Assembly (NCBI GenBank): GCA_014193315.1
Contig: BJHS01000006.1
Coordinates: 1-64,000 of the forward strand
Source of the DNA: Verrucomicrobiota bacterium
GTDB lineage: Bacteria; Verrucomicrobiota; Verrucomicrobiia; Opitutales; UBA953
DNA: 64,000 nt
Direction of reading: 5' to 3'
In this document: one piece after another, positions 1 through 64,000 of the stretch
Position numbering within the stretch: position 1 is the first letter of the stretch
Layout: the number at the start of each line of letters is the position of its first letter
The notes under the pieces: model-generated
The model's database searches: none
Told to the model about the DNA's origin: nothing
What the model saw: only the letters and a program-made list of their open reading frames with translations
Translations under genes and position numbers: made by a program

Positions 1-6
1 TTCTTG

Positions 7-29
7 ACCCCTCTTTCGTGGGGTTTTTT
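7..29 (+). terminator. Rho-independent terminator of an upstream gene
   Basis: A short stem of ACCCC and GGGGT encloses an 8-base loop and runs directly into six T residues. It lies before the first gene of the window and so probably ends a transcript that enters from the left. The stem is only five pairs long, so efficiency is uncertain. Confidence 0.55.
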
Positions 30-87
30 GTAACTCCCGATTGCCAGCCACCGCCGGACGACTACTCCTCACCCAGCCCCTTTACCT

Positions 88-3000
88 ATGCCAATGTCCC
101 CCTTGCGCCTGCTCACCGTCCTGACTCTCCCGGGTCTCACGCTCTCGGCCGCCGAACGTGTCCAGTTCAACCGCGACATCCGGCCGATCTTCTCGGACAC
201 CTGCTATGCCTGCCATGGCCCGGACGAGAACAAGACCAAGGGCAAGCTCCGGCTCGATTCCCTGGAGGCGGCCCGCAAAGGCGGCAAATCCGGCGACGCG
301 GCCATCGTGCCAGGGCACCCCGAGCAAAGCGCGGTGATGAAGCGCCTCCTGACCAACGACGTCGATGACCACATGCCGCCGGCGGAATTTCACAAGGTGC
401 TCTCGGCCCAGCAGGTCGAGCTCGTACGCCGCTGGATCGCCGAGGGTGCGGAGTACCAAGGCCACTGGGCGTTCCAAGCCCCCCGCAAGATCGCCCCCCC
501 GAGCATCCCGGCCGGCGGCAACGCCATCGATGGCTTCATCCTGCACACCCTTCAGGCCAAGAACCTGAAGCCGAACCCCGAGGCGGACCGCGCGACCCTG
601 CTGCGCCGCGCGGCGCTCGACCTGACCGGCCTGCCTCCGTCCGAGGCCGACCAACAAGCCTTCCTGACCGACCCGTCACCCGAAGCCTGGTCCAAGGCGC
701 TCGATCGCCTCTTCGCCTCCAGCCACTACGGCGAGCAGATGGCGGTGCAGTGGCTCGACTTCGCGCGCTACGCCGACAGCAACGGTTTCCAAAGCGACAC
801 CACCCGCACGATGTGGCCGTGGCGCGACTGGGTCATCCGCGCCTACAACGAGAACAAGCCGTTCGACCAATTCACGATCGAGCAACTCGCTGGCGACCTG
901 CTCCCGCAACCACTCGAGTCGCAGGTCGTCGCGACCGGCTTCAATCGCAACCACCGGCTCAACGGCGAGGGCGGCCGCATCGTCGATGAGTGGTTTGTGG
1001 AATCGGTCATCGACCGGATCGAGACGACCGGCTCGACCTGGATGGCGCTGACCTTCAACTGCTGCCGATGCCACGACCATAAATACGACCCCATCTCCCA
1101 AAAGGAATTCTATCAGTTCTTCGCCTACTTCAACTCAAACGAGGAATCGGGCGTGCTCGGCGAATTCGGTGGCGCGGCCGCCAGCCGTAAAGGCGGCAAC
1201 ACCCCACCGTTGCTCTTGCTCGCCGATGCCGACGTGAAGGCGAAGCTCGCGGCGGCGGAATCCGTGGTCGGAGCGGCCCAAGACGCCGTCCAGAAAGCCT
1301 CTATCACCGACCCGACAGCGCAAGCCGCATGGGAAGCCAAGCTGCGCGCCGCCTTCGCGGGGAAAGTCGCGACTTGGTCCCCGCTGACGGGCCAGTCGGC
1401 GACGAGCCTCGGCGGCGCCACGCTCACCCGCCAACCCGACGGCAGCCTCCTGGCCGGCGGTAAGAATCCGGCCAACGACACTTATGTCGTGAAGACCCCG
1501 GTGAGCCCGGGCTTGCTGACGGGACTCCTCCTCGAAGTCCTGCCCGACCCCTCCCTCCCTGGGGGTAGCCTCGGCCGCTACACCAATGGCAACTTCGTAC
1601 TCAGCGGCGTCGACGTCGCCCTCCTGACGGCGGACGGTAAACGCATCGACCTTGCCATCGTCGACGCGCAATCGGACTTCGATCAACCAGGTTACCCGAT
1701 TAAGAGCTTGGTCGACGAGGTCAAGCCGGTGGCTAAGGGCAAGAAAGCCGCGCCCAAGACGAAGACGGGGGCCGGCTGGGCCATCGCCGGCAACCTCGAC
1801 GAAAACAAGGTGCCACGCAAGGGCCTGCTAGTCCTCGCGGCGACCCAGGTACCCGCGGGGGCATCCTTGATGGTGGAGCTGCAGCATAAGGCCATCGCTG
1901 GCCACAACATCGGCCGCTTCCGTCTCAGCACCTCGGGTCAGCCCGCCGCGCTACTGGACCTCAAGGAAAGCCCGAGCGCGGCGATCCTCCGGGCCCTGAT
2001 TCTCAAGGAGCCGGCCAACCGGACGCCCGCCGAACGCAAGGAACTCGCCAAACTCTTCCTCGAGAGCCCGGAACACCCCCGCCAAGCCGCGCAAGCCCGC
2101 CTCACCGCGGCGATGAAAGCGAAGGAGGCCGCCGGGATGGCTGGCCTCGAGGTCATGGTGATGAAGGAGCGCGCGACGCCCAAGGACGCGTTCGTCCTCA
2201 CCCGTGGCGAGTACGACAAACCTGGCGCCAAGGTGGAACGCAAACTGCCGGCGTTCCTCCCGCCCCTACCCGCGGGCGAACCCAACAACCGACTCGGCTT
2301 CGCGCGCTGGTTGGTCAACGGCCAACACCCCCTCACCGGTCGGGTGTGGGTCAACCGCGCCTGGGAACGCCTCTTCGGCACCGGCTTAGTCAAGACCTCC
2401 GAGAACTTCGGCTCGCAGGCCGAATGGCCATCGCACCCCGAGCTGCTCGACTGGCTCGCCGTCGACTTCGTGGAACGGAAATGGGACATGAAGGGTATGC
2501 TGAAGTTCATCATGATGAGCCAGGCCTACCGCCAGAGCGCCCGCGTCACCGCGGATCAACTGGAGAAGGATCCGGAGAATCGGCTGATTTCGCGCGGCCC
2601 GCGCTTCCGATTGTCGGCCGAGACGATCCGCGACCAAGCCTTGGCCGCGAGCGGACTATTGATTGCGAAGGTCGGCGGACCCAGCGTGAAGCCTTACATG
2701 CCCGAGGCGGTCTGGGACGAGACCAGCGTCTACGGCGACATGCGCAACTACAAGGCCGACACCGGCGAAGGCCTCCACCGCCGTAGCCTCTACACGATTT
2801 GGAAACGCACGGCGGCCCCGCCCTCGATGCTACTCTTCGATTCGGCCACCCGCGAGGTCTGCACCGTGAAGCGCTCGCGGAGTAACACGCCCTTGCAGGC
2901 ACTCTCGCTCCTGAACGAGGTCACCTACATCGAAGCCGCCCGTAAGTTGGCAGAACTGTCCCTGCGCCAACCCGGCAACATCGACCAGCGGCTCGCCTGG

Positions 3001-3231
3001 GCTTTTCGCCGCGTCACGGCCCGCGAGCTCCACGCCGACGAAGCCAAAGTCCTGCGCACAGGCCTCGAGCAGCGCCTAGCGAAGTTCCGCGCCGACCTTC
3101 CGGCCGCCCAAAAGCTGCTCGCGAACGGACGCTCGCCCGCCCCGACCGACCTTGACGCCGCCGAGCTGGCGGCCTGGTCCGTGACGGCGAATATCCTCCT
3201 GAACCTCGACGAAACCATCACCCGCGAATGA
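88..3231 (+). CDS. PSD1 / planctomycete cytochrome c domain protein (DUF1549-DUF1553)
   Basis: Large exported protein (1,047 aa) of the family that joins a planctomycete-type cytochrome c domain (PSCyt1) to DUF1549 and DUF1553. A short hydrophobic signal peptide is followed by a single heme motif CYACH at about residue 43. The DUF1549 block includes QWLDFARYAD near residue 220, and the DUF1553 block contains NRAWERLFGTGLVKTSENFG near residue 755. These proteins are common in Planctomycetes and Verrucomicrobia and usually sit beside a DUF1501 gene, as here; their reaction is not established, but they are often linked to polysaccharide degradation loci. Two ATG codons, at 88 and 94, are both possible starts. 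The stop overlaps the start of the next gene, so the two are translationally coupled. Confidence 0.93.
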   Translation: MPMSPLRLLTVLTLPGLTLSAAERVQFNRDIRPIFSDTCYACHGPDENKTKGKLRLDSLEAARKGGKSGDAAIVPGHPEQSAVMKRLLTNDVDDHMPPAEFHKVLSAQQVELVRRWIAEGAEYQGHWAFQAPRKIAPPSIPAGGNAIDGFILHTLQAKNLKPNPEADRATLLRRAALDLTGLPPSEADQQAFLTDPSPEAWSKALDRLFASSHYGEQMAVQWLDFARYADSNGFQSDTTRTMWPWRDWVIRAYNENKPFDQFTIEQLAGDLLPQPLESQVVATGFNRNHRLNGEGGRIVDEWFVESVIDRIETTGSTWMALTFNCCRCHDHKYDPISQKEFYQFFAYFNSNEESGVLGEFGGAAASRKGGNTPPLLLLADADVKAKLAAAESVVGAAQDAVQKASITDPTAQAAWEAKLRAAFAGKVATWSPLTGQSATSLGGATLTRQPDGSLLAGGKNPANDTYVVKTPVSPGLLTGLLLEVLPDPSLPGGSLGRYTNGNFVLSGVDVALLTADGKRIDLAIVDAQSDFDQPGYPIKSLVDEVKPVAKGKKAAPKTKTGAGWAIAGNLDENKVPRKGLLVLAATQVPAGASLMVELQHKAIAGHNIGRFRLSTSGQPAALLDLKESPSAAILRALILKEPANRTPAERKELAKLFLESPEHPRQAAQARLTAAMKAKEAAGMAGLEVMVMKERATPKDAFVLTRGEYDKPGAKVERKLPAFLPPLPAGEPNNRLGFARWLVNGQHPLTGRVWVNRAWERLFGTGLVKTSENFGSQAEWPSHPELLDWLAVDFVERKWDMKGMLKFIMMSQAYRQSARVTADQLEKDPENRLISRGPRFRLSAETIRDQALAASGLLIAKVGGPSVKPYMPEAVWDETSVYGDMRNYKADTGEGLHRRSLYTIWKRTAAPPSMLLFDSATREVCTVKRSRSNTPLQALSLLNEVTYIEAARKLAELSLRQPGNIDQRLAWAFRRVTARELHADEAKVLRTGLEQRLAKFRADLPAAQKLLANGRSPAPTDLDAAELAAWSVTANILLNLDETITRE

Positions 3232-4691
3232 ACTGCAACGACCGTGATTTCCTCGGCCTGACCGCCGCCGAACGGATGGCCCTCTCCCGCCGGACCTTCC
3301 TCAAGGGCTCCGCCGGCGGCATCGGGCTCGCCGCGCTGGGGTCCATCCTCGGGTCTTCCGCCTTCGCGGCCGACGCCGGGGCCAGCTTCCCTAATTTCAA
3401 GCCCAAGGCCAAGCGGATCATCTACCTCTTCCAGAGCGGGGCGCCGTCGCAGCTTGACCTCTTCGACCCCAAGCCAGCGATGGCCCAGATGCGGGGCAAA
3501 GACCTCCCTGAATCGATTCGCAAAGGCCAACGGCTCACGACGATGACCTCCGGGCAGAAGAACTTCCCGGTCGCGCCCACGATCTTCAACTTCAAGCAGC
3601 ACGGCCAGAGCGGCGCATGGTTCAGCGAGTTGTTGCCACACATGTCAGCGAAGGCCGACGAGTGGTGTGTCGTCCGGGCCATGTACACCGAGGCGATCAA
3701 TCACGACCCGGCGATTACGTTCATGCAGACCGGCAGTCAGCTCGCCGGCCGACCTTCCATCGGCGCCTGGGCCAGTTATGGGCTCGGCAGCGAGAATAAG
3801 GACCTCCCCGCTTACGTGGTGCTCAGCTCCTTCGGCAGCGGGCGCCCGGACGACCAGCCCTTGTACGACCGCCTCTGGGGTGCGGGCTTTCTCCCGACCA
3901 AGCACCAAGGGGTCAAACTGCGCAATAAAGGCGAACGCGTTCTGTACCTCCAAGACCCGGAGGGCATGAGCCGGGACGTCCGTCGCGAATCCTTGGACGA
4001 GATTGCCGCCTTGAATCAACAACGCCATGGCGTCCTCGGCGACCCGGAGATTCAGACGCGCATCGCCCAGTATGAGATGGCCTTCCGGATGCAAACGAGC
4101 GTCCCCGACCTCCTAGACCTTTCCAAGGAGCCGCAGGATGTGCTCGACCTCTACGGTCCCGACGTGAAGCGACCGGGGTCCTATGCGTCGAATTGCCTGC
4201 TGGCCCGCCGCTTGTGCGAACGCGACGTACGGTTCGTCCAACTCTTCCACATGGGCTGGGATCACCACGGCGGCCTGCCGAAGGCCATCAAGGGCCAGTG
4301 CAATGACACGGACCACGCCACGGCCGGCCTCCTGACGGACCTCAAGCAGCGTGGGCTCCTCGACGACACGCTGATTGTCTGGGGCGGCGAATTTGGCCGC
4401 ACGATCTACTCCCAGGGTTCCCTCACCGAGACCAACTATGGCCGTGACCACCACCCGCGCTGCTTCACGGTGCTGATGGCCGGCGCCGGCGTGAAGAAGG
4501 GCACCACCTTCGGGGAGACCGACGACTTCAGCTACAACATCGTGAAGGACGGGGTCCATGTGCACGACCTGAACGCGACGATCCTGCACCTGATGGGCGT
4601 GGAACACACCCGCCTAACCTACCGCTACCAAGGCCGGGACTTCCGCCTGACCGACATTCACGGCAACGTGGTGAAGCAGTTGTTGGCGTGA
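3228..4691 (+). CDS. DUF1501 domain protein, Tat-exported
   Basis: Protein of 487 aa with the alkaline-phosphatase-like DUF1501 fold that accompanies PSD1 proteins. The N-terminus carries a twin-arginine signal (SRRTFLKG at about residue 20) followed by a hydrophobic, Ala/Gly-rich stretch, so it is expected to cross the membrane folded. Family motifs include GAPSQLDLFDPKP near residue 70, MGWDHHGG near residue 343 and WGGEFGRT near residue 385. Its ATG overlaps the upstream stop by four bases (ATGA), which fixes the start and implies co-expression with the PSD1 protein. Molecular function is unknown; the pair is assumed to act together in the periplasm or at the cell surface. Confidence 0.93.
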   Translation: MNCNDRDFLGLTAAERMALSRRTFLKGSAGGIGLAALGSILGSSAFAADAGASFPNFKPKAKRIIYLFQSGAPSQLDLFDPKPAMAQMRGKDLPESIRKGQRLTTMTSGQKNFPVAPTIFNFKQHGQSGAWFSELLPHMSAKADEWCVVRAMYTEAINHDPAITFMQTGSQLAGRPSIGAWASYGLGSENKDLPAYVVLSSFGSGRPDDQPLYDRLWGAGFLPTKHQGVKLRNKGERVLYLQDPEGMSRDVRRESLDEIAALNQQRHGVLGDPEIQTRIAQYEMAFRMQTSVPDLLDLSKEPQDVLDLYGPDVKRPGSYASNCLLARRLCERDVRFVQLFHMGWDHHGGLPKAIKGQCNDTDHATAGLLTDLKQRGLLDDTLIVWGGEFGRTIYSQGSLTETNYGRDHHPRCFTVLMAGAGVKKGTTFGETDDFSYNIVKDGVHVHDLNATILHLMGVEHTRLTYRYQGRDFRLTDIHGNVVKQLLA

Positions 4692-4697
4692 CCGCAA

Positions 4698-4775
4698 ACC
4701 CGTTGATTGGTTGGCCAGAGGGAAGCCGTGGCCGAAGTTAATCGGTTGACCCGTTTACCTGAGGGAACCGTGGCC
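4698..4775. repeat. Two imperfect direct repeats between convergent genes
   Basis: Two copies of about 36 bases lie at 4698-4734 and 4741-4775. They share the pattern AA-C-GTTGA, GTT, CC, then AGGGAA-CCGTGGCC, so the right-hand half is nearly identical. They fill the gap between the convergent DUF1501 and sulfatase genes. No terminator hairpin with a T-tract is obvious there. Confidence 0.5.
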
Positions 4776-4794
4776 TTCACGCTGCCCTCCCCTC

Positions 4795-6279
4795 TCACTT
4801 CCCCATCTGCTCCCGATACATCACCTTGAAAGGGTTTTCCGCAGGCCCTTTGACCCCTTCATTGACCATCAAGGGACGGCATTCCTTCCACCAAGCTTCA
4901 TGCTTGGCGGCGAGTTCCGCGACGACCTCGGGGTGCTGGGCGGCGAGATTGGTGGTCTCACCATAGTCGACGCCGAGGTCGAACAGCTGCCAGTTCGGCT
5001 GGGCGGGGCCTGAGCCGGGCGCTTCGCCTTTCGCGGCCGCCTTGGCCTTTCCTTTGCCGGCGGCTGGGCCATTCCCGGCGGCGACGAGGTGCCAGCGGGC
5101 AGTGCGGACGCTGGTCTGGGCATAATGGCCGACTTCCGGATCAGCCCCGTTCCAACGGCCGACATGGGTAAAGAGCGTGCGGTCGGGCCAGGCGACGTCC
5201 TGACCGGCCTTGGCCGTCAGCAACGGCAGCAGGCTGCGGCCTTCCATCTGGGACTGCATGACCGCGGAGGCGGGCGTCCGGGTGAGTTCGAGGAGAGTGG
5301 GGGCGACATCGATGTGCGCGGCGAGGGCCTTGACGTCGCTTGGCTGGAAGCGTCCGGGGAGACGCCAGAAGGATATGGCCCGGATCCCGCCCATGAAGGC
5401 GGTCCCCTTCTGTGCCCGCATCCCGGCGTTGAAGACCTTCGTGCCGGCGGTGCCGCCGTTATCATTCATGAAGACCACCAAGGTATCCTGTGCTAGGCCA
5501 AGCGCGTCGAGCTTGGCTAAGATTCGGCCGACGTTCTGGTCGATGTTGTGGAGCATCCCGAAGAAATTCTCGGTATCCTTACCTAGCCCCTTGCCTTCAT
5601 AAAGCGCGGCGTCCTCAGGCTTGGCGTTGTAAGGCGCGTGCGGCGCATTGGTGGCTACCCAAGCCAAGAAAGGGCGTTTCGCCGCGGCCTCGCCCTCGAT
5701 CCACCGGGTCGCCTGGGCAAAGAACTCATCGGTGCAGTAGCCGGTCGTCTTCACGAACTTGCCATTGTGCAGGATTGTCGGCCCGTAATAGGAATTCTTC
5801 GGCACGTCACCGCAGCTGCCTGGATAGCTCTGCCCGATCCCGCCGGCCCCATGGATAAAGACTTTGTCGAAGCCGCGCCGGTTGGGCTGATACTCGGCCT
5901 CGTCGCCCAGGTGCCATTTGCCGAAGATACCCGTCCGGTAGCCGGCCTTCTGGAGTTGCTCGGCTAAGGTCGCCGCCCCAAGCGCCAGCCGTTCGCGCTC
6001 CAGGATGGTGTGCGTGACGCCATTCTTGAACTCATGCCGGCCCGTAAGCAGCGCGCTACGCGTCGGCGCACAGGTCGGCGAGACTTGGAAATCGATAAAC
6101 CGGACGCTCTCGGCCCGGAGTTTGTCCAGGTTCGGCGTCTTCAATACCGGGTTACCGTGGGCACCGAGATCCCCGTAGCCTTGGTCGTCGGTGAGAATGA
6201 ACAGGATATTCGGCCGCGACTCGGCGGCGCGGAGCACGGCACCAAGGAAGACCAGGGCGGAGAGAAGGGGCGCGCGCAT
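4795..6279 (-). CDS. Arylsulfatase-type sulfatase (formylglycine-dependent)
   Basis: Secreted sulfatase of 494 aa that should hydrolyse sulfate esters, most likely on a sulfated polysaccharide or its oligosaccharides. A signal peptide ends near residue 20 (AVLRAAES). The metal-binding start NILFILTDDQGYGDLG follows, and the active-site consensus CAPTRSALLTGR at about residue 70 holds the Cys that is converted to formylglycine. The motif GKWHLGD and a later NDNGG are also typical of the family. No maturase (anaerobic or FGE type) lies in the window, so activation must depend on a gene elsewhere. It converges on the DUF1501 gene and diverges from the cytochrome-sorbosone dehydrogenase gene. The substrate cannot be read from the sequence. 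Confidence 0.95.
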   Translation of the reverse strand: MRAPLLSALVFLGAVLRAAESRPNILFILTDDQGYGDLGAHGNPVLKTPNLDKLRAESVRFIDFQVSPTCAPTRSALLTGRHEFKNGVTHTILERERLALGAATLAEQLQKAGYRTGIFGKWHLGDEAEYQPNRRGFDKVFIHGAGGIGQSYPGSCGDVPKNSYYGPTILHNGKFVKTTGYCTDEFFAQATRWIEGEAAAKRPFLAWVATNAPHAPYNAKPEDAALYEGKGLGKDTENFFGMLHNIDQNVGRILAKLDALGLAQDTLVVFMNDNGGTAGTKVFNAGMRAQKGTAFMGGIRAISFWRLPGRFQPSDVKALAAHIDVAPTLLELTRTPASAVMQSQMEGRSLLPLLTAKAGQDVAWPDRTLFTHVGRWNGADPEVGHYAQTSVRTARWHLVAAGNGPAAGKGKAKAAAKGEAPGSGPAQPNWQLFDLGVDYGETTNLAAQHPEVVAELAAKHEAWWKECRPLMVNEGVKGPAENPFKVMYREQMGK

Positions 6280-6366
6280 GGCTTAATCACTACTGGCCGT
6301 ACCGCAGTTGACGAGTCCGTTCTGGCAGGCTGGACAGCCGGTCCGGAACGGCTATGGCTAGGAACG

Positions 6367-7974
6367 ATGCTTTTGCGCCCCCTGCTTGTTGCCTGCGGCT
6401 CCCTCCCCTTCGCTTCGGCGCAAGCCCAACCCGACGGGGCCCAACTTTACCGCCAGTACTGCGCGGCTTGCCATGGCCAAGAAGGCCGCGGCATCACCAA
6501 CGTTTTTCCGCCGTTGGCGGGCGCGGACTTCCTCGCCCAGCAACGTGAAAAAGCCCTGCGCGCACCCTTGGAAGGGCTCAAGGGAAAGATTGTCGTCAAC
6601 GGCACCACCTTCGACGCCTGGATGCCGCCGGTGACCTTGGACGACGCGCAGCTGACCCAGGTTTTTAATCACGTGCGCACCGCCTTCGGCAATGCCGTTC
6701 CCGCCGTGACGGTCGCGGAAGTCGCCGCCTTGCGGGCCAAGACGAAATACCCGACGCACGCCCAACTCCTCGCCGCGATGTCGCCCGACGTCCTTCCCGC
6801 CGCTCCGGCCGGCTGGAAGTTCAGCGTGGCCGCGCCGCTCGACTTCCAACCGACGCGACTAGTCAACCACCCCGACGGTCGGCGGGTCTTGATCCTCGCC
6901 GCCAACAGCGACGTCTGGACCTGGGATCCGACGACAAGGGCGGTGCAGCTGCTCTTCGCCGGCAAGGATTACCTCGACCCAAAACTGGGCGACGTGACGT
7001 CACTCGGCCTCGGCACCGATAACCAAGGGAGACTCTACGTGGTCAGTAATCAGGGCAATAAAACCAAGCAGCCGGTCTTTAATGAAGTCACAATCTGGCG
7101 GACCGCCCCGTGGGCCCAGGGCTGGGCCCTGCCCCGCCCGTGGTTCCGGACAGGCTACAACTTCGGGGTCGGCCCCTATAACCACGGCGTCAACCACCTC
7201 GCCCAAGGCCCCGATGGGCTCCTCTACGTCAGCAGCGGCTCGCGCACCGATGGCGGTGAGGCGGGCAACTCGCCGAACTACGACAAGTCCGGGGAGAATG
7301 CGCTCACGGCCAAGCTCTGGCGCCTCGATCCCAAGAGCGATGACCCGAGCATCGAGGTCTTCGCCCACGGCCTGCGCAACACCTACCACTTCACCTGGGA
7401 TCGCCAAGGTCGCCTCCTCGGCGTCGAGAACGGCACGGACGCGGACACGCCCGAGGAACTGAACTGGATCCAGTTAGGCCGGCACTATGGCTTCCCCTAC
7501 GAGTTCGGGGACTGGACCACCAAACCCTACGCGCACACGCCCGACGCCCCCAAGAACCTGCAGTTTACCCGGCCGTTCAAGAACCTCGGACCGGACGCGG
7601 GCGACCGCGGCGGGTCGGCGACCTTCACGCCGCATTCCTCGCCCTCGACCATCCTCGAACTCGGCCCGGATTGGCCCGCCCCGCTGGGCGGCAGTTTCCT
7701 GATCTCCCGCTTCGGCAACTACCTCAAGGACCAGAGCGGCTTCGACCTCGTGCAGGCCCGCCTCGACTTTACCAGGAAGGAAGCGATCGTCACGACGATC
7801 GCCGCCCCGCTCGCGCGCCCGATCTCCATGGTGACGCTCCCCGGTCATCGCGTGCTCATCGCGGAATACTGTCGCGGCAATTCGCTCGCCGCGGGCACGA
7901 GCACGCCCGGACGCCTGATCATCTTGGAGCCGAAGTCACGTCAGGCCAGCTTGGTCAACCGGAACGAGCGGTAA
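6367..7974 (+). CDS. Cytochrome c fused to a sorbosone/glucose dehydrogenase-type beta-propeller
   Basis: Exported redox protein of about 535 aa. A signal peptide (starting MLLRPLLVACG) leads into a class I cytochrome c domain with the heme motif CAACH near residue 35 and a downstream Met-containing segment. A long C-terminal region resembles PQQ-dependent glucose/sorbosone dehydrogenases (NHLAQGPDGLLYVSSGSR, ENGTDADTPEELNWI, HYGFPYEFGDW). The natural reading is periplasmic sugar oxidation with electrons passed to the attached heme, but PQQ use is inferred. The reading frame is open well upstream of 6367; the chosen ATG is the one that begins the signal peptide, and the upstream part overlaps the divergent sulfatase gene. 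Its 3' end overlaps the convergent methyltransferase by 34 bases. Confidence 0.85.
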   Translation: MLLRPLLVACGSLPFASAQAQPDGAQLYRQYCAACHGQEGRGITNVFPPLAGADFLAQQREKALRAPLEGLKGKIVVNGTTFDAWMPPVTLDDAQLTQVFNHVRTAFGNAVPAVTVAEVAALRAKTKYPTHAQLLAAMSPDVLPAAPAGWKFSVAAPLDFQPTRLVNHPDGRRVLILAANSDVWTWDPTTRAVQLLFAGKDYLDPKLGDVTSLGLGTDNQGRLYVVSNQGNKTKQPVFNEVTIWRTAPWAQGWALPRPWFRTGYNFGVGPYNHGVNHLAQGPDGLLYVSSGSRTDGGEAGNSPNYDKSGENALTAKLWRLDPKSDDPSIEVFAHGLRNTYHFTWDRQGRLLGVENGTDADTPEELNWIQLGRHYGFPYEFGDWTTKPYAHTPDAPKNLQFTRPFKNLGPDAGDRGGSATFTPHSSPSTILELGPDWPAPLGGSFLISRFGNYLKDQSGFDLVQARLDFTRKEAIVTTIAAPLARPISMVTLPGHRVLIAEYCRGNSLAAGTSTPGRLIILEPKSRQASLVNRNER

Positions 7975-8744
7975 CTCATCTCGCCGCTGACAGCGTCGCG
8001 GTACAGCCGCGAGCCTTTCACCCCGGCAAAATCCAGAGCCAGCCCATGGACGCAGCGCGGCAGCGCCTGTTGCACCATGGCTTCATACCGCGGCGTATTC
8101 AGCTCCATCCCACGGATCACCTCCGGGTTAATCAGCCGGAGCGCATCGAGCCGGAGGCGGGGGTGCTTCGTCAAAGCGGCCATCCATTCCGCGAGGCCAT
8201 TGGGATAACGGAGGTCGGCATGACAGAAGCGACCGCCGGGCGCGAGCACCCGGGCGACCTCGTCCACGAAGCCAGGAAAATCGGGGTAGCAATGCGAGGC
8301 TTCCACGTTGATGACGACGTCAAAGCTGGCGTCCGCAAAAGGCAGCCGTTGGGCATCGCCGACCTGGAAACGAAGCCCGCTGGCCTGATGACGCGCCTGG
8401 CAATGGCGGATGGCTTCGGGATTCAGGTCCAGGCCCACATACCCCGCGGGCTGATAGGTCCGGGCAAGATAAGAGGCGCCACCGCCATGACCGCAACTGA
8501 CCTCGAGCACGCGTCGACCGCGCAGGTCGACGTCGCCGCGGGCATGTTCATACAACTGGATGTTCGGCCGATTCAGTTCGTCCGCGGCCGCGAGCACCAG
8601 CGGCGGCGCGTCGTCTTCGTGGAACGCGTAGTTAAGAAAGTCGATGCCCTGGGCACGTACGCGCCGGGTGAAGAACGGGTACCACCAAGCCCAGAGTTTC
8701 TGGCGAAGCTTCGGCCGGACAAGAATCTCCTCGATGAGTCCCAT
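7941..8744 (-). CDS. Class I SAM-dependent methyltransferase (phthiotriolone methyltransferase-like)
   Basis: Soluble methyltransferase of 267 aa. Motif I reads VLEVSCGHGGGASYLAR, followed by the acidic GLDLNP that would hold the SAM ribose; the later FDVVINVEASHCYPDF block resembles the small group of enzymes typified by mycobacterial phthiotriolone dimycocerosate methyltransferases. The real acceptor here is unknown. The ATG at 8744 shares one base with the stop of the upstream glycosylase gene (TGATG), which argues for this start over an earlier in-frame codon at 8795. The pair is probably one operon. The 3' end overlaps the convergent dehydrogenase gene. Confidence 0.85.
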   Translation of the reverse strand: MGLIEEILVRPKLRQKLWAWWYPFFTRRVRAQGIDFLNYAFHEDDAPPLVLAAADELNRPNIQLYEHARGDVDLRGRRVLEVSCGHGGGASYLARTYQPAGYVGLDLNPEAIRHCQARHQASGLRFQVGDAQRLPFADASFDVVINVEASHCYPDFPGFVDEVARVLAPGGRFCHADLRYPNGLAEWMAALTKHPRLRLDALRLINPEVIRGMELNTPRYEAMVQQALPRCVHGLALDFAGVKGSRLYRDAVSGEMSYRSFRLTKLA

Positions 8745-9472
8745 CAGGACCAGACCCCTTGCTCGACCAAGGCTTTCGTCGCCGCCGCCGACCAACCGCG
8801 GTTAGCCACCGGATTGGCGGGGCTCGGGTGCGGCACTTTGGCGTAGCGGAGGAGCAGGCCGTCCAAAGCCGCGCGGGCGCGCTCCTCCGCGTAACCGCCG
8901 ACGCCGACCACCGTGGTCACCCCGAGCGACTCGACCATCCGCCGGAGCAGGCGATCGCACGCGAGGTTGACCGGGGCCATGGCTTCAGCCGGCAATTCCT
9001 CCGGCACGGCGTTGCGGCCGAGCTTGGTATTCTCGAGGAACAGCAAGGGGCAATAGTTATGCACCAAGTGCTCGGCGAAGAATCGCTCCGCGGTGCCGAA
9101 ACGCTCTTGGAAAAGCCCCCACAGACGACGGCCGCTGACTTCCGAACGATGGCAGGCAAACCCGGTAACCGGCTTGCCGGGATGCTCGCGTTCGGGACGC
9201 CCGACCGGCTGCTCGATCCCTAGCCAGTCCCGCACGGCCGCGATTTCACCGAAGGGCACGCCGGTCTGGGCCATGCCAAAGGGACCAGGATTCATGCCCA
9301 GGAAGAGCACCTTGCGCGGACCGGCCGCCGCGTGCTTCCGCAGGTAGACCTCATGCGCCGCCCAGGCATAATCGAGGGGCCGGTAGACGAAATCCGCGGG
9401 CGGCGGGAACGTCAGGCCGGTCAGGGTCTTCCGTAACGCGAGCGTCGCTTGGATGACGGAATCAGCAGGCAT
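8744..9472 (-). CDS. SMUG1-type uracil-DNA glycosylase
   Basis: DNA repair glycosylase of 242 aa in the UDG superfamily, family 3 (SMUG1). Motif 1 is GMNPGPFGMAQTGVPFGE near residue 60, the distinctive SMUG1 signature, and motif 2 is HPSPANP near residue 215. SMUG1 enzymes remove uracil and oxidised pyrimidines such as hydroxymethyluracil; bacterial members occur in scattered lineages. The ATG at 9472 was preferred to a TTG four codons upstream. It is followed by a methyltransferase gene through a TGATG overlap, an arrangement with no obvious functional link. Confidence 0.92.
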   Translation of the reverse strand: MPADSVIQATLALRKTLTGLTFPPPADFVYRPLDYAWAAHEVYLRKHAAAGPRKVLFLGMNPGPFGMAQTGVPFGEIAAVRDWLGIEQPVGRPEREHPGKPVTGFACHRSEVSGRRLWGLFQERFGTAERFFAEHLVHNYCPLLFLENTKLGRNAVPEELPAEAMAPVNLACDRLLRRMVESLGVTTVVGVGGYAEERARAALDGLLLRYAKVPHPSPANPVANRGWSAAATKALVEQGVWS

Positions 9473-9553
9473 GCGGACAGCCAACCGACAGCCGGGGCGG
9501 CGGTCGAGCCGGAAGCCACCCGAAGAGGTGCGATTTCCCCTTGCGCTTCCGAC

Positions 9554-9574
9554 GGGGGGCTAAAAAGTCCCCCC
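9554..9574 (+). promoter_or_regulatory. G6/C6 hairpin in the speA leader
   Basis: A run of six G (9554-9559) and a run of six C (9569-9574) flank an A-rich loop. The hairpin ends ten bases before the GTG start of speA, in the gap between divergent genes. There is no T-tract after it, so it does not look like a terminator. It would hide the only purine-rich stretch near the start, so a role in translation control is possible but unproven. Confidence 0.35.
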
Positions 9575-9584
9575 TTCTACTCAC

Positions 9585-11546
9585 GTGAGCAAACCGCAGC
9601 CTTGGACCACTAAAGACGCCGAAGAGTACTACGGCTTCAAACGCTGGGGAGGTAACAACTTCTCGGTCGACCCACAGGGTCACCTGTGCGTCCACCCGAA
9701 GGGCGACCATCGCAAGATTCGCATCACCGACATCGTGAAAGAGGTCGAGGCGTCCGGACTCAAACCCCCGCTCACGATCCGGGTGCAGGACCTGCTCCGC
9801 CACCGCGTCACGCAGATCAACGAGGCCTTCCGCAAGGCCATCGACGAGGAAGGCTACGACGCCCGCTACCGGGGCGTCTTCCCGATCAAGGTCAACCAGC
9901 TGCGCGAAGTCGTGGAGGAGATCCTCGATGCCGGAGAAGAATACGATTTCGGGCTCGAGGCCGGCTCCAAGCCCGAGCTCATCATCGCCCTAGCTTTACT
10001 CGAGAACCGCAAAGCCCTGCTCATCTGCAATGGTTACAAGGACGAGGAATACATCGAACTCGCCCTGATGGGGCGCCGACTCGGCAAGCAGACCATCATC
10101 GTGGTCGAGCAGCTATCCGAGATCGACGCCATCATCCACATCGCTCGCCGCATGGGCGTGCAGCCGCACATCGGGATCCGCGTCAAGCTCACCACCGCCG
10201 GCGAGGGCAAGTGGGCCGAGAGCACCGGGGAGAATGCCAAGTTTGGCCTCACCGCGTCCGAAATCGTCGCCGCCGCGGACAAACTGACCAAGGCGAAGAT
10301 GAAGGACGCCCTGCGTCTGGTGCACTTCCACATCGGCTCCCAGGTACCGAACATTGGGACCATCAAGAAGGCCGTCGTGGAGGCTACCCGCTTCTACTGC
10401 GAGCTCAAGCGCATGGGCTTCCCCATGGGCCTCCTCGATGTCGGCGGCGGCCTGGGCATCGACTACGACGGCAGCCGTTCGGCGTTCGAGTCCTCCATGA
10501 ACTACACCATGGAGGTCTACGCCCGGGACGTCGTCGCCAACATCAAGCAAGTCTGCGAGGAAAGCGGCATCACGGTGCCGGACATCGTCTCCGAATCCGG
10601 CCGCGCCTTGGTCGCCCCGCACTCCATCCTGATCTTCGAGGCGGTCGACCGCATCACCCGCGACGCGCACGGCGAATCCCCTCCCAAGGGACGCTCCCAC
10701 GCCATCATCCGCGCCCTTGAGGATATCCGGAAGAACAAGCGGAAATTCGACCCGCTCGAACGCTACCACGACGCCAAGCAGAAGCGCGAAGACGCCCATG
10801 CGCTCTTCAGCCTCGGCAAGCTTCGCCTCCAGGAACGCGCCCATGCGGACCGTCTGTTCTGGGAGATCTGCCGCCAGATTCGACTGGACCTGGCCCACAC
10901 CGCGGACATTCCGGACGACCTCGCCCGCCTCGATGCCATGCTGGCTGAGATGTACGTCTGCAATTTCTCCGTCTTCCAGTCGCTGCTGGACCACTGGGCC
11001 CTTGACCAGCTCTTCCCGATCGCCCCGATCCACCGGCTCAATGAACGCCCGACGGTCCAAGCGACCCTTGTCGACATCACCTGCGACTCCGACGGCAAAG
11101 TCGACGAGTTCATCGACCTCGAGGACGTCCGCCGCACGCTTTCCGTCCACCCCCTCAAGGAGGGCCAGCCCTATTATATCGGGGCTTTCATGGTCGGCGC
11201 CTACCAGGACATCATGGGCGACCTCCACAACCTCTTCGGCCGTGTCAATGAGGCCCACGTGTTCCTCGAGGACGACGAAGAGGATGGTTTCTACATCGAG
11301 GAGAGCATCCCGGGCTATTCAGTCGAGCGCATCCTCGGCATGATCCAGTATAATTCCGAGGACCTGTGCCGCATGCTGAAGCGTCAGGTGGACAAGGCGA
11401 CCAAGGCCGACTCCGTCCGGCCGCGCGAAGGCGTGGCGATGGTCGACCTGTATGAGCGCCTCATCCGGGGCCGCACCTACCTGATCCCGCACCGGGAGGA
11501 AAAGGCCAGCCTGCGGCGGACCAAGGGCAACCCCGGCCGCGGCTGA
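9585..11546 (+). CDS. speA: Biosynthetic arginine decarboxylase
   Basis: PLP enzyme of 653 aa that decarboxylates arginine to agmatine, the first step of the arginine route to putrescine and spermidine. It has the full length usual for SpeA (about 630-660 aa). The PLP lysine lies in GVFPIKVNQ near residue 104, and the glycine-rich phosphate loop in LLDVGGGLGIDYDGS near residue 290. The C-terminal CDSDGKVDEFIDL block is the substrate and dimer-interface segment of group IV decarboxylases. Translation starts at GTG. No agmatine-processing gene (speB, aguA, aguB) is adjacent, so the rest of the pathway is encoded elsewhere. Confidence 0.97.
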   Translation: MSKPQPWTTKDAEEYYGFKRWGGNNFSVDPQGHLCVHPKGDHRKIRITDIVKEVEASGLKPPLTIRVQDLLRHRVTQINEAFRKAIDEEGYDARYRGVFPIKVNQLREVVEEILDAGEEYDFGLEAGSKPELIIALALLENRKALLICNGYKDEEYIELALMGRRLGKQTIIVVEQLSEIDAIIHIARRMGVQPHIGIRVKLTTAGEGKWAESTGENAKFGLTASEIVAAADKLTKAKMKDALRLVHFHIGSQVPNIGTIKKAVVEATRFYCELKRMGFPMGLLDVGGGLGIDYDGSRSAFESSMNYTMEVYARDVVANIKQVCEESGITVPDIVSESGRALVAPHSILIFEAVDRITRDAHGESPPKGRSHAIIRALEDIRKNKRKFDPLERYHDAKQKREDAHALFSLGKLRLQERAHADRLFWEICRQIRLDLAHTADIPDDLARLDAMLAEMYVCNFSVFQSLLDHWALDQLFPIAPIHRLNERPTVQATLVDITCDSDGKVDEFIDLEDVRRTLSVHPLKEGQPYYIGAFMVGAYQDIMGDLHNLFGRVNEAHVFLEDDEEDGFYIEESIPGYSVERILGMIQYNSEDLCRMLKRQVDKATKADSVRPREGVAMVDLYERLIRGRTYLIPHREEKASLRRTKGNPGRG

Positions 11547-11553
11547 GCGACGG

Positions 11554-12039
11554 TCAGACCAGGATCAACTTCTGGCGCTTGAGCTCCTCGAGCGTCAGGC
11601 CCGGCGCCTCGCGGAGATTCTCGTAGGACTCGACGTGCGCGAGCCAGGCCCAGTGGTCACCGCAGTCCAGCCGTTCCAGAAACTTCAGACGTAAGGTCGC
11701 GAGGGCGCCCCGGAGTTTGTAAAGACCATCCCCGACATGCTCGATCTGCGAGCCTAGCTGGGCGACCTTGTCGACGTTATGGCCGGACTTCTTGCCGAGG
11801 AGCTTGATGAGGCTGGCCTGATCTTCGGCCAGATAATTGAGTAGGCCGATGGGGTTGGCCTCAAGGTTCGCCAACGTCTTGGTGTCCTTGTAGACGCCGA
11901 TGATGAACCGCTTGGGCTTCATCGCGATCGGCGTGACGTAGCTGCAGATATTCAGATTGCCCTTGCCCCCAGCCGACGTCGCGAGGCTGTAGATCGGACC
12001 GTCGACGCGGTTCCAGGGTTTGACGCGGATGCCGGGCAT
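11554..12039 (-). CDS. Flavin reductase-like (FMN-binding split-barrel) protein
   Basis: Protein of about 161 aa resembling the flavin reductase/flavoredoxin split-barrel family, which bind FMN as dimers. The NICSYVTPIAMKPKRFIIGV segment near residue 30 matches the flavin-binding core, and NPIGLLNYLAEDQ follows. The reaction (flavin reduction or simple electron transfer) cannot be assigned. An in-frame codon at 12075 would add 12 Arg/Tyr-rich residues; the ATG at 12039 is the more natural start. It converges on speA with seven bases between stops. Confidence 0.75.
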   Translation of the reverse strand: MPGIRVKPWNRVDGPIYSLATSAGGKGNLNICSYVTPIAMKPKRFIIGVYKDTKTLANLEANPIGLLNYLAEDQASLIKLLGKKSGHNVDKVAQLGSQIEHVGDGLYKLRGALATLRLKFLERLDCGDHWAWLAHVESYENLREAPGLTLEELKRQKLILV

Positions 12040-12197
12040 ACGGGGGTATCTTCTTATATACCTGCGTTTGGGCAATCGGTTCCGTCTTTGTTCTGTCCAT
12101 GCCTGCCCCTTCGGCCATAATGGTCCCCATGCTTCGACCGCCCCGCATGCGGCTTCCCCGCCCCGACGGCGGGCGGACTGGCTGAGAACCTCTCCCG

Positions 12198-12932
12198 ATG
12201 CGAATCGTCGCTTTACATGGCTTTACGGGCGAGGGCGCCGACTTCGAGCCCCTCCGCCGGGCCTTACCCCCCGGCAGCGACCTCCGCGCCCCCGACTTCC
12301 CCGGACATGGCAGCCGCCACGCGCAACGTCTGCCGGCGGATTATGCCCTCGATGCACACCTTCGGATCATCGATGAGGCAGTCGGCACCGACGAACCCGT
12401 GACTCTGATCGGCTACTCGATGGGCGGACGGCTCGCCCTCCACTGGGCCCTCGCCCACCCTGACCGGTGCCGCCGGCTCGTGTTGATCGGTGCCAGCCCT
12501 GGCCTGCCCCTCGCGCCCGAAAGAGAGGAGCGGCGACTGGCCGATGCGGCTCTCGCGGGCTTTCTACGCAACCAGGGGCTAACTGCCTTTTATAAGTACT
12601 GGCACCATCAACCCATGTTCCGATCGCTCTGGAGCCTCCCGCCAGAGCGGCTGGGCACCCTGCCCGCCCGTCGTGCGACCAATGACCCGTTAGGCCTCGC
12701 CTTGAGCTTAGAATCAGTCGGGAGGGGCTGCTTACCATCCCTCTGGCACCGCCTGGGGGAGCTCAGGACGCGGGTCGACCTCGTGACAGGGGAGCTTGAC
12801 CCTAAATTCACCCGCTTAGCCCAGCAAATGGGCGAAAAGATACCCAAAGCCCGATTGAGCGTGATTGAAGACGTCGGCCACGCCGTCCATTTGGAAAGAC
12901 CCGAGGATTTGGCCATTTTACTTGAGTCTTAG
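12198..12932 (+). CDS. Alpha/beta hydrolase, MenH-like
   Basis: Cytoplasmic alpha/beta hydrolase of 244 aa. The opening ALHGFTGEG forms the oxyanion region, the nucleophile elbow is IGYSMGGRLAL (Ser near residue 75), the acid is in TGELDPKF and the catalytic His in DVGHAVHLE near the C-terminus, so the triad is complete. GYSMGGRLAL is characteristic of MenH (2-succinyl-6-hydroxy-2,4-cyclohexadiene-1-carboxylate synthase) in menaquinone synthesis, and size and fold fit. No other men gene is in the window, so a general esterase role remains possible. Confidence 0.75.
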   Translation: MRIVALHGFTGEGADFEPLRRALPPGSDLRAPDFPGHGSRHAQRLPADYALDAHLRIIDEAVGTDEPVTLIGYSMGGRLALHWALAHPDRCRRLVLIGASPGLPLAPEREERRLADAALAGFLRNQGLTAFYKYWHHQPMFRSLWSLPPERLGTLPARRATNDPLGLALSLESVGRGCLPSLWHRLGELRTRVDLVTGELDPKFTRLAQQMGEKIPKARLSVIEDVGHAVHLERPEDLAILLES

Positions 12933-12997
12933 ACGATTGAGGGGCTTTTCTGACGTTGCCCCACTGAAAGGGACCGGCTGGATGGGCCAACCCCCAC

Positions 12998-13026
12998 TTG
13001 ACAGTGAACAAACTTTCATCGAACAT
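12998..13026 (+). promoter_or_regulatory. Sigma-70-type promoter of lexA
   Basis: A perfect -35 hexamer TTGACA at 12998-13003 is followed, after 17 bases, by GAACAT at 13021-13026, which keeps the second and last two bases of a TATAAT box. The predicted transcription start falls about 3 bases before the lexA ATG, so the mRNA would be nearly leaderless. The -10 hexamer lies inside the SOS operator, as expected for autoregulation. Confidence 0.6.
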
Positions 13027-13032
13027 GCGTTC
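13006..13032 (+). promoter_or_regulatory. SOS operator(s) of lexA
   Basis: GAACATGCGTTC at 13021-13032 is a perfect 12-base palindrome, preceded by C, and fits the Bacillus/actinobacterial LexA box CGAACRNRYGTTYC at all but the last position. A weaker half-conserved copy, GAACAAACTTTC, lies at 13006-13017, between the -35 element and the strong site. Both are placed to block RNA polymerase at the lexA promoter. Binding by this LexA is inferred from position and symmetry. Confidence 0.75.
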
Positions 13033-13035
13033 ACC

Positions 13036-13701
13036 ATGGAAGCACCCACTAAGAAGCAACAGGCCATCTTGGACTACATGAAAGCGCATAGCGCCCAGCA
13101 CTCCTACTGGCCTAGCATCCGCGATATCCAGGCGAAGTTCCGCTTCGCCAGCACCAACGCTGTCTTCGGCCACCTACAGGCCTTGGAGCGCAAGGGCGTC
13201 CTGCAGCGGATCCCAGGGGCGGCTCGCGCCTACAAGATGGCGCCCGAAGTGGTACCAGACTTCTCGGAGACCATCATCACCTACGTAGGCCCTGATGAAG
13301 AAGCCCTTCAACTTCACTCCGTCAAGATGGCCGGAGCCATTCCTGCCGGCTTCCCGGACTACACCGAGTCTTCCGGCGTCGTCGCCAGCATGCAGGCCCC
13401 CCTTGCCCCGGGTGCCCGCCGCCGCTCCCCCGAGGCCTTCGCCTTGCGCGTCCGGGGCGACTCGATGATCGATGCCGACATCCAAGACGGCGACATGGTC
13501 ATCGTCGAGCCCGGGATCCCTAAGCACGGCGATATCGTGGCCGCGCTGATCGACGGCGAGACTACCCTTAAGCGCCTCGTCAAACAAGGCAGCAAGGTCT
13601 ACCTGAAGGCCGAGAACAAGAATTACCCGAATCTTGAACCAGTCAGCTCGTTGGTGATTCAAGGCATCGCCAAGCAGATCGTAAAGCCGATTAGCGGCTG
13701 A
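13036..13701 (+). CDS. lexA: LexA SOS repressor
   Basis: Repressor of 221 aa controlling the DNA damage response. A winged-helix domain (residues 1-70, PSIRDIQAKFRFAST) is followed by the autocleavage region with an Ala-Gly pair in VKMAGAIPAG near residue 97. The S24 peptidase domain has the catalytic Ser in RGDSMIDADIQDGD and the catalytic Lys in TTLKRLVKQG. All residues for RecA-stimulated self-cleavage are therefore present. The frame is open upstream to 12865, but that stretch overlaps the hydrolase gene end and the promoter, and the family N-terminus begins at MEAPTKKQ. The start is about three bases from the predicted transcription start. Autoregulation is expected from the operator just upstream. 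Confidence 0.95.
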   Translation: MEAPTKKQQAILDYMKAHSAQHSYWPSIRDIQAKFRFASTNAVFGHLQALERKGVLQRIPGAARAYKMAPEVVPDFSETIITYVGPDEEALQLHSVKMAGAIPAGFPDYTESSGVVASMQAPLAPGARRRSPEAFALRVRGDSMIDADIQDGDMVIVEPGIPKHGDIVAALIDGETTLKRLVKQGSKVYLKAENKNYPNLEPVSSLVIQGIAKQIVKPISG

Positions 13702-13785
13702 TAAAGCCTGCGGCGCGACAGGTAGGGATTTTCAACATAACGGCCAAGGAATCATGCTGAAAAAGTCGCCTTCTGGTGCTCGCCC

Positions 13786-15289
13786 ATGCCCAGCCTTACC
13801 CTTTGCTGCCTGCTCATCATCAGGTCATTGGCGGCCCGGGAGATCCTCGTGCATGACGTCGCCGAGCTCCACGCGGCAGTAACCAAGGCCGTCCCGGGAG
13901 ATACCATCAACCTAGCTAAAGGACGCAACGTCGATGTCGCGCTGCGCCTGACGAAGGGCGGCACCGAGAGCCGCCCAATCACCCTGGCCGCAGTCGTCCC
14001 GGGCGAAGCCATTTTCAGCGGTTGTTCGAAGATCGAGCTCGCGGCACCCTACATCACCCTAGATGGCCTCTACTTCTTGGGTGGTGCCCTCGAGGGAGAG
14101 AAACAGGGGGGCTCCGTGCTCACGTTGGCGTCCCACCATGGCGTCATCCGCCAGACCGCGGTGGTCGACTTCAAACCTGCCGCCTTCAAGACAAGGGTAC
14201 TATTGGGTCTTCTTTGCAGGCGAACATAACCTGCTCGAGCGATGCTACTTCAAAGGTAAAAATAACCTGGAGCCGCTGATCGGTAATGCACTCGAGAACA
14301 GTCGGCACAACACCGTGCAGTCGTGTGCCTTCGTCAACCTCCCCTACGATGAGGGCAACGGCCGCGAGATCATCCGGTTCTGGAGCTCAGGCAAGTTCGA
14401 CGAGATGACCAATGACGGGGCCTTATTCCCCATCCAGGGCAACCTGTTCGAACACGCCGACGGCGAGGGAACGGAGACGATCTCCTTGAAATCGAACTAC
14501 AACCAAGCGCTCGGCAACACGGTCCGGGCGACCCAGGGCGGCATCAACATCCGGCGCGGCACCAATAATACCCTCAAGGGCAAAATCATCCTCGGCGAGG
14601 ACGTCCCCGGCGCCCACGGCTTACGGATGTCCGGTTCCAACCACTTGGTGTAAGGCAACCTCGTCGACCGGTGCGACTACGGCCTCCGCATCTCCGCGGG
14701 CGAGTTCGTCGCCTCGGCGCTGACCCCCGCCTACGTCCCCCACGAGAAGGACAAAGCCACCTCCGCCCGCAACGCCACCGGGGTCGTGAGCGCCTACCTG
14801 CGCTCGAGCAAAGTCACCATCTCTGCCAACGTCATCATCGGCTCCAAGGGACCGGACCTCGAGGTCGGCTCAGACTACAAGAAACATTGGCCAGAAGAAC
14901 AGCTGGTCCTCCTTCCGTCGGACTGTGAGTTCAGCGGCAACCGCTTCATCCGTCCCGCGGGCGGGACCTCGGTCGAGTTAGCGACCCCCGACCCCAAAAT
15001 CCCCGCCACCATTTCCCAACAGACGCCCAACCGCTACCGCGAGAACATCTTATGGGGCGGCAAGCCGGCCCCGGCCCCGGCCGAGGCCGGCTGTAAAGCT
15101 ATGCCAATGCCGGCCAACTGGTCAGAGGCCAAAGAACTGTCAGGGTTTCACCCATTGACGCGCGCGGAGGTCGGACCGTCTTGGGGCAATGCCCACCGCC
15201 TCGCTGGCAAGTTCGAGGTCGAAAACGGCCTCAGCTGCAGCCGCCAACCCGAGGGCGGCAGCAAGAAGAAGAAAAGCAAGGCGAAGTGA
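13786..15289 (+). pseudogene. Polysaccharide lyase family 6 (chondroitinase B/alginate lyase-like), two lesions
   Basis: The translated segments together form a secreted right-handed beta-helix lyase of about 500 aa. A signal peptide comes first, then VHDVAELHAAVTKAVPGDTI, the opening of PL6 enzymes. The putative catalytic Lys (ISLKSNYN) and Arg (NIRRGTNN) are both kept. The frame is broken twice. At 14195-14197 one extra G in GGG shifts the frame; removing it restores TRYYWVFFAGEHN. At 14651-14653 a TAA interrupts NHLV-GNLVDRCDYG with the same frame open on both sides. It is either a decaying gene or carries assembly errors. Intact PL6 enzymes cleave alginate or chondroitin/dermatan sulfate by beta-elimination. 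It lies convergent to the SGNH hydrolase gene. Confidence 0.85.
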
Positions 15290-15293
15290 CCGC

Positions 15294-16265
15294 TCAAAGC
15301 CCCCAGGCTTTGAGGGCGTCATCAATCGCCTGCCCCATGATCTCGTACCCCTTGTCGGTGGGGTGCAAGAAGTCGGCCATGATTGTCTTGGAAATGCGGC
15401 CACCCGGCGTCACGTAACGATCGGAAAGGTCGAGATACTTGTCGGCCAATTTCGCCACACGGGCCTTGAGGAGGGCGTTGGTGTCGGCCGCCTTGGAACG
15501 CATCTCCTTCGGGGTCTCATCGCGCGGGAGCAGACCGAGCAGCAGGAGCTTGGCGCCCGGGGAACGCCGACGAATCTCCAGGCAGACTTCCTCGATGCCA
15601 TCAACGGTTTCCGCCACGGAGTTGGTCTGGAGGTTATTGGTGCCGATCAGAACCACGTAAGCCTTCGGCTTCAAGCCCGCGACCTCACCGTGCCGCAGCC
15701 GCCAAAGAACGTTCTCGGTGCGATCCCAGCCGAAGCCTAGGTTGACCGGCTTATGCGGGGCGATGAATTTATCCCAGGAGTTCGGGCCATTCGCCTTGGT
15801 CACCTTGGGCTCCCCGCCCCAGAAGTGCGTGATGGAATCGCCGACGAGGACAACGCTGGCGCCAGGGGCGCCCGGCTTATTGAGTTCCAAAATCGCCTGA
15901 TGGCGCTCAACCCAATCATACACGCGGTGATCGCGGTTCTGCGTCACCGGCGTCTCGGCGGTGTTGAAGATTTCGGAGGTCGGGTTAGGCACGACCTTGA
16001 CGACCGCGGCCCCGACCTGCTTATCGGCCTCGAAGGCCGCGGCCTTCACGGTGCCGCCTTGGGGTAACTCGATGGGGGCGAGGTAGACCCCGGAAGCGAA
16101 GGTGGGGTTACTGCCGTCGAGGGTGTAGCGTAACAAGCTCTCCCCCTTGTTTTTGAAGAGCGTCACCACGTGGGCCTGGGCATTGTAATCCAGCTCAACC
16201 GCAGGCAGGGCCGCCCCAATCAGGGCGAGCAAGGGCAGGAACAGGGCTCGCGGGACAGGAAGCAT
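15294..16265 (-). CDS. Secreted SGNH/GDSL hydrolase with N-terminal chitobiase-C-like domain
   Basis: Exported esterase-type protein of 323 aa. After a signal peptide comes a small domain (residues 25-95) with YTLDGSNPTFASGVYLAP, typical of the chitobiase/beta-hexosaminidase C-terminal (Fn3-like) module. The catalytic SGNH domain follows: Ser in VLVGDSITHFWGG near residue 142, the Gly block in NLGFGWDRTENVLWRL, Asn in LIGTNN near residue 209, and Asp/His in DFLHPTDKGYEIM near the end. It resembles PAF-acetylhydrolase-like GDSL enzymes, often carbohydrate deacetylases in polysaccharide loci. That role fits the neighbouring lyase pseudogene but is inferred. Confidence 0.9.
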   Translation of the reverse strand: MLPVPRALFLPLLALIGAALPAVELDYNAQAHVVTLFKNKGESLLRYTLDGSNPTFASGVYLAPIELPQGGTVKAAAFEADKQVGAAVVKVVPNPTSEIFNTAETPVTQNRDHRVYDWVERHQAILELNKPGAPGASVVLVGDSITHFWGGEPKVTKANGPNSWDKFIAPHKPVNLGFGWDRTENVLWRLRHGEVAGLKPKAYVVLIGTNNLQTNSVAETVDGIEEVCLEIRRRSPGAKLLLLGLLPRDETPKEMRSKAADTNALLKARVAKLADKYLDLSDRYVTPGGRISKTIMADFLHPTDKGYEIMGQAIDDALKAWGL

Positions 16266-16307
16266 AGGCCAACACTAGGCCGACCTAGCCATCCCGACAA
16301 GCGTCGA

Positions 16308-17129
16308 CTAGCGGCGCCGCCCGTCCGCCCGGCCCTTGCGCAAAACCAAGAGGACATCCGAATAGGCGAGATCCAACTTCCGCTCCGACCCTAGGTCGTA
16401 GTGAAAGTCATGACAGGCGAGCAGGCGAAGCGAGGGGACTTGGCGCAGCAAGGCGCGGAGCTCGGCTGGGGAATAGGTCCGGAAATCCCAAAGGGTCTCC
16501 TCCACCCGCGTCTGCCCGCGCTCGGTGATACGCATGCGTGTACGCATCGCCTCCGTCCGTGCGGGTCGGTTGGCCGGGGCCGACAAGGTGTCGCTCACGA
16601 CGCGGATACCCGGCTTGCGCCCGATCCAGCGCTCATGGTCCGGGGGGCTGTTCCGGTAGTCGGTAAGGTGTAGGCCCAGGAGCAGCAAACCACCTGGTCG
16701 CAAGGCCGCCGCCATACGTCGAAGGGCACGGACCGCGCCGGCCTCGGTGTCGATGTACTTGAAGGTACTGACGAAGCAGTGGACGACATCGTAGCGCACC
16801 CGGAGCGGGACCGTGAAATCCTGCAGACGATCGCGCCACACCCGCCCCTGGAGTCCCTTGGCCTTGAGCCGCTTCTGGGCGAAGGCGACCTGGTGCTTGT
16901 TCAGGTCGAAGCCATGCACGACATGACCGCGGGCGGCGAGCGATTCAAGCAGGCGGCCGGACCCACAAGCGGGCTCGAGGACCCGCAGCGGGCCCGTCAG
17001 CGCCGGACCGCGACGCTCCATGATTCCTTCGATGAAACGGGTCTCCTTCTTGGTGTAATCCGCATACACCATGTCATAGTACAAGGGTGAGTCGTACCAG
17101 GCGGTGGCGGATTGTTTAGAAGCTGACAT
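16308..17129 (-). CDS. Class I SAM-dependent methyltransferase
   Basis: Methyltransferase of 273 aa with motif I VLEPACGSGRLLESLAARG near residue 50, the acidic GFDLNKHQ after it, and the post-motif CFVSTFKYIDTEAGAVRAL. LRPGGLLLLGLHL forms the usual strand 5. The acceptor is unknown. The ATG at 17129 (MSASKQ) was chosen; an earlier in-frame codon at 17180 adds residues without family character. The gene stands alone between the SGNH hydrolase and thiC, all on the minus strand. Confidence 0.83.
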   Translation of the reverse strand: MSASKQSATAWYDSPLYYDMVYADYTKKETRFIEGIMERRGPALTGPLRVLEPACGSGRLLESLAARGHVVHGFDLNKHQVAFAQKRLKAKGLQGRVWRDRLQDFTVPLRVRYDVVHCFVSTFKYIDTEAGAVRALRRMAAALRPGGLLLLGLHLTDYRNSPPDHERWIGRKPGIRVVSDTLSAPANRPARTEAMRTRMRITERGQTRVEETLWDFRTYSPAELRALLRQVPSLRLLACHDFHYDLGSERKLDLAYSDVLLVLRKGRADGRRR

Positions 17130-17246
17130 ACGGAAGGTGTTGGCGGTTAGCGGCGGACGGTGGGCAGAGCAGGAAGGCACCTACGGGGCTAGCTGCGACC
17201 ATAGATGGCGGCAGGCTTGCATCCAGCCCCCAACCGTGCTCGCCGC

Positions 17247-19217
<1,971 letters not shown>

Positions 19218-19232
19218 TTAGCTGCAAAATCC

Positions 19233-19318
19233 GCTTCCTACGGCGCCGGGGCGCATCAGGTACGAGGGTTCGAGGCCAAGCCTCATCTCAGTCCGGTCAC
19301 GGACTCCCCTGGGAAAAA
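19233..19318 (-). promoter_or_regulatory. TPP riboswitch (THI element) in the thiC leader
   Basis: Read on the minus strand, the region carries the conserved TPP aptamer landmarks in order: CTGAGA at 19291-19286, the ACCC...ACCTGAT core ending at 19255, a GC-rich P4/P5 hairpin, and the closing CGTAGGAA near 19242-19235. The outer P1 stem pairs a TTTCC segment near 19315 with GGAA near 19236. It lies 100 bases upstream of the thiC start. The stretch 19134-19232 between aptamer and gene holds no clear T-tract terminator, so control of translation initiation is more likely than attenuation. The remainder of the gap to cutC (19319-19436) shows no gene. Confidence 0.93.
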
Positions 19319-19436
19319 TCTAAAGGAACAGCCCCATCAAGGCAGAGCCGGGACCGCTGGCAAACAGAATAGGGGCTCTCTAGGCCTCACCCGGGGTTTG
19401 CATCAGTCCCCGCCCACCCTACTCTGTCGGCGTCCC

Positions 19437-20192
19437 ATGCCCCTCCTCGAGATCGTCGCCTATTCCTACGCTTCGGCCCTAACCGCCCAGCAAGGCGGGG
19501 CCGACCGCATCGAACTCTGCGACAACACCGCCGAAGGCGGTACCACCCCCAGCCTTGGCACCATCGAGGCGGTCCGGGAGCTGCTTGGGGTCAAACTGCA
19601 CGTTATGATCAGGCCCCGCGGGGGCGACTTCCTCTACACGGACGCCGAGTACAAGATCATGCTCCGCGACATCACCGTGGCCCGTGACGCGGGCGCCGAT
19701 GGCGTGGTGTTCGGCCTGCTCAGGCCGGATGCCACCGTCGACCTTGAGCGCACCCGCCGCCTTGTCACCGCCGCCAAGGGCATGAGTGTGACTTTTCACC
19801 GAGCTTTCGACTGGACCGCCCACCCGGAGTCGGCCCTCGAGGCGGTCATCGCCGCCGGTTGCCACCGGGTGCTGACGTCTGGGCAGGCTCCTGACGCCCT
19901 GACCGGCGCCCCGATGCTTGCCAAACTCGTCCAACAGGCCGGGCGGCGTTGCCAAATCCTCGCCGGCGGCGGCCTTAACCTCGGCAACATCGCCGAGGTC
20001 ATCCGCCTCAGCGGCGTGCAAGAAGTCCATGCCTCCTTGCGCGGCATCCAGCCGACCGCGATGCGCGTGCGTCCTCCCTCGGTCGCGCTCGGCGCGGCTC
20101 CGGATTGGCCGGCCGACGGCATCCCGGTCGCCGACCAGGCCAAGGTCACCGCCGTGGTGGCCTTGCTCCGCGGCCTCCCGTCGGCCGACTAG
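19437..20192 (+). CDS. cutC: CutC family protein
   Basis: TIM-barrel protein of 251 aa of the CutC family (PF03932). It shows the family N-terminus LLEIVAYS, the GGADRIELCDNTAEGGTTPS block near residue 20 and HVMIRPRGGDFLY near residue 57. CutC was named for copper homeostasis in E. coli, but its enzymatic role is unsettled, so the name is best taken as a family label. The frame is open upstream to 19212, but that part overlaps the thiC riboswitch and lacks family similarity; ATG 19437 is the start. Confidence 0.93.
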   Translation: MPLLEIVAYSYASALTAQQGGADRIELCDNTAEGGTTPSLGTIEAVRELLGVKLHVMIRPRGGDFLYTDAEYKIMLRDITVARDAGADGVVFGLLRPDATVDLERTRRLVTAAKGMSVTFHRAFDWTAHPESALEAVIAAGCHRVLTSGQAPDALTGAPMLAKLVQQAGRRCQILAGGGLNLGNIAEVIRLSGVQEVHASLRGIQPTAMRVRPPSVALGAAPDWPADGIPVADQAKVTAVVALLRGLPSAD

Positions 20193-20197
20193 GCACG

Positions 20198-20221
20198 AAA
20201 AAGGCGCCCCAACGGTCGCCT
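20198..20221 (-). terminator. Terminator after dnaA
   Basis: Read on the minus strand, AGGCGACC and GGCGCCT pair with one bulged base around a short loop and are followed by five T residues. It sits in the 50-base gap between the convergent cutC and dnaA genes and points in the dnaA direction. Confidence 0.55.
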
Positions 20222-20242
20222 CGTTCGCCGTCTCGACGCCGC

Positions 20243-21607
20243 TTAGCGGTTGGTCGAAAGCTGGGCGCGGAGATACTCGACGGTCCGGCGGACGTTGGTG
20301 TCGACTTCCATCTGATTGGTCACGGTCTTGCGGGCGTGGATCACGGTGCCGTGGTCGCGACCACCGAAGGCCTGACCGATGGAGACCAGGGACATGCCGG
20401 TCAATTGGGTGGCGAGGTACATCGCGACCTGCCGAGGGAAGGCGATGTTCTGCATGCGGCGCTTCGAGGTCATGTCCGACATCTGGATGCGGTAGTGCTC
20501 GGCGACCTTCCGCTGGATGACCTCGGCGGTGAGGGTGTGGCTGGCCTCCTCGACGAGAATGTCGTGCAGGAGCTTCTCGACCTGGGCGAGTTCCAGGGGC
20601 TTACGGGTCATGCCGGTCAGGCCGACGATGCGGGTGACGGCGCCTTCCAGGTTGCGCACGTTGCGGGCGATGCGGGAAGCGATGAATTCCGCGATTTCGG
20701 AAGGCAGGTCGAGGCCACGGGCGGCGGCCTTCTTCTGCAGGATGGCGATGCGAGTCTCGAGGCCCGGGGCCTGAATCGAAGCCACCATACCCCACTGGAA
20801 GCGCGACACGAGGCGTTCCTGCAACTTGGCGATCTCGGAAGCCGGGCGGTCACTGGTCAACACGACCTGCTTATGGTTATTATGCAGTTCGTTGAAGGTG
20901 TGGAAGAACTCATCCTGCGTCGACTCCTTGCCCGCAAGGAAATGGATGTCATCGATCAGCAACAGGTCGAGCTCGCGGTAGCGACGACGGAACGGCGCCA
21001 CGCTGCCGGACTGAAGCGCGGAGATGAAATCGTTGGTGAACGTCTCCGAGGAGATGTAAGCGATGCGGGCACCCGGGTTCGCGGCGTAGACGGAATGCGC
21101 GATGGCATGCATCAGGTGCGTCTTGCCCAGACCGGTCGGGCCATGGATGAAGAGCGGGTTAAAGAAAAGGCCCGGCTCCTTGGCCACGGCGAGCGCCGCG
21201 CCGTGCGCCATTTCGTTCTCCGGACCGACGATGAAGTTCTCGAAGGTGTTCGTCGCCTTGATGGCGGGGGGCGGCGAAGCGGACGGCGTGCGGACGGAGG
21301 AGCGGGGCGCCGGTGCCGGCGCCGCCACCTGGCCGTCACGGTTGGCGCTGGTCGCGGCGCTGAGGCGGTAATCCATGTTGCTGCCCGCGACCAAGGTCAG
21401 CTGACGACGCAGCACGTCACCGTAGTTGCTATTAACCCAAGCCTCGGCGAGCACCGTCGGCGCTTCGAGAACCAGGATGTTACCGTCGACGATCCCGACG
21501 GCTTGGATGGTCGAGATCCAAGTGTCATAATCGTTACGGGAAAAAGTGATACGAAGTTCGCTTTTAGCCGTCTCCCAAAGGGAAAGGTGTCGGTCAGGGC
21601 TGGCCAT
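20243..21607 (-). CDS. dnaA: Chromosomal replication initiator DnaA
   Basis: Initiator ATPase of 454 aa. Domain I (LWETAKSELRITFSRNDYDTWI) is followed by a low-complexity Pro/Ala linker near residue 100. Domain III has Walker A GPTGLGKTHLM and Walker B LLLIDDIHFLAGKES. Domain IV ends with the DnaA-box recognition helix GGRDHGTVIHARKTV. The frame runs on upstream to 21967, but the family N-terminus begins at MASPDRHLSL, so ATG 21607 is the start. dnaN is not adjacent; the upstream gene is dus. A terminator follows on the same strand. Confidence 0.98.
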   Translation of the reverse strand: MASPDRHLSLWETAKSELRITFSRNDYDTWISTIQAVGIVDGNILVLEAPTVLAEAWVNSNYGDVLRRQLTLVAGSNMDYRLSAATSANRDGQVAAPAPAPRSSVRTPSASPPPAIKATNTFENFIVGPENEMAHGAALAVAKEPGLFFNPLFIHGPTGLGKTHLMHAIAHSVYAANPGARIAYISSETFTNDFISALQSGSVAPFRRRYRELDLLLIDDIHFLAGKESTQDEFFHTFNELHNNHKQVVLTSDRPASEIAKLQERLVSRFQWGMVASIQAPGLETRIAILQKKAAARGLDLPSEIAEFIASRIARNVRNLEGAVTRIVGLTGMTRKPLELAQVEKLLHDILVEEASHTLTAEVIQRKVAEHYRIQMSDMTSKRRMQNIAFPRQVAMYLATQLTGMSLVSIGQAFGGRDHGTVIHARKTVTNQMEVDTNVRRTVEYLRAQLSTNR

Positions 21608-21989
21608 GGAAGGGGTAGAGGGTTGAGGAAGGTTGTTCACAGGCTCTTTGGAAGCCCGAAAGTTGGAAATTTTTAGTTTAAAGAGAGGCGGAGGGTCCGA
21701 AGGAGCGGAGGGGCGTGGGAGCGGGCGGTGGCAATGAGGCCTTTCCGCGGTCTGCAAGTCGTTGCAGGGAGGAAGTTTGTGGAGTCTAGTGAAGGGAGGA
21801 GACTCGTGTGACGGCTGAGCGCAGCACACGATTGATTCGCGGGGTACAAATCGACCCCTTTGATGAGCCCACGGCCCAGTGGCACAAGCGGAAGCCCTGC
21901 ACAGAATATTCACAGCCACCCTGTAGATAAGAAAATGAGTAAAAGATTGCATCCCGGACGGCGGCACCGGAACCCCAGCAAAACGGTGG
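21608..21989. other. Gene-free region upstream of dnaA; possible replication origin
   Basis: A 382-base gap with no gene. It holds an AT-rich stretch at 21663-21683 and several near-matches to the DnaA box TTATNCACA: TTGTTCACA (21633-21641), ATATTCACA (21906-21914, one mismatch) and the reverse of TTATCTACA (21922-21930, one mismatch). Two of these lie eight bases apart. No perfect box was found, so an origin is possible from position and partial motifs only. The dnaA promoter should also lie here. Confidence 0.35.
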
Positions 21990-23000
21990 TCAGGGGAGAT
22001 TGGCTAGCTCTGTCAAGTGTTCGTCACGCAGTCGTCGCAAGTCCTCCAAGGTCAGGCAATACCTGAGTCGGTCCCGAATTCGGCGCGACCCGGGTAAACC
22101 TTGGGTCAAGGGCAACAACCGATCGAGCATCCAGCGAACATCGCGACCGCCCAGACGACTGGCGTGCACCTCCAGGGTGAGTTCCGCGAGTCGGATCATG
22201 GCGTTCCAGCGAACGACGGCGCCAACGGTACCAGCGACCACGGGCTTACCGGCGAGCGCCGCCTGCATCTCCCCGAAGATCCAAGGGTTCCCGAGCGCGG
22301 CCCGACCGACCATCAACCCGGCGACCCCGCTCTCGGCCCGCCGCCGGAGCCCCGAGGCGCCATCCTTGATATCCCCGTTACCGATGACGGGGATGCGCAC
22401 CGCCGCCGCAACCTGGGCGATCCAATTCCAATCGGCCAAACCAGCGTATCCCTGTTCCTTCGTGCGTCCGTGGACGGCGATCGCCTCCACCCCGAGTTGC
22501 TCGAGCCGGCCAGCCACCTCCACCGCCACGATGGAGGACTCATCCCAACCCAGGCGCATCTTGGCGGTTAGCGGCACCTCCGGGATCGCATCCTTCACCG
22601 ACTTGACCAGGTCGTAGAGCAACGGCGGGCAACGAAGCAACCCAGAGCCGGCGTTCTGCTCGATGACCTTATGGGCCGGACAACCAAAATTCAGGTCCAG
22701 AAAATCCGGCCGCACCCGGTCGCAGACCTCGCGGGCGGCGCGTGCCATCGAGGCCGGGGTGGCCCCGAAGATCTGCACGCCCATCGGTCGCTGGGCCTCG
22801 GTGAAATCGACCATCTCCCAAGCCTTGGCGTTATCCCGGATCAGGGCCTCAGACTGGACAAATTCCGTGACCATGACATCGGCCCCCTGCTCCTTGCAGA
22901 GTTGCCGGAAAGCCACATCCGTCCGTCGGGCCATCGGGGCGAGGTAGAGCGGGAACTTCCCCGGACCGAACCAAGGCAGACGCGGGGCGACGAGGCTCAC
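21990..23000 (-). CDS. tRNA-dihydrouridine synthase (DusB-like)
   Basis: FMN enzyme of 336 aa that reduces uridine to dihydrouridine in tRNA. It opens with PLYLAPMARRTDVAFR, the flavin-binding start of Dus proteins. The catalytic Cys is in DLNFGCPAHKVIEQNAGSGL near residue 100, VHGRTKEQGYAG contains the conserved His-Gly-Arg, and VIGNGDIKDG lies in the phosphate-binding part. The start is GTG 23000, which overlaps the rarA stop by four bases (GTGA); the earlier in-frame codon at 23045 lies wholly inside rarA. Whether it is DusA, B or C type is not decided; the motifs fit DusB best. Confidence 0.92.
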   Translation of the reverse strand: MSLVAPRLPWFGPGKFPLYLAPMARRTDVAFRQLCKEQGADVMVTEFVQSEALIRDNAKAWEMVDFTEAQRPMGVQIFGATPASMARAAREVCDRVRPDFLDLNFGCPAHKVIEQNAGSGLLRCPPLLYDLVKSVKDAIPEVPLTAKMRLGWDESSIVAVEVAGRLEQLGVEAIAVHGRTKEQGYAGLADWNWIAQVAAAVRIPVIGNGDIKDGASGLRRRAESGVAGLMVGRAALGNPWIFGEMQAALAGKPVVAGTVGAVVRWNAMIRLAELTLEVHASRLGGRDVRWMLDRLLPLTQGLPGSRRIRDRLRYCLTLEDLRRLRDEHLTELANLP

Positions 23001-24355
23001 GGCCGACCTTCTTTCCGACGCAGCAACTCCTTGAGTTCCCGCCACCGGGCCAGACGTTCGGCCAGCTGGGCTTCCGCCCCGGCTTCGCCCGGACGATAGA
23101 GCGCCAACGAATGGCTCAGGTAGTCCTGACCGCTGATACCCTCGGGGTAATCATGACTGTAACGGTAGCCTCCGCCCTGCCCTAACCGCTTGTTGGTCGC
23201 GTTATGGGCGTCCTTGAGGTGTAACGGCACCTCTTGCCGCGGCTGGGAACGGACCGCCTCCTTGGCCGCGGCGATCGCTAAGGTCGTGCTGTTACTCTTG
23301 GGGGCAAGCGCAAGGAAGAGCGTGGCGTGCGCCAACGCGTATTCGCATTCCGGCAAGCCGACCAGCTCGCAGGCTTGGAAGGCCGCGGTGGCGATGCCGA
23401 GCGCACGTGAATCGGCGAGCCCGATATCCTCGGACGCACAGATGACGAGGCGCCGGGCGATGAACCGGGGTTCCTCGCCGCCCGCGAGCATCAGGAACAG
23501 CCAGTAGAGGGCCGCATCCGGATCGCCGCCGCGGACTGACTTGATGAACGCGGACGCCGTGTCGTAATGATCGTCGCCGCCATCGTCGTACCGGATGCGA
23601 CGTTCGCGGGCAAAAGCCGCCACGGCCTCGTCCGTCACGCTGCCCAGCACCGGGGCGGAAAGCACCAGGGTCTCGAGGCAGTTCAAGGCGCGACGCAAGT
23701 CGCCACCAGCCATCTCGGCGACCTGACGCAGGACCGCGGGGCCCGCCTTGATGCCGAGGGCACCCAGTCCACGCTCACCATCGGCTAAGGCCGTCGCCAA
23801 GAAGCCCGCGACTTCATCCACCGAAAGCGGGTCGAGCCGGAACAGATGGCTACGGCTGAGTAAAGCGGGGACCACGTAAAGCCCGGGGTTATGCGTCGTG
23901 CAACCGATCAACCGGACCACCCCGGCCTCGACGTCCGGAAGCAGCAGGTCCTGCTGGGCCTTATTGAAGCGATGAATCTCATCGACGACGAGCACGGTCT
24001 TGCGGGAGGGGTGACGACGCGCCTCAGCCAGCACCTCGCGCAACTCGGCGGCGCCGGACAGGACCGCGTTGACGCGGATGACCTCGGATTGCGTCTCGGC
24101 GGCAATCACCTCGGCGAGCGTGGTCTTGCCGCAACCAGGCGGACCGTAGAAAAGCAGCGAGCCGAAGTTGTCGGCTTTAATCAGGCGAGGTAGCAACGCC
24201 TCGGGCCCAAGCAAGGTGGCATGACCAACGACCTCCTGCAGGCTGCGGGGCCGCATGCGGGCGGCCAGGGGACGGCGGCGGGGCGACAGGTCGGCTTCCG
24301 CCGCGGGACCAAAGCCCGGCAGAGGCGCGTCCGCCCCGGTACGCCGATCAGCCAC
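22997..24355 (-). CDS. rarA: Replication-associated recombination protein A (RarA/MgsA)
   Basis: AAA+ ATPase of 452 aa that acts at stalled replication forks. It has Walker A LLFYGPPGCGKTTLAEVIA near residue 70, Walker B VLVVDEIHRFNKAQQDLLLP near residue 123, and the C-terminal tetramerisation region with KSNSTTLAIAAAKEAV. It starts at GTG three bases after the msrA stop and overlaps dus at its own stop, so msrA-rarA-dus reads as one operon. GC-rich codon use matches its neighbours. Confidence 0.96.
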   Translation of the reverse strand: MADRRTGADAPLPGFGPAAEADLSPRRRPLAARMRPRSLQEVVGHATLLGPEALLPRLIKADNFGSLLFYGPPGCGKTTLAEVIAAETQSEVIRVNAVLSGAAELREVLAEARRHPSRKTVLVVDEIHRFNKAQQDLLLPDVEAGVVRLIGCTTHNPGLYVVPALLSRSHLFRLDPLSVDEVAGFLATALADGERGLGALGIKAGPAVLRQVAEMAGGDLRRALNCLETLVLSAPVLGSVTDEAVAAFARERRIRYDDGGDDHYDTASAFIKSVRGGDPDAALYWLFLMLAGGEEPRFIARRLVICASEDIGLADSRALGIATAAFQACELVGLPECEYALAHATLFLALAPKSNSTTLAIAAAKEAVRSQPRQEVPLHLKDAHNATNKRLGQGGGYRYSHDYPEGISGQDYLSHSLALYRPGEAGAEAQLAERLARWRELKELLRRKEGRP

Positions 24356-24358
24356 GGT

Positions 24359-24976
24359 TCACTTATTCTCCTCGGCGAATGGTACCAGATGACAGTAGGG
24401 TCGCGTGCCGCGAAGCTGGTAGTGTCGCTGATGATACTCCTCCGCGCGCCAGAAGACCGGCGCGGGCGCGACCTGGGTGGCAATCGGCGCGTTAAAGACC
24501 TTGGCCTTGGTCAGGGCGGCCTTGACCTCCTCGGCGACCTTCTGCTGTTCGGGGGAATGGGTGAAGATGACGGAGCGATACTGGTCACCGACATCGGGCC
24601 CCTGACGGTCGACCTGCGTCGGGTCGTGCATCTTGAAGAAATACTCCACCAAAGTGCGGTAGCTAACCTTCTTGGGATCGAAGGTCACCTCGATGACCTC
24701 GGCATGTCCGGAGGTGTGGCTGCACACATCCTCGTAGGTGGGATTGACCACCTTGCCGCCCGCGTAACCGCAGACCGCCGCTTTGACGCCAGGAATCTTG
24801 GCGTATTGGTATTCGACGCCCCAGAAACAGCCGGCGCCGAAGGTGGCTTTCTCGAGTTGGGGAGCGTCGGGCATGGCGGGAGTGGGTTTGGTCGGGGAAG
24901 GTTCGGCGGCTAAGGCGTAGGCGCCAGCCAAAAGAAGCAGCGCCCAGGTCCGGCTGATGGTCAGGAAGGGATTCAT
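24359..24976 (-). CDS. msrA: Peptide methionine sulfoxide reductase MsrA, exported
   Basis: Reductase of 205 aa that repairs methionine-S-sulfoxide. The active site GAGCFWGVEYQY holds the catalytic Cys near residue 49, and EYHQRHYQ contains the conserved tail. A hydrophobic signal segment precedes the domain (WALLLLAGAYALAAE), so the enzyme is probably exported to protect envelope proteins, unlike the usual cytoplasmic MsrA. ATG 24976 is preferred to a start five codons earlier. A GGAGG lies upstream, one of few clear Shine-Dalgarno matches in the window. It heads the msrA-rarA-dus run. Confidence 0.95.
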   Translation of the reverse strand: MNPFLTISRTWALLLLAGAYALAAEPSPTKPTPAMPDAPQLEKATFGAGCFWGVEYQYAKIPGVKAAVCGYAGGKVVNPTYEDVCSHTSGHAEVIEVTFDPKKVSYRTLVEYFFKMHDPTQVDRQGPDVGDQYRSVIFTHSPEQQKVAEEVKAALTKAKVFNAPIATQVAPAPVFWRAEEYHQRHYQLRGTRPYCHLVPFAEENK

Positions 24977-25029
24977 CGGGGAGGCCTCCAAATTGAGGAT
25001 TTCCCGGACGCTGGCAAGGGGGGACGTGC

Positions 25030-27711
25030 TCAGGAAACCACCGAGCGCAGGGCATCCGCCAAGGCCTCGGGCGGACGGGGAGCGACCGAGAGGCCGCGCT
25101 CCGGCTCCAAGTAGAAAGTATCGAGCGCAAAGCCTTGCTCGGTCGATACATTGGCAAAGGTGATGGTGTAGCCGGCCTCCTGGATGGCGCGACCCACCCG
25201 GAACAGGAGTCCGATGCGGTCATTGCACTGTAACTCCGTCACGACCCGGTCCAACTCCTCCTCCCGGTAGACCTCGACCCGCGGGGCCAAGGGCACGTGT
25301 GCCTTGCGGCGGGGGGCGGTCAAGAGGACCATGGCTTCCGCGGCGGCAACCTCCTCGATCAAGTCAGACCCTTCCAGCAGGGACTTCCCAAGGGCTTCGG
25401 CGAAACGGGTCTTCGAGGCGGCTTCCTTACCAAGGGGGAGCACCACGCGGAAGAAGTCGATCGCCACGTCATCGTCCCGCGAGAATGCGCGGCAAGAGAC
25501 GATATTGATGCCGGCGACGGCGAAAGCACCGGCCATCCGGCTAAACAAACCAGCCCGGTCCCAGGTGACCACCGTGACGACGGACTGGGCCGAACCCACC
25601 TCGTCGTGCCAATCGACGATCGGGCGCAAGGAAAGCTCGGCGTCAGCGGCGGTGACGGAGGCGATCAGCTGGTGGATCATCCGGATGTGCGTGGCCGCAT
25701 CCTCCGACGAGACATGTTGGAAATAACCCGCCGGCATCTGGGTGAAATGGGCCTCGACCTCGTCAACCGGGATCGCACCCGCCAAACGGGCGTCGGTCGC
25801 CTCGCGCAACGCCTGACTCGCGACCTGCGCATCCCGCTCCGCCTCGCCGGCGAGCTTACCCAAGGTGCGGCGATACAACGTCCAATGTTGCCCGTCCTTG
25901 AAGTCCGTCCAAAGGTCCGGGGACGTCGCCCGGGCATCGCAGCGGGTGTGGACATGCAGGCTGCGCAGAACCTGCTCGTCGCCGACGAGCCGGGCGAACC
26001 GCTCGATATTGACCGGGTCATCCACGTCATGCCGCTGCCAGTAGAGACCCATCACCAAGTGATGGCGGATCACACCAGCGGCGATCGCCCGCTCCCGATG
26101 GTCAAACCCGAGCCGCTTCAGGATGGCATCGGCGATCGGCACGCCCCGCTCCGCATGCCCCTCGATGCCGCCGGATTTGGCGATGTCGTGCAAAAAGAGG
26201 ATGGCGTAGAGCAGCGAAGGCGACTCCGACCCGAGGACGACCGAGCGGTATTTCTCGTCGGTCGGCGTCGTCCCGGCATAGATCCCGTCGAGTTCCCAAA
26301 GAGACCGGAGGGTATGGACGTCGGCCGTCCAACGATGGTAAAACTCGAATTGCACCAAGCAGTGGAGCCCGGCGAACTCGGGCACCAACCGATAAAGCAA
26401 GTCGTGCTCGCGCAAGGCGTCGATGGCGGCATGCACCCGCCCCCCCTCGGTGAGCATCGCGCGCATCGCCGTCGCGCAATCCTCCCCCAAGGCGAGGTCC
26501 GGCGTCAGCAAGTGGGCGCGTTCGCGGACCAACAAGGAAAGGGCGCGTTCCGGGCGGGCCTCATGGATCTGGCAAAGTCGGAATAGGCGGACGAGCCGAC
26601 CAGGGTCTTCCTCGAAGACCAAGCGATGCTGGGCCGAGACCGTCCCGCCGCGCACGACCCGCAGCCCATCGGTCAGGATGGGTTCACCCCAGCCCTCCGG
26701 CTCGGGCTCGCCCATCACCGCCCCTTCGACCATCTCCACACAACGGCGCACATGGTCCGCCGCGTCGAAATACTCGCGCATGAGGGCGCCGATGCGCTGG
26801 GTCATCGTCCCTTGATAGCCGAGGGCTTCCGAGAGGGTGTCCTGCCGTTCCAAGGAAAGTTGTTCGGTCGGGCGGGTCACTTGAAAATGCAATTCGCAGC
26901 GCAGGCGCAATAAGGTCGCCTTGGCCTGGACGAACTTCTGCAGGTCCACCATCGGCAGGAAGCCGGCGGTGCCCAGCCCCGTGGCCCCGATGACCCCCCG
27001 GCTGATCCGGGCCAGCCAGATACAGCCTTGGACATCGCGCAAAGCCCCGACCCCGTTCTTCAGGTCGGGCTCCTGGAGGTAGGCGCTGCCGCCGGCTTTT
27101 TCCCGGCGCTTCCGCTGGGACTCGACAATCGAACGGGCCAAGGGCTGCCACGCTTGCCCACTGAGCATCTCGGAGACGCGCGCTTCGTTGCGGGCATACA
27201 GGCCCCGGTCACCGCAAAGTAACCGCGTCTCCAAAAGCGCCACCCGGAGGTGCAAATCCTCCTGGGCGTATTGCGCGCATTCTTCGACCGTCCGCACGGA
27301 CTGCCCGACCTTCAGCCCGATATCCCAGAGCGGGTAGAGAATCGCCTCGACCAGGGCCTTGGTCACCGGCGAATGGGAGGGAACCAGCACGAGCAGGTCG
27401 ATGTCGCTGAGCGGGCAAAGTTCGGCCCGACCATATCCGCCCGTGGCCACGAGGGCGAGCACCCCGGCGGCCGGACCAGCCCGGACAAAGAGCGCATCGA
27501 TGACGATGTCGACCGCATCGGAGCGTAATTGGGCGACCTCGCCACCGGGGATACCGGAGCAATGGGCCGCGAGCTGGATGGCGCGCGCCTCCTCCAGGAA
27601 AAGTTTGGCGCGGGGGACGACCTCACCGACGAGGGCCGCTTGTCCTGCCAGCCCATGTTGGAGAGCGGCGCGCCGAAGGCGGACGGCGGAGGATTCGAAC
27701 TCGGGGGACAT
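25030..27711 (-). CDS. glnD: [Protein-PII] uridylyltransferase GlnD
   Basis: Nitrogen sensor of 893 aa that uridylylates and de-uridylylates PII according to glutamine level. Domains in order: nucleotidyltransferase with GGYGRAELCPLSDIDLLVL near residue 90, a UTase-linker region, an HD domain with LHDIAKSGGIEGHAERG near residue 500, and two C-terminal ACT domains (VVTVVTWDRAGLFSRMAGAF and NDRIGLLFRVGRAIQEAGY) that sense glutamine. All parts of the full-length family are present. No glnB, glnK, amtB or glnA gene is in the window. It lies 53 bases upstream of msrA on the same strand. Confidence 0.97.
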   Translation of the reverse strand: MSPEFESSAVRLRRAALQHGLAGQAALVGEVVPRAKLFLEEARAIQLAAHCSGIPGGEVAQLRSDAVDIVIDALFVRAGPAAGVLALVATGGYGRAELCPLSDIDLLVLVPSHSPVTKALVEAILYPLWDIGLKVGQSVRTVEECAQYAQEDLHLRVALLETRLLCGDRGLYARNEARVSEMLSGQAWQPLARSIVESQRKRREKAGGSAYLQEPDLKNGVGALRDVQGCIWLARISRGVIGATGLGTAGFLPMVDLQKFVQAKATLLRLRCELHFQVTRPTEQLSLERQDTLSEALGYQGTMTQRIGALMREYFDAADHVRRCVEMVEGAVMGEPEPEGWGEPILTDGLRVVRGGTVSAQHRLVFEEDPGRLVRLFRLCQIHEARPERALSLLVRERAHLLTPDLALGEDCATAMRAMLTEGGRVHAAIDALREHDLLYRLVPEFAGLHCLVQFEFYHRWTADVHTLRSLWELDGIYAGTTPTDEKYRSVVLGSESPSLLYAILFLHDIAKSGGIEGHAERGVPIADAILKRLGFDHRERAIAAGVIRHHLVMGLYWQRHDVDDPVNIERFARLVGDEQVLRSLHVHTRCDARATSPDLWTDFKDGQHWTLYRRTLGKLAGEAERDAQVASQALREATDARLAGAIPVDEVEAHFTQMPAGYFQHVSSEDAATHIRMIHQLIASVTAADAELSLRPIVDWHDEVGSAQSVVTVVTWDRAGLFSRMAGAFAVAGINIVSCRAFSRDDDVAIDFFRVVLPLGKEAASKTRFAEALGKSLLEGSDLIEEVAAAEAMVLLTAPRRKAHVPLAPRVEVYREEELDRVVTELQCNDRIGLLFRVGRAIQEAGYTITFANVSTEQGFALDTFYLEPERGLSVAPRPPEALADALRSVVS

Positions 27712-27791
27712 GCGGCAACGGACAAGTTGACGGAAATCGGCGAATCTTCAAGGTCATTGCCAAGCGTGCCCGGGACGTTCTAAATCCGTGC

Positions 27792-28463
27792 ATGTCCGGC
27801 TTCCTTGACCAATTACTGGCAGCGCTCGCCTCGATGGGCGATGTCCGGCAGATGATCGAAATCGGTGGCATCGCCGTGATGACGGTCATTGTCTTCGCCG
27901 AGACCGGCCTGCTCTTCGGCTTCTTTCTCCCCGGGGATTCCATGATTGTCGTCGCGGGCATCCTCACCACGGCCAACACCCATGGCGACTTCGCCCGCCC
28001 CGCCCTGCTCGACCCTTGGAGCCTCACGCTGAGCCTCATCTTGGCCGCGATCGTCGGCAACGAGCTCGGCCGTTGGCTGGGTCTCAAGTTCGGTGAGCGG
28101 GTCGAGCGCTGGCCGGATGGCTGGCTCTACAAACGACGCTACCTCGAAGCCGCGCGCGACTACTACGCCACCAAAGGCGCCAGTTCGCTGGTCATGGCCC
28201 GCTTCATCCCCGTCATCCGGACCTTCATCCCGTTCGTCGCCGGCATGGGACGCATGCCCGCCGGACGATTCTTCCGCTGGAACGCGATCGGGGCCGTCCT
28301 CTGGATTGGCTCGCTCGTTTGGCTCGGCCGCCTGATCGGCCCCACCCCGCTGGCCCAAAACCTCGGGGCGGTGACCCTCGGGGTCATCGGCGTATCGCTT
28401 TCCCCGCTGATCTGGAAGGCCGGGCGGGCTTGGCTCAGTTCTTCACCGGGAACCAAAACTTGA
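27792..28463 (+). CDS. DedA family membrane protein
   Basis: Inner-membrane protein of 223 aa with the VTT/DedA domain. It has the re-entrant motif FAETGLLFGFFLPGDSMIVV near residue 37 and the conserved ARFIPVIRTFIPFVAGMGRM near residue 140, followed by two further hydrophobic segments. DedA proteins support membrane homeostasis and lipid carrier recycling (undecaprenyl phosphate or phosphatidylethanolamine translocation in studied members). The gene diverges from glnD and its last 29 bases overlap the convergent histidine kinase gene. Confidence 0.93.
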   Translation: MSGFLDQLLAALASMGDVRQMIEIGGIAVMTVIVFAETGLLFGFFLPGDSMIVVAGILTTANTHGDFARPALLDPWSLTLSLILAAIVGNELGRWLGLKFGERVERWPDGWLYKRRYLEAARDYYATKGASSLVMARFIPVIRTFIPFVAGMGRMPAGRFFRWNAIGAVLWIGSLVWLGRLIGPTPLAQNLGAVTLGVIGVSLSPLIWKAGRAWLSSSPGTKT

Positions 28464-30153
28464 ACGTCGTCCCGGTCGGGCCGGTCGACTCGACCACGAT
28501 GTCGCCGCGGTGATCGCGCAGGATGCGCTTGACGATGGCGAGACCCAGCCCGGTCCCATCCTCGCGACTGGTGAAGAACGAATCGAAGATCTTCGGCAGG
28601 ATGGCTTCAGGGATCCCGTTCCCCGTGTCGCGGACGCGGACGACGACGATCGGGAACTGCGGGCCGTCCTCGAGCGTGACTTCCAGCACCAGGCTGCCGC
28701 CGCCGGACATCGCCTGCACGGCGTTGAGCATGAGGTTAAGGAAGACTTGCTGAATCTGCCCGGGATTCCCCTCCACCCAGGGCACGTGCGCCGGCGCGAC
28801 CACCGCGACCTTCACGCCTAATTGCTGCAGTTTCAGCCGGAGAAGCAGCACCGCGTTATCGGCGGCTTCGTGCAAGTCGATGGTCTTGAAGGCGCCCGAC
28901 TGCGCCTTGCTCATGCCGAGGACGCGGGAGACCACGCCCTCCATGTGCGTGATTTTTTCGCGCATAACCCCGAGGTCCTCGACCCGCGGGTCGGCGGCGT
29001 CCATCCCCTGGGACAAGGTATCGGAAAGCAGCTTCATCACCGTCAAGGGATTCCGGATCTCATGGGCGACCTCCGCGGAGAGCAAACCGAGGGCGGTCAG
29101 GCGTTCGCTGCGGCGCAAACCTTCCTCGACCGTGAACACCTTGGCGTAAAGCCGGGCATTCTGAAGGGAGGAAGCACCGAAGGACGACAGGGCGGTCACG
29201 AGGTGCTTATCGTCGTCGGAGAACCGGTAAGCCCCCATCGCGACGCACACTAGGACCCCGAAGGTCTCGTCCTCATAACGCACAGGCACCGCGAGCAAGG
29301 ACGAGCTGGCGACGGGCTCTTGTATGCGGGCGAAAAGTTGCTCCTCGCTTTTGCCGGCAACGGGGACGACGAGCGGTTTGCGGCGGGTGGCCACGGTACC
29401 CAAGGCCGTCTGGTCCATGGAGACACGCGCGACGAAGACGCTGCCATCCAATTCACCATCGAGGTACTTCAGCTCGAGTTCGCGACCATCGACACTGAAG
29501 TAAGCGCAGGCCCGGGCCCCGAGCAAGGCGCGCGTGGCCCGGGAAAGGTCCAGGATGATGCCCGGCTCATCGCGTTCGCGGGCCAACCCTTGGGCGGCGC
29601 CGACGAGCGACTCGAGCTGGGCGGCCTTCGACCGCAGTTGGCGGAGCAACCAGATCCGGCCCACGGCCTTGGAGGCCTCGTTGGTCAGCAAGGAAAGGAA
29701 GGCGACGTCCTGCTCCGTGAAGGCATCGAGGCGATCGGAGTCGCAATTGACGACCCCGATCACATTGCCCATGAGCTCCATCGGCACGGCAAGTTCGGAG
29801 CGGATCCCCCCGCGAAACTCCACATAGCGGGGATCCTTGGCGACATCGGGCACGCGCAAGGGTTTGGCGTAGAGGGCGACCCAACCGGTGATGCCCTGCC
29901 CTTGCTGGATCTCGCGCTGCGCGGTGGCGGCGTCCAAGCCGTTGGAGACCTCGATCCGCAGCGAACCGGTCGTCGGCTCGACCAGGGCGATTGATGCCGA
30001 AGAGGCGCCAAGCGAACGGACGATTTCCGCGAGGATGAAGTCCAACGCCTCGCGGGGATCCTCGGTCTCGTTGACGAAGGCGCCGACGCGATACAGACAG
30101 TCCAACACGCGCGCGTCACCGGGGCGATCCTGCGCTGGTCGGGGGACGGGCAT
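28435..30153 (-). CDS. GAF-domain sensor histidine kinase
   Basis: Soluble histidine kinase of 572 aa with no membrane segment. Two GAF domains fill residues 20-170 and 190-340, with a short coiled linker (RQLRSKAAQLESLVGAAQGL) between them. The HisKA box is SAEVAHEIRNPLTVMKLLS near residue 368, and the HATPase part has LNLMLNAVQAM (N box), RDTGNGIPEAI (G1) and SREDGTGLGLAIVKRI (G2). It should sense a cytoplasmic signal through the GAF domains; the ligand is unknown. No response regulator is adjacent, so it is an orphan kinase. It starts two bases after cysE, suggesting co-expression with cysteine synthesis. Confidence 0.94.
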   Translation of the reverse strand: MPVPRPAQDRPGDARVLDCLYRVGAFVNETEDPREALDFILAEIVRSLGASSASIALVEPTTGSLRIEVSNGLDAATAQREIQQGQGITGWVALYAKPLRVPDVAKDPRYVEFRGGIRSELAVPMELMGNVIGVVNCDSDRLDAFTEQDVAFLSLLTNEASKAVGRIWLLRQLRSKAAQLESLVGAAQGLARERDEPGIILDLSRATRALLGARACAYFSVDGRELELKYLDGELDGSVFVARVSMDQTALGTVATRRKPLVVPVAGKSEEQLFARIQEPVASSSLLAVPVRYEDETFGVLVCVAMGAYRFSDDDKHLVTALSSFGASSLQNARLYAKVFTVEEGLRRSERLTALGLLSAEVAHEIRNPLTVMKLLSDTLSQGMDAADPRVEDLGVMREKITHMEGVVSRVLGMSKAQSGAFKTIDLHEAADNAVLLLRLKLQQLGVKVAVVAPAHVPWVEGNPGQIQQVFLNLMLNAVQAMSGGGSLVLEVTLEDGPQFPIVVVRVRDTGNGIPEAILPKIFDSFFTSREDGTGLGLAIVKRILRDHRGDIVVESTGPTGTTFKFWFPVKN

Positions 30154-30155
30154 CG

Positions 30156-30995
30156 TCAGAGCGAGTGATCCATGTCGAGCGCCGGAGCGTCGACAGAAGC
30201 CTTGCCGATCAACACCGCGGGCACGCCGGCCACGCTGGTATGCGGGGCGACGTCCTTGAGGACGACCGAGCCAGCGCCGATCTTGGCGCCTTCGCCGATG
30301 GTGATATTCCCGAGGATCTTGGCGCCGGCGCCGACGAGCACACCGGAACGAATCTTCGGGTGGCGATCCCCGCGGGCCTTGCCCGTCCCGCCGAGGGTGA
30401 CCTCATGCAGGAAAGAAACATTGTCCTCGACGATGCTCGTCTCGCCAGCGACGAAGCCGGTGGCGTGGTCGAGCAAGATGCCGACGCCGAAGCGGGCGGC
30501 CGGATGGATGTCGACGGCCAGATGCGCGGCGACCAGCGACTGAAGGTGAAGCGCCAAGTCTCGCCGGCCGACCTTCCATAAGGTGTGGGCGAGGCGGTGC
30601 GCCGAGATGGCATGGAACCCTTTGTACCAGAGGAAGGGAATGAGCGCGTGTTCCGTCGCGGGGTCACGCTCAAGGATGGCGCGGGTATCGGCGCGCATCT
30701 GCGACAGCACTTCCGGGTCGTGCCGCAAAGCCGACTCCAAGGCCTGGGCAACGAGCGTGAAATCTTGCCCGGTAGGCGCAAGGCGCTCGCTCAAGCGTTG
30801 CACGATGGCCTCGCCGAGGCTTTGGCGGGCAAGCACATAACGGTCGAGAAGCGCCGCCAAGGTCGGCTCGGCTAGGGCGATGGCGGCGGCACGGGCACGC
30901 AGCTCCGCCCACAAGGAGGCTTCGTTGGCGCAAACCAAGGCGATGGAACGGGCGTCGGCCATAGACAGGCCATCTAACTCCCCCGATTTCGACAT
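30156..30995 (-). CDS. cysE: Serine O-acetyltransferase CysE
   Basis: Enzyme of 279 aa that makes O-acetylserine from serine and acetyl-CoA, the first step of cysteine synthesis. An all-alpha N-terminal domain (to about residue 160) is followed by the left-handed beta-helix of hexapeptide repeats, with DIHPAARFGVGILLDHATGF containing the catalytic Asp-His, and FLHEVTLGGTGKARGDRHP. The C-terminal tail is short and lacks an obvious terminal Ile for cysteine-synthase docking (it ends DMDHSL). It is followed after two bases by the GAF histidine kinase gene. Confidence 0.96.
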   Translation of the reverse strand: MSKSGELDGLSMADARSIALVCANEASLWAELRARAAAIALAEPTLAALLDRYVLARQSLGEAIVQRLSERLAPTGQDFTLVAQALESALRHDPEVLSQMRADTRAILERDPATEHALIPFLWYKGFHAISAHRLAHTLWKVGRRDLALHLQSLVAAHLAVDIHPAARFGVGILLDHATGFVAGETSIVEDNVSFLHEVTLGGTGKARGDRHPKIRSGVLVGAGAKILGNITIGEGAKIGAGSVVLKDVAPHTSVAGVPAVLIGKASVDAPALDMDHSL

Positions 30996-31124
30996 TTTGG
31001 CAACCCACGAGTAAAACTTGCTAAAAAAGGCAGGAATCAGGGCGGCCCTGCGACCAAAACCGTGAGCTGGGGTTGAAATCTGTGAGATTCCCTCCTAAAT
31101 CCACCACCTCTACCCATACCTCCC

Positions 31125-31682
31125 ATGCGCCTCCTCCCCACCCTGTTCGCCTGCCTCACGACCCTCGCCGCCTCGGCCGCCGCCGAAATCGGCAAGCCTG
31201 CCCCCGACTTCACCGCCAAGGACAAGGACGGCAAGACCGTCTCCCTGGCCGATTTCAAGGGCAAGACCGTCGTCCTTGAATGGTACAACCCCGGCTGCCC
31301 CTACGTGAAGAAGTTCTACGACGCCGGCGCCATGCAGAACGCCCAGAAGGACGCGATCGGTCAAGGCGTCGTCTGGCTCGTGATCAACAGCGGCGGCCAC
31401 AAGCTCAACGAGTCCAACGGCTACTACCCGGCGACCGTCGTCATGGACGAAGGCAGCAAGATCGCCCGAGCCTACGAGGCCAAGGTCACCCCGCACTGCT
31501 TCGTGATCGATGCCAAGGGCAACCTCGCCTACAAGGGCGCCATCGACAGCGTCCCCTCCGCCAAGTCCGCCGACATCGAGAAGGCGACCAACTACGTGAC
31601 GGCCGCCATCAAGGCCCTCAAGGACGGCAAGGCCCCGGAAGTGACCACGACCAAGCCCTACGGCTGCGGCGTGAAGTACTAA
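31125..31682 (+). CDS. Secreted redoxin (thioredoxin-like fold, AhpC/TSA type)
   Basis: Exported protein of 185 aa. A signal peptide (LFACLTTLAASAAAE) precedes a thioredoxin-fold domain opening with IGKPAPDFTAKDKDGKTVSL. The active-site region is EWYNPGCPYVKKFYD near residue 55, so there is one Cys and no CXXC pair. The cis-proline loop is KVTPHCFVID, and a second Cys precedes the final Val-Lys-Tyr. This resembles peroxiredoxin-like or thiol-disulfide proteins of the envelope; the single Cys favours a peroxidase-type or bound-thiol mechanism, but this is inference. A strong terminator follows. Confidence 0.85.
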   Translation: MRLLPTLFACLTTLAASAAAEIGKPAPDFTAKDKDGKTVSLADFKGKTVVLEWYNPGCPYVKKFYDAGAMQNAQKDAIGQGVVWLVINSGGHKLNESNGYYPATVVMDEGSKIARAYEAKVTPHCFVIDAKGNLAYKGAIDSVPSAKSADIEKATNYVTAAIKALKDGKAPEVTTTKPYGCGVKY

Positions 31683-31705
31683 GCGACCGCCACCAGCCTC
31701 GAACA

Positions 31706-31730
31706 GGGCGTCCGCAAGGACGCCCTTTTT
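31706..31730 (+). terminator. Rho-independent terminator of the redoxin gene
   Basis: A perfect 8-base-pair stem (GGGCGTCC/GGACGCCC) closes a GCAA tetraloop and is followed by five T residues, 23 bases after the redoxin stop. The same loop recurs in the metY terminator. Confidence 0.93.
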
Positions 31731-31741
31731 ATGGCCCGCCC

Positions 31742-33124
31742 TCAACCGGGAACGCCGGTCGCGCGGAGCACCTTCGCATGGATCTCGTCGTTCCGCAGGA
31801 AAGGCGTGAACAAGGGCGAACCCGGGCCAAACGAGCAGAACTCGACGAGGTCGGCCGTGTGGTTGTTGCTCGTCCAGTTGATCCCGGTCTGCTTTGGCAG
31901 CAGCGACTGAAATGTCTTCAAGTCCGTGACCTTCGCGAGTTCCGCCGCCTTGAACTCCAGCCCGGTCGAAGCGACCAAGGCATCGAGCTGGACCTGCTTC
32001 GGCTGTCCTTTGGTCCGGGCGATGACGGCCTCCTGCGTAGAGGTGAACTTCGCCAAGCGATGGAACGCCTCATTGGTGCCGGCATAGGCGGGAGCACTTT
32101 CAAAATCCTCGTCACCGACGCCATTCAACTGGATACCGCCCGTACCGTGGTCGGTCGTGATGATGACCAAGGTATCCGGGTGGCGATCGGCGAAGGCGAG
32201 GACGGTCTCGATGGCCTCATCGAAAGCCAGTTGATCATGAATGAGCGCGAGAGCGTCATTGGCATGGGCGGCATGATCGACACGCCCGCCTTCAACCATC
32301 AGAAAGAAACCCGCCGATGCGGTGGCGAGGTTGTCAAGGGCGGCTTGGGTCATCTCCGCGAGACTCGGCACCTTGACCTTCAATGCCGGATCGCGAACCC
32401 GATCGAACTCGTAGGGGATGTACTTGGGGCTGAACAACCCGAGCAGCGGGCCGGCCCCCTGACGGGCAAGAAGTTGGGTACGGTCCGTCGTCACGGCGTA
32501 GCCGACCTTCCGGTAGGCTTCGATGAGGCTAGCGCTGAAATAGTCGGCACCACCCCCAAGGATGACGTCGATCCCCCGCTCCAGGTACTGGGCGGCGACT
32601 TCCGACTGGCTCTTGCGCGAGGCCACGGTGACGGCGAAACCAGCCGGGGTGGCGTGCGTCGCGGTCGCGGTGGTGACTAGGCCGACTGGCTTACCCGCCG
32701 CCTTCATCTTCTGCGCGAGCGTGACGGGCTTGCGACCGTCAGGGGTGATATTGAGCACCCCGTTCACGATGCGCTCGCCGATGCCCCAGCAGGAAGCGGC
32801 GGCGGCCGAATCGGTGACCAGACCGGTGACCGAATGCGTCTCGCACAAGGAACGCACAACCGGTCGCTCGCGATACAAGCGGAGCCAGCGGGAAGAAACG
32901 GAGTACCGCTGACGGGACCAGGCGTCCGCGAGCGAGAGGGCGGCGATATTCATGCCATCGGCCACCATAAAAATCACGTTCTTCGCCTCGGCGGCGCGCA
33001 GGTTGACGGCGGCCTGGCGCGGGGCGTCGCCCAGCGCGGTCGTCGCGGCGGCGCCAAGTGCGACGCCCCCAAGTCCGGCGAATTTCAGGAAATCCCGACG
33101 AGAGGTTTCACGCGGAGAGCGCAT
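31742..33124 (-). CDS. Alkaline phosphatase, Tat-exported
   Basis: Phosphomonoesterase of 460 aa of the PhoA superfamily. A twin-arginine signal (SRRDFLKFAG) starts the protein. The metal-binding NVIFMVADGMN is followed by the nucleophile motif GLVTDSAAAASCWG near residue 103. Further metal ligands are in EGGRVDHAAHANDAL and ITTDHGTGG. It should release phosphate from organic esters in the periplasm. The gene begins 129 bases downstream of the thrS stop, after a terminator, so it is probably transcribed separately, and it converges on the redoxin gene. Confidence 0.94.
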   Translation of the reverse strand: MRSPRETSRRDFLKFAGLGGVALGAAATTALGDAPRQAAVNLRAAEAKNVIFMVADGMNIAALSLADAWSRQRYSVSSRWLRLYRERPVVRSLCETHSVTGLVTDSAAAASCWGIGERIVNGVLNITPDGRKPVTLAQKMKAAGKPVGLVTTATATHATPAGFAVTVASRKSQSEVAAQYLERGIDVILGGGADYFSASLIEAYRKVGYAVTTDRTQLLARQGAGPLLGLFSPKYIPYEFDRVRDPALKVKVPSLAEMTQAALDNLATASAGFFLMVEGGRVDHAAHANDALALIHDQLAFDEAIETVLAFADRHPDTLVIITTDHGTGGIQLNGVGDEDFESAPAYAGTNEAFHRLAKFTSTQEAVIARTKGQPKQVQLDALVASTGLEFKAAELAKVTDLKTFQSLLPKQTGINWTSNNHTADLVEFCSFGPGSPLFTPFLRNDEIHAKVLRATGVPG

Positions 33125-33201
33125 ACCCTTGCCTACCCCTCCCGCCCCCTCCAGGGCAACGGGAAACCCGAGCGAGCGGTCTAAACGAGGTTACGGTCAC
33201 G

Positions 33202-33227
33202 AAAAAGGCCCGACCGAAGCCGGGCCT
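33202..33227 (-). terminator. Rho-independent terminator of thrS
   Basis: On the minus strand AGGCCCGGC and GTCGGGCCT pair, with one G-U, around a TTCG tetraloop, then five T residues follow. It lies 26 bases after the thrS stop and separates thrS from the alkaline phosphatase gene. Confidence 0.92.
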
Positions 33228-33252
33228 CTTGCAGGGTCGGACGCCGCCAACC

Positions 33253-35130
33253 TCAGGCCGAAGGGGCACCGGGAGCGGCGGGGGGCGTCGGCACGTGCGC
33301 CTTCAGTCGACGCTCGGCGACCTCGGCGGTGACCAGACCGATGAAGTCGGCCAAGGTACGGTTACCCTCGAAGGACTTGTCGGCGCGGGAGCGGACGTTG
33401 ACGACGCCGGCTTCCTTCTCCTTGGCCCCCACGACGAGCATGTGAGGGACTTTAGAGATCTCGGCCAAACGGATCTTGGCGCCGAGTTTATTCGCGGAGG
33501 TATCGACGGTGCAGCGCACCTTGACGGCCTTGAGTTGCTCGGCCATCGCCTCGCAATCGGCGTTAAGGTCGTCGTTCAGCGGGATCAGGCGCACCTGCTC
33601 GGGTGAGAGCCAGGTCGGGAAGTCGCCCGCGAAATGCTCGATGAGGATGCCGACAAAACGTTCCATCGAACCAAACGGCGCGCGGTGGATCATCACCGGG
33701 CGGTGCGGCTTGTTGTCGGCCCCCGTGTAGGAAAGGTCGAAGCGGATCGGCAGGTTGAAATCAACCTGCACCGTGCCCAGCTGCCACTCGCGGCCGATGA
33801 CGTCGCGGACGACGAAGTCGATCTTCGGGCCGTAGAACGCCGCCTCACCCGACTCCTCCGTGAACGGCACCCCGAGGGTAGCCGCGGCGGCCCGACAGGC
33901 GGCCTCCGCCTTATCCCAGTTGGCGGCGTCGCCGGTGTATTTATTGGAGTCGGGATTGCGCAGGCCGACCCGGACGCGGTAATCGTGGAGACCGAGGGTC
34001 TTCAGGACGACTTTCACGAGTTCGAGACAGCCAAGGACTTCCTGGGCGACTTGATCCTCGGTGCAGAAGAGGTGGCCATCATCCTGGGTGAAGCCACGGA
34101 CCCGGGTCATCCCATTGAGTTCACCGGACTGTTCCCAGCGGTAAACCGTACCGAACTCGGCCAAGCGGACCGGCAGGTCGCGGTAGGAGTGCGGCTGCGA
34201 ATCGAAGATGCGGATGTGGTGCGGGCAATTCATCGGCTTCAGCAGGAAGCCCTGGATCTTGCCGTCCTCCAGGCGATTGGTCAGTTCGCCGCAACCGCAA
34301 CCCTCCTTCGCCAGCATCTCCATGGCCTCGCGTTCGACGAGCGGGGGAAACTGGGCGTCCTTATAATAAGGGAAGTGCCCCGAGGTCCGGTAGAGGTCGA
34401 GGTTACCGATGTGCGGGGTGAAGACCTGCTTGTAGCCGGTGCGGAAAAGCTGCTCCGAGATGAAGTTCTGGAGTTCCTGCCGGATGACGGCGCCATTCGG
34501 GGTCCAGAGGATGAGGCCTTGGCCAACCTTCTCATCGATGTGGAATAGCCGGAGTTCCTTGCCGAGTTTGCGGTGGTCCCGCTTCTTGGCTTCTTCCTGC
34601 CGCTGCAGGTGCTGCTCGAGTTCGTCCTTCGTCGGGAAGGCGGTGCCGTAGATGCGCTGGATCTGCTTGTTCTTTTCGTCACCGCGGTGGTAGGTGCCGG
34701 CGATGCTGAGGAGCTTGATGGCCTTCACCTGCGAACTGTAACGGACGTGGGTGCCGGCGCAGAGGTCCACGAATTCGCCGTTTTTGTAGAAAGAGATGGT
34801 CTCGCCTTCCGGGACGTCGCCGAGGCGGCCGAGCTTGAAGGCGACCTGGCCGCGCTCGCGGAGGAGCTGCTCGGCCTCGGCGCGGGTGCACTCGAAGCGC
34901 TCGAACTTCTGGTTCTCCTTGGCGATGCGGCGCATCTCCTCCTCGATTTTGACGAGGTCCTCGGCCGTGAAGTTATGCTCCAGATCGAAGTCGTAGTAGA
35001 AGCCCGCGTCGATGGGCGGCCCGATGTCCAACTGGGCCTGGGGGAACAGGCGGAGGACGGCGGCACCCAGCATGTGGGCGGCGGAGTGACGGAGCTCCTC
35101 GAGGGGAGTCATCTGCGGGCGGGAGGACAT
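33253..35130 (-). CDS. thrS: Threonyl-tRNA synthetase lacking the TGS domain
   Basis: Class II synthetase of 625 aa. It begins almost directly with the editing domain (HSAAHML near residue 16, CAGTH near residue 135), so the N-terminal TGS/N1 domain found in E. coli ThrS is missing. Class II motifs follow: motif 2 in FGTVYRWEQSGELNGMTRVRGF and motif 3 in IHRAPFGSMERFVGILIEH, with the zinc Cys in LLKPMNCPHHI. The anticodon domain starts at WLSPEQVRLIPLN and ends in a Pro/Ala-rich tail. Upstream sequence offers no in-frame TGS, so the absence is real. It is last in the run cysS-SIMPL-thrS and has its own terminator. Confidence 0.96.
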   Translation of the reverse strand: MSSRPQMTPLEELRHSAAHMLGAAVLRLFPQAQLDIGPPIDAGFYYDFDLEHNFTAEDLVKIEEEMRRIAKENQKFERFECTRAEAEQLLRERGQVAFKLGRLGDVPEGETISFYKNGEFVDLCAGTHVRYSSQVKAIKLLSIAGTYHRGDEKNKQIQRIYGTAFPTKDELEQHLQRQEEAKKRDHRKLGKELRLFHIDEKVGQGLILWTPNGAVIRQELQNFISEQLFRTGYKQVFTPHIGNLDLYRTSGHFPYYKDAQFPPLVEREAMEMLAKEGCGCGELTNRLEDGKIQGFLLKPMNCPHHIRIFDSQPHSYRDLPVRLAEFGTVYRWEQSGELNGMTRVRGFTQDDGHLFCTEDQVAQEVLGCLELVKVVLKTLGLHDYRVRVGLRNPDSNKYTGDAANWDKAEAACRAAAATLGVPFTEESGEAAFYGPKIDFVVRDVIGREWQLGTVQVDFNLPIRFDLSYTGADNKPHRPVMIHRAPFGSMERFVGILIEHFAGDFPTWLSPEQVRLIPLNDDLNADCEAMAEQLKAVKVRCTVDTSANKLGAKIRLAEISKVPHMLVVGAKEKEAGVVNVRSRADKSFEGNRTLADFIGLVTAEVAERRLKAHVPTPPAAPGAPSA

Positions 35131-35215
35131 GGTGGAAAAGCGTCCTTACCGCTAGGGTCTCCCGGGGCGGAGGGCAAGGACGGAGGCGAACCCCCGCCCC
35201 GCCCCCTCCGGCCGG

Positions 35216-36052
35216 TTATTCCTTCACAATCTCGAAGCGCATCGTGACCACCACCCGGATGGTCTTGTCGATGGAGTAAAGGTCGACGCTGTTACCGTCC
35301 GACTCGCCGACGCGGTCCTTGGCGCTGATCTGGATGACGCCTTGGGCGGCCTCGAGCAGGGAACCAACCTTGGAGCCGGAACCGGTGACCATGGTGGCGG
35401 CGCGGCGCTGGGCGTCCTGGGCGGCGGCCTCCAGGAGTTCCTTCTTCGCCTCGTTCAGCTTGACCAACCGGAAGACCGGCGTGTTCCGAGCCAAGGTCAC
35501 CCCGTCGTCGAGGAAGATCTCCTGACGAGAGAAGGCGAGGATGCGATCGACGTTCGGAGACTCGAGCACGAACGTCTGGCTGAAGCCGTACTCCGGCACC
35601 TTGCCGTGCGCGAAACGGTTGAAGTCGACCGGGGCGCGCTGGATCGGCGCGCGCGTGCCCTCGTACTGGCCGGCGTACTCGACGAAGACGGCGGGCTCAT
35701 AACGGGTGAAATCCGTCGCCGCGAAGATGACCTCGCTGTCGGCGAAGCCTGCGAGCTTCAGGACCTTCAGTAGTGCCACGCGTTGCGCGGCGACCGCGGC
35801 GCGGCCAGCGGCGAAGTCCTCGCCGCGCCAGGAGATCGACCCGGCCAGACTGCCTTGGCCGGAACGCACGTCGAGCGTCGCGACTCCCTTGACGGTGATC
35901 TCGGGACGATTCTGACGGAACTGACCGATGGACTTGCCGACTTTGTCGGAGGCGACGACGAACGCGAGGGCGAGCGCGACGCCGAAGAGCAAGAAGGCGA
36001 GCGAGGGGAAAAAGGTGGGACTGACGGAACGGGGCGGTTTCTCGGAGGACAT
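35216..36052 (-). CDS. SIMPL domain (DUF541) membrane-anchored protein
   Basis: Protein of 278 aa with an N-terminal membrane anchor (residues 14-35, FFPSLAFLLFGVALALAFVV) and an exported SIMPL domain. Family features are PEITVKGVATLDVRSGQGSL, the long helix AKKELLEAAAQDAQRRAATM and the ending VVVTMRFEIV. SIMPL proteins form oligomers in the periplasm or outer membrane and their role is poorly known. Gaps of 66 bases from cysS and 85 bases to thrS suggest possible co-transcription with both synthetase genes, with no evident functional reason. Confidence 0.88.
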   Translation of the reverse strand: MSSEKPPRSVSPTFFPSLAFLLFGVALALAFVVASDKVGKSIGQFRQNRPEITVKGVATLDVRSGQGSLAGSISWRGEDFAAGRAAVAAQRVALLKVLKLAGFADSEVIFAATDFTRYEPAVFVEYAGQYEGTRAPIQRAPVDFNRFAHGKVPEYGFSQTFVLESPNVDRILAFSRQEIFLDDGVTLARNTPVFRLVKLNEAKKELLEAAAQDAQRRAATMVTGSGSKVGSLLEAAQGVIQISAKDRVGESDGNSVDLYSIDKTIRVVVTMRFEIVKE

Positions 36053-36118
36053 GGCGACTTAGCCTAACCGCGGGCCCCGCGACTTCAAGCGGAAGTCTAT
36101 GGACATTCTTGAGCGACC

Positions 36119-37549
<1,431 letters not shown>

Positions 37550-37665
37550 ACGGTTAGTTTAGATAGGAAAGAAGGCCACCCGAGGGCGAGAAGGAAGCGT
37601 CATCGTCCCAAAAACGGCTTGAGACCGACGGTCCGGCGGGCGATAAAGACCCTCTCCCCTCCACC

Positions 37666-38973
37666 ATGAGCACCCCTAAAAAGCACGGCCTCGGCACGCA
37701 ATCCCTGCACGCCGGCCAGAAAGCGGACCCGACGACCGGGGCCCGGGCCGTCCCGATCTACCAGACGACAAGCTACCAGTTCCGCGACACGGAACACGCC
37801 GCCAACCTCTTCGGCCTGAAGGAACTCGGCAACATCTACACCCGCATCATGAACCCGACGACCGACGTGCTCGAGCAGCGCCTCACGTCGCTCGAAGGCG
37901 GCTCGGGCGCCCTCGCCCATGCGTCCGGCCAGGCGGCCATTACCGCGGCCATCCTCAACCTCGCCGGGGCCGGCGACCACATCGTCTCGGTCTCGCAGCT
38001 CTACGGCGGCACCTACAACCTCTTCCATTACACCCTGCCCAAGATCGGCATCGAGGTCTCCTTCGTCGACGGCGACGACCCCGAGAACTTCCGCCAAGCC
38101 GTGAAGAAGAATACGAAGGCCTTCTTCGGCGAAGGCCTGGGCAACCCCCGCCTCAATATCTTCCCCTTCGCCGAGGTCGGCAAGATCGCCAAGGAAGTCG
38201 GCGTCCCGTTGATCATCGATAACACCGCCCTCTCGCCCTACCTCAACCGTCCGTTTGAGCACGGTGCGAACATCGTCGTCCACTCGGCGACCAAGCACAT
38301 CGGCGGCCACGGCACCTCCATCGGCGGAATCGTCGTCGACGGCGGCAACTTCGACTGGGGCAACGGCAAGTTCCCCGGCTTCACCGAGCCCGACATGTCC
38401 TACCATGGCCTGCCGCACTGGGAAGCCTTCAAGGCCTTCGCCCCCGCCGGCGGGGCCAACATCGCGTTCATCATGAAGATGCGCCTGCAGTTCCTCCGCG
38501 ACGTCGGCAGCTGCCTCTCGCCCTTCAATGCCTTCCTCCTCCTGCAAGGCCTCGAAACCCTGCACCTGCGCATGGAGCGGCATTGCGCCAACGCCATGAA
38601 GGTCGCCCAGTTCCTCGAAGCGCACCCCAAGGTGAAGTGGACCAACTACCCGGGCCTGAAGTCCTCGAAGTACCACGACCTCGCCAAGAAGTACCTGACC
38701 AATGGCTACGGCGCCCTCGTCGGCTTCGGCCTGAAGTCCGGCCTCGAAGGCGGGCGCAAGTTCATCGACGGGCTTCAGCTCCACAGCCACGTCGCCAACA
38801 TCGGCGACGCCCGCTCGCTGGCGATCCACCCGGCCTCCACGACGCACTCGCAGCTCAGCGCCGCGGAACGCGACCGCGCCGGTGTCACCGACGACTACGT
38901 CCGGCTCTCCGTAGGCCTTGAGGACATCGAGGACATCCTCGCCGACCTCGAGCAGTCGCTGGCCAAGGCCTGA
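37666..38973 (+). CDS. metY: O-acetylhomoserine sulfhydrylase (MetY type)
   Basis: PLP enzyme of 435 aa of the Cys/Met metabolism family that makes homocysteine from O-acetylhomoserine and sulfide. Length and the opening [20 protein letters not shown] fit MetY. The PLP lysine is in [18 protein letters not shown] near residue 210. The stretch [18 protein letters not shown] ends the family. Its presence indicates direct sulfhydrylation for methionine. The start follows a C/T-rich leader (CTCTCCCCTCCACC). No SAM riboswitch was recognised in the 116 bases before it. Confidence 0.95.
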
Positions 38974-38995
38974 GCCTAGCTCCCCGGACCGACCA

Positions 38996-39022
38996 GGGCG
39001 GACCCGCAAGGGTCCGCCCTTT
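38996..39022 (+). terminator. Rho-independent terminator of metY
   Basis: A perfect 10-base-pair stem (GGGCGGACCC/GGGTCCGCCC) encloses a GCAA loop, with only three T residues after it, 22 bases from the metY stop. Confidence 0.85.
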
Positions 39023-39033
39023 GCATGCCCGCC

Positions 39034-39828
39034 TCAGAAGCCGAAAAACTCGCGGGCGTTGCGGGTCGCGACCTCCGCCACCTCGTCCGGCGGCAGGCCG
39101 AGGAGCGCAGCGGCCTGGGTGCAGATTTCCGGCAGGTAGACCGGCGTGTTCTCCTTCCCCCGCACGGACTGCGGGGCGAGGTAAGGGGCATCGGTCTCCA
39201 GCATCAGGCGGGCCAACCCCTGCGCCTTGAGGGCTTGGCGGATTTCCTCGGACTTCGCGTAAGTGATGATGCCGGTAAAGGAAGCGCGGCCACCACGCTG
39301 ATTGACCTGACGGACCTGCTCCGGGCCTTCGACAAAGCAGTGAAACACGACCTTGCGCCAATCCACGCCGCTGGCGTCGATCAACCGAAGGCAATCATCG
39401 AACGCATGGCGTGAATGGATGACGACCGGACACGCAAACTGGTAGGCCAGCGCGAGCTGACGACGAAAGGCCGCCTGTTGCCAACCCTTGATCCGCTCGG
39501 CCTCGGCGACCTCGGACGGTAGCCGGAAATAGTCCAACCCGATCTCGCCGAGGGCCGCCGGGGGGGTGTGATCAGCGAAGTAAGGTGAGATCGCCGCGAC
39601 GGTCTCCTCCCAGCCTTCCTCAACGTGGCAAGGGTGGAGCCCGACGGTATGCCGAAAGAAATCGGGCTGCTGGGCCGCGAGCGCCCGGTAGTCGGACCAA
39701 TCCTTGAGGTCGGTCCCGATGGCCACGACCCCTTCGACGCCGGCGGACCGGCATTCCGCCACCCAGGCGGCGAGGCGACCGGCCTTCAGGGCGTACTCAG
39801 GGTGACAGTGGGAATCCAACAGGCGCAC
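39034..39828 (-). CDS. TatD family metal-dependent hydrolase
   Basis: TIM-barrel hydrolase of 264 aa. Metal ligands are visible in order: LLDSHCHPE (HxH), ALGEIGLDYF (Glu), PVVIHSRHAF (His), VVFHCFVEG (His) and LMLETDAPYL (Asp). TatD proteins are 3'-5' DNA/RNA exonucleases or related hydrolases. Two GTG codons can start the gene, at 39828 and 39888; the nearer one gives the standard family N-terminus, while the longer form adds 20 residues. It is divergent from the EVE gene. Confidence 0.92.
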   Translation of the reverse strand: MRLLDSHCHPEYALKAGRLAAWVAECRSAGVEGVVAIGTDLKDWSDYRALAAQQPDFFRHTVGLHPCHVEEGWEETVAAISPYFADHTPPAALGEIGLDYFRLPSEVAEAERIKGWQQAAFRRQLALAYQFACPVVIHSRHAFDDCLRLIDASGVDWRKVVFHCFVEGPEQVRQVNQRGGRASFTGIITYAKSEEIRQALKAQGLARLMLETDAPYLAPQSVRGKENTPVYLPEICTQAAALLGLPPDEVAEVATRNAREFFGF

Positions 39829-39911
39829 GGGGTGATTAGGGGCCGCCCAGCAGAAAGGGCAAGACCGCAGCCCCGTCTTGAAAAGCACGCCCCACCCGCC
39901 ACGGTGAACGG

Positions 39912-40370
39912 ATGCACCATTGGCTGATGAAGTCCGAACCCGACGAGTTTTCCTTCCAGGAACTCGAGCGCAAGGGCAAGGAACCCTGGACCGGCGTGCG
40001 CAATTACCAGGCGCGCAATTTCCTCCGGTCGGCGAAGGTCGGGGGCCTCGTGCTCTTCTACCACTCCAACTGCGCCGCGCCGGGCATCGTCGGGGTCGCC
40101 CGGATCACCCGTGAAGCCTTCGACGACCCCACGCAATTCGACCCGCGCTCCGATTACTACGACGCGAAGTCGACCCGGGAGTCACCCCGCTGGAGTTGCG
40201 TGGAAGTCTCCTACCATCAAAGCTTCCGTCGGCTCGTGAGCCTGCCCGACCTGCGCGATTGCGCCGCCCTGAAAAACCTGCTCATCCTGCGGCCAGGCAA
40301 CCGACTCTCGGTGACCCCGGTCGTGCCGGCCGAGTTCCGGGCGATCGTCGCGCTCGGCGGCGGGCGTTGA
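39912..40370 (+). CDS. EVE domain protein
   Basis: Small protein of 152 aa made up of a single EVE domain of the PUA-like superfamily (HHWLMKSEPDEFSF, then WTGVRNYQARNFLR and VGGLVLFYHSN). EVE domains bind modified bases in DNA or RNA; in bacteria they are linked to modification sensing and sometimes to restriction systems, but no such genes are near. Its stop is one base from the stop of the convergent membrane protein gene. Confidence 0.92.
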   Translation: MHHWLMKSEPDEFSFQELERKGKEPWTGVRNYQARNFLRSAKVGGLVLFYHSNCAAPGIVGVARITREAFDDPTQFDPRSDYYDAKSTRESPRWSCVEVSYHQSFRRLVSLPDLRDCAALKNLLILRPGNRLSVTPVVPAEFRAIVALGGGR

Positions 40371-40371
40371 C

Positions 40372-40854
40372 TCAGTGGTGCGAGCGAGTTGGGGGTTCGT
40401 GCATCCGCGGCGACCGCTCGATGAGCCACCAGACCGCGGCGGCCAAGGCGCCTCCGGCGAGGTAGCGCATCAGCATCAACGGTAATTCGGCGGAGGTTTC
40501 CGCCCAGCCATACTTCGTCCACTCCGTCGTGAACTCCATGAGCAAAAACAAGACGCTCCACTTGATGAAGGCCTGTCGCAGGCTACGGATCCGCTGATCC
40601 ACCCGCAGGAAGAACAAGCAGGTGCCGTAAAGGGGCAGCAGGATGAGCCAACCATCGGTGAGGAAGGTATGGCCAAGCCGGCGGAGGGCCTCCTGCAACG
40701 TCGAGGCAAAGGGCGGTTCATACCCAAGGTTCACCGCGCGTTGCTGTTCCTCGATGACGCGACTGGCGGTGTTACGCAGGATAAAGCTGGCCCCGATGAC
40801 GAAGGCCACAAGTTGAATCCTCAGGAAAAGATACAATCGTTTCTTGAGCAGCAC
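40372..40854 (-). CDS. Hypothetical membrane protein
   Basis: No family recognised. The 160-aa product begins at GTG and has about four hydrophobic segments: residues 10-26, 68-86, 95-110 and 125-146. A polar stretch with IEEQQRAVNLGYEPP lies between the first two, and the C-terminus is Arg/His-rich. The pattern suggests an inner-membrane protein. It is transcribed away from the MFS gene region behind it on the same strand, with a gap of 41 bases, so it could be the last gene of that arm. Confidence 0.6.
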   Translation of the reverse strand: MLLKKRLYLFLRIQLVAFVIGASFILRNTASRVIEEQQRAVNLGYEPPFASTLQEALRRLGHTFLTDGWLILLPLYGTCLFFLRVDQRIRSLRQAFIKWSVLFLLMEFTTEWTKYGWAETSAELPLMLMRYLAGGALAAAVWWLIERSPRMHEPPTRSHH

Positions 40855-40895
40855 CCCGACCAGTTTACGTAAAGACGATAGGTTTCAACGCCTAA

Positions 40896-42176
40896 TCACG
40901 ACGCGGGGGGCCGCGCCGGCAGGTCCTCAGGCGCCTGCGGAAGCCAGCAAGCCAGGACCGCGGCCGGCAGGAACAGGACCGCGGCGTAGAGCAACACCGC
41001 GCTGAAATCCTGGGGTTTGGCGAAGAAGCCGAAGAAGACCGTGCCTGCGGCGGCGAAGACGCGCCCGATGTTGTAGCTGAAACCCGCGCCGGTCGTGCGC
41101 AGCATGGTCGGGAATAGCGGCGGCAAGGCCATGGTGAAGAGACCGAAGACGCCCTGACAGAAACCCACGGCGGCGTAGAGGGCGTAGGTCACACCGAGAC
41201 TCCAAGGGCAGATGAACGTCGCCGCCATTAGGATGAAGTACGCGCCGAAGAACGCGGCCAACGCACGGCGATAACCGAAGCGCTGCGCCGCCCAACCTGA
41301 GGCGAAGTTCCCGACCACCGAGGCGGCGATGACGCAGAACAGCGCGGTCGAGACGACCTTGGCCTTGTCCAGCGAGGCGGCCACGACTTCCGGATGGTTC
41401 CGGATGAAGGCCTGCTGCCAGAACATGAAGCACCAATGGCCGGTGAGCGAGATCGCGCAGAGCACGGACGCGATCAGGGTCGTCCGCCGGATATCGCGGC
41501 CGAACAGCCCCGTCATCGAGGGAGCCTCGCGTTTGCCTTTCTCCGCGGACCATTCGGCGGTCTCGGGGACTTCCTTGCGTATCCACAAGGTCACGAACGC
41601 CGGCAGCACGCCGATGAGGAAGACCCAGCGCGGCTGGTAGCCCGGGACTTGCTGCAGGAGGAAGACCGCGCCGATCGCGGCGAGGATTCCGAAGTTGACG
41701 GCGCACTGCAGCACGGCGGCGATCCAGGGACGCCACTTCTTCGGCCAGGTCTCGGACAGCAGCGAGGCGCCCACGGCCCATTCGCCGCCGATGCCGAGCG
41801 CGGCGAGGAAGCGGAAGACCATCAGCTGCCACCAGTTCTGCGCGAAGAACGAAAGCCCGGTGAAGAGCGCGTAGGTGAGGATCGTGAGGACGAGCGTACG
41901 GCTCCGCCCCAGCCGGTCGCCGATGATGCCGAAGAACGCCCCGCCCAAGGCCCAGCCGAGCAGGAACGCCGCCTGGATGATCGAACCGTAGCGGGCCACG
42001 TCCGGGTGCGCCTCGCGGGTCATCAGGAGCTCGGCCACGAAGACCGTGGCGACGAGCGTATAGAGGTGCAGGTCGAGGCCGTCGAAGAACCAACCGAGCC
42101 AGGCGGCGAAGCCGGACTTCTTCTGGTGCGAGGAAAGCTCGCTTAACCGAGTGGCTTCGGCGGGGGTGTCGCTCAT
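40896..42176 (-). CDS. MFS transporter, organic acid/sugar acid type
   Basis: Twelve-segment transporter of 426 aa. The first segment holds FFDGLDLHLYTL with the acidic residue typical of aromatic acid/sialic acid and sugar-acid porters. The loop 2-3 motif is GIIGDRLGRSRTLV, and the loop 8-9 copy is ASGWAAQRFGYRRAL. ALGIGGEWAVGASLLSETWP near residue 145 is characteristic of the SHS/AAHS group. It closes the minus arm of a catabolic cluster with ThuA and enolase-superfamily genes, so a carbohydrate acid is the likely cargo, by inference. Weakly similar to the second MFS gene at 44642-45976. Confidence 0.9.
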   Translation of the reverse strand: MSDTPAEATRLSELSSHQKKSGFAAWLGWFFDGLDLHLYTLVATVFVAELLMTREAHPDVARYGSIIQAAFLLGWALGGAFFGIIGDRLGRSRTLVLTILTYALFTGLSFFAQNWWQLMVFRFLAALGIGGEWAVGASLLSETWPKKWRPWIAAVLQCAVNFGILAAIGAVFLLQQVPGYQPRWVFLIGVLPAFVTLWIRKEVPETAEWSAEKGKREAPSMTGLFGRDIRRTTLIASVLCAISLTGHWCFMFWQQAFIRNHPEVVAASLDKAKVVSTALFCVIAASVVGNFASGWAAQRFGYRRALAAFFGAYFILMAATFICPWSLGVTYALYAAVGFCQGVFGLFTMALPPLFPTMLRTTGAGFSYNIGRVFAAAGTVFFGFFAKPQDFSAVLLYAAVLFLPAAVLACWLPQAPEDLPARPPAS

Positions 42177-42242
42177 GGGGTGACAGTTGAAACCGCCCCC
42201 AAATTAGCAAGGCGGGCTTTGCGGCCCGCCCGGCGGGCGGAC

Positions 42243-43178
42243 CTACTTCTTGGCTTCGGCCTTCTTCGGGGCGGCCTTGGCGGGCGCCGAGGCGGTGTAC
42301 GGCTGATTGGTCATGGCGCCAGGGGCGACCTTGAGCAGGTTGGCCGACATGTCCGGCGCCTGGGCATCGCCATTGGCCCACTTCAGGCCGCCGATCAGGA
42401 TCTGACGAAAGGTCTCGTTGGTCCAGACATCCTCGCGATGGCCCATCGCGGTGTAGAAGACGCGCCCCTTGCCTTCGAACTTCGCCCAGCAATTGGGGTA
42501 CGCCGGGCGCTTGTAGTCATCGCCCTCGAGCGCGGGATCGTTGAAGGTGGTCAGGACGTGGATCTCCGGACGGAAGTCCTTCAGCGTGTACCACTCCTCG
42601 ACAAACGAGAACGTTTCGCCGACCTTCCCGAAGCCCGGGAACGTAGGGTCGATGACCTTGTTCACGCCGGCCTGCTGCTTGCCGTGGCGGATGAACTCAG
42701 CGCCCAGGAAGCAGACGTAGGCGTCGGCCTTGTCGCCATGGTTCTTGAAACGCTCGGGGCCCTTCTGGGACTCGTTGTCGGTATGGAAGGTGTCCGCCGC
42801 GGCATGCGTCCCGACGTAGCCCTTGCCGGACTTCACGAAATCAAACAGCGCCTGCTTGCCGGCGAGAGACATCGGCGGGTTCTTGTCGGATCCCTCGGAG
42901 CAGAGGTCGCCCGTGGTGTAGAACATCACGGTGTCAAACTGGGCGAGGTACTCCGGCGAGAACTTCGAGCCATCCTTGGAGAACGTGAAGGTCCAGTTTT
43001 GCGCCTTACCGAGTTCGAACAGCTGCTTCTCGGCGAAGCTGGGCATACCCTTCTTATAGGAAATCACCTCGTGCTCATAGCCAGAGGACTTGGTGAAGAA
43101 CAGGATCTTACGCGGCGAGGCCTCGGCGGCGAAGGCAGGGACGGCCGAGGCGGCCAGAAGGAGCAATCGGGTGATCAT
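42243..43178 (-). CDS. ThuA-like domain protein, secreted
   Basis: Exported protein of 311 aa with the glutamine-amidotransferase-like ThuA fold. A signal peptide (LLLLAASAVPAFAAE) precedes KILFFTKSSGYEHEVI. Core motifs are FVKSGKGYVGTHAAADTFHT near residue 115 and VFYTAMGHREDVWTN near residue 245. The tail is Ala/Lys/Pro-rich. ThuA proteins are linked to trehalose and other sugar use; in Planctomycetes and Verrucomicrobia such secreted forms accompany sugar oxidation genes. It sits between the enolase-superfamily gene and the first MFS gene on one strand. Confidence 0.92.
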   Translation of the reverse strand: MITRLLLLAASAVPAFAAEASPRKILFFTKSSGYEHEVISYKKGMPSFAEKQLFELGKAQNWTFTFSKDGSKFSPEYLAQFDTVMFYTTGDLCSEGSDKNPPMSLAGKQALFDFVKSGKGYVGTHAAADTFHTDNESQKGPERFKNHGDKADAYVCFLGAEFIRHGKQQAGVNKVIDPTFPGFGKVGETFSFVEEWYTLKDFRPEIHVLTTFNDPALEGDDYKRPAYPNCWAKFEGKGRVFYTAMGHREDVWTNETFRQILIGGLKWANGDAQAPDMSANLLKVAPGAMTNQPYTASAPAKAAPKKAEAKK

Positions 43179-43230
43179 GGGGAAGCCTTAGGGATGGGGC
43201 GAGGAGCCGAGGCGGGCAAGCCGGATTGGC

Positions 43231-44640
43231 TCAGCCCGGGGCCACCGCCCGCAGAAGAGGCAAAGGACGGTCGATTTCCGCCAGACGATAGCCGAAACCC
43301 GGCCCGCGCAGGCTGGCGCAGCCGACTCGCCCATGGCGGCGGCGATAGGCGTCGGGATGGACCATGGCCTCAGGGGCAGAGGCGGCCGGGTAGAACTGCA
43401 TCCCATTGGTCTCCACGCCGGCGATGGTCGGGGTGTGCGCGGCGAGCAGGAGGTGCGTCAACTGCGCGAGCATCGGGTTGGTGAGGTCCTGCACCATCAG
43501 CTGCATGCCGTGCGCCCGGGCCCAGCACAGACTGAGCAATGCTCCCGTCTGCGTCTTGCAGGTCTTCAAAGCCACGCCCGTCCAGCCCAGTTCGCGGCCC
43601 AGCCGCACGAGGCGCCAGTCATGCGCACTTTCGTCAAGGAACAGCGGGCAACGATCGCTGACGGAATGGACGTCGATACGATGCGCTTCGAGTTCGTAGG
43701 GGAAAGGCTGCTCAACATAACTCAGGCGGGACCAAAGTTCCGGGAGCGCGGCCTTCACCCGATCCAGGACCGCGTTCACGTAGGCCGGATCCGTCACGGT
43801 GCAATTGAAGTCAGCGGTGAAAAGCTCGACGCCGCGCGGCAAGCCGACCGCGGCTACCGCCTGGAGCCGGTCGAAATCCCAAGCCGCGTCATTGCCGCGG
43901 AGCTTCACCTTCAGCGCTTTGAGGCCGTCGCGTTCGACCCATTCGTCCAGGGAGGTCGGGTGACCGTCCGTCAACCGCGCGGCGCCGGCCTCGGCCACCG
44001 TCAGGAAATCGAGGCCACCCACAAGGTGCCAGGCCAGGAGGTTGGTCTCAACGGGCTGGCGGAAGAAATCAGCCGGGTACTTGCCCCGGAAGGAAGCCGC
44101 CGGGGCATCCGCGGCGGGAGTCAGGTAGGCTGATAAGTCATGGTTCATCCACGGCCGCTCATAGGTCAGGTACGTCGGTACCTCGTTGGCCACGCCATAG
44201 GCGTCGTGCAAGGCGAGATCGAAGGCCGAGGCGCAGACCAGCGCGGCGAGTTTCGGGATACGGACGCCGGGCGGCAGCGACTCATTGAACGCGGCGAGCA
44301 GGCGAGGCAAGACGGCCTCCAGGAAGTCGTGCCCGATCTCCATGGCATGCCCCTGCGCCGGAAACTGCGCGTAGGCCTCGGTCAGGAGGTCGCAGAAATC
44401 CTGCAGGGCCCGGAGGCGCACCGCGTAGGATAACGACGAAGGCCAGACCCACTGGACGCTCAACGGGGTCTCGCCCCACCCTTCCCCACGCTGGCCATCG
44501 GCGCGTGCGACGGTCAGCCGCACCCGCGCACAGACGACCTCGGTCAGCGTGTCATGCCCGAACTTCAGGGGCACGCGCGTGCTTACCGGCAAGGCGTACC
44601 AGCTGACCGCGCGAATCTGGACGTCGTGAGCGTTAGCCAT
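43231..44640 (-). CDS. Enolase-superfamily enzyme (mandelate racemase/muconate lactonizing type)
   Basis: Protein of 469 aa, longer than the usual 360-420. The C-terminal barrel shows KALKVKLRG (KxK on strand 2), the metal ligands in FTADFNC, YVEQPFPYE and LFLDESAHD, and a Lys pair in VALKTCKTQTGA on strand 6. This arrangement is that of the muconate lactonizing enzyme subgroup rather than acid-sugar dehydratases of the mandelate racemase subgroup. The chemistry (epimerase, cycloisomerase or dehydratase) cannot be told from sequence. It begins one base after the MFS gene stop, so the two are surely co-transcribed and the transporter probably imports its substrate. Confidence 0.88.
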   Translation of the reverse strand: MANAHDVQIRAVSWYALPVSTRVPLKFGHDTLTEVVCARVRLTVARADGQRGEGWGETPLSVQWVWPSSLSYAVRLRALQDFCDLLTEAYAQFPAQGHAMEIGHDFLEAVLPRLLAAFNESLPPGVRIPKLAALVCASAFDLALHDAYGVANEVPTYLTYERPWMNHDLSAYLTPAADAPAASFRGKYPADFFRQPVETNLLAWHLVGGLDFLTVAEAGAARLTDGHPTSLDEWVERDGLKALKVKLRGNDAAWDFDRLQAVAAVGLPRGVELFTADFNCTVTDPAYVNAVLDRVKAALPELWSRLSYVEQPFPYELEAHRIDVHSVSDRCPLFLDESAHDWRLVRLGRELGWTGVALKTCKTQTGALLSLCWARAHGMQLMVQDLTNPMLAQLTHLLLAAHTPTIAGVETNGMQFYPAASAPEAMVHPDAYRRRHGRVGCASLRGPGFGYRLAEIDRPLPLLRAVAPG

Positions 44641-44641
44641 C

Positions 44642-45976
44642 TCAATCCGGCAGGGCCTGCCCGCTGGTCTCCTTTCCGAATTGTCCGACGACCAGTCCGG
44701 CGACGTAGATTAAGGTGATCGCGGCAGCGGCCTGTTGGTAACCACCGTGCTCTTTGACCAGCTTACCACTGAGCAGGACAAAGGGCACGGCGACCAAGCG
44801 TCCCGTGTTGTAGCAGATGCCCTGCCCGGTCGCGCGAACGTGGGTCGGGAAAAGCTCCGGCAGGTAAAGCGGGAAGAAACCGAAAAAGGCCGTCGCGGCC
44901 AAGCCCAAGGTGAAAACCTTGATTGCCATGAGCCATGGAAAAATCCCCAAGAGCATCGGCCCCGACCAATCAGCCGGCGTCCGGTAGAGCCAGGCCGACG
45001 CGATGACCGCGCACAAACAAAGCAGCTGGTAACCGCGGCGCCGGGGAAAACGCGCCAGGAACAACGGGGCGATCACCGTGCTCACGCAGGCGCCAACGGA
45101 GATGAGGACCATCGCCAGGGCCTTGGCCCGGGGGTTATCGGGTCCGGCCAGGTCGCCGACCCAGAGCGGGACCCATTGGACCGCCCCCCAGGTACCGACA
45201 AAGACAATCGCAGCCATCAAGATGCCGACGATGGTCGACCGGCGCAGCTCCGCCCCGAAGACTTCACCGATCTTGGAACGGACGGGCGCTAGCGAGGCGG
45301 CCTGCTTGGCCACGGAGCGTTCCCACTTCTCGGACTCCGGAACGAAAAGCCGAATCAGCAACGTCAGGATGGCCGGAGAGGCACCAATCAGGAAGTGCGT
45401 GCGCCAGGAACCCGCGTCGGCGGGATAGGCCATGGCCATGCACCCGACGAGGACCATCCCGAGATTGGCGGCCATCCCGATCGCGGCCGCCATCTTCGAC
45501 CGATGTCGTTCCGGCCAAGCTTCCATGACGAGGGCGACCCCGAGGGCCCACTCCCCCCCCATGCCGAGCGCCGAGAAAAAGCGTGCCCCCGCGAGATGAA
45601 GCGGGTCGGTCGCGAAATAACAGACGCCGCTGAAAATCGAGTAGAACAAGATGCTGAACGACATCGCCTTCACGCGGCCCACCCGGTCCCCCAACCAACC
45701 GAAAGCGGCCCCACCGAGGGCGGCCCCGACCAGGAAAGCACAGGTAATAGTTGCCATCCAATCGCCCACCCACCCTGTAATCGCCGCCGCACCCTCCGCC
45801 GCGATCGCGGCGGGCACCATGCTCTTCAAAGCGGGACCGGCAAGCGTCGGGAAGAGCGCCTGCTCGTAACCGTCCATCATCCAGCCCAGGAAGCCGGCGA
45901 GCAGGGTCATTTGCATGCCGCGATTGATGGCCTGCGAGCGGGTGTCGGCGAGGGGGTCGGCACTCATGGGGTGCAT
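44642..45976 (-). CDS. MFS transporter, organic acid/sugar acid type
   Basis: Transporter of 444 aa, related to the gene at 40896. TM1 contains GFLGWMMDGYEQALFPTL. The loop 2-3 signature is GWLGDRVGRVKAMS, and ALGMGGEWALGVALVMEAWPE is the SHS/AAHS-type motif. A long extracellular loop follows TM1. Start ATG 45976 has an alternative three codons on. It leads the minus arm MFS-enolase-ThuA-MFS, divergent from the DapA-like gene 112 bases away, where shared promoters are expected. Confidence 0.9.
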   Translation of the reverse strand: MHPMSADPLADTRSQAINRGMQMTLLAGFLGWMMDGYEQALFPTLAGPALKSMVPAAIAAEGAAAITGWVGDWMATITCAFLVGAALGGAAFGWLGDRVGRVKAMSFSILFYSIFSGVCYFATDPLHLAGARFFSALGMGGEWALGVALVMEAWPERHRSKMAAAIGMAANLGMVLVGCMAMAYPADAGSWRTHFLIGASPAILTLLIRLFVPESEKWERSVAKQAASLAPVRSKIGEVFGAELRRSTIVGILMAAIVFVGTWGAVQWVPLWVGDLAGPDNPRAKALAMVLISVGACVSTVIAPLFLARFPRRRGYQLLCLCAVIASAWLYRTPADWSGPMLLGIFPWLMAIKVFTLGLAATAFFGFFPLYLPELFPTHVRATGQGICYNTGRLVAVPFVLLSGKLVKEHGGYQQAAAAITLIYVAGLVVGQFGKETSGQALPD

Positions 45977-46088
45977 TCATAACTGGGGATATTCCGTGGC
46001 GTCTTCAAGGGGCGATTGCGGGGGCCCGCTTGGAAACTAAGGTTTTCATTCGCGCCCGAATGCCACTAACTTGGCCGCTCGTCCCTGC

Positions 46089-47210
46089 ATGAAGCCGCTC
46101 ATCTCCCACCCCGAGGACCTCACCCCTACCACGCCTTGGTCCGCGACGAAGTGGGCTTGGACGGCCGAGGAAGCGCTCGTCGACCACCGCTCGAAGGCTC
46201 GTCTCTGCGCCGCCGCCCTCCTGCCCTTTAAGGACAAGCAACCTGACTGGGATGGCTTCGCCGCCGCCCTCCGCTGGCAATACGCCGCCGCCGAACACTA
46301 CGGCGTAGAACTGGTCCCCGTACTCAACGCTGATACCGGGTATATCTTCGACCTCGATGATACGATGTACGCCGAAGTGCTGCGCCGCTTCCGCGCGGGG
46401 TTCCCAGGTCGCAAGTTTATCGCGGGGGTCACCGCCCGCGGCGCCGGGCAAGATACCGACTTCAAAGCGGAACGTTACCGCGCCCTCATTGATGTCGTCC
46501 AAGCACACGAGAACTGCGAGGTCATGATCATGACCTCCCAAGGGCTTAACTCCTTGGACCCGGAACGCCGGCGCGATGGTTACTACCAAATCGCCGAGTG
46601 GCTCATCCGCCCCGGCATTGTGCACGCGCTCGAGCCTTCGTTCGTCCCTTGGGCAACGCCCTACGAACCTTGGCTCCTCCATCAGCTGGCCATTCACCCG
46701 AAGTTTGTCGGGGGCAAGATTAGCACGCTCGATGAACCGCACTTCCTCTACTGGGCGGCGATGTGCAAAGACCTCAAACTGGATTTCTCCCCGCATAGCG
46801 GCGACGACTACGGCATCGCCACCGCCATCAAGACCGGCCTGCCCTTACTGATCGGGGCGTCGAGCAGCGCGGCCCCGTTAATCTGCGCGGCGAAGGACAT
46901 GTGGCTCGAGGACGGTGTGCCCGGCAAAAAGTTCCCGACCGGTACCGGTCGCTTCGACACGCGCGTCTACAAGGTCTTCGAATGCTTCCAATCGCTGGAG
47001 GACCAAGTCTTCCGTCTGAATGGGCAGCACAGTGCGGCCGCCTATAAGCACAGCACCGCCCATCTCCTCCACGAGCTCGGCATCCTCGCCGCCCCCGAAG
47101 CCCACCCGGCTTGCCCCGATCTGCGCGGGCCGGACGAGGGCGCGCGCATGCGCGAGGCGTTACTCCGCCCCCGCCGTGTGGCTAAGCGTCTGGATATCCC
47201 TGGTCTCTAA
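46089..47210 (+). CDS. DapA-like (dihydrodipicolinate synthase family) aldolase/lyase
   Basis: TIM-barrel protein of 373 aa, longer than DapA itself. The Schiff-base lysine is in FVGGKISTLDEPHF near residue 217, and the catalytic Tyr is most likely one of those in RDGYYQIAEW. The opening AALLPFKDKQPDWDG aligns with the family start. Such members outside lysine synthesis cleave or make keto-acids or sugar acids. It is directly followed, after 14 bases, by an Old Yellow Enzyme gene. With the transporters and the enolase-superfamily enzyme opposite, a carbon-acid breakdown route is implied. The upstream in-frame codon at 46071 is less likely the start. Confidence 0.85.
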   Translation: MKPLISHPEDLTPTTPWSATKWAWTAEEALVDHRSKARLCAAALLPFKDKQPDWDGFAAALRWQYAAAEHYGVELVPVLNADTGYIFDLDDTMYAEVLRRFRAGFPGRKFIAGVTARGAGQDTDFKAERYRALIDVVQAHENCEVMIMTSQGLNSLDPERRRDGYYQIAEWLIRPGIVHALEPSFVPWATPYEPWLLHQLAIHPKFVGGKISTLDEPHFLYWAAMCKDLKLDFSPHSGDDYGIATAIKTGLPLLIGASSSAAPLICAAKDMWLEDGVPGKKFPTGTGRFDTRVYKVFECFQSLEDQVFRLNGQHSAAAYKHSTAHLLHELGILAAPEAHPACPDLRGPDEGARMREALLRPRRVAKRLDIPGL

Positions 47211-47224
47211 ACCGCGCCCTTTCG

Positions 47225-48709
47225 ATGACTCCCTTTAAACTCACCCGTGTCGCGTCGCTCAAGACGGTCGCGGATTTCCGCGCATACTGCGCTTCCGTCG
47301 GCGCCGACCTCCCGCTGGAGGACGCCATCGAGGCCGGCGCGGGCAATCCCCTCTCGCAGCCAATCACGCGCACCAAGGTCAACGGCAAGACCATCGGCAA
47401 CCGCATCGCCATCCATCCGATGGAAGGCTGGGACGGCACGACGATGGGCGGTGCGTCGCCCGAGATGAAACGGCGCTGGCAGCGCTTTGGCGCGAGCGGC
47501 GCCAAGCTGATCTGCGGCGCCGAGGCCATGGCGGTACGGGCCGACGGGCGGGCGAACATGAACCAGCTAATCATCAACGATGAGAACCAAGCCGGCATCT
47601 CCGAACTCGTCCAGCTCCTCCAGGCTGAGCACCTGAGATGCTGGGGTTCGGTCGACGACCTAGTCATCGGCTTCCAGCTCACGCACTCGGGCCGTTTCTG
47701 CCGCCCGCATGACAAGAAGCGATGGGAATCCCGCGTGGCCTACCGCCACCCGATCCTCGATAAAAAGTTCCAGGTGACATCCGACGACCAGCTATTGACC
47801 GACGACGAGGTCGAGGAACTGATTCGTTGCTACGTGCGCGCCGCCCGCGTGGCCCGCGACTGCGGTGCCGACTTCGTGGACATCAAGCACTGCCACGGCT
47901 ACCTCCTGCATGAATTCTTAAGCGCCCACACCCGCCCGGGCAAGTTCGGCGGCTCCTTCGAGAACCGCACCCGCATCCTGCGCGACATCATCGCCGGGAT
48001 CCGCGCCGACGGCAACGCGATCGACATCGGCGTGCGTCTGAGCCTGTTCGACATGGTGCCCTTCCGGCCGGACCCCGTCCGGAGCTTGCCGGGCAAGCTC
48101 GGCCCCGGCATCCCCGAGGACTTTTCCGCCTGCCTGCCCTACCGCTACGCGTTCGGCGTGAACCCGGCTAACCCCACCGAGATCGACCTCACCGAGACCT
48201 TTGCGTTCGTGAAGCTCCTAGGCGAACTGGGCGTCAAGATCCTCAACACCACGGCGGGCTCCCCCTACTACAACCCCCACATCCAACGTCCGGCGGCCTA
48301 CCCACCCAGCGACGGCTACCAGCCGGCCCACGACCCGCTCATCGACGTCGCCCGCCAGGTCCGCGTCGTCCGCGACGTCCGTGCACAGGCCCCTGCGGGC
48401 ATGATCGTGGTCAGCTCCGGCCTTAGCTACGTCCAGGAATACCTCCCGCACCTCGCTCAACACATCCTGCGCACCGGCGGCAGCGACGCCATCGGCGTAG
48501 GCCGTGCCGTGCTCAGCTACCCGGCCATGCTTGCCGACGCCGCCAAGAACGGCGCGATGGAGACGAAATTCATCTGCCGTACCTTCAGCGACTGCACGAC
48601 CGCCCCACGCAACGGCCTCATCTCCGGCTGCTACCCGCTCGACAAGTATTACACCGCCAAGCCGGAGTTCCAACAGCTCAAGGACATCAAGAAGAACGTC
48701 GGCGCCTGA
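47225..48709 (+). CDS. NADH:flavin oxidoreductase / Old Yellow Enzyme family
   Basis: FMN-dependent oxidoreductase of 494 aa, with a barrel larger than OYE itself. Family motifs are NRIAIHPMEGWDGTT near residue 60, FQLTHSGRF near residue 152 and the hallmark HCHGYLLHEFL with GGSFENRTRIL near residue 225. A Cys-rich stretch near the C-terminus (CRTFSDCTT) does not match the CXXCXXXC cluster motif of 2,4-dienoyl-CoA reductases, so it probably lacks [4Fe-4S]. It should reduce an activated double bond or oxidise a related substrate made by the cluster. Its TGA abuts the TCA of the opposite gene with no gap. Confidence 0.88.
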   Translation: MTPFKLTRVASLKTVADFRAYCASVGADLPLEDAIEAGAGNPLSQPITRTKVNGKTIGNRIAIHPMEGWDGTTMGGASPEMKRRWQRFGASGAKLICGAEAMAVRADGRANMNQLIINDENQAGISELVQLLQAEHLRCWGSVDDLVIGFQLTHSGRFCRPHDKKRWESRVAYRHPILDKKFQVTSDDQLLTDDEVEELIRCYVRAARVARDCGADFVDIKHCHGYLLHEFLSAHTRPGKFGGSFENRTRILRDIIAGIRADGNAIDIGVRLSLFDMVPFRPDPVRSLPGKLGPGIPEDFSACLPYRYAFGVNPANPTEIDLTETFAFVKLLGELGVKILNTTAGSPYYNPHIQRPAAYPPSDGYQPAHDPLIDVARQVRVVRDVRAQAPAGMIVVSSGLSYVQEYLPHLAQHILRTGGSDAIGVGRAVLSYPAMLADAAKNGAMETKFICRTFSDCTTAPRNGLISGCYPLDKYYTAKPEFQQLKDIKKNVGA

Positions 48710-50050
48710 TCAGCGCTTCCGCAGACGCACGACGACCCGCGGAGGGACCGGGACGTCGGGGCCGGGATTAGGCAGGAGGACGAAGTCGTCGGCGGCGACC
48801 GCCTGAGTCTCACCCCCGAGGATCTCCCAGCCGGCGGCGTGGCGCGGCAGGAAGGCGACAAGGGGTCGGCCGCCCCGCTGGGATCCGTTGGTGTCAACCG
48901 GGGTAAAGGTCCGCTGGCCCGCACCGGGCACGATGGTCCACTCGACCTCCCCCGAGGCCAAAGCGGTCAGGGTCTCCGTCCAGCGAAGGGGTCCCGGCGC
49001 CAGACGCGCATCCCAGTGAGGGTCTCCATAGAAGATGGTCATGTCGCGGTCGAATTCCAGCCCACGCCGGTCGGTAGCGGGGACGCGGCCGGCCGCGACC
49101 TCTTGGAGGCGCCAAAGCAATGCCTGATGGTTGGCCAACCAGGCTTGGCTGAGGTTGAAGCGGCCAGGTTGCTCCACGAAATAATCAAGGACCCCCCAGC
49201 CAGCGTAACCGAACCAGGTCGGCTGCACATAGCCGACCATCTGCCGGACGCCACCCGAGGCCATCCAGGAGAGGGCCATGCAGTCGCCCCCGGGGACGTT
49301 ACCCATCAGGCAATTGCCGATTGGCAGGTAGACCTTGGGGTTCGCTGAAGCCAGCCGATGCACGACCCCATCGAGGGCCTTACCGAGGATCACGCCGTCC
49401 TGATGCCCAAAGGTGCCATTACGATAGCGGTAGCCGGGTTGCCAGTCGTGTTCGGTGGCATGGCCGGAGGTGATGAAGAGGTCGGTGTGCCCCGCGTTGA
49501 GTCGGGCGACGATCGCCGCCGTGGAATCTTTCTCGCCCGTGACTTCCCGGGGCACGCCACCGGCAGGCTTCTCCCAAGCTTCGCCGGCCTTGAACTCCGA
49601 GAACCAATAGCCCTGCTCGGCGCACTCCATGGCGAAGGAGGTGCCAGCGCCCACCGTGCGGATAACCAAAGACTTACCGGGCATGGCAAGCCGCAGGGCA
49701 TGCTCGGCGTTCAGCCCCGTGACCACGCCCCACTGGAAATCCTCGTAGGCGTCGGCGTCGTTCTCGCGAGCCAACCGATGCATGACCACGGCCGCCTTGG
49801 GTCCCAACTCCTCGGGGCGGGCCACCCAAGTCACAAAACGCGGCTGATGACGGCGCAATTCGTCCTGCAACTCGGAGGGGGAGGCGCGGAAGACCAGGAC
49901 CTTGGCTTCGTGGGCGGACTCGAGCGCCGCCACGACATTGGCCCAGACTTCATCATAGCGGGTGGCCGCCGAGACGAGCACGACCGAGTCGGCGGCACGG
50001 ACGACCAGCGCCCAGGCCAGCAAAGGCAGCAAACGGAGGACGGGCGACAC
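48710..50050 (-). CDS. Secreted gingipain-like (clan CD, C25-type) protein, function unknown
   Basis: Protein of 446 aa with signal peptide (VLRLLPLLAWALVVRAA). The central region resembles the gingipain/C25 peptidase catalytic fold: LFITSGHATEHDW holds a His near residue 197, and YLPIGNCLMGNVPGGDCMAL holds a Cys near residue 247, followed by GGVRQMVGYVQPTWFGYAGW. In gingipain R the corresponding blocks have the pattern GHGSETAW and a Cys-containing CNNGDF...CFAEAL, then a Trp-rich loop. Spacing and order match. The C-terminal third is unassigned. Peptidase activity is inferred, not shown. Start GTG 50050 lies two bases after the stop of the preceding methyltransferase gene; an earlier TTG would overlap it. 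Confidence 0.7.
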   Translation of the reverse strand: MSPVLRLLPLLAWALVVRAADSVVLVSAATRYDEVWANVVAALESAHEAKVLVFRASPSELQDELRRHQPRFVTWVARPEELGPKAAVVMHRLARENDADAYEDFQWGVVTGLNAEHALRLAMPGKSLVIRTVGAGTSFAMECAEQGYWFSEFKAGEAWEKPAGGVPREVTGEKDSTAAIVARLNAGHTDLFITSGHATEHDWQPGYRYRNGTFGHQDGVILGKALDGVVHRLASANPKVYLPIGNCLMGNVPGGDCMALSWMASGGVRQMVGYVQPTWFGYAGWGVLDYFVEQPGRFNLSQAWLANHQALLWRLQEVAAGRVPATDRRGLEFDRDMTIFYGDPHWDARLAPGPLRWTETLTALASGEVEWTIVPGAGQRTFTPVDTNGSQRGGRPLVAFLPRHAAGWEILGGETQAVAADDFVLLPNPGPDVPVPPRVVVRLRKR

Positions 50051-50052
50051 GC

Positions 50053-50814
50053 TCAAGGGTTCTCGAAGATGAGCAGGTGCTGCCAAGGCAGCCCGGGCTT
50101 GTTGACGACAAAACGAAAACCGGCCGCCTCGAACTCCTTGCGAGCCTGTGCCTCGGACATCTTGTGGTGTGGCTTGATTGGGACCTTCGTGTCCTCCTCG
50201 CGATACTCGAGGACGTAGATCCGACCCTTGGGTTTCAAGGCCGAGCGCAAGGACGCGAGCATCTCGACCGGGTGGTCGAACTCATGGTAAGCATCAACCA
50301 TCAGGGCCGCGTCGAGGGTAGCGGGCGGCAGTTTCACCCCATCGATGGCGCCGAGGTGCGGCTGGACGTTGGCCATGCCCAAGCGTGCCGACTCCTTCTT
50401 GAGGAAGTCCAGCATCTCGGGCTGGATGTCGACCGCCACCACCCGGCCTTGCGGAATCTTCGGCGCGATCCGGAAAGAGTAATAACCGGAGCCAGCACCG
50501 ATGTCGGCGATCACGGCATCCGGCGCCAGTTCCAACAAGGCGATCGCCTTCGAAGGGGCTTCCTCCTTCTCGCGATTGTCGCGTTCCAGCCAGCCAATAC
50601 CGGGATGGCCCATGACCTGGGCGATTTCGCGCCCCATCCAAGTCCGGCCGATCCCGTCCGCGGAAGGCGCGCACGACCCATAGGCGGGAGCCGCGACCGG
50701 AGGCACGGTCGGGGCGGGAGCCGGGGCGGCGGTCGAGGGCTTGGACCATAAGTACAGCCCGAACGTGGCGGCCAACAGGAGCAGGGACGTGATGGCGGGG
50801 TTACGACGGAACAT
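50053..50814 (-). CDS. Membrane-anchored class I methyltransferase
   Basis: Protein of 253 aa. The N-terminus FRRNPAITSLLLLAATFGLYLW is a signal anchor with positive residues on the inner side, followed by an Ala/Pro linker to about residue 47. The SAM domain then shows motif I VIADIGAGSGYYSFRIA, VVAVDIQPEML and VDAYHEFDHPVEML. With this topology the catalytic domain would face the periplasm, odd for a SAM enzyme. Similar signal-bearing methyltransferases occur in other bacteria without known function. ATG 50814 is preferred to a TTG three codons upstream. Coupled to the gingipain-like gene. Confidence 0.82.
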   Translation of the reverse strand: MFRRNPAITSLLLLAATFGLYLWSKPSTAAPAPAPTVPPVAAPAYGSCAPSADGIGRTWMGREIAQVMGHPGIGWLERDNREKEEAPSKAIALLELAPDAVIADIGAGSGYYSFRIAPKIPQGRVVAVDIQPEMLDFLKKESARLGMANVQPHLGAIDGVKLPPATLDAALMVDAYHEFDHPVEMLASLRSALKPKGRIYVLEYREEDTKVPIKPHHKMSEAQARKEFEAAGFRFVVNKPGLPWQHLLIFENP

Positions 50815-50899
50815 ACCCGACAACTAGGGCCGCCCCGCGGGAGCGCAAGTCCGCCCGTGCTTGACCCTCCCCAACCCCTCGGCCACCCCTTCCCTACGC

Positions 50900-51514
50900 A
50901 TGCGTCGCCCGACCGAGTGGACTTTGATCGACACCGAGACCACCGGGCTTTTTGCGCCAATCCATGTGGTGGAGGTCGCCGCGGTCCGAATGCGCGGCTG
51001 GGAACCGACGGGGGAGACCTACCAAGCTTTCCTTGATCATGACATCGAGATTCCGCCCGAGGCTGAGGCGATCCATGGCTACGACCGCGCCTTCCTCCGT
51101 CGTCACGGTGCCCAGCCCTGCGAAGTGCATGGTGCTTTCCGCGACTTCCTCGGCGACCGCCCGATCTGCGCGCATAATCTCAGCTACGACCTGAACCGCT
51201 GCCTGCTGCCGGAGTGGTCGCGGCTGCGGGTTGCGACGGAGCACGCGCGGGGCTTCTGCACCGTCAAGCTCGCGCGCCGGGCCTTGCCCGAGCTGAAATT
51301 CCACGGCATGGGCCTACTCACGCGAAAATTCGGCCTGATGCGGCCCAAGGCCCACGCGGCGCTGGCGGACGCTCAGGCGACGGCCCAACTCGTCACCGAA
51401 GTCCTCGCGCCGCGCCTACGCGGAACCCCCTTCGATGATTTTGCCGCTCTCGTCCGCTTCTGCGAGATGGATCGGAAGCGGGCGGTCAAGGCATTGTCCG
51501 GTCAACGCGACTAA
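50900..51514 (+). CDS. DnaQ-type 3'-5' exonuclease
   Basis: Exonuclease of 204 aa of the DEDDh group. Exo I is TLIDTETTGLF near residue 10, Exo II is CAHNLSYDLNR, and Exo III is KAHAALADAQATAQL with the catalytic His-Asp pair. It lacks polymerase or helicase domains and resembles stand-alone epsilon-like or RNase T-like nucleases. The role may be proofreading, repair or RNA trimming. ATG 50900 is chosen over an in-frame codon 39 bases upstream that adds non-family residues. Confidence 0.88.
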   Translation: MRRPTEWTLIDTETTGLFAPIHVVEVAAVRMRGWEPTGETYQAFLDHDIEIPPEAEAIHGYDRAFLRRHGAQPCEVHGAFRDFLGDRPICAHNLSYDLNRCLLPEWSRLRVATEHARGFCTVKLARRALPELKFHGMGLLTRKFGLMRPKAHAALADAQATAQLVTEVLAPRLRGTPFDDFAALVRFCEMDRKRAVKALSGQRD

Positions 51515-51515
51515 C

Positions 51516-51541
51516 AAAAAGGCCGACCAAGCGGTCGGCCT
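51516..51541 (-). terminator. Bidirectional-looking terminator between convergent genes
   Basis: A 9-base-pair stem (AGGCCGACC/GGTCGGCCT) around AAGC sits between the exonuclease and the Cys-rich gene. It is flanked by five A on the left and three T on the right, so it should work best on the minus strand, ending the Cys-rich gene transcript. Confidence 0.85.
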
Positions 51542-51561
51542 TTGCCTGCTGGGGGAAGCGG

Positions 51562-51798
51562 TTACTTCTTGGCCGGTTCGGCCTTCTCGACTGGGTTGCA
51601 CTTCTCGCAGACCTTGCCGTCCTTGGACGCCTTGACGCAGCAAGGGTGGGCGCACTTCTCGCCCTTCTTGTCAGCCTTCTGGCAGCAGCCGCCGTCCTTG
51701 AACTTGGTGATGTCCACGGACGGAGCCGTTGTGTCGGCGGCGACCGCAAGGAGGGTGCAAACGAGGAGGAGGGAGAGGGCCTTCAGGGTGTTTTTCAT
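51562..51798 (-). CDS. Small secreted Cys-rich protein
   Basis: Protein of 78 aa. A clear signal peptide (LSLLLVCTLLAVAAD) gives a mature part of about 57 residues with seven Cys in three groups: DGGCCQKADKKGEKC, HPCCVKASK, and KVCEKCNPVEK. Lys-rich spacers surround them. No family is recognised; paired Cys suggest metal binding or disulfide knots in the envelope. A terminator lies 21 bases after the stop. It has no close partner; the chromate transporter gene lies behind it on the same strand, 44 bases upstream. Confidence 0.75.
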   Translation of the reverse strand: MKNTLKALSLLLVCTLLAVAADTTAPSVDITKFKDGGCCQKADKKGEKCAHPCCVKASKDGKVCEKCNPVEKAEPAKK

Positions 51799-51842
51799 GA
51801 TTAATGCACTTTAAGCCTTCTCGGACCAAAAGCAAGCCCGCA

Positions 51843-53039
51843 TCACCGGACGAAGAAAAACCCCGCCACGGCACCCATGCCGATCAGGGCTGGGGTACCG
51901 AGCTTTCGACCAAAGGCAGCCCAACCGGCCAAGACGGCCAGCGGCACTCCCAGCACAAAGTTGTCCATCCGCATCGCCAAGCCCAACCCGAGCGAAAGCA
52001 CCCCTCCGGCGGCGACGGCGGCGACCATCCCAATGGCATCATGCAGTTGACGATCGCCAACCCCCTCCTCCGCCACCTCGGCAAAAGAGAGCACCAACAC
52101 CGTCGAAGGGACGAACGTGAAGAGCGCCGGAAGGAGGAGCCCGACAACTCCACCCAGCCAACCCGGGGCCACCCCAAGCTGGCCATGCCATCCGGCGACC
52201 GCTCCCACGAAACTACCAGCAAGAAGCAGCGGCCCGGGCGTGGCCTCCCCGACAATCAGGGCATTACCAAATTTCGCGTCGCTCAGCCACCCGTGGGCAT
52301 CGGCGCGCAGCCGCCAATAGCCGAGCGCGGCGTAAGCCCCACCGAACGAAAGCATGACCGCGAGCAACGAAACTTCCGCCAACCGAACCACGCCATGGGC
52401 ATGACCAAAACAAGCCCACAGCAAAAAGAAGAGCCCGACGATGGGCAACAGTCGTAGCCCGGCCAAACGCGTGGCGACCTTGAGGCGATCGGAGATGGGC
52501 GGGATTTCAGCCTCGTCGGCCGGCCGCACATACCAACCATACAGACCAGCCAATAAGGCGAGCAGGAGGAAAGGCACCCCGGCGAGCAGACCGACCAAGG
52601 CTAGTCCCGCCGTCCATCGACGCGGCACGTCCGTGGCCGCCGTCATGAGGAGTCGGGTGGCGGCCACGAGGACGATGCCAATGATGGCGGCACGGGCCCC
52701 GAGCAAGGCTCCCTTCACCAAAGCAAGATCACCCCAAGCGACATAGGCACCAGCGAGCAAGCCGCAGCCCAGCAACCCCGGAAAGATGAAAAGCAGGGAG
52801 GCGAGCACCGCCGTGCGCCAACCTGCCGTGCGCCAGGCGATCCAAGCCACCAATTGTTGCGCTTCCGGACCGGGCAGGAACATACAAAGGCCCAGTGCCC
52901 GCAGGAACTGCTCGCGGCTCAACCAACCGGCCGGCTCCACGCAACGCCGTTCCAGCTCCGCGATCTGCGGACCAGGGCCGCCAAAGGAGGTACTCCCCAG
53001 CCGGAGCCAGAACTTCCATGTGATCTCAGGGGGCGACAT
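51843..53039 (-). CDS. chrA: Chromate transporter (ChrA, two-domain form)
   Basis: Membrane protein of 398 aa with the long-chain ChrA layout, two homologous halves. The first half has FWLRLGSTSFGGPGPQIAEL near residue 10 and GLCMFLPGPEAQQLVAW; the second has LSFGGAYAALGYW near residue 225 and GEATPGPLLLAGSFVG. The family moves chromate, often as resistance, though many chromosomal copies have unknown cargo. The frame extends upstream to 53297, but the ATG at 53039 (MSPPEITW) begins the family N-terminus, and the upstream part overlaps the next gene. Confidence 0.92.
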   Translation of the reverse strand: MSPPEITWKFWLRLGSTSFGGPGPQIAELERRCVEPAGWLSREQFLRALGLCMFLPGPEAQQLVAWIAWRTAGWRTAVLASLLFIFPGLLGCGLLAGAYVAWGDLALVKGALLGARAAIIGIVLVAATRLLMTAATDVPRRWTAGLALVGLLAGVPFLLLALLAGLYGWYVRPADEAEIPPISDRLKVATRLAGLRLLPIVGLFFLLWACFGHAHGVVRLAEVSLLAVMLSFGGAYAALGYWRLRADAHGWLSDAKFGNALIVGEATPGPLLLAGSFVGAVAGWHGQLGVAPGWLGGVVGLLLPALFTFVPSTVLVLSFAEVAEEGVGDRQLHDAIGMVAAVAAGGVLSLGLGLAMRMDNFVLGVPLAVLAGWAAFGRKLGTPALIGMGAVAGFFFVR

Positions 53040-53144
53040 GACCGGCACGATGGAAGTAGGACCGGCGACAGGCACGACTAAAACGGTCAAGTAACACCGC
53101 AATGGGGGTTGCGACTTCCGCTGCCCGCATCCTAAAATGACCCC

Positions 53145-56100
53145 GTGTCCGCTCCCTCGCCAGCCCCCCGCATCCACGGGCGTCGCTACGGCTTCGGGCT
53201 CATCCTGGCGCTGATCATCATGGGCATGATGGTGATGACCATCATCGTGATCGCGGGCTTCCTTTCCGTGGAGAGCCACCTCGCCATCCAGCAGCAACTT
53301 GCCTTACGTTCCCGGCTCAACGGGTTGGTCTCCATGCGCTTGGCGCTCGGGCACCTCCAACAGGAAGCGGGACCTGACCGGAGGGCAACGGCCCGCGCTG
53401 ATCTCGCTCAACCCGATGCGACTTCCGCCAATGTGCGCAACCCCATGTGGACCGGGGTCTGGCGAACCGATAAACCCAACCAAGCCCCGAGCTGGTTGGT
53501 TTCGGGCAATGACCCGGACAACCCTTGGATTCAGTCCAGCTCCCTCGCCGGCATCTATGGTTTGACCCCCAGCGCCGCCTACCCGTCGAACTACTGGCTA
53601 CCTTGGGAGACGGATTACACCAGCCGCTGGAAAGAACTTGGCTTCGTCCGCCTGGTTGGCCCGGCGAGCGCGACCGACGTCGAGGTGAACGCCCTCACGG
53701 ACCCGACGGGAGGAAAGCCGAGCGGCTTGGTCGTCCTACCTAAACTCAACCTCACCGAGAGAGCAGCCAACGGGGACGATCGCCAGCTGGGAACCTACGC
53801 TTATTGGATCGGAGACGAAGGCGTCAAAGCCCGGATCAACCTCGAGGAGCCTCGGGCCGGTCTTCCCTCCACGGATAACCTCGCCCGCAGCGCCCTCCGC
53901 AGCGCGGCGACTCCGGGCGTGCGCTTGCTCAAGGGAGCGGAAGCCCTGACCGACGAATTCCAGGCCGCCGCGCTCTCCAGCCCGCGCGAGCTCGGCCTCC
54001 TAAGCGGCTTCAGCGCCGACCCAAGCGCGACCCTCCGCCTCTACCACGACGTGACCACCACGGCGGCCGGCGTGCTCGCCGATGCCGCCAACGGCGGCCT
54101 GCGGCGCGACCTTTCCCTGGCGTTCGAGTTATCGGATGCGGAGTTCACGAAGACCGAGTTCGGCGGCGGAGTCGACCTACCGGCGACCGCGACCGAGAAC
54201 GGCTCGCTGAGCCTGAAGATGCTGGCACCAATCAATGGTCGCAGCATCCGGGTCTCCCCCATCTTCAATCGAGCCACGCCGGAGGGTAACCTTCGCGGGC
54301 CGACGTGGTGGGCCCTACGCGACTACCATCGCCTCTATAAACAGGTAGGCTGGGTGGGCGGGGTGCCGACCCTCAATGCCCGGACCTACTTCCCCAACGC
54401 CGGCAACATCCACCCGGAGGCCGACACCGGTAATACCGCGACGGTCAAGCAGCGCAATTACCTGTACTCGTCGATCTACGCCGGCGACCGCGTGACGCTC
54501 AACCCGAACGTCAGCGACACGGGGACCATCAAAGAGAACAACTGGCAATTAAGCTCCGCGCCGATTCCTCGCCCCTTCAACTGCGCTGTCGCCTCCTACC
54601 TCAACCGTGTCTTCCTGGTTTTCAACCTCATCAAGGACTCCTCGACCGGCGCGACTTGGGTCTACCTGAACCTCACCCCGATCTTCGTCCTGCACAACCC
54701 GTACAACGTCGCGCTGACCATCAACCCCACCGGCGGCCATTCCGCGTTGGCACTGACCTTCAGCGATTGGGATCAATGGATGTTCCGCGTCACCCGGAAG
54801 ACCTATGTCTACCCCAAACGCAACATCTACGACGAAATTCAGCGGACCCCCCTCACTTTCACCTACACCAAGAACCTCGGCGACTACTACCGTTTCGCCG
54901 ATGGCAACGCGGTCAATGATAGCGACCTCTTCCGAGTCTACGTCGACCAGCTGACGCTACAGCCTGGCGAGTACAAGGTTTTCACGCCGAGAACCGGCGC
55001 ACGCTCGCGATGGTCGCGCGTCGTCAAACTCAACAACAGCTTCAACTACCAAGGCGGCTTCGCGGACGAAGACGTGGATTGGAGCGACCTCTGGCCGGAC
55101 TTTCGCTGGTATTACTTCAACCCCGTCTACTACCCGCCGGCCCTCGGCTACCCGCCGTCCGACGCCTTCACTTTCGAAGTGATCCCCAATGGCAAGTTCA
55201 GCGTACGCTATTCCTTGAATTGCTGGCCGGGCGACCAGCTCCCCTTCCCCGCCGCAAGCACGATCGGCACCGGCACCAACCTGTACCCCGCCTTTGACCT
55301 TTACAATAAATCCAGCGAGCATGCGGAAATCGTCTACCGTGGCATCGACAGTACCGTTGGCTCACCCGGGCCGCTAAACATTGGCGACCTTGTCGCCCAG
55401 ACGCCCGAGAAATCCCCGTCGCCCGGCGTCTACCAGCCAGGGGTCATCATCGCCGCCTTCGAGCTCTCGGCCAAGACCGCCCGCGAAAACACCGTCACGA
55501 CCAGCGGCACCGCCCCGTCCGCAGCAGGCACCTTCCCCTTGTTCAGCCATTCGAACCCAATGGCCGCCGTCGCCCACGCCGACGGGGCTGGTCGGGCTTC
55601 TACCGCCGAAGGGTCTGGGTACGGTGGCGGCTCGCCCAGTTACCGCATGCGGGTCACGCGGCCGACGGGTGGCATGAACGCGTGGCTCAGCCTACTCCAA
55701 TCACCCGGCGGGGCACAGCCGCTTACCTACGGTGGGCTCAGCAACCAGGTCGACGGCAACGTCACCTCCATCCACACCGAGGTACCGCTCGTCCCTCCAA
55801 CCTCCCTCGGGCAATACACCCACGCCAACTTCAATGTGCGGGACCAGCAGCCGCTCTTCGGGGTCGGTAACAGTTTCGCCAACCCACAGGTGGACCCGAC
55901 CATGACCTACTCATCCGCCAATAACTGGACGGAATACGACGCACCCTACCTACTGAACGCCGCTCTATGGGACGGTTATTTCCTTTCCGGAGCCGCGCCA
56001 AAGATGACCACGGCCGCGACGCCAAGCCAACCTGCCCCCTCGAACCCAGATAGCACCGAGGTGTCCAACCCCTCTCTCGAAGCCAAACCGTTGGGCACGG

Positions 56101-57155
56101 TCCTCGACGAGTTCCTGGGCGGCGCGGGCAAACTGGAGAACCCACGCATGCGGCTGGTCGGCGAAGCCCCGGCCTCGCGGAGCGCCTTAGGGGACTACCG
56201 TCGCAGCGCCTCGGCCTTGCTCAACGACGGTGCCTTCAACGTCAACTCCACCTCCGTCGAGGCTTGGGCCGTATTCCTCGGTTCAGCCAAGAAGATCGCC
56301 ATCGCGAAGTTAGCGGCGACCTCCCCGATGACCGATGGCAACGCCCGTTTCCCGCGGGCGACGCCGACCGGCTCCGAGCCCATCGCGACCGGGGCCTATA
56401 ATGAGGCGACCAAATCCAACTGGACGGGCTTCGTAAACTTGACGGATGCGCAAATCCGTCTGCTCGCCGCCGCCATCGTTAAGGAAAACAAAGCTCGCTT
56501 CCTGCTCACCACGCGCACCGAACGCGACAGCACCAACCCACCGACGACTCGCCTGTTCCGCGGCTTGACGAAGGCGGCCACCCCCTACCTCAGCCTCGCC
56601 GAATTCATCAATCGGTTCCTGACCCCAGGGTCTACGAATGCGTGGGCGACTCGCTGCGGCGCGCTCCAGGCGGCCATCTTCCGGGCGGACAACCCGCCCG
56701 CCGGCGGTCCACCCATCGCCGGCCTGACGGACCGGCTTACCAACCGCTACACCGTGGGCATGATGAACGCGAACAACTGGCCGCGCCCGACGGGACTCGC
56801 CAGTTTCCCCTACGCCGCCAATGTCGAGGCCATGGAGCAAGGCGGCGCCAACCGTACCCACGTCGCGATGGGCTTGCCCGGCAACCTGCTGCAAGTCGAC
56901 CTACTCCAATCGCTTGGTGCCTCCCTCGCCACGCGTTCGGACACGTTCACCATCCGGGCCTACGGTGAAACGGTGGGCTTCGATGGCAACCCCGGAGCCT
57001 GCCTGCTGGAAGCGGTCGTGCAACGCCTCCCTTCGTTCGTCAACGACCTCGACCCAGCCGAGACGGCATTCAAAGACCTGCGCCTTGCCAACCAGCTCTT
57101 CGGCCGACGTTTCAAGGTCATCTCCCTACGCTGGCTCAAACCCCATGAAGGCTAA
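53145..57155 (+). CDS. Giant pseudopilin-like protein (Verru_Chthon cassette A type), copy 1
   Basis: Exported protein of 1,336 aa. A 15-residue basic leader ends in RRYG, followed by FGLILALIIMGMMVMTIIVI, a prepilin-like helix without the usual Glu at +5. Landmarks follow: LGHLQQEAGPDRRATARADL near residue 70, NPMWTGVWRTDKP, AYWIGDEGVKARINLEEPR near residue 222, NVNSTSVEAWAVFLG near residue 1030 and the ending LFGRRFKVISLRWLKPHE. These are characteristic of the very large cassette A proteins of Verrucomicrobiota, whose function is unknown. Translation starts at GTG. The stop overlaps the start of its partner gene by 11 bases. A paralogue follows at 57954. Confidence 0.85.
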   Translation: MSAPSPAPRIHGRRYGFGLILALIIMGMMVMTIIVIAGFLSVESHLAIQQQLALRSRLNGLVSMRLALGHLQQEAGPDRRATARADLAQPDATSANVRNPMWTGVWRTDKPNQAPSWLVSGNDPDNPWIQSSSLAGIYGLTPSAAYPSNYWLPWETDYTSRWKELGFVRLVGPASATDVEVNALTDPTGGKPSGLVVLPKLNLTERAANGDDRQLGTYAYWIGDEGVKARINLEEPRAGLPSTDNLARSALRSAATPGVRLLKGAEALTDEFQAAALSSPRELGLLSGFSADPSATLRLYHDVTTTAAGVLADAANGGLRRDLSLAFELSDAEFTKTEFGGGVDLPATATENGSLSLKMLAPINGRSIRVSPIFNRATPEGNLRGPTWWALRDYHRLYKQVGWVGGVPTLNARTYFPNAGNIHPEADTGNTATVKQRNYLYSSIYAGDRVTLNPNVSDTGTIKENNWQLSSAPIPRPFNCAVASYLNRVFLVFNLIKDSSTGATWVYLNLTPIFVLHNPYNVALTINPTGGHSALALTFSDWDQWMFRVTRKTYVYPKRNIYDEIQRTPLTFTYTKNLGDYYRFADGNAVNDSDLFRVYVDQLTLQPGEYKVFTPRTGARSRWSRVVKLNNSFNYQGGFADEDVDWSDLWPDFRWYYFNPVYYPPALGYPPSDAFTFEVIPNGKFSVRYSLNCWPGDQLPFPAASTIGTGTNLYPAFDLYNKSSEHAEIVYRGIDSTVGSPGPLNIGDLVAQTPEKSPSPGVYQPGVIIAAFELSAKTARENTVTTSGTAPSAAGTFPLFSHSNPMAAVAHADGAGRASTAEGSGYGGGSPSYRMRVTRPTGGMNAWLSLLQSPGGAQPLTYGGLSNQVDGNVTSIHTEVPLVPPTSLGQYTHANFNVRDQQPLFGVGNSFANPQVDPTMTYSSANNWTEYDAPYLLNAALWDGYFLSGAAPKMTTAATPSQPAPSNPDSTEVSNPSLEAKPLGTVLDEFLGGAGKLENPRMRLVGEAPASRSALGDYRRSASALLNDGAFNVNSTSVEAWAVFLGSAKKIAIAKLAATSPMTDGNARFPRATPTGSEPIATGAYNEATKSNWTGFVNLTDAQIRLLAAAIVKENKARFLLTTRTERDSTNPPTTRLFRGLTKAATPYLSLAEFINRFLTPGSTNAWATRCGALQAAIFRADNPPAGGPPIAGLTDRLTNRYTVGMMNANNWPRPTGLASFPYAANVEAMEQGGANRTHVAMGLPGNLLQVDLLQSLGASLATRSDTFTIRAYGETVGFDGNPGACLLEAVVQRLPSFVNDLDPAETAFKDLRLANQLFGRRFKVISLRWLKPHEG

Positions 57156-57912
57156 GCTAATCTTCCTGCTCCTCCCCGGATGGACCTTCGCCGCGGCGGA
57201 GAAGACCCGACCGATCGCGGAAGCGACGATTCAGTTGATCTCCCTGGCAGGCGATCTCTCGGACTTGGCGCTCTGGGATGGACGCAAAGCGACGCCGCTC
57301 CTTGTCTCCGCCGATTTTTTCGGCCCACGTCTAAACTACCGGGGCGAACCTAGGCTGCGCTTGATCCGTAACGCCACGCCGACCGACCAGCCCGCGCCGC
57401 CGGTCGCAGAGCCCGACGCCCAGAACGCGCTGGTCGCGCCTGGCCCGACCGTCGCTTGGCTCGACCTGCCGCTCAACAATGGCCCGCTCAAGCTGATCCT
57501 GCTCGTGCAGCCTGAGCCAGGGCGCAATGGCATCCTCGCGATACCCGACGACGACCGCCAATTCCCGGTCGGGTCCCTTCGGTTCATGAACCTGTGCGAC
57601 TACCCTGTCTCCCTCGAGACCGGCTCGCGTGTCACCGCCTTCCCCGCAAAGGGCTCGGGTATCATCCGCCCCAATGTCCCCAGCGGTCGTTATTTCAACT
57701 GCAACCTTTACTCCGAGGAAGACCATGAGCGTCGCCTGGCCTACCACCTGCACTTTTTCTACGCCAGCGATCGACGCACCTTACTCTTCATCCTGCCGGG
57801 AGAAAAAGGAAGCGGACTCGTTCGCCTTCAGCCCATCGAAGAGCCGCCAGGGGGCGGAACCGGTGGTTCAACGCATGACGCCGCCATCAAGCCCCCGAAA
57901 ACAATAAAATAG
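57145..57912 (+). CDS. Exported partner protein of the giant pseudopilin, copy 1
   Basis: Protein of 255 aa with signal peptide (AKLIFLLLPGWTFAAAE). No known family was recognised. It is homologous to the product at 61844: both begin with a strand-rich part with SLAGDLSDLALWDGR or its counterpart, then share PVGSLRFMNLC, then RTLLFILPGEKGSGLVRL near the C-terminus, ending in a Gly/Pro tail. The start ATG lies inside the end of the upstream gene (11-base overlap), so the two are made together. The repeated pairing with a giant pseudopilin suggests a dedicated partner or subunit. Confidence 0.72.
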   Translation: MKAKLIFLLLPGWTFAAAEKTRPIAEATIQLISLAGDLSDLALWDGRKATPLLVSADFFGPRLNYRGEPRLRLIRNATPTDQPAPPVAEPDAQNALVAPGPTVAWLDLPLNNGPLKLILLVQPEPGRNGILAIPDDDRQFPVGSLRFMNLCDYPVSLETGSRVTAFPAKGSGIIRPNVPSGRYFNCNLYSEEDHERRLAYHLHFFYASDRRTLLFILPGEKGSGLVRLQPIEEPPGGGTGGSTHDAAIKPPKTIK

Positions 57913-57953
57913 CCTCGGGCGAACTTAGGGCGACATCGACTAATTGATACTAT

Positions 57954-60900
57954 GTGGTCGTATCCCGAGTTCTAGGGTTTATCCTGCATTGCATCAGTAT
58001 CCTTAAAGTCCAGACTGAGGGCTTCCCCTTGCCCCCTCACGGTCCACACCCCCCTTCGAGCCCCGCAGTTCGGAGTAACCGACAAGGCTTCACCCTGGTC
58101 TTGGCTCTGACGATCATGGCCATGTTGTTGCTTGTCGTCATCACGCTCGTTTCCTTCCTTAAGATCGAGTCACGCTTGGCCACGCTCGCGGTCAACAAGG
58201 CGCAAGCACGGATGCAGGCGATGGTCTCGCTTCGTCTCGCCTTGGCCCACCTGCAACAGGAAGCTGGACCAGATCGCCGAACCACTGCCCGGGCCGATAT
58301 CACGGCTAACACCATGCAGCCTAACTGGAATTGGACTACGATCAAGAACCCCCTTTGGACGGGCGTCTGGCGGACGGATAAGCCGGCGCAACCTCCGGCG
58401 TGGCTCGTCAGCGGTCGCCATGATCGCCCCGCTGGGGCGCAATTGATTTCGCTCTCAGGCGCCTTGAGCTACCCGGCCGATGCTCAGCTCCCTTGGGATA
58501 CGAGTTACCTGCCGCCGCCGGTGAACCTCATCACCTTGGTCGGCGATGCCAGCGCCTCCGCGGGTGAGCTGCCCTCGGCCAACAGTTTCGGGAAACCGGA
58601 TGGACGCATCAGCCTCCCGCGGATCCCCCTGCCCGACCCTGGCGTCGCGGGCACTTATGCTTATTGGATCGGCGACGAGGGCGTTAAAGCCCGCCTCAAC
58701 CTAACCGACCCACGACTCACCCCTCCGACCGGCACAGCGACCGATCAGATGAAGCAAGAGGCGCTCCGAGGCACCGCGCGCGCGGGGGTCGAGATCCTTC
58801 AAGGACTAGAGACCATGCCCGTCGGCGGCATCGACCCGCGAGTCCGCTCCATGCAGGAGCTCCCCTTGCTCACCCTTGCCACGGGCACCGGCCTACTGGA
58901 AACGACGCCCCCCTCGGTAGCCAAGCACCTCTACACCGAGACGACCTTCTGGTCGCGAGGCGTCAACAGCGACTCACGTTTCGGCGGTCTGAAGATCGAC
59001 CTCTCCCTCGCCTTCGAATTGACCGAGGTCGAATGGCTGGCTAGCGAATTTTCCGCAGGACCTCCGCCCATGGATTCGGCAGGCGGCAATCTCGCTGGGG
59101 TGACGTACCTCTTCCATCCCGACGACACGACCCAACGGGCCGCCTACGGCGACTTAAAGGTCAACGTTCCTTACGGCGGGGCGAATCACTCCCTCTCGAC
59201 GCTCTACACCTTCGCGGTCAACCCGAGCAACCCCACCCAGCTGGCTCGCGGGCCGACGTGGGACGCGCTGCGCAACTACTACCGGCTCTACAAGGAACTG
59301 GACTGGTCCAGCCCGATGACACCTACGATCCGTGCACGCACGCACTTCCCCAACACCATCAGCCTCGCCGCCTCGGGCTATGGCGGTACGGCCCATTACA
59401 GCCACCGTTACAATCGGATGGATTCGGGCGAAAACTACCTAGTGCTTGATTTCTTCAATGGCCAGCCGTCTCCCCGCCCCGTCAAAGTATCCGTCACCCC
59501 TTATGTTGCGCGTCAACTCATGGTCTGGGGCTTGATGGAGGAAGCCGGCCAACTTCGCCTGACCTTGTCGCCGATCACGGTCCTGCACAACCCCTATAAC
59601 GTCGCCGTGAAACTCAGCAAGGACCCGGCGACCCAGGATATCGCCGCGATGCGACTCTCTTTCCGTGCTTGGGATAATTGGACCGTCAACTTCAGCACGA
59701 CCTCTAAAGGCTACTGGTCACGGCGGATGATTGACCTCGCCCGCATCACCGATGGCTCCGCCAACTGGGGAGAGAGTTTCCGTACCTACATCAAGGACGG
59801 CACCATCTTGCAGCCAGGTGAATTTCGGGTCTTCTCCTCGGCCAGCGTCGGACCAGTACCCTTCACCCGACTCCCCCCGCTTTCCACCAATAGTTTCGAC
59901 TTTCTCGGAGGGTTCTACCTGCCTTGGACCGACAGCAATGGCGCCCCGGTCAGTCGATTACCCACGGACACAATCTCGGTCGGGGTCGCAAGCACTGGCC
60001 CCTTCTACGTGCGCCACCTCCTGACCTGCTGGCCCGGCGACCGCATCATGGATACGGGGAACAGCAATGACGGCCAACTTTACAACGTCTGCAGTGAAGT
60101 GACGGAGCTCCTCGCCAATGACCTCGACCGCAGCGGGGTCATCCCGGCCAAGGTCTTCAGCGCCGGGGTCGTGCTACCGAAATCGGGCCAACCGCCCATC
60201 ATCCTCGCGGTCTTCGACTACGGGATGCGCTGGCCCCGGGACCCGCAACCCTTTCCGCTGTTCACCCACTCGAACCCGATGGCGACGATGACGCGTCCCG
60301 AGGCGACCGGCATCGGACCCAGCTCGATGCCGCCTGGCTACGCCAAAACCTCATCGAGTTTCAAGATGGTCGTACGCGCCGCCAACTCCTGGCCAGAGGT
60401 CCTCGAGGCCGCAGGGACCGGCTCCAGCCTCGCCTTTGGCGGGCAGAGCGTCTCTTCCGGTAACGGCGGCCAATCCAGCGCCGTCTACACCGAGGTACCG
60501 CTCGCCCCACCGATCTCGCTCGCCCAATTTGCCCACGCCAACTTCACGATTCGGGACCAAGAGCCGCTCTTTGCCATCGGGAATAGTTTCGGCTCCCTCT
60601 TCAACCCAATCAACGCAATGGGTTACAACACCTACGGGCTGACGACCTGGGACCAAACCTGGATGCTTAACGCGTCGCTCTACGACCGCTACTTCCTTTC
60701 CGGAGCCGCTCCCGAAATCACGCGCGGCGTTGTGGTCACGGAAAAACGCTCATTGACTACCGTACTCGATGACTTTGTGGCCGGCAAAGGCACTTTAGCC
60801 AACCCCCGCATCGCGCTTTTCTCCAACCGTGACACGGTGACGGTGCGAGCCATGGTCGGCAACCATCGCCGTATCGCCGGGGCCACGGTCACCGAAGGGG

Positions 60901-61844
60901 CCTTCAACGTGAACAGCACCTCGGTGGAGGCCTGGGCGACAATCCTCGCGAGCAGTAAACGCAATAAGATGGGGGCCGCGAACGAGACGCAGCCAGCGCC
61001 CCACCAAAACGCGCGTTACCCCCGGGCAATCCGAGCCGACTTAGCCAATTATAACTTCAAATCACCCTACGCCTCGCCCAACGCCTGGACGGGGCTAAAC
61101 ACCCTGGACGACGACCAGATCAAGCTGCTGGCCAAATCCATCGTCGATGAGATCCGGACCAGAGTCGTCCTCCCCCACCGCAGCCTCTACACGTCGATCA
61201 ACCACAGCCCCACGGAATCCTACACGATCCCGCTCCCCTTCATCGGCCTGGCTCAATTCGTGAACCGCTACCTTTGCGGGTATCATTACGACACGTCGTT
61301 GGTCGGTTGCCTGCAAAATGCGATCGTTCGCGCGGATGTCGACGGCGCCAACCTCTCTAACCGGACAGTCAACGTCGCGCCGGTCGCCGATGTCTCGCTC
61401 CTCGCCCAGAACAACGCCCCAGGCAGCACGCCGTGGACACCCCCCGATGGCCTCATACGAAGTAACCTGACGATGCAGGACCCGCGGAGCGAAGGCACCA
61501 ACCGCGGCCACCTCCTCACCGGCGCCCCGACTTCCTTGATGCAGTCCGACCTGCTCGCGGTCATCGGCCCAGCCCTCACGACCCGCTCCGACACCTTCGT
61601 GATCCGTTGCTATGGGGATATCACGACCCACCCAAGTTCCCTGAGCGCCAATGCCGGATGCTGGATTGAGGCGGTGGTCCAGCGGACGCCGGAGTTCTGC
61701 GACCCGAGCCAACCCCCGGAAACCGAGGTCTGCAGCGCTACCGACTCCTACCAGTTCAACCCGAAACTAAAGCTGGTCAACCGCTTGTTCGGTCGCCGTT
61801 TCCAGATTATCTCCTTACGCATCCTCTCTCCGAAGGAACTCTGA
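57954..61844 (+). CDS. Giant pseudopilin-like protein (Verru_Chthon cassette A type), copy 2
   Basis: Paralogue of the protein at 53145, 1,296 aa as opened at GTG 57954. The prepilin leader RSNRQG precedes FTLVLALTIMAMLLLVVITL, a cleaner Gly-Phe site than copy 1. A TTG at 58029 would give a leader of 20 residues and may be the true start. Matching landmarks are LAHLQQEAGPDRRTTARADI, NPLWTGVWRTDKPAQ, AYWIGDEGVKARLNLTDPR, NVNSTSVEAWATILAS and LFGRRFQIISLRILSPKE. The two copies share order and many blocks but differ in length, so the duplication is not recent. Its stop shares a base with the next gene (TGATG). Confidence 0.83.
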   Translation: MVVSRVLGFILHCISILKVQTEGFPLPPHGPHPPSSPAVRSNRQGFTLVLALTIMAMLLLVVITLVSFLKIESRLATLAVNKAQARMQAMVSLRLALAHLQQEAGPDRRTTARADITANTMQPNWNWTTIKNPLWTGVWRTDKPAQPPAWLVSGRHDRPAGAQLISLSGALSYPADAQLPWDTSYLPPPVNLITLVGDASASAGELPSANSFGKPDGRISLPRIPLPDPGVAGTYAYWIGDEGVKARLNLTDPRLTPPTGTATDQMKQEALRGTARAGVEILQGLETMPVGGIDPRVRSMQELPLLTLATGTGLLETTPPSVAKHLYTETTFWSRGVNSDSRFGGLKIDLSLAFELTEVEWLASEFSAGPPPMDSAGGNLAGVTYLFHPDDTTQRAAYGDLKVNVPYGGANHSLSTLYTFAVNPSNPTQLARGPTWDALRNYYRLYKELDWSSPMTPTIRARTHFPNTISLAASGYGGTAHYSHRYNRMDSGENYLVLDFFNGQPSPRPVKVSVTPYVARQLMVWGLMEEAGQLRLTLSPITVLHNPYNVAVKLSKDPATQDIAAMRLSFRAWDNWTVNFSTTSKGYWSRRMIDLARITDGSANWGESFRTYIKDGTILQPGEFRVFSSASVGPVPFTRLPPLSTNSFDFLGGFYLPWTDSNGAPVSRLPTDTISVGVASTGPFYVRHLLTCWPGDRIMDTGNSNDGQLYNVCSEVTELLANDLDRSGVIPAKVFSAGVVLPKSGQPPIILAVFDYGMRWPRDPQPFPLFTHSNPMATMTRPEATGIGPSSMPPGYAKTSSSFKMVVRAANSWPEVLEAAGTGSSLAFGGQSVSSGNGGQSSAVYTEVPLAPPISLAQFAHANFTIRDQEPLFAIGNSFGSLFNPINAMGYNTYGLTTWDQTWMLNASLYDRYFLSGAAPEITRGVVVTEKRSLTTVLDDFVAGKGTLANPRIALFSNRDTVTVRAMVGNHRRIAGATVTEGAFNVNSTSVEAWATILASSKRNKMGAANETQPAPHQNARYPRAIRADLANYNFKSPYASPNAWTGLNTLDDDQIKLLAKSIVDEIRTRVVLPHRSLYTSINHSPTESYTIPLPFIGLAQFVNRYLCGYHYDTSLVGCLQNAIVRADVDGANLSNRTVNVAPVADVSLLAQNNAPGSTPWTPPDGLIRSNLTMQDPRSEGTNRGHLLTGAPTSLMQSDLLAVIGPALTTRSDTFVIRCYGDITTHPSSLSANAGCWIEAVVQRTPEFCDPSQPPETEVCSATDSYQFNPKLKLVNRLFGRRFQIISLRILSPKEL

Positions 61845-62944
61845 TGCTCCGCCCCTACCTCGCCTGGCTCCTTACAGGAGTAGCGCTTCTTGCGCAAACC
61901 ACCGAACCCCCGGCCGGTCGGGTGCATGTGAAGTTTCGCGCCCTTTCGTTTGACGGCGCAATCCTCGGGGCAGGCTACCTTGAAGGTAAGGAGCTCCACC
62001 CTCTCGACCTCAGCAGCGACTGTCTCACCGTCGAACAGACGTACGTCGGGACCAACCCCATACGCTTCGTAGTCGGTCAGTCCAATCGCGCGACTCCAGC
62101 GCCGGAATGGGTGTCCGCACACCAACAACTGACGCACGATCAAGCCCGGATGCAGACTCTCTCGCTGGAACTCGCGACCGCCCAGCAACGACTCGGCCTC
62201 CTGACCGCCGATGCCCGCGAACGTGGCGGCAAAGCCAAGCCCAACGCCACCAGCGAAGTCGACCAACTCAAGGCAAAGGTCGAGGCATTGACCAAAGAAA
62301 TTAGCACATTGGCCCAATCGGCAGCCCGTGCCCAGGACCAAGTCAATCACCCCACCCCGACACCGACCGCCGCCGAGCCCAAAGCCCGCCCCAAGGGCAT
62401 ATCGACCGAAAAAGCCAAACCCAACGCCAAGGCCCGACCGACCAGCGATCCGCGTGCCAACGAAGCCACCGAGCGTCCGCGCTTCACGCCTTTGGCCACC
62501 CACACCTTCACCGCGGACGGTCGCTACCTCTTGCTCGTCCACCAAACACCGGTCGGCACCACCATCACCGCGATTGACGACAAAGAAGGCGCGTTCCCTT
62601 ACGGCTCGATGCAGTTCATCAATCTGTGCGCCGGACCTATCGAGATTCGATTCGGGGCCAAAGTTCTCGCTTTAAACCCCAACGGCAAAGGGACCCTCCA
62701 GGCACCGGCCGGACACAACGCCTACGCCGAGGGTGCTATCTACACCAAGGACAACGACGGCACGCATCTCGGCTATGCGATGCGCATCTTTCAGCAGGAC
62801 GACGTGCGCACCCTCTACTTCATTTTACCCGGGGATCCGGGTAGCCATGGTGTCCGCCTCAAAGGCATCGAAGAGCGCAAGGCGCCGGAGCCTCCCGCCG
62901 CCCCTCCAGGGTCCGACGGTAAGGGGCCCGAAGCGCCTCGGTAA
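61844..62944 (+). CDS. Exported partner protein of the giant pseudopilin, copy 2
   Basis: Protein of 366 aa, larger than its paralogue at 57145. After a signal peptide (YLAWLLTGVALLAQ) comes the shared N-terminal domain (FRALSFDGAILGAGYLEGK). An insertion follows: a coiled coil of about 75 residues (near 90-165) and a Pro/Lys/Ala-rich linker with TPTPTAAEPKARPKG. Then the shared C-terminal domain returns with PYGSMQFINLC and RTLYFILPGDPGSHGVRL. The coiled coil suggests dimer formation or a spacer in an envelope complex. It converges on recJ with four bases between stops. Confidence 0.72.
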   Translation: MLRPYLAWLLTGVALLAQTTEPPAGRVHVKFRALSFDGAILGAGYLEGKELHPLDLSSDCLTVEQTYVGTNPIRFVVGQSNRATPAPEWVSAHQQLTHDQARMQTLSLELATAQQRLGLLTADARERGGKAKPNATSEVDQLKAKVEALTKEISTLAQSAARAQDQVNHPTPTPTAAEPKARPKGISTEKAKPNAKARPTSDPRANEATERPRFTPLATHTFTADGRYLLLVHQTPVGTTITAIDDKEGAFPYGSMQFINLCAGPIEIRFGAKVLALNPNGKGTLQAPAGHNAYAEGAIYTKDNDGTHLGYAMRIFQQDDVRTLYFILPGDPGSHGVRLKGIEERKAPEPPAAPPGSDGKGPEAPR

Positions 62945-62948
62945 TCGT

Positions 62949-64000
62949 TCAGCCGGCGTAACGCCAATCGAGGATCTCGGCCTGTGGGAGACGCCGTCCT
63001 TGCCAGCGATTCCACTGCAGACGTACCGCCAACTCGACTGACCGACCCGCCTCGGGCATCCGGTTGGCCATCCGCCAAGCGACGAAGTTGAGCCGCCGGA
63101 CACCGGACAAGGTGAGCTGGTGGCGGAAGTTCCCCTCGCCGAAAGGCATGGGCGGGCGATCGAAGACGAAACCACGCAGGCCAAAAACCGGCTCGGGATT
63201 ACCCTCTCCGTAAGGCTGCAGCATCTCGAGATCGTCCAGCAAACGGTCCGTGACCTCGGTCGGCTTGATCCAATGCACGATTTCGATATCCCGGCCATCC
63301 ACTTGGACGGCCCCCGCCACGCGTTGCGCCGCCACCGCCGCCGCAAAACGCGTCCGGAAGGCAGGGACATCGGCCACAGCCAAGGAGACACCGACGGCCA
63401 TCGGATGGCCGCCGTAGGTTTTCAGCAGGTCGGAGCAGGCCGTGAGCGCCTCGACGAGGTTGGTGCCTGGCACCGAACGGCCGGAGCCCTTGGCAATGTC
63501 GCCTTCTTGCCCAAGGACGATGACGGGGCGGTCGAGCGCACGACAAATCTTACCGGCGGCGATACCGACGACCCCAGGATGCCAATCGCCGAAGACCACA
63601 TGGCCCGCGAGCTCCCCTTGTGACTCGGCCTGAGCGGAGGCTTCCTCGGTGACCTTCTTGTCGATTTCTTGACGCTCGCGATTGATGCCATCCAGCTGGG
63701 CGGCGTCCCGCAGGCAATCCTCCACGGACTCCGCCAAAAGCAAGTTCAGCGGCAAAGAGGCATCGGCGAGGCGACCGCTGGCGTTGATCCGTGGCCCGAG
63801 ACGGTAGGAGACGTCGACCGAGGTGAGCACCCCGCCGGGCTCCATCCCGCTGACGCTGATCAGCGCGCGGATACCCGGACGTCGGGCCTCGCCCAGCGCA
63901 CGAAGGCCGTGCGACGCAAGAATGCGGTTCTCATGACGCAGGGGGACCAAGTCGGCGATCGTGCCCAAGGCGGCAAGGTCGAGATAGTCCTTCACCGCGA
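62949..64000 (-). CDS. recJ: Single-stranded-DNA-specific exonuclease RecJ, C-terminal part
   Basis: Cut by the window edge; the N-terminal DHH part lies beyond base 64000. The visible 350 residues start in the DHH domain (AALGTIADLVPLRHENRI), continue through YRLGPRINASGR, GDWHPGVVGIAAGKI and DHHA1 with TYGGHPMAVGVSL near residue 230 of the visible part, and end in the OB-like domain with LQPYGEGNPEPVF. RecJ digests single-stranded DNA 5' to 3' in recombination and repair. The residues before VKDYL remain in frame to the window end. Confidence 0.94.
   Translation of the reverse strand, partial: AVKDYLDLAALGTIADLVPLRHENRILASHGLRALGEARRPGIRALISVSGMEPGGVLTSVDVSYRLGPRINASGRLADASLPLNLLLAESVEDCLRDAAQLDGINRERQEIDKKVTEEASAQAESQGELAGHVVFGDWHPGVVGIAAGKICRALDRPVIVLGQEGDIAKGSGRSVPGTNLVEALTACSDLLKTYGGHPMAVGVSLAVADVPAFRTRFAAAVAAQRVAGAVQVDGRDIEIVHWIKPTEVTDRLLDDLEMLQPYGEGNPEPVFGLRGFVFDRPPMPFGEGNFRHQLTLSGVRRLNFVAWRMANRMPEAGRSVELAVRLQWNRWQGRRLPQAEILDWRYAG

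Follow-up and report, generated by a model that had tools for sequence, protein, structure and literature searches.

A frame on the reverse strand of the window (by which the whole analysed stretch of 64,000 nucleotides is meant) encodes a protein which, in a first-pass annotation, had been likened to the gingipains, the peptidases of family C25 in clan CD, on the basis of two short blocks carrying a His and a Cys. The question raised by the locus is whether a protein matching no family model may nevertheless be a peptidase of this kind and, if so, how it is related to C25. The results reported below argue, with good confidence, for an exported cysteine peptidase of an unrecognised family, which shares common ancestry and fold with C25.

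The gene and its product

The features of the gene are listed here, in window coordinates.

48710..50056, minus strand: C25-like peptidase gene, 448 aa; stop codon at 48710-48712, TTG start at 50056
50053..50823, minus strand: upstream SAM methyltransferase-like gene (Pfam Methyltransf_25, E 3.8e-15), overlapping by 4 nt
49991..50056, minus strand: putative signal peptide covering about the first 22 residues, recognised by eye
49658..49990, minus strand: N-terminal alpha/beta part, about residues 23-133, from the global hhalign map, with 133 as an approximate limit
49460..49462, minus strand: His199, predicted catalytic His (TSGHAT), on the C25 His column (H in 47/49)
49310..49312, minus strand: Cys249, predicted catalytic nucleophile (GNCLMG), on the C25 Cys column (C in 49/49)
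49196..49219, minus strand: Trp-rich loop TWFGYAGW, residues 280-287; W287 in 62/62 family rows
49019..49030, minus strand: YGDP motif, residues 343-346, on the C25 GDP (in the global alignment, G in 48/49, D in 47/49 and P in 42/49)
48713..48979, minus strand: C-terminal tail, residues 360-448 (89 residues); predicted strands, pLDDT mostly below 60

The frame had been placed at 48710-50050. The frame itself stands, but the in-frame GTG at 50050 is only a possible alternative start, the likelier one being the TTG at 50056, which shares bases with the stop codon (TGA) of the methyltransferase-like gene upstream. The ORF 48710-50056 is a real gene, as dN/dS is about 0.1 (0.108 and 0.102 against the close relatives L002 and L003, with dS about 0.9), a value of purifying selection, and relatives are found across the phylum.

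The N-terminus of the protein is hydrophobic and terminates in ...VVRAADS; by eye it resembles a signal peptide, as had been proposed, and the protein is probably exported. The first predicted strand starts at residue 24 of the AF2 model, so that no room is left for a propeptide, and the protein is too short for the adhesin domains of gingipains; the lack of a gingipain-like layout had already been remarked upon in the first-pass annotation. In RgpB a 229-residue prodomain, which blocks the active site, precedes the catalytic region and an 84-residue Ig-like domain follows it (PMC4357240). The 89-residue tail of the window protein is close in length to the latter and, judging from the model, may be its counterpart.

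Within the N-terminal part, strands and helices alternate, and the first 50 residues have the best pLDDT of the model. This part also carries the motif D102-x3-D106-x3-G110, aligned by hhalign, in global mode, with the D-x3-D/E-x3-G of C25. The two blocks of the first-pass annotation, SGHATEHDW (with His199) and IGNCLMGNVPGGDC (with Cys249), are both present, 50 residues apart and in the C25 order, and they are followed by the Trp/Tyr-rich stretch noticed at the same time, TWFGYAGWG.

Searches against known families

When the window protein was searched against Pfam and NCBIfam, no model was found at E<=10, and a search of PDB sequences returned two weak rows only, taken as chance. The same result was obtained with a set of 45 family members, from which the degenerate sequences L051-L053 had been left out: scanned singly, none of them matched PF01364 at E<=0.1, and no convincing Pfam or NCBIfam model emerged, scattered matches involving at most 3 of the 45 members each. 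DUF4240, the best Pfam match (3/45 members, E 0.0079), GGDEF_2 (1/45, E 0.0017) and the best NCBIfam match (1/45, E 0.092) were all taken as chance. Profiles built on 14 or 45 members gave nothing convincing against PDB, one of them retrieving quinolinate synthase at E 0.57 and the other nothing.

Searches of the genome to which the window belongs for PF01364, C11, CHAT and C14 gave no hit at E<=0.001; the window protein is therefore the only clan CD-like protein that they leave there. Among the papers listed by literature searches, which covered mostly material outside subscription journals, there was none on the C25-like family.

Profile comparison with C25

A comparison with HMMs of C25 and of C11/C14 had been proposed as a check. 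As reported above, the PF01364 HMM itself gives no match, but a match to C25 appears when profiles are compared with each other. For this purpose a C25 profile was built from domains matching PF01364 in the phylum of the window genome, and hhalign was used for the comparisons. The profile initially contained 29 domains, derived from 30 loci by omitting the partial L099, and was later enlarged to 49 by adding 20 further listed matches. The family was represented by 62 rows, not including L249, which is in a wrong frame, and the five rows lacking the Cys (L051, L052, L053, L261 and L262).

The family aligns with the 49 C25 domains over 270 columns, with a score of 63.2 (P 2.7e-7), and His199 and Cys249 fall on the His and the Cys of C25. 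As controls, the best of 100 column shuffles scored 22.2 and the reversed profile 17.8, while profiles of unrelated families gave 22.1 (sulfatase, from 19/30 loci) and 15.0 (aminotransferase, 30/30). The score decreased to 53.1 when the His block was masked, to 55.3 when the Cys block was masked and to 45.3 when both were. The His remained in register under all three maskings; the Cys remained in register with the His block masked, and was two columns off with the Cys block masked.

The score depends on the alignments used, and the larger C25 set matters. Against the 29-domain set, family scores were only 38.7, 38.6, 30.1 and 35.1 (P 4e-4 to 6e-3), to be read against the 33.2 reached by a chance pair, C14 and aminotransferase. 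The same His and Cys pairs are present in the printed alignments which were inspected.

The families compared were C25, C14, C11 and CHAT. As yardsticks, C25 scored 58.9 against CHAT, 35.2 against C14 and 26.3 against C11. Little likeness to C14 (PF00656) was found: the score of the family against its profile (21 sequences, obtained from 23/24 loci after removal of two empty ones) is 18.4, over 23 columns around the His, lower than that of the best C25 shuffle. The score against C11 (PF03415), 17.2 over 23 columns just before the His, and that against CHAT (PF12770), 27.3 over 75 columns, say little, because these profiles hold only 3 sequences each (from 3/5 and 3/4 loci) and are too shallow to judge. 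With this limit, the match to CHAT, a His-Cys domain of clan CD, is far below that to C25 and restricted to the His-Cys region; what the family has in common with C14 and C11 is the order, His then Cys.

Features shared with C25 and features replaced

The motifs D-x3-D/E-x3-G, GH, C-x2-G, GG and GDP occur in a common order in C25 and in the window family. In the global alignment D102 falls on a C25 column occupied by D in 44/49 domains, D106 on D or E (47/49), G110 on G (39/49), G252 on G (43/49) and G269 on G (44/49). The arrangement of the family, His then Cys, is also that of the clan CD dyad, described in PMC4357240.

Other positions differ. An Arg found in all 49 C25 domains (column 152, in a G-R motif) is replaced by Val111 in the window protein, and a Glu located 15 residues after the Cys (column 297, 43/49) by Leu262. 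The catalytic His of clan CD is followed by a conserved Gly, according to the legend of Fig. 1 in PMC12445089. In C25 the residue after the His is mostly Gly (43/49, with Ala in 5/49), whereas it is Ala in 61/62 family rows. Glu154, 45 residues before the His, is D or E in 56/62 family rows; a mostly Asp column (28/49) lies at the same distance from the His in C25, and the alignment pairs Glu154 three columns off. N248, Q272 and W287 are invariant residues of the family's own.

On these grounds the family is C25-like and is not a member of C25 (PF01364): no HMM match is found, the His is followed by Ala, the Arg is missing and there is no propeptide.

Predicted fold

An AF2 model was obtained from an input alignment of 14 sequences. 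The full-length model was too poor for use (pLDDT 50.9), while that trimmed to residues 23-359 reached a modest confidence (pLDDT 60.9, pTM 0.61). In the latter, a strand at 171-175 ends just before the SGH (His 177) and another, at 220-224, just before the GNC (Cys 227), all in model numbering. This recalls RgpB, where the catalytic His and Cys are located at the ends of two strands, as stated in PMC4357240. The loop carrying the Cys (model residues 223-260, corresponding to 245-282 of the protein) is below pLDDT 50.

A Foldseek search with the model gave nothing at E<=1e-3. The 50 rows listed contain no gingipain and are mostly Rossmann-like or flavodoxin-like proteins, with E 0.012 or worse. 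The 1000 best Foldseek chains from PDB were then compared with the model by VIA-align, and here, rather than a fold unrelated to caspase-like sheets, the outcome named beforehand as speaking against the assignment, gingipains came out on top: RgpB 4ief_B at rank 1 (Z 9.4, rmsd 4.7, 237/337 residues aligned), RgpB 1cvr at rank 2 (Z 8.9, rmsd 4.8, 238 aligned) and Kgp 4rbm at rank 4 (Z 8.5, rmsd 4.8, 242 aligned). The remaining 47 of the rows listed align over at most 118 residues. As, according to a note of the tool, the typical best Z without a clear match is 7 to 8, the Z of the gingipains is modestly higher, and the aligned length is the stronger argument for a gingipain fold in the model.

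Distribution and conservation of the family

Relatives of the window protein were identified in 13 loci, on contigs labelled Opitutae, Verrucomicrobia, Kiritimatiellae/Kiritimatiellaeota and Lentisphaeraceae, plus one labelled 'bacterium'. A single-sequence query matched 57/288 genomes of the phylum, and an alignment query 72/387; apart from split matches, each of the 72 contains one family copy. No relative was detected in the viral contigs scanned.

Of 48 distinct family sequences (query included, some of them near-identical), 46 retain His199 and 45 retain Cys249; after addition of 20 rows and removal of L249, the counts are 64/67 and 62/67, respectively. The two blocks are not a chance occurrence, because the His and the Cys are kept in nearly all family sequences. 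The His is preceded by Gly in 37/48 rows. Several Kiritimatiellae members, such as L005, L007 and L012, feature lipobox-like N-termini, identified by pattern match.

The five rows lacking the Cys have Gly in its place and form, in the tree, one clade within a single genus, g28; two of them, L052 and L262, derive from the same genome. Three of the five (two genomes) also have Gln in place of the His, and the loss of the Cys is accompanied by further motif changes in the same rows.

Fusions with other domains

The proteins in which the C25-like domain is joined to other domains were scanned with Pfam, one for each architecture, except for the two carrying a transglutaminase-like domain behind it. 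In L055 (1473 aa) both M16 models and the C25-like domain are found on one chain. This protein and L263-L270, all from g28, are chains of about 1,475 residues, with an M16 peptidase at the N-terminal side and the C25-like domain at the C-terminal side; in the eight other than L055 the M16 part was recognised from its alignment to L055, with which it shares 41-52% identity. The genus, which belongs to the same class as the window genome, includes 22 genomes with a family match. The M16 motif HxxEH is present in 8 of the 9 fused proteins, the ninth, L269, being cut short at that end. Four of the nine have lost the Cys, and two of these the His too, while HxxEH is kept in all four.

Transglut_core follows the C25-like domain in L056 and L040 and precedes it in L066. 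A GH127 arabinofuranosidase, DUF6805 and the C25-like domain make up a single chain of 1269 residues in L057:825-4634. In L063 the family member has a C11 gene immediately upstream, on the same strand.

Genomic context and history of the window gene

Inspection by eye of 18 loci and the window revealed no conserved gene neighbourhood; ORFs were picked by a simple procedure, which selected wrong frames in some loci (e.g. L003, L058, L067). The upstream methyltransferase gene is a flank of the peptidase gene. A putative part in its function was considered and dropped, since two congeners have the methyltransferase without the peptidase gene, and in L060, which comes from the same genome as L016, a divergent gene stands in that place.

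In these congeners (G102 and G298) the oxidoreductase gene found at 47225-48709 of the window adjoins the methyltransferase gene, with no peptidase gene between them. Comparison of window positions 48704-50078 with the two corresponding loci, L271 and L272, shows that these have the flanking genes and cleanly lack the peptidase gene in between, which defines a presence/absence site of a single gene; no family match is found anywhere in either genome. The tree groups the window copy with L002 and L003, and next with a long-branch protein from another taxonomic family (f7 g45), apart from the copies of g2, which belong to the same taxonomic family as the window genome; the programme warns that this grouping of long branches may be spurious. 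The tree placement, together with the absence of the gene between conserved flanks in two congeners, makes a horizontal gain of the window gene possible, loss being the other reading.

Two large ORFs are located elsewhere in the window, on the plus strand: 53145-57155 (1336 aa), with a hydrophobic, pilin-like N-terminus (YGFGLILALIIMGMMVMTIIVIAGFLSVE), and 57954-61844 (1296 aa), with GFTLVL near its start. The ORF at L003:40-4071 has a similar start. The genome (2.36 Mb) contains at least 45 sulfatase matches (44 of 64 candidates scored), a count which suggests, at the level of gene content, a specialist on sulfated polysaccharides.

Proposed function and alternative explanations

Following the mechanism of C25, the nucleophile attacking the peptide bond would be Cys249, placed where one central strand ends, and the base would be His199, at the tip of the adjacent strand; the peptidase activity of this pair is a prediction. 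In RgpB the P1 Arg is read by Asp163 and the pocket is covered by Trp284, as reported in PMC4357240. By comparison with that enzyme, the Trp-rich loop 280-287 might close over the P1 side chain as a lid, and, as a guess, Glu154 could read a basic P1 residue. The likely role of the enzyme would be to cut proteins on the cell surface or in the periplasm, either as nutrients or in order to process them.

The likeness to C25 might be due to convergence, or be an artefact of alignment over an unrelated alpha/beta fold. The mostly Rossmann-like and flavodoxin-like proteins among the Foldseek rows listed, the modest confidence of the model (pLDDT 60.9) and the scores obtained with the smaller C25 set, barely above that of the chance pair, are in line with such an origin, but the shuffle, reversal, unrelated-family and masking controls, the co-linearity of the D..D..G, His, Cys and GDP motifs and the leading VIA-align ranks of RgpB and Kgp, aligned over most of the domain, make it very improbable. 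If the fold is that of clan CD, the protein might still be a binding protein, never or no longer a peptidase, in which His and Cys have a structural or metal-binding role. The M16-fusion clade without the Cys, keeping the rest of the domain, GDP included, indeed points to a use without catalysis. Both residues are found, however, in 62/62 rows outside that clade (the five Cys-less rows having been excluded beforehand), and the loss of the Cys coincides with other motif changes, as expected of a relaxed active site; a binding role for the family is accordingly considered improbable, if somewhat less so than a spurious likeness.

The fold and the Cys-His pair of C25 would equally be found in a transpeptidase or maturase, which joins or trims surface proteins instead of acting as a digestive endopeptidase. 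Enzymes that join or trim proteins of the cell surface are known in clan CD: the PorU sortase belongs to C25, and the GPI transamidase is another member of the clan. The evidence of homology to C25, from profile and fold, is the same for such an enzyme; one copy per genome suits processing at least as well as digestion, and the lipobox-like N-termini of L005, L007 and L012 suit a membrane-bound role. Against it, no conserved partner gene was seen by eye in the 18 loci and the window, and two congeners lack the window gene at the corresponding site, so that it is dispensable there. This explanation is regarded as unlikely, although the least so of the three.

A cysteine peptidase of common descent with C25 thus remains the preferred explanation. 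A more detailed version of it, to which about equal belief and doubt are attached, describes a clan CD family which is sister to C25, has a His-Ala/Gly-Asn-Cys site and is missed by Pfam and NCBIfam; in g28 its domain would be placed C-terminal to M16 in a conserved polypeptide, so that a single chain would carry two unrelated proteases, of which the C25-like one has been switched off in a derived clade. The new secreted subgroup of clan CD suggested in the first-pass annotation is a fair description of the family, in view of the profile and fold matches to C25, with export as a prediction.

Implications

If this assignment is correct, dozens of proteins of Verrucomicrobiota, gut lineages included, whose domain is unmatched to known families would become candidate cysteine peptidases. 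Clan CD would gain a family illustrating the extent to which an active site of the C25 type can diverge, with a His-Ala, no Arg and no prodomain. The relatives devoid of the Cys would provide a natural comparison for the use of the domain without cutting. Likely protein-cutting enzymes of lake and gut Verrucomicrobia may, in that case, have been overlooked.
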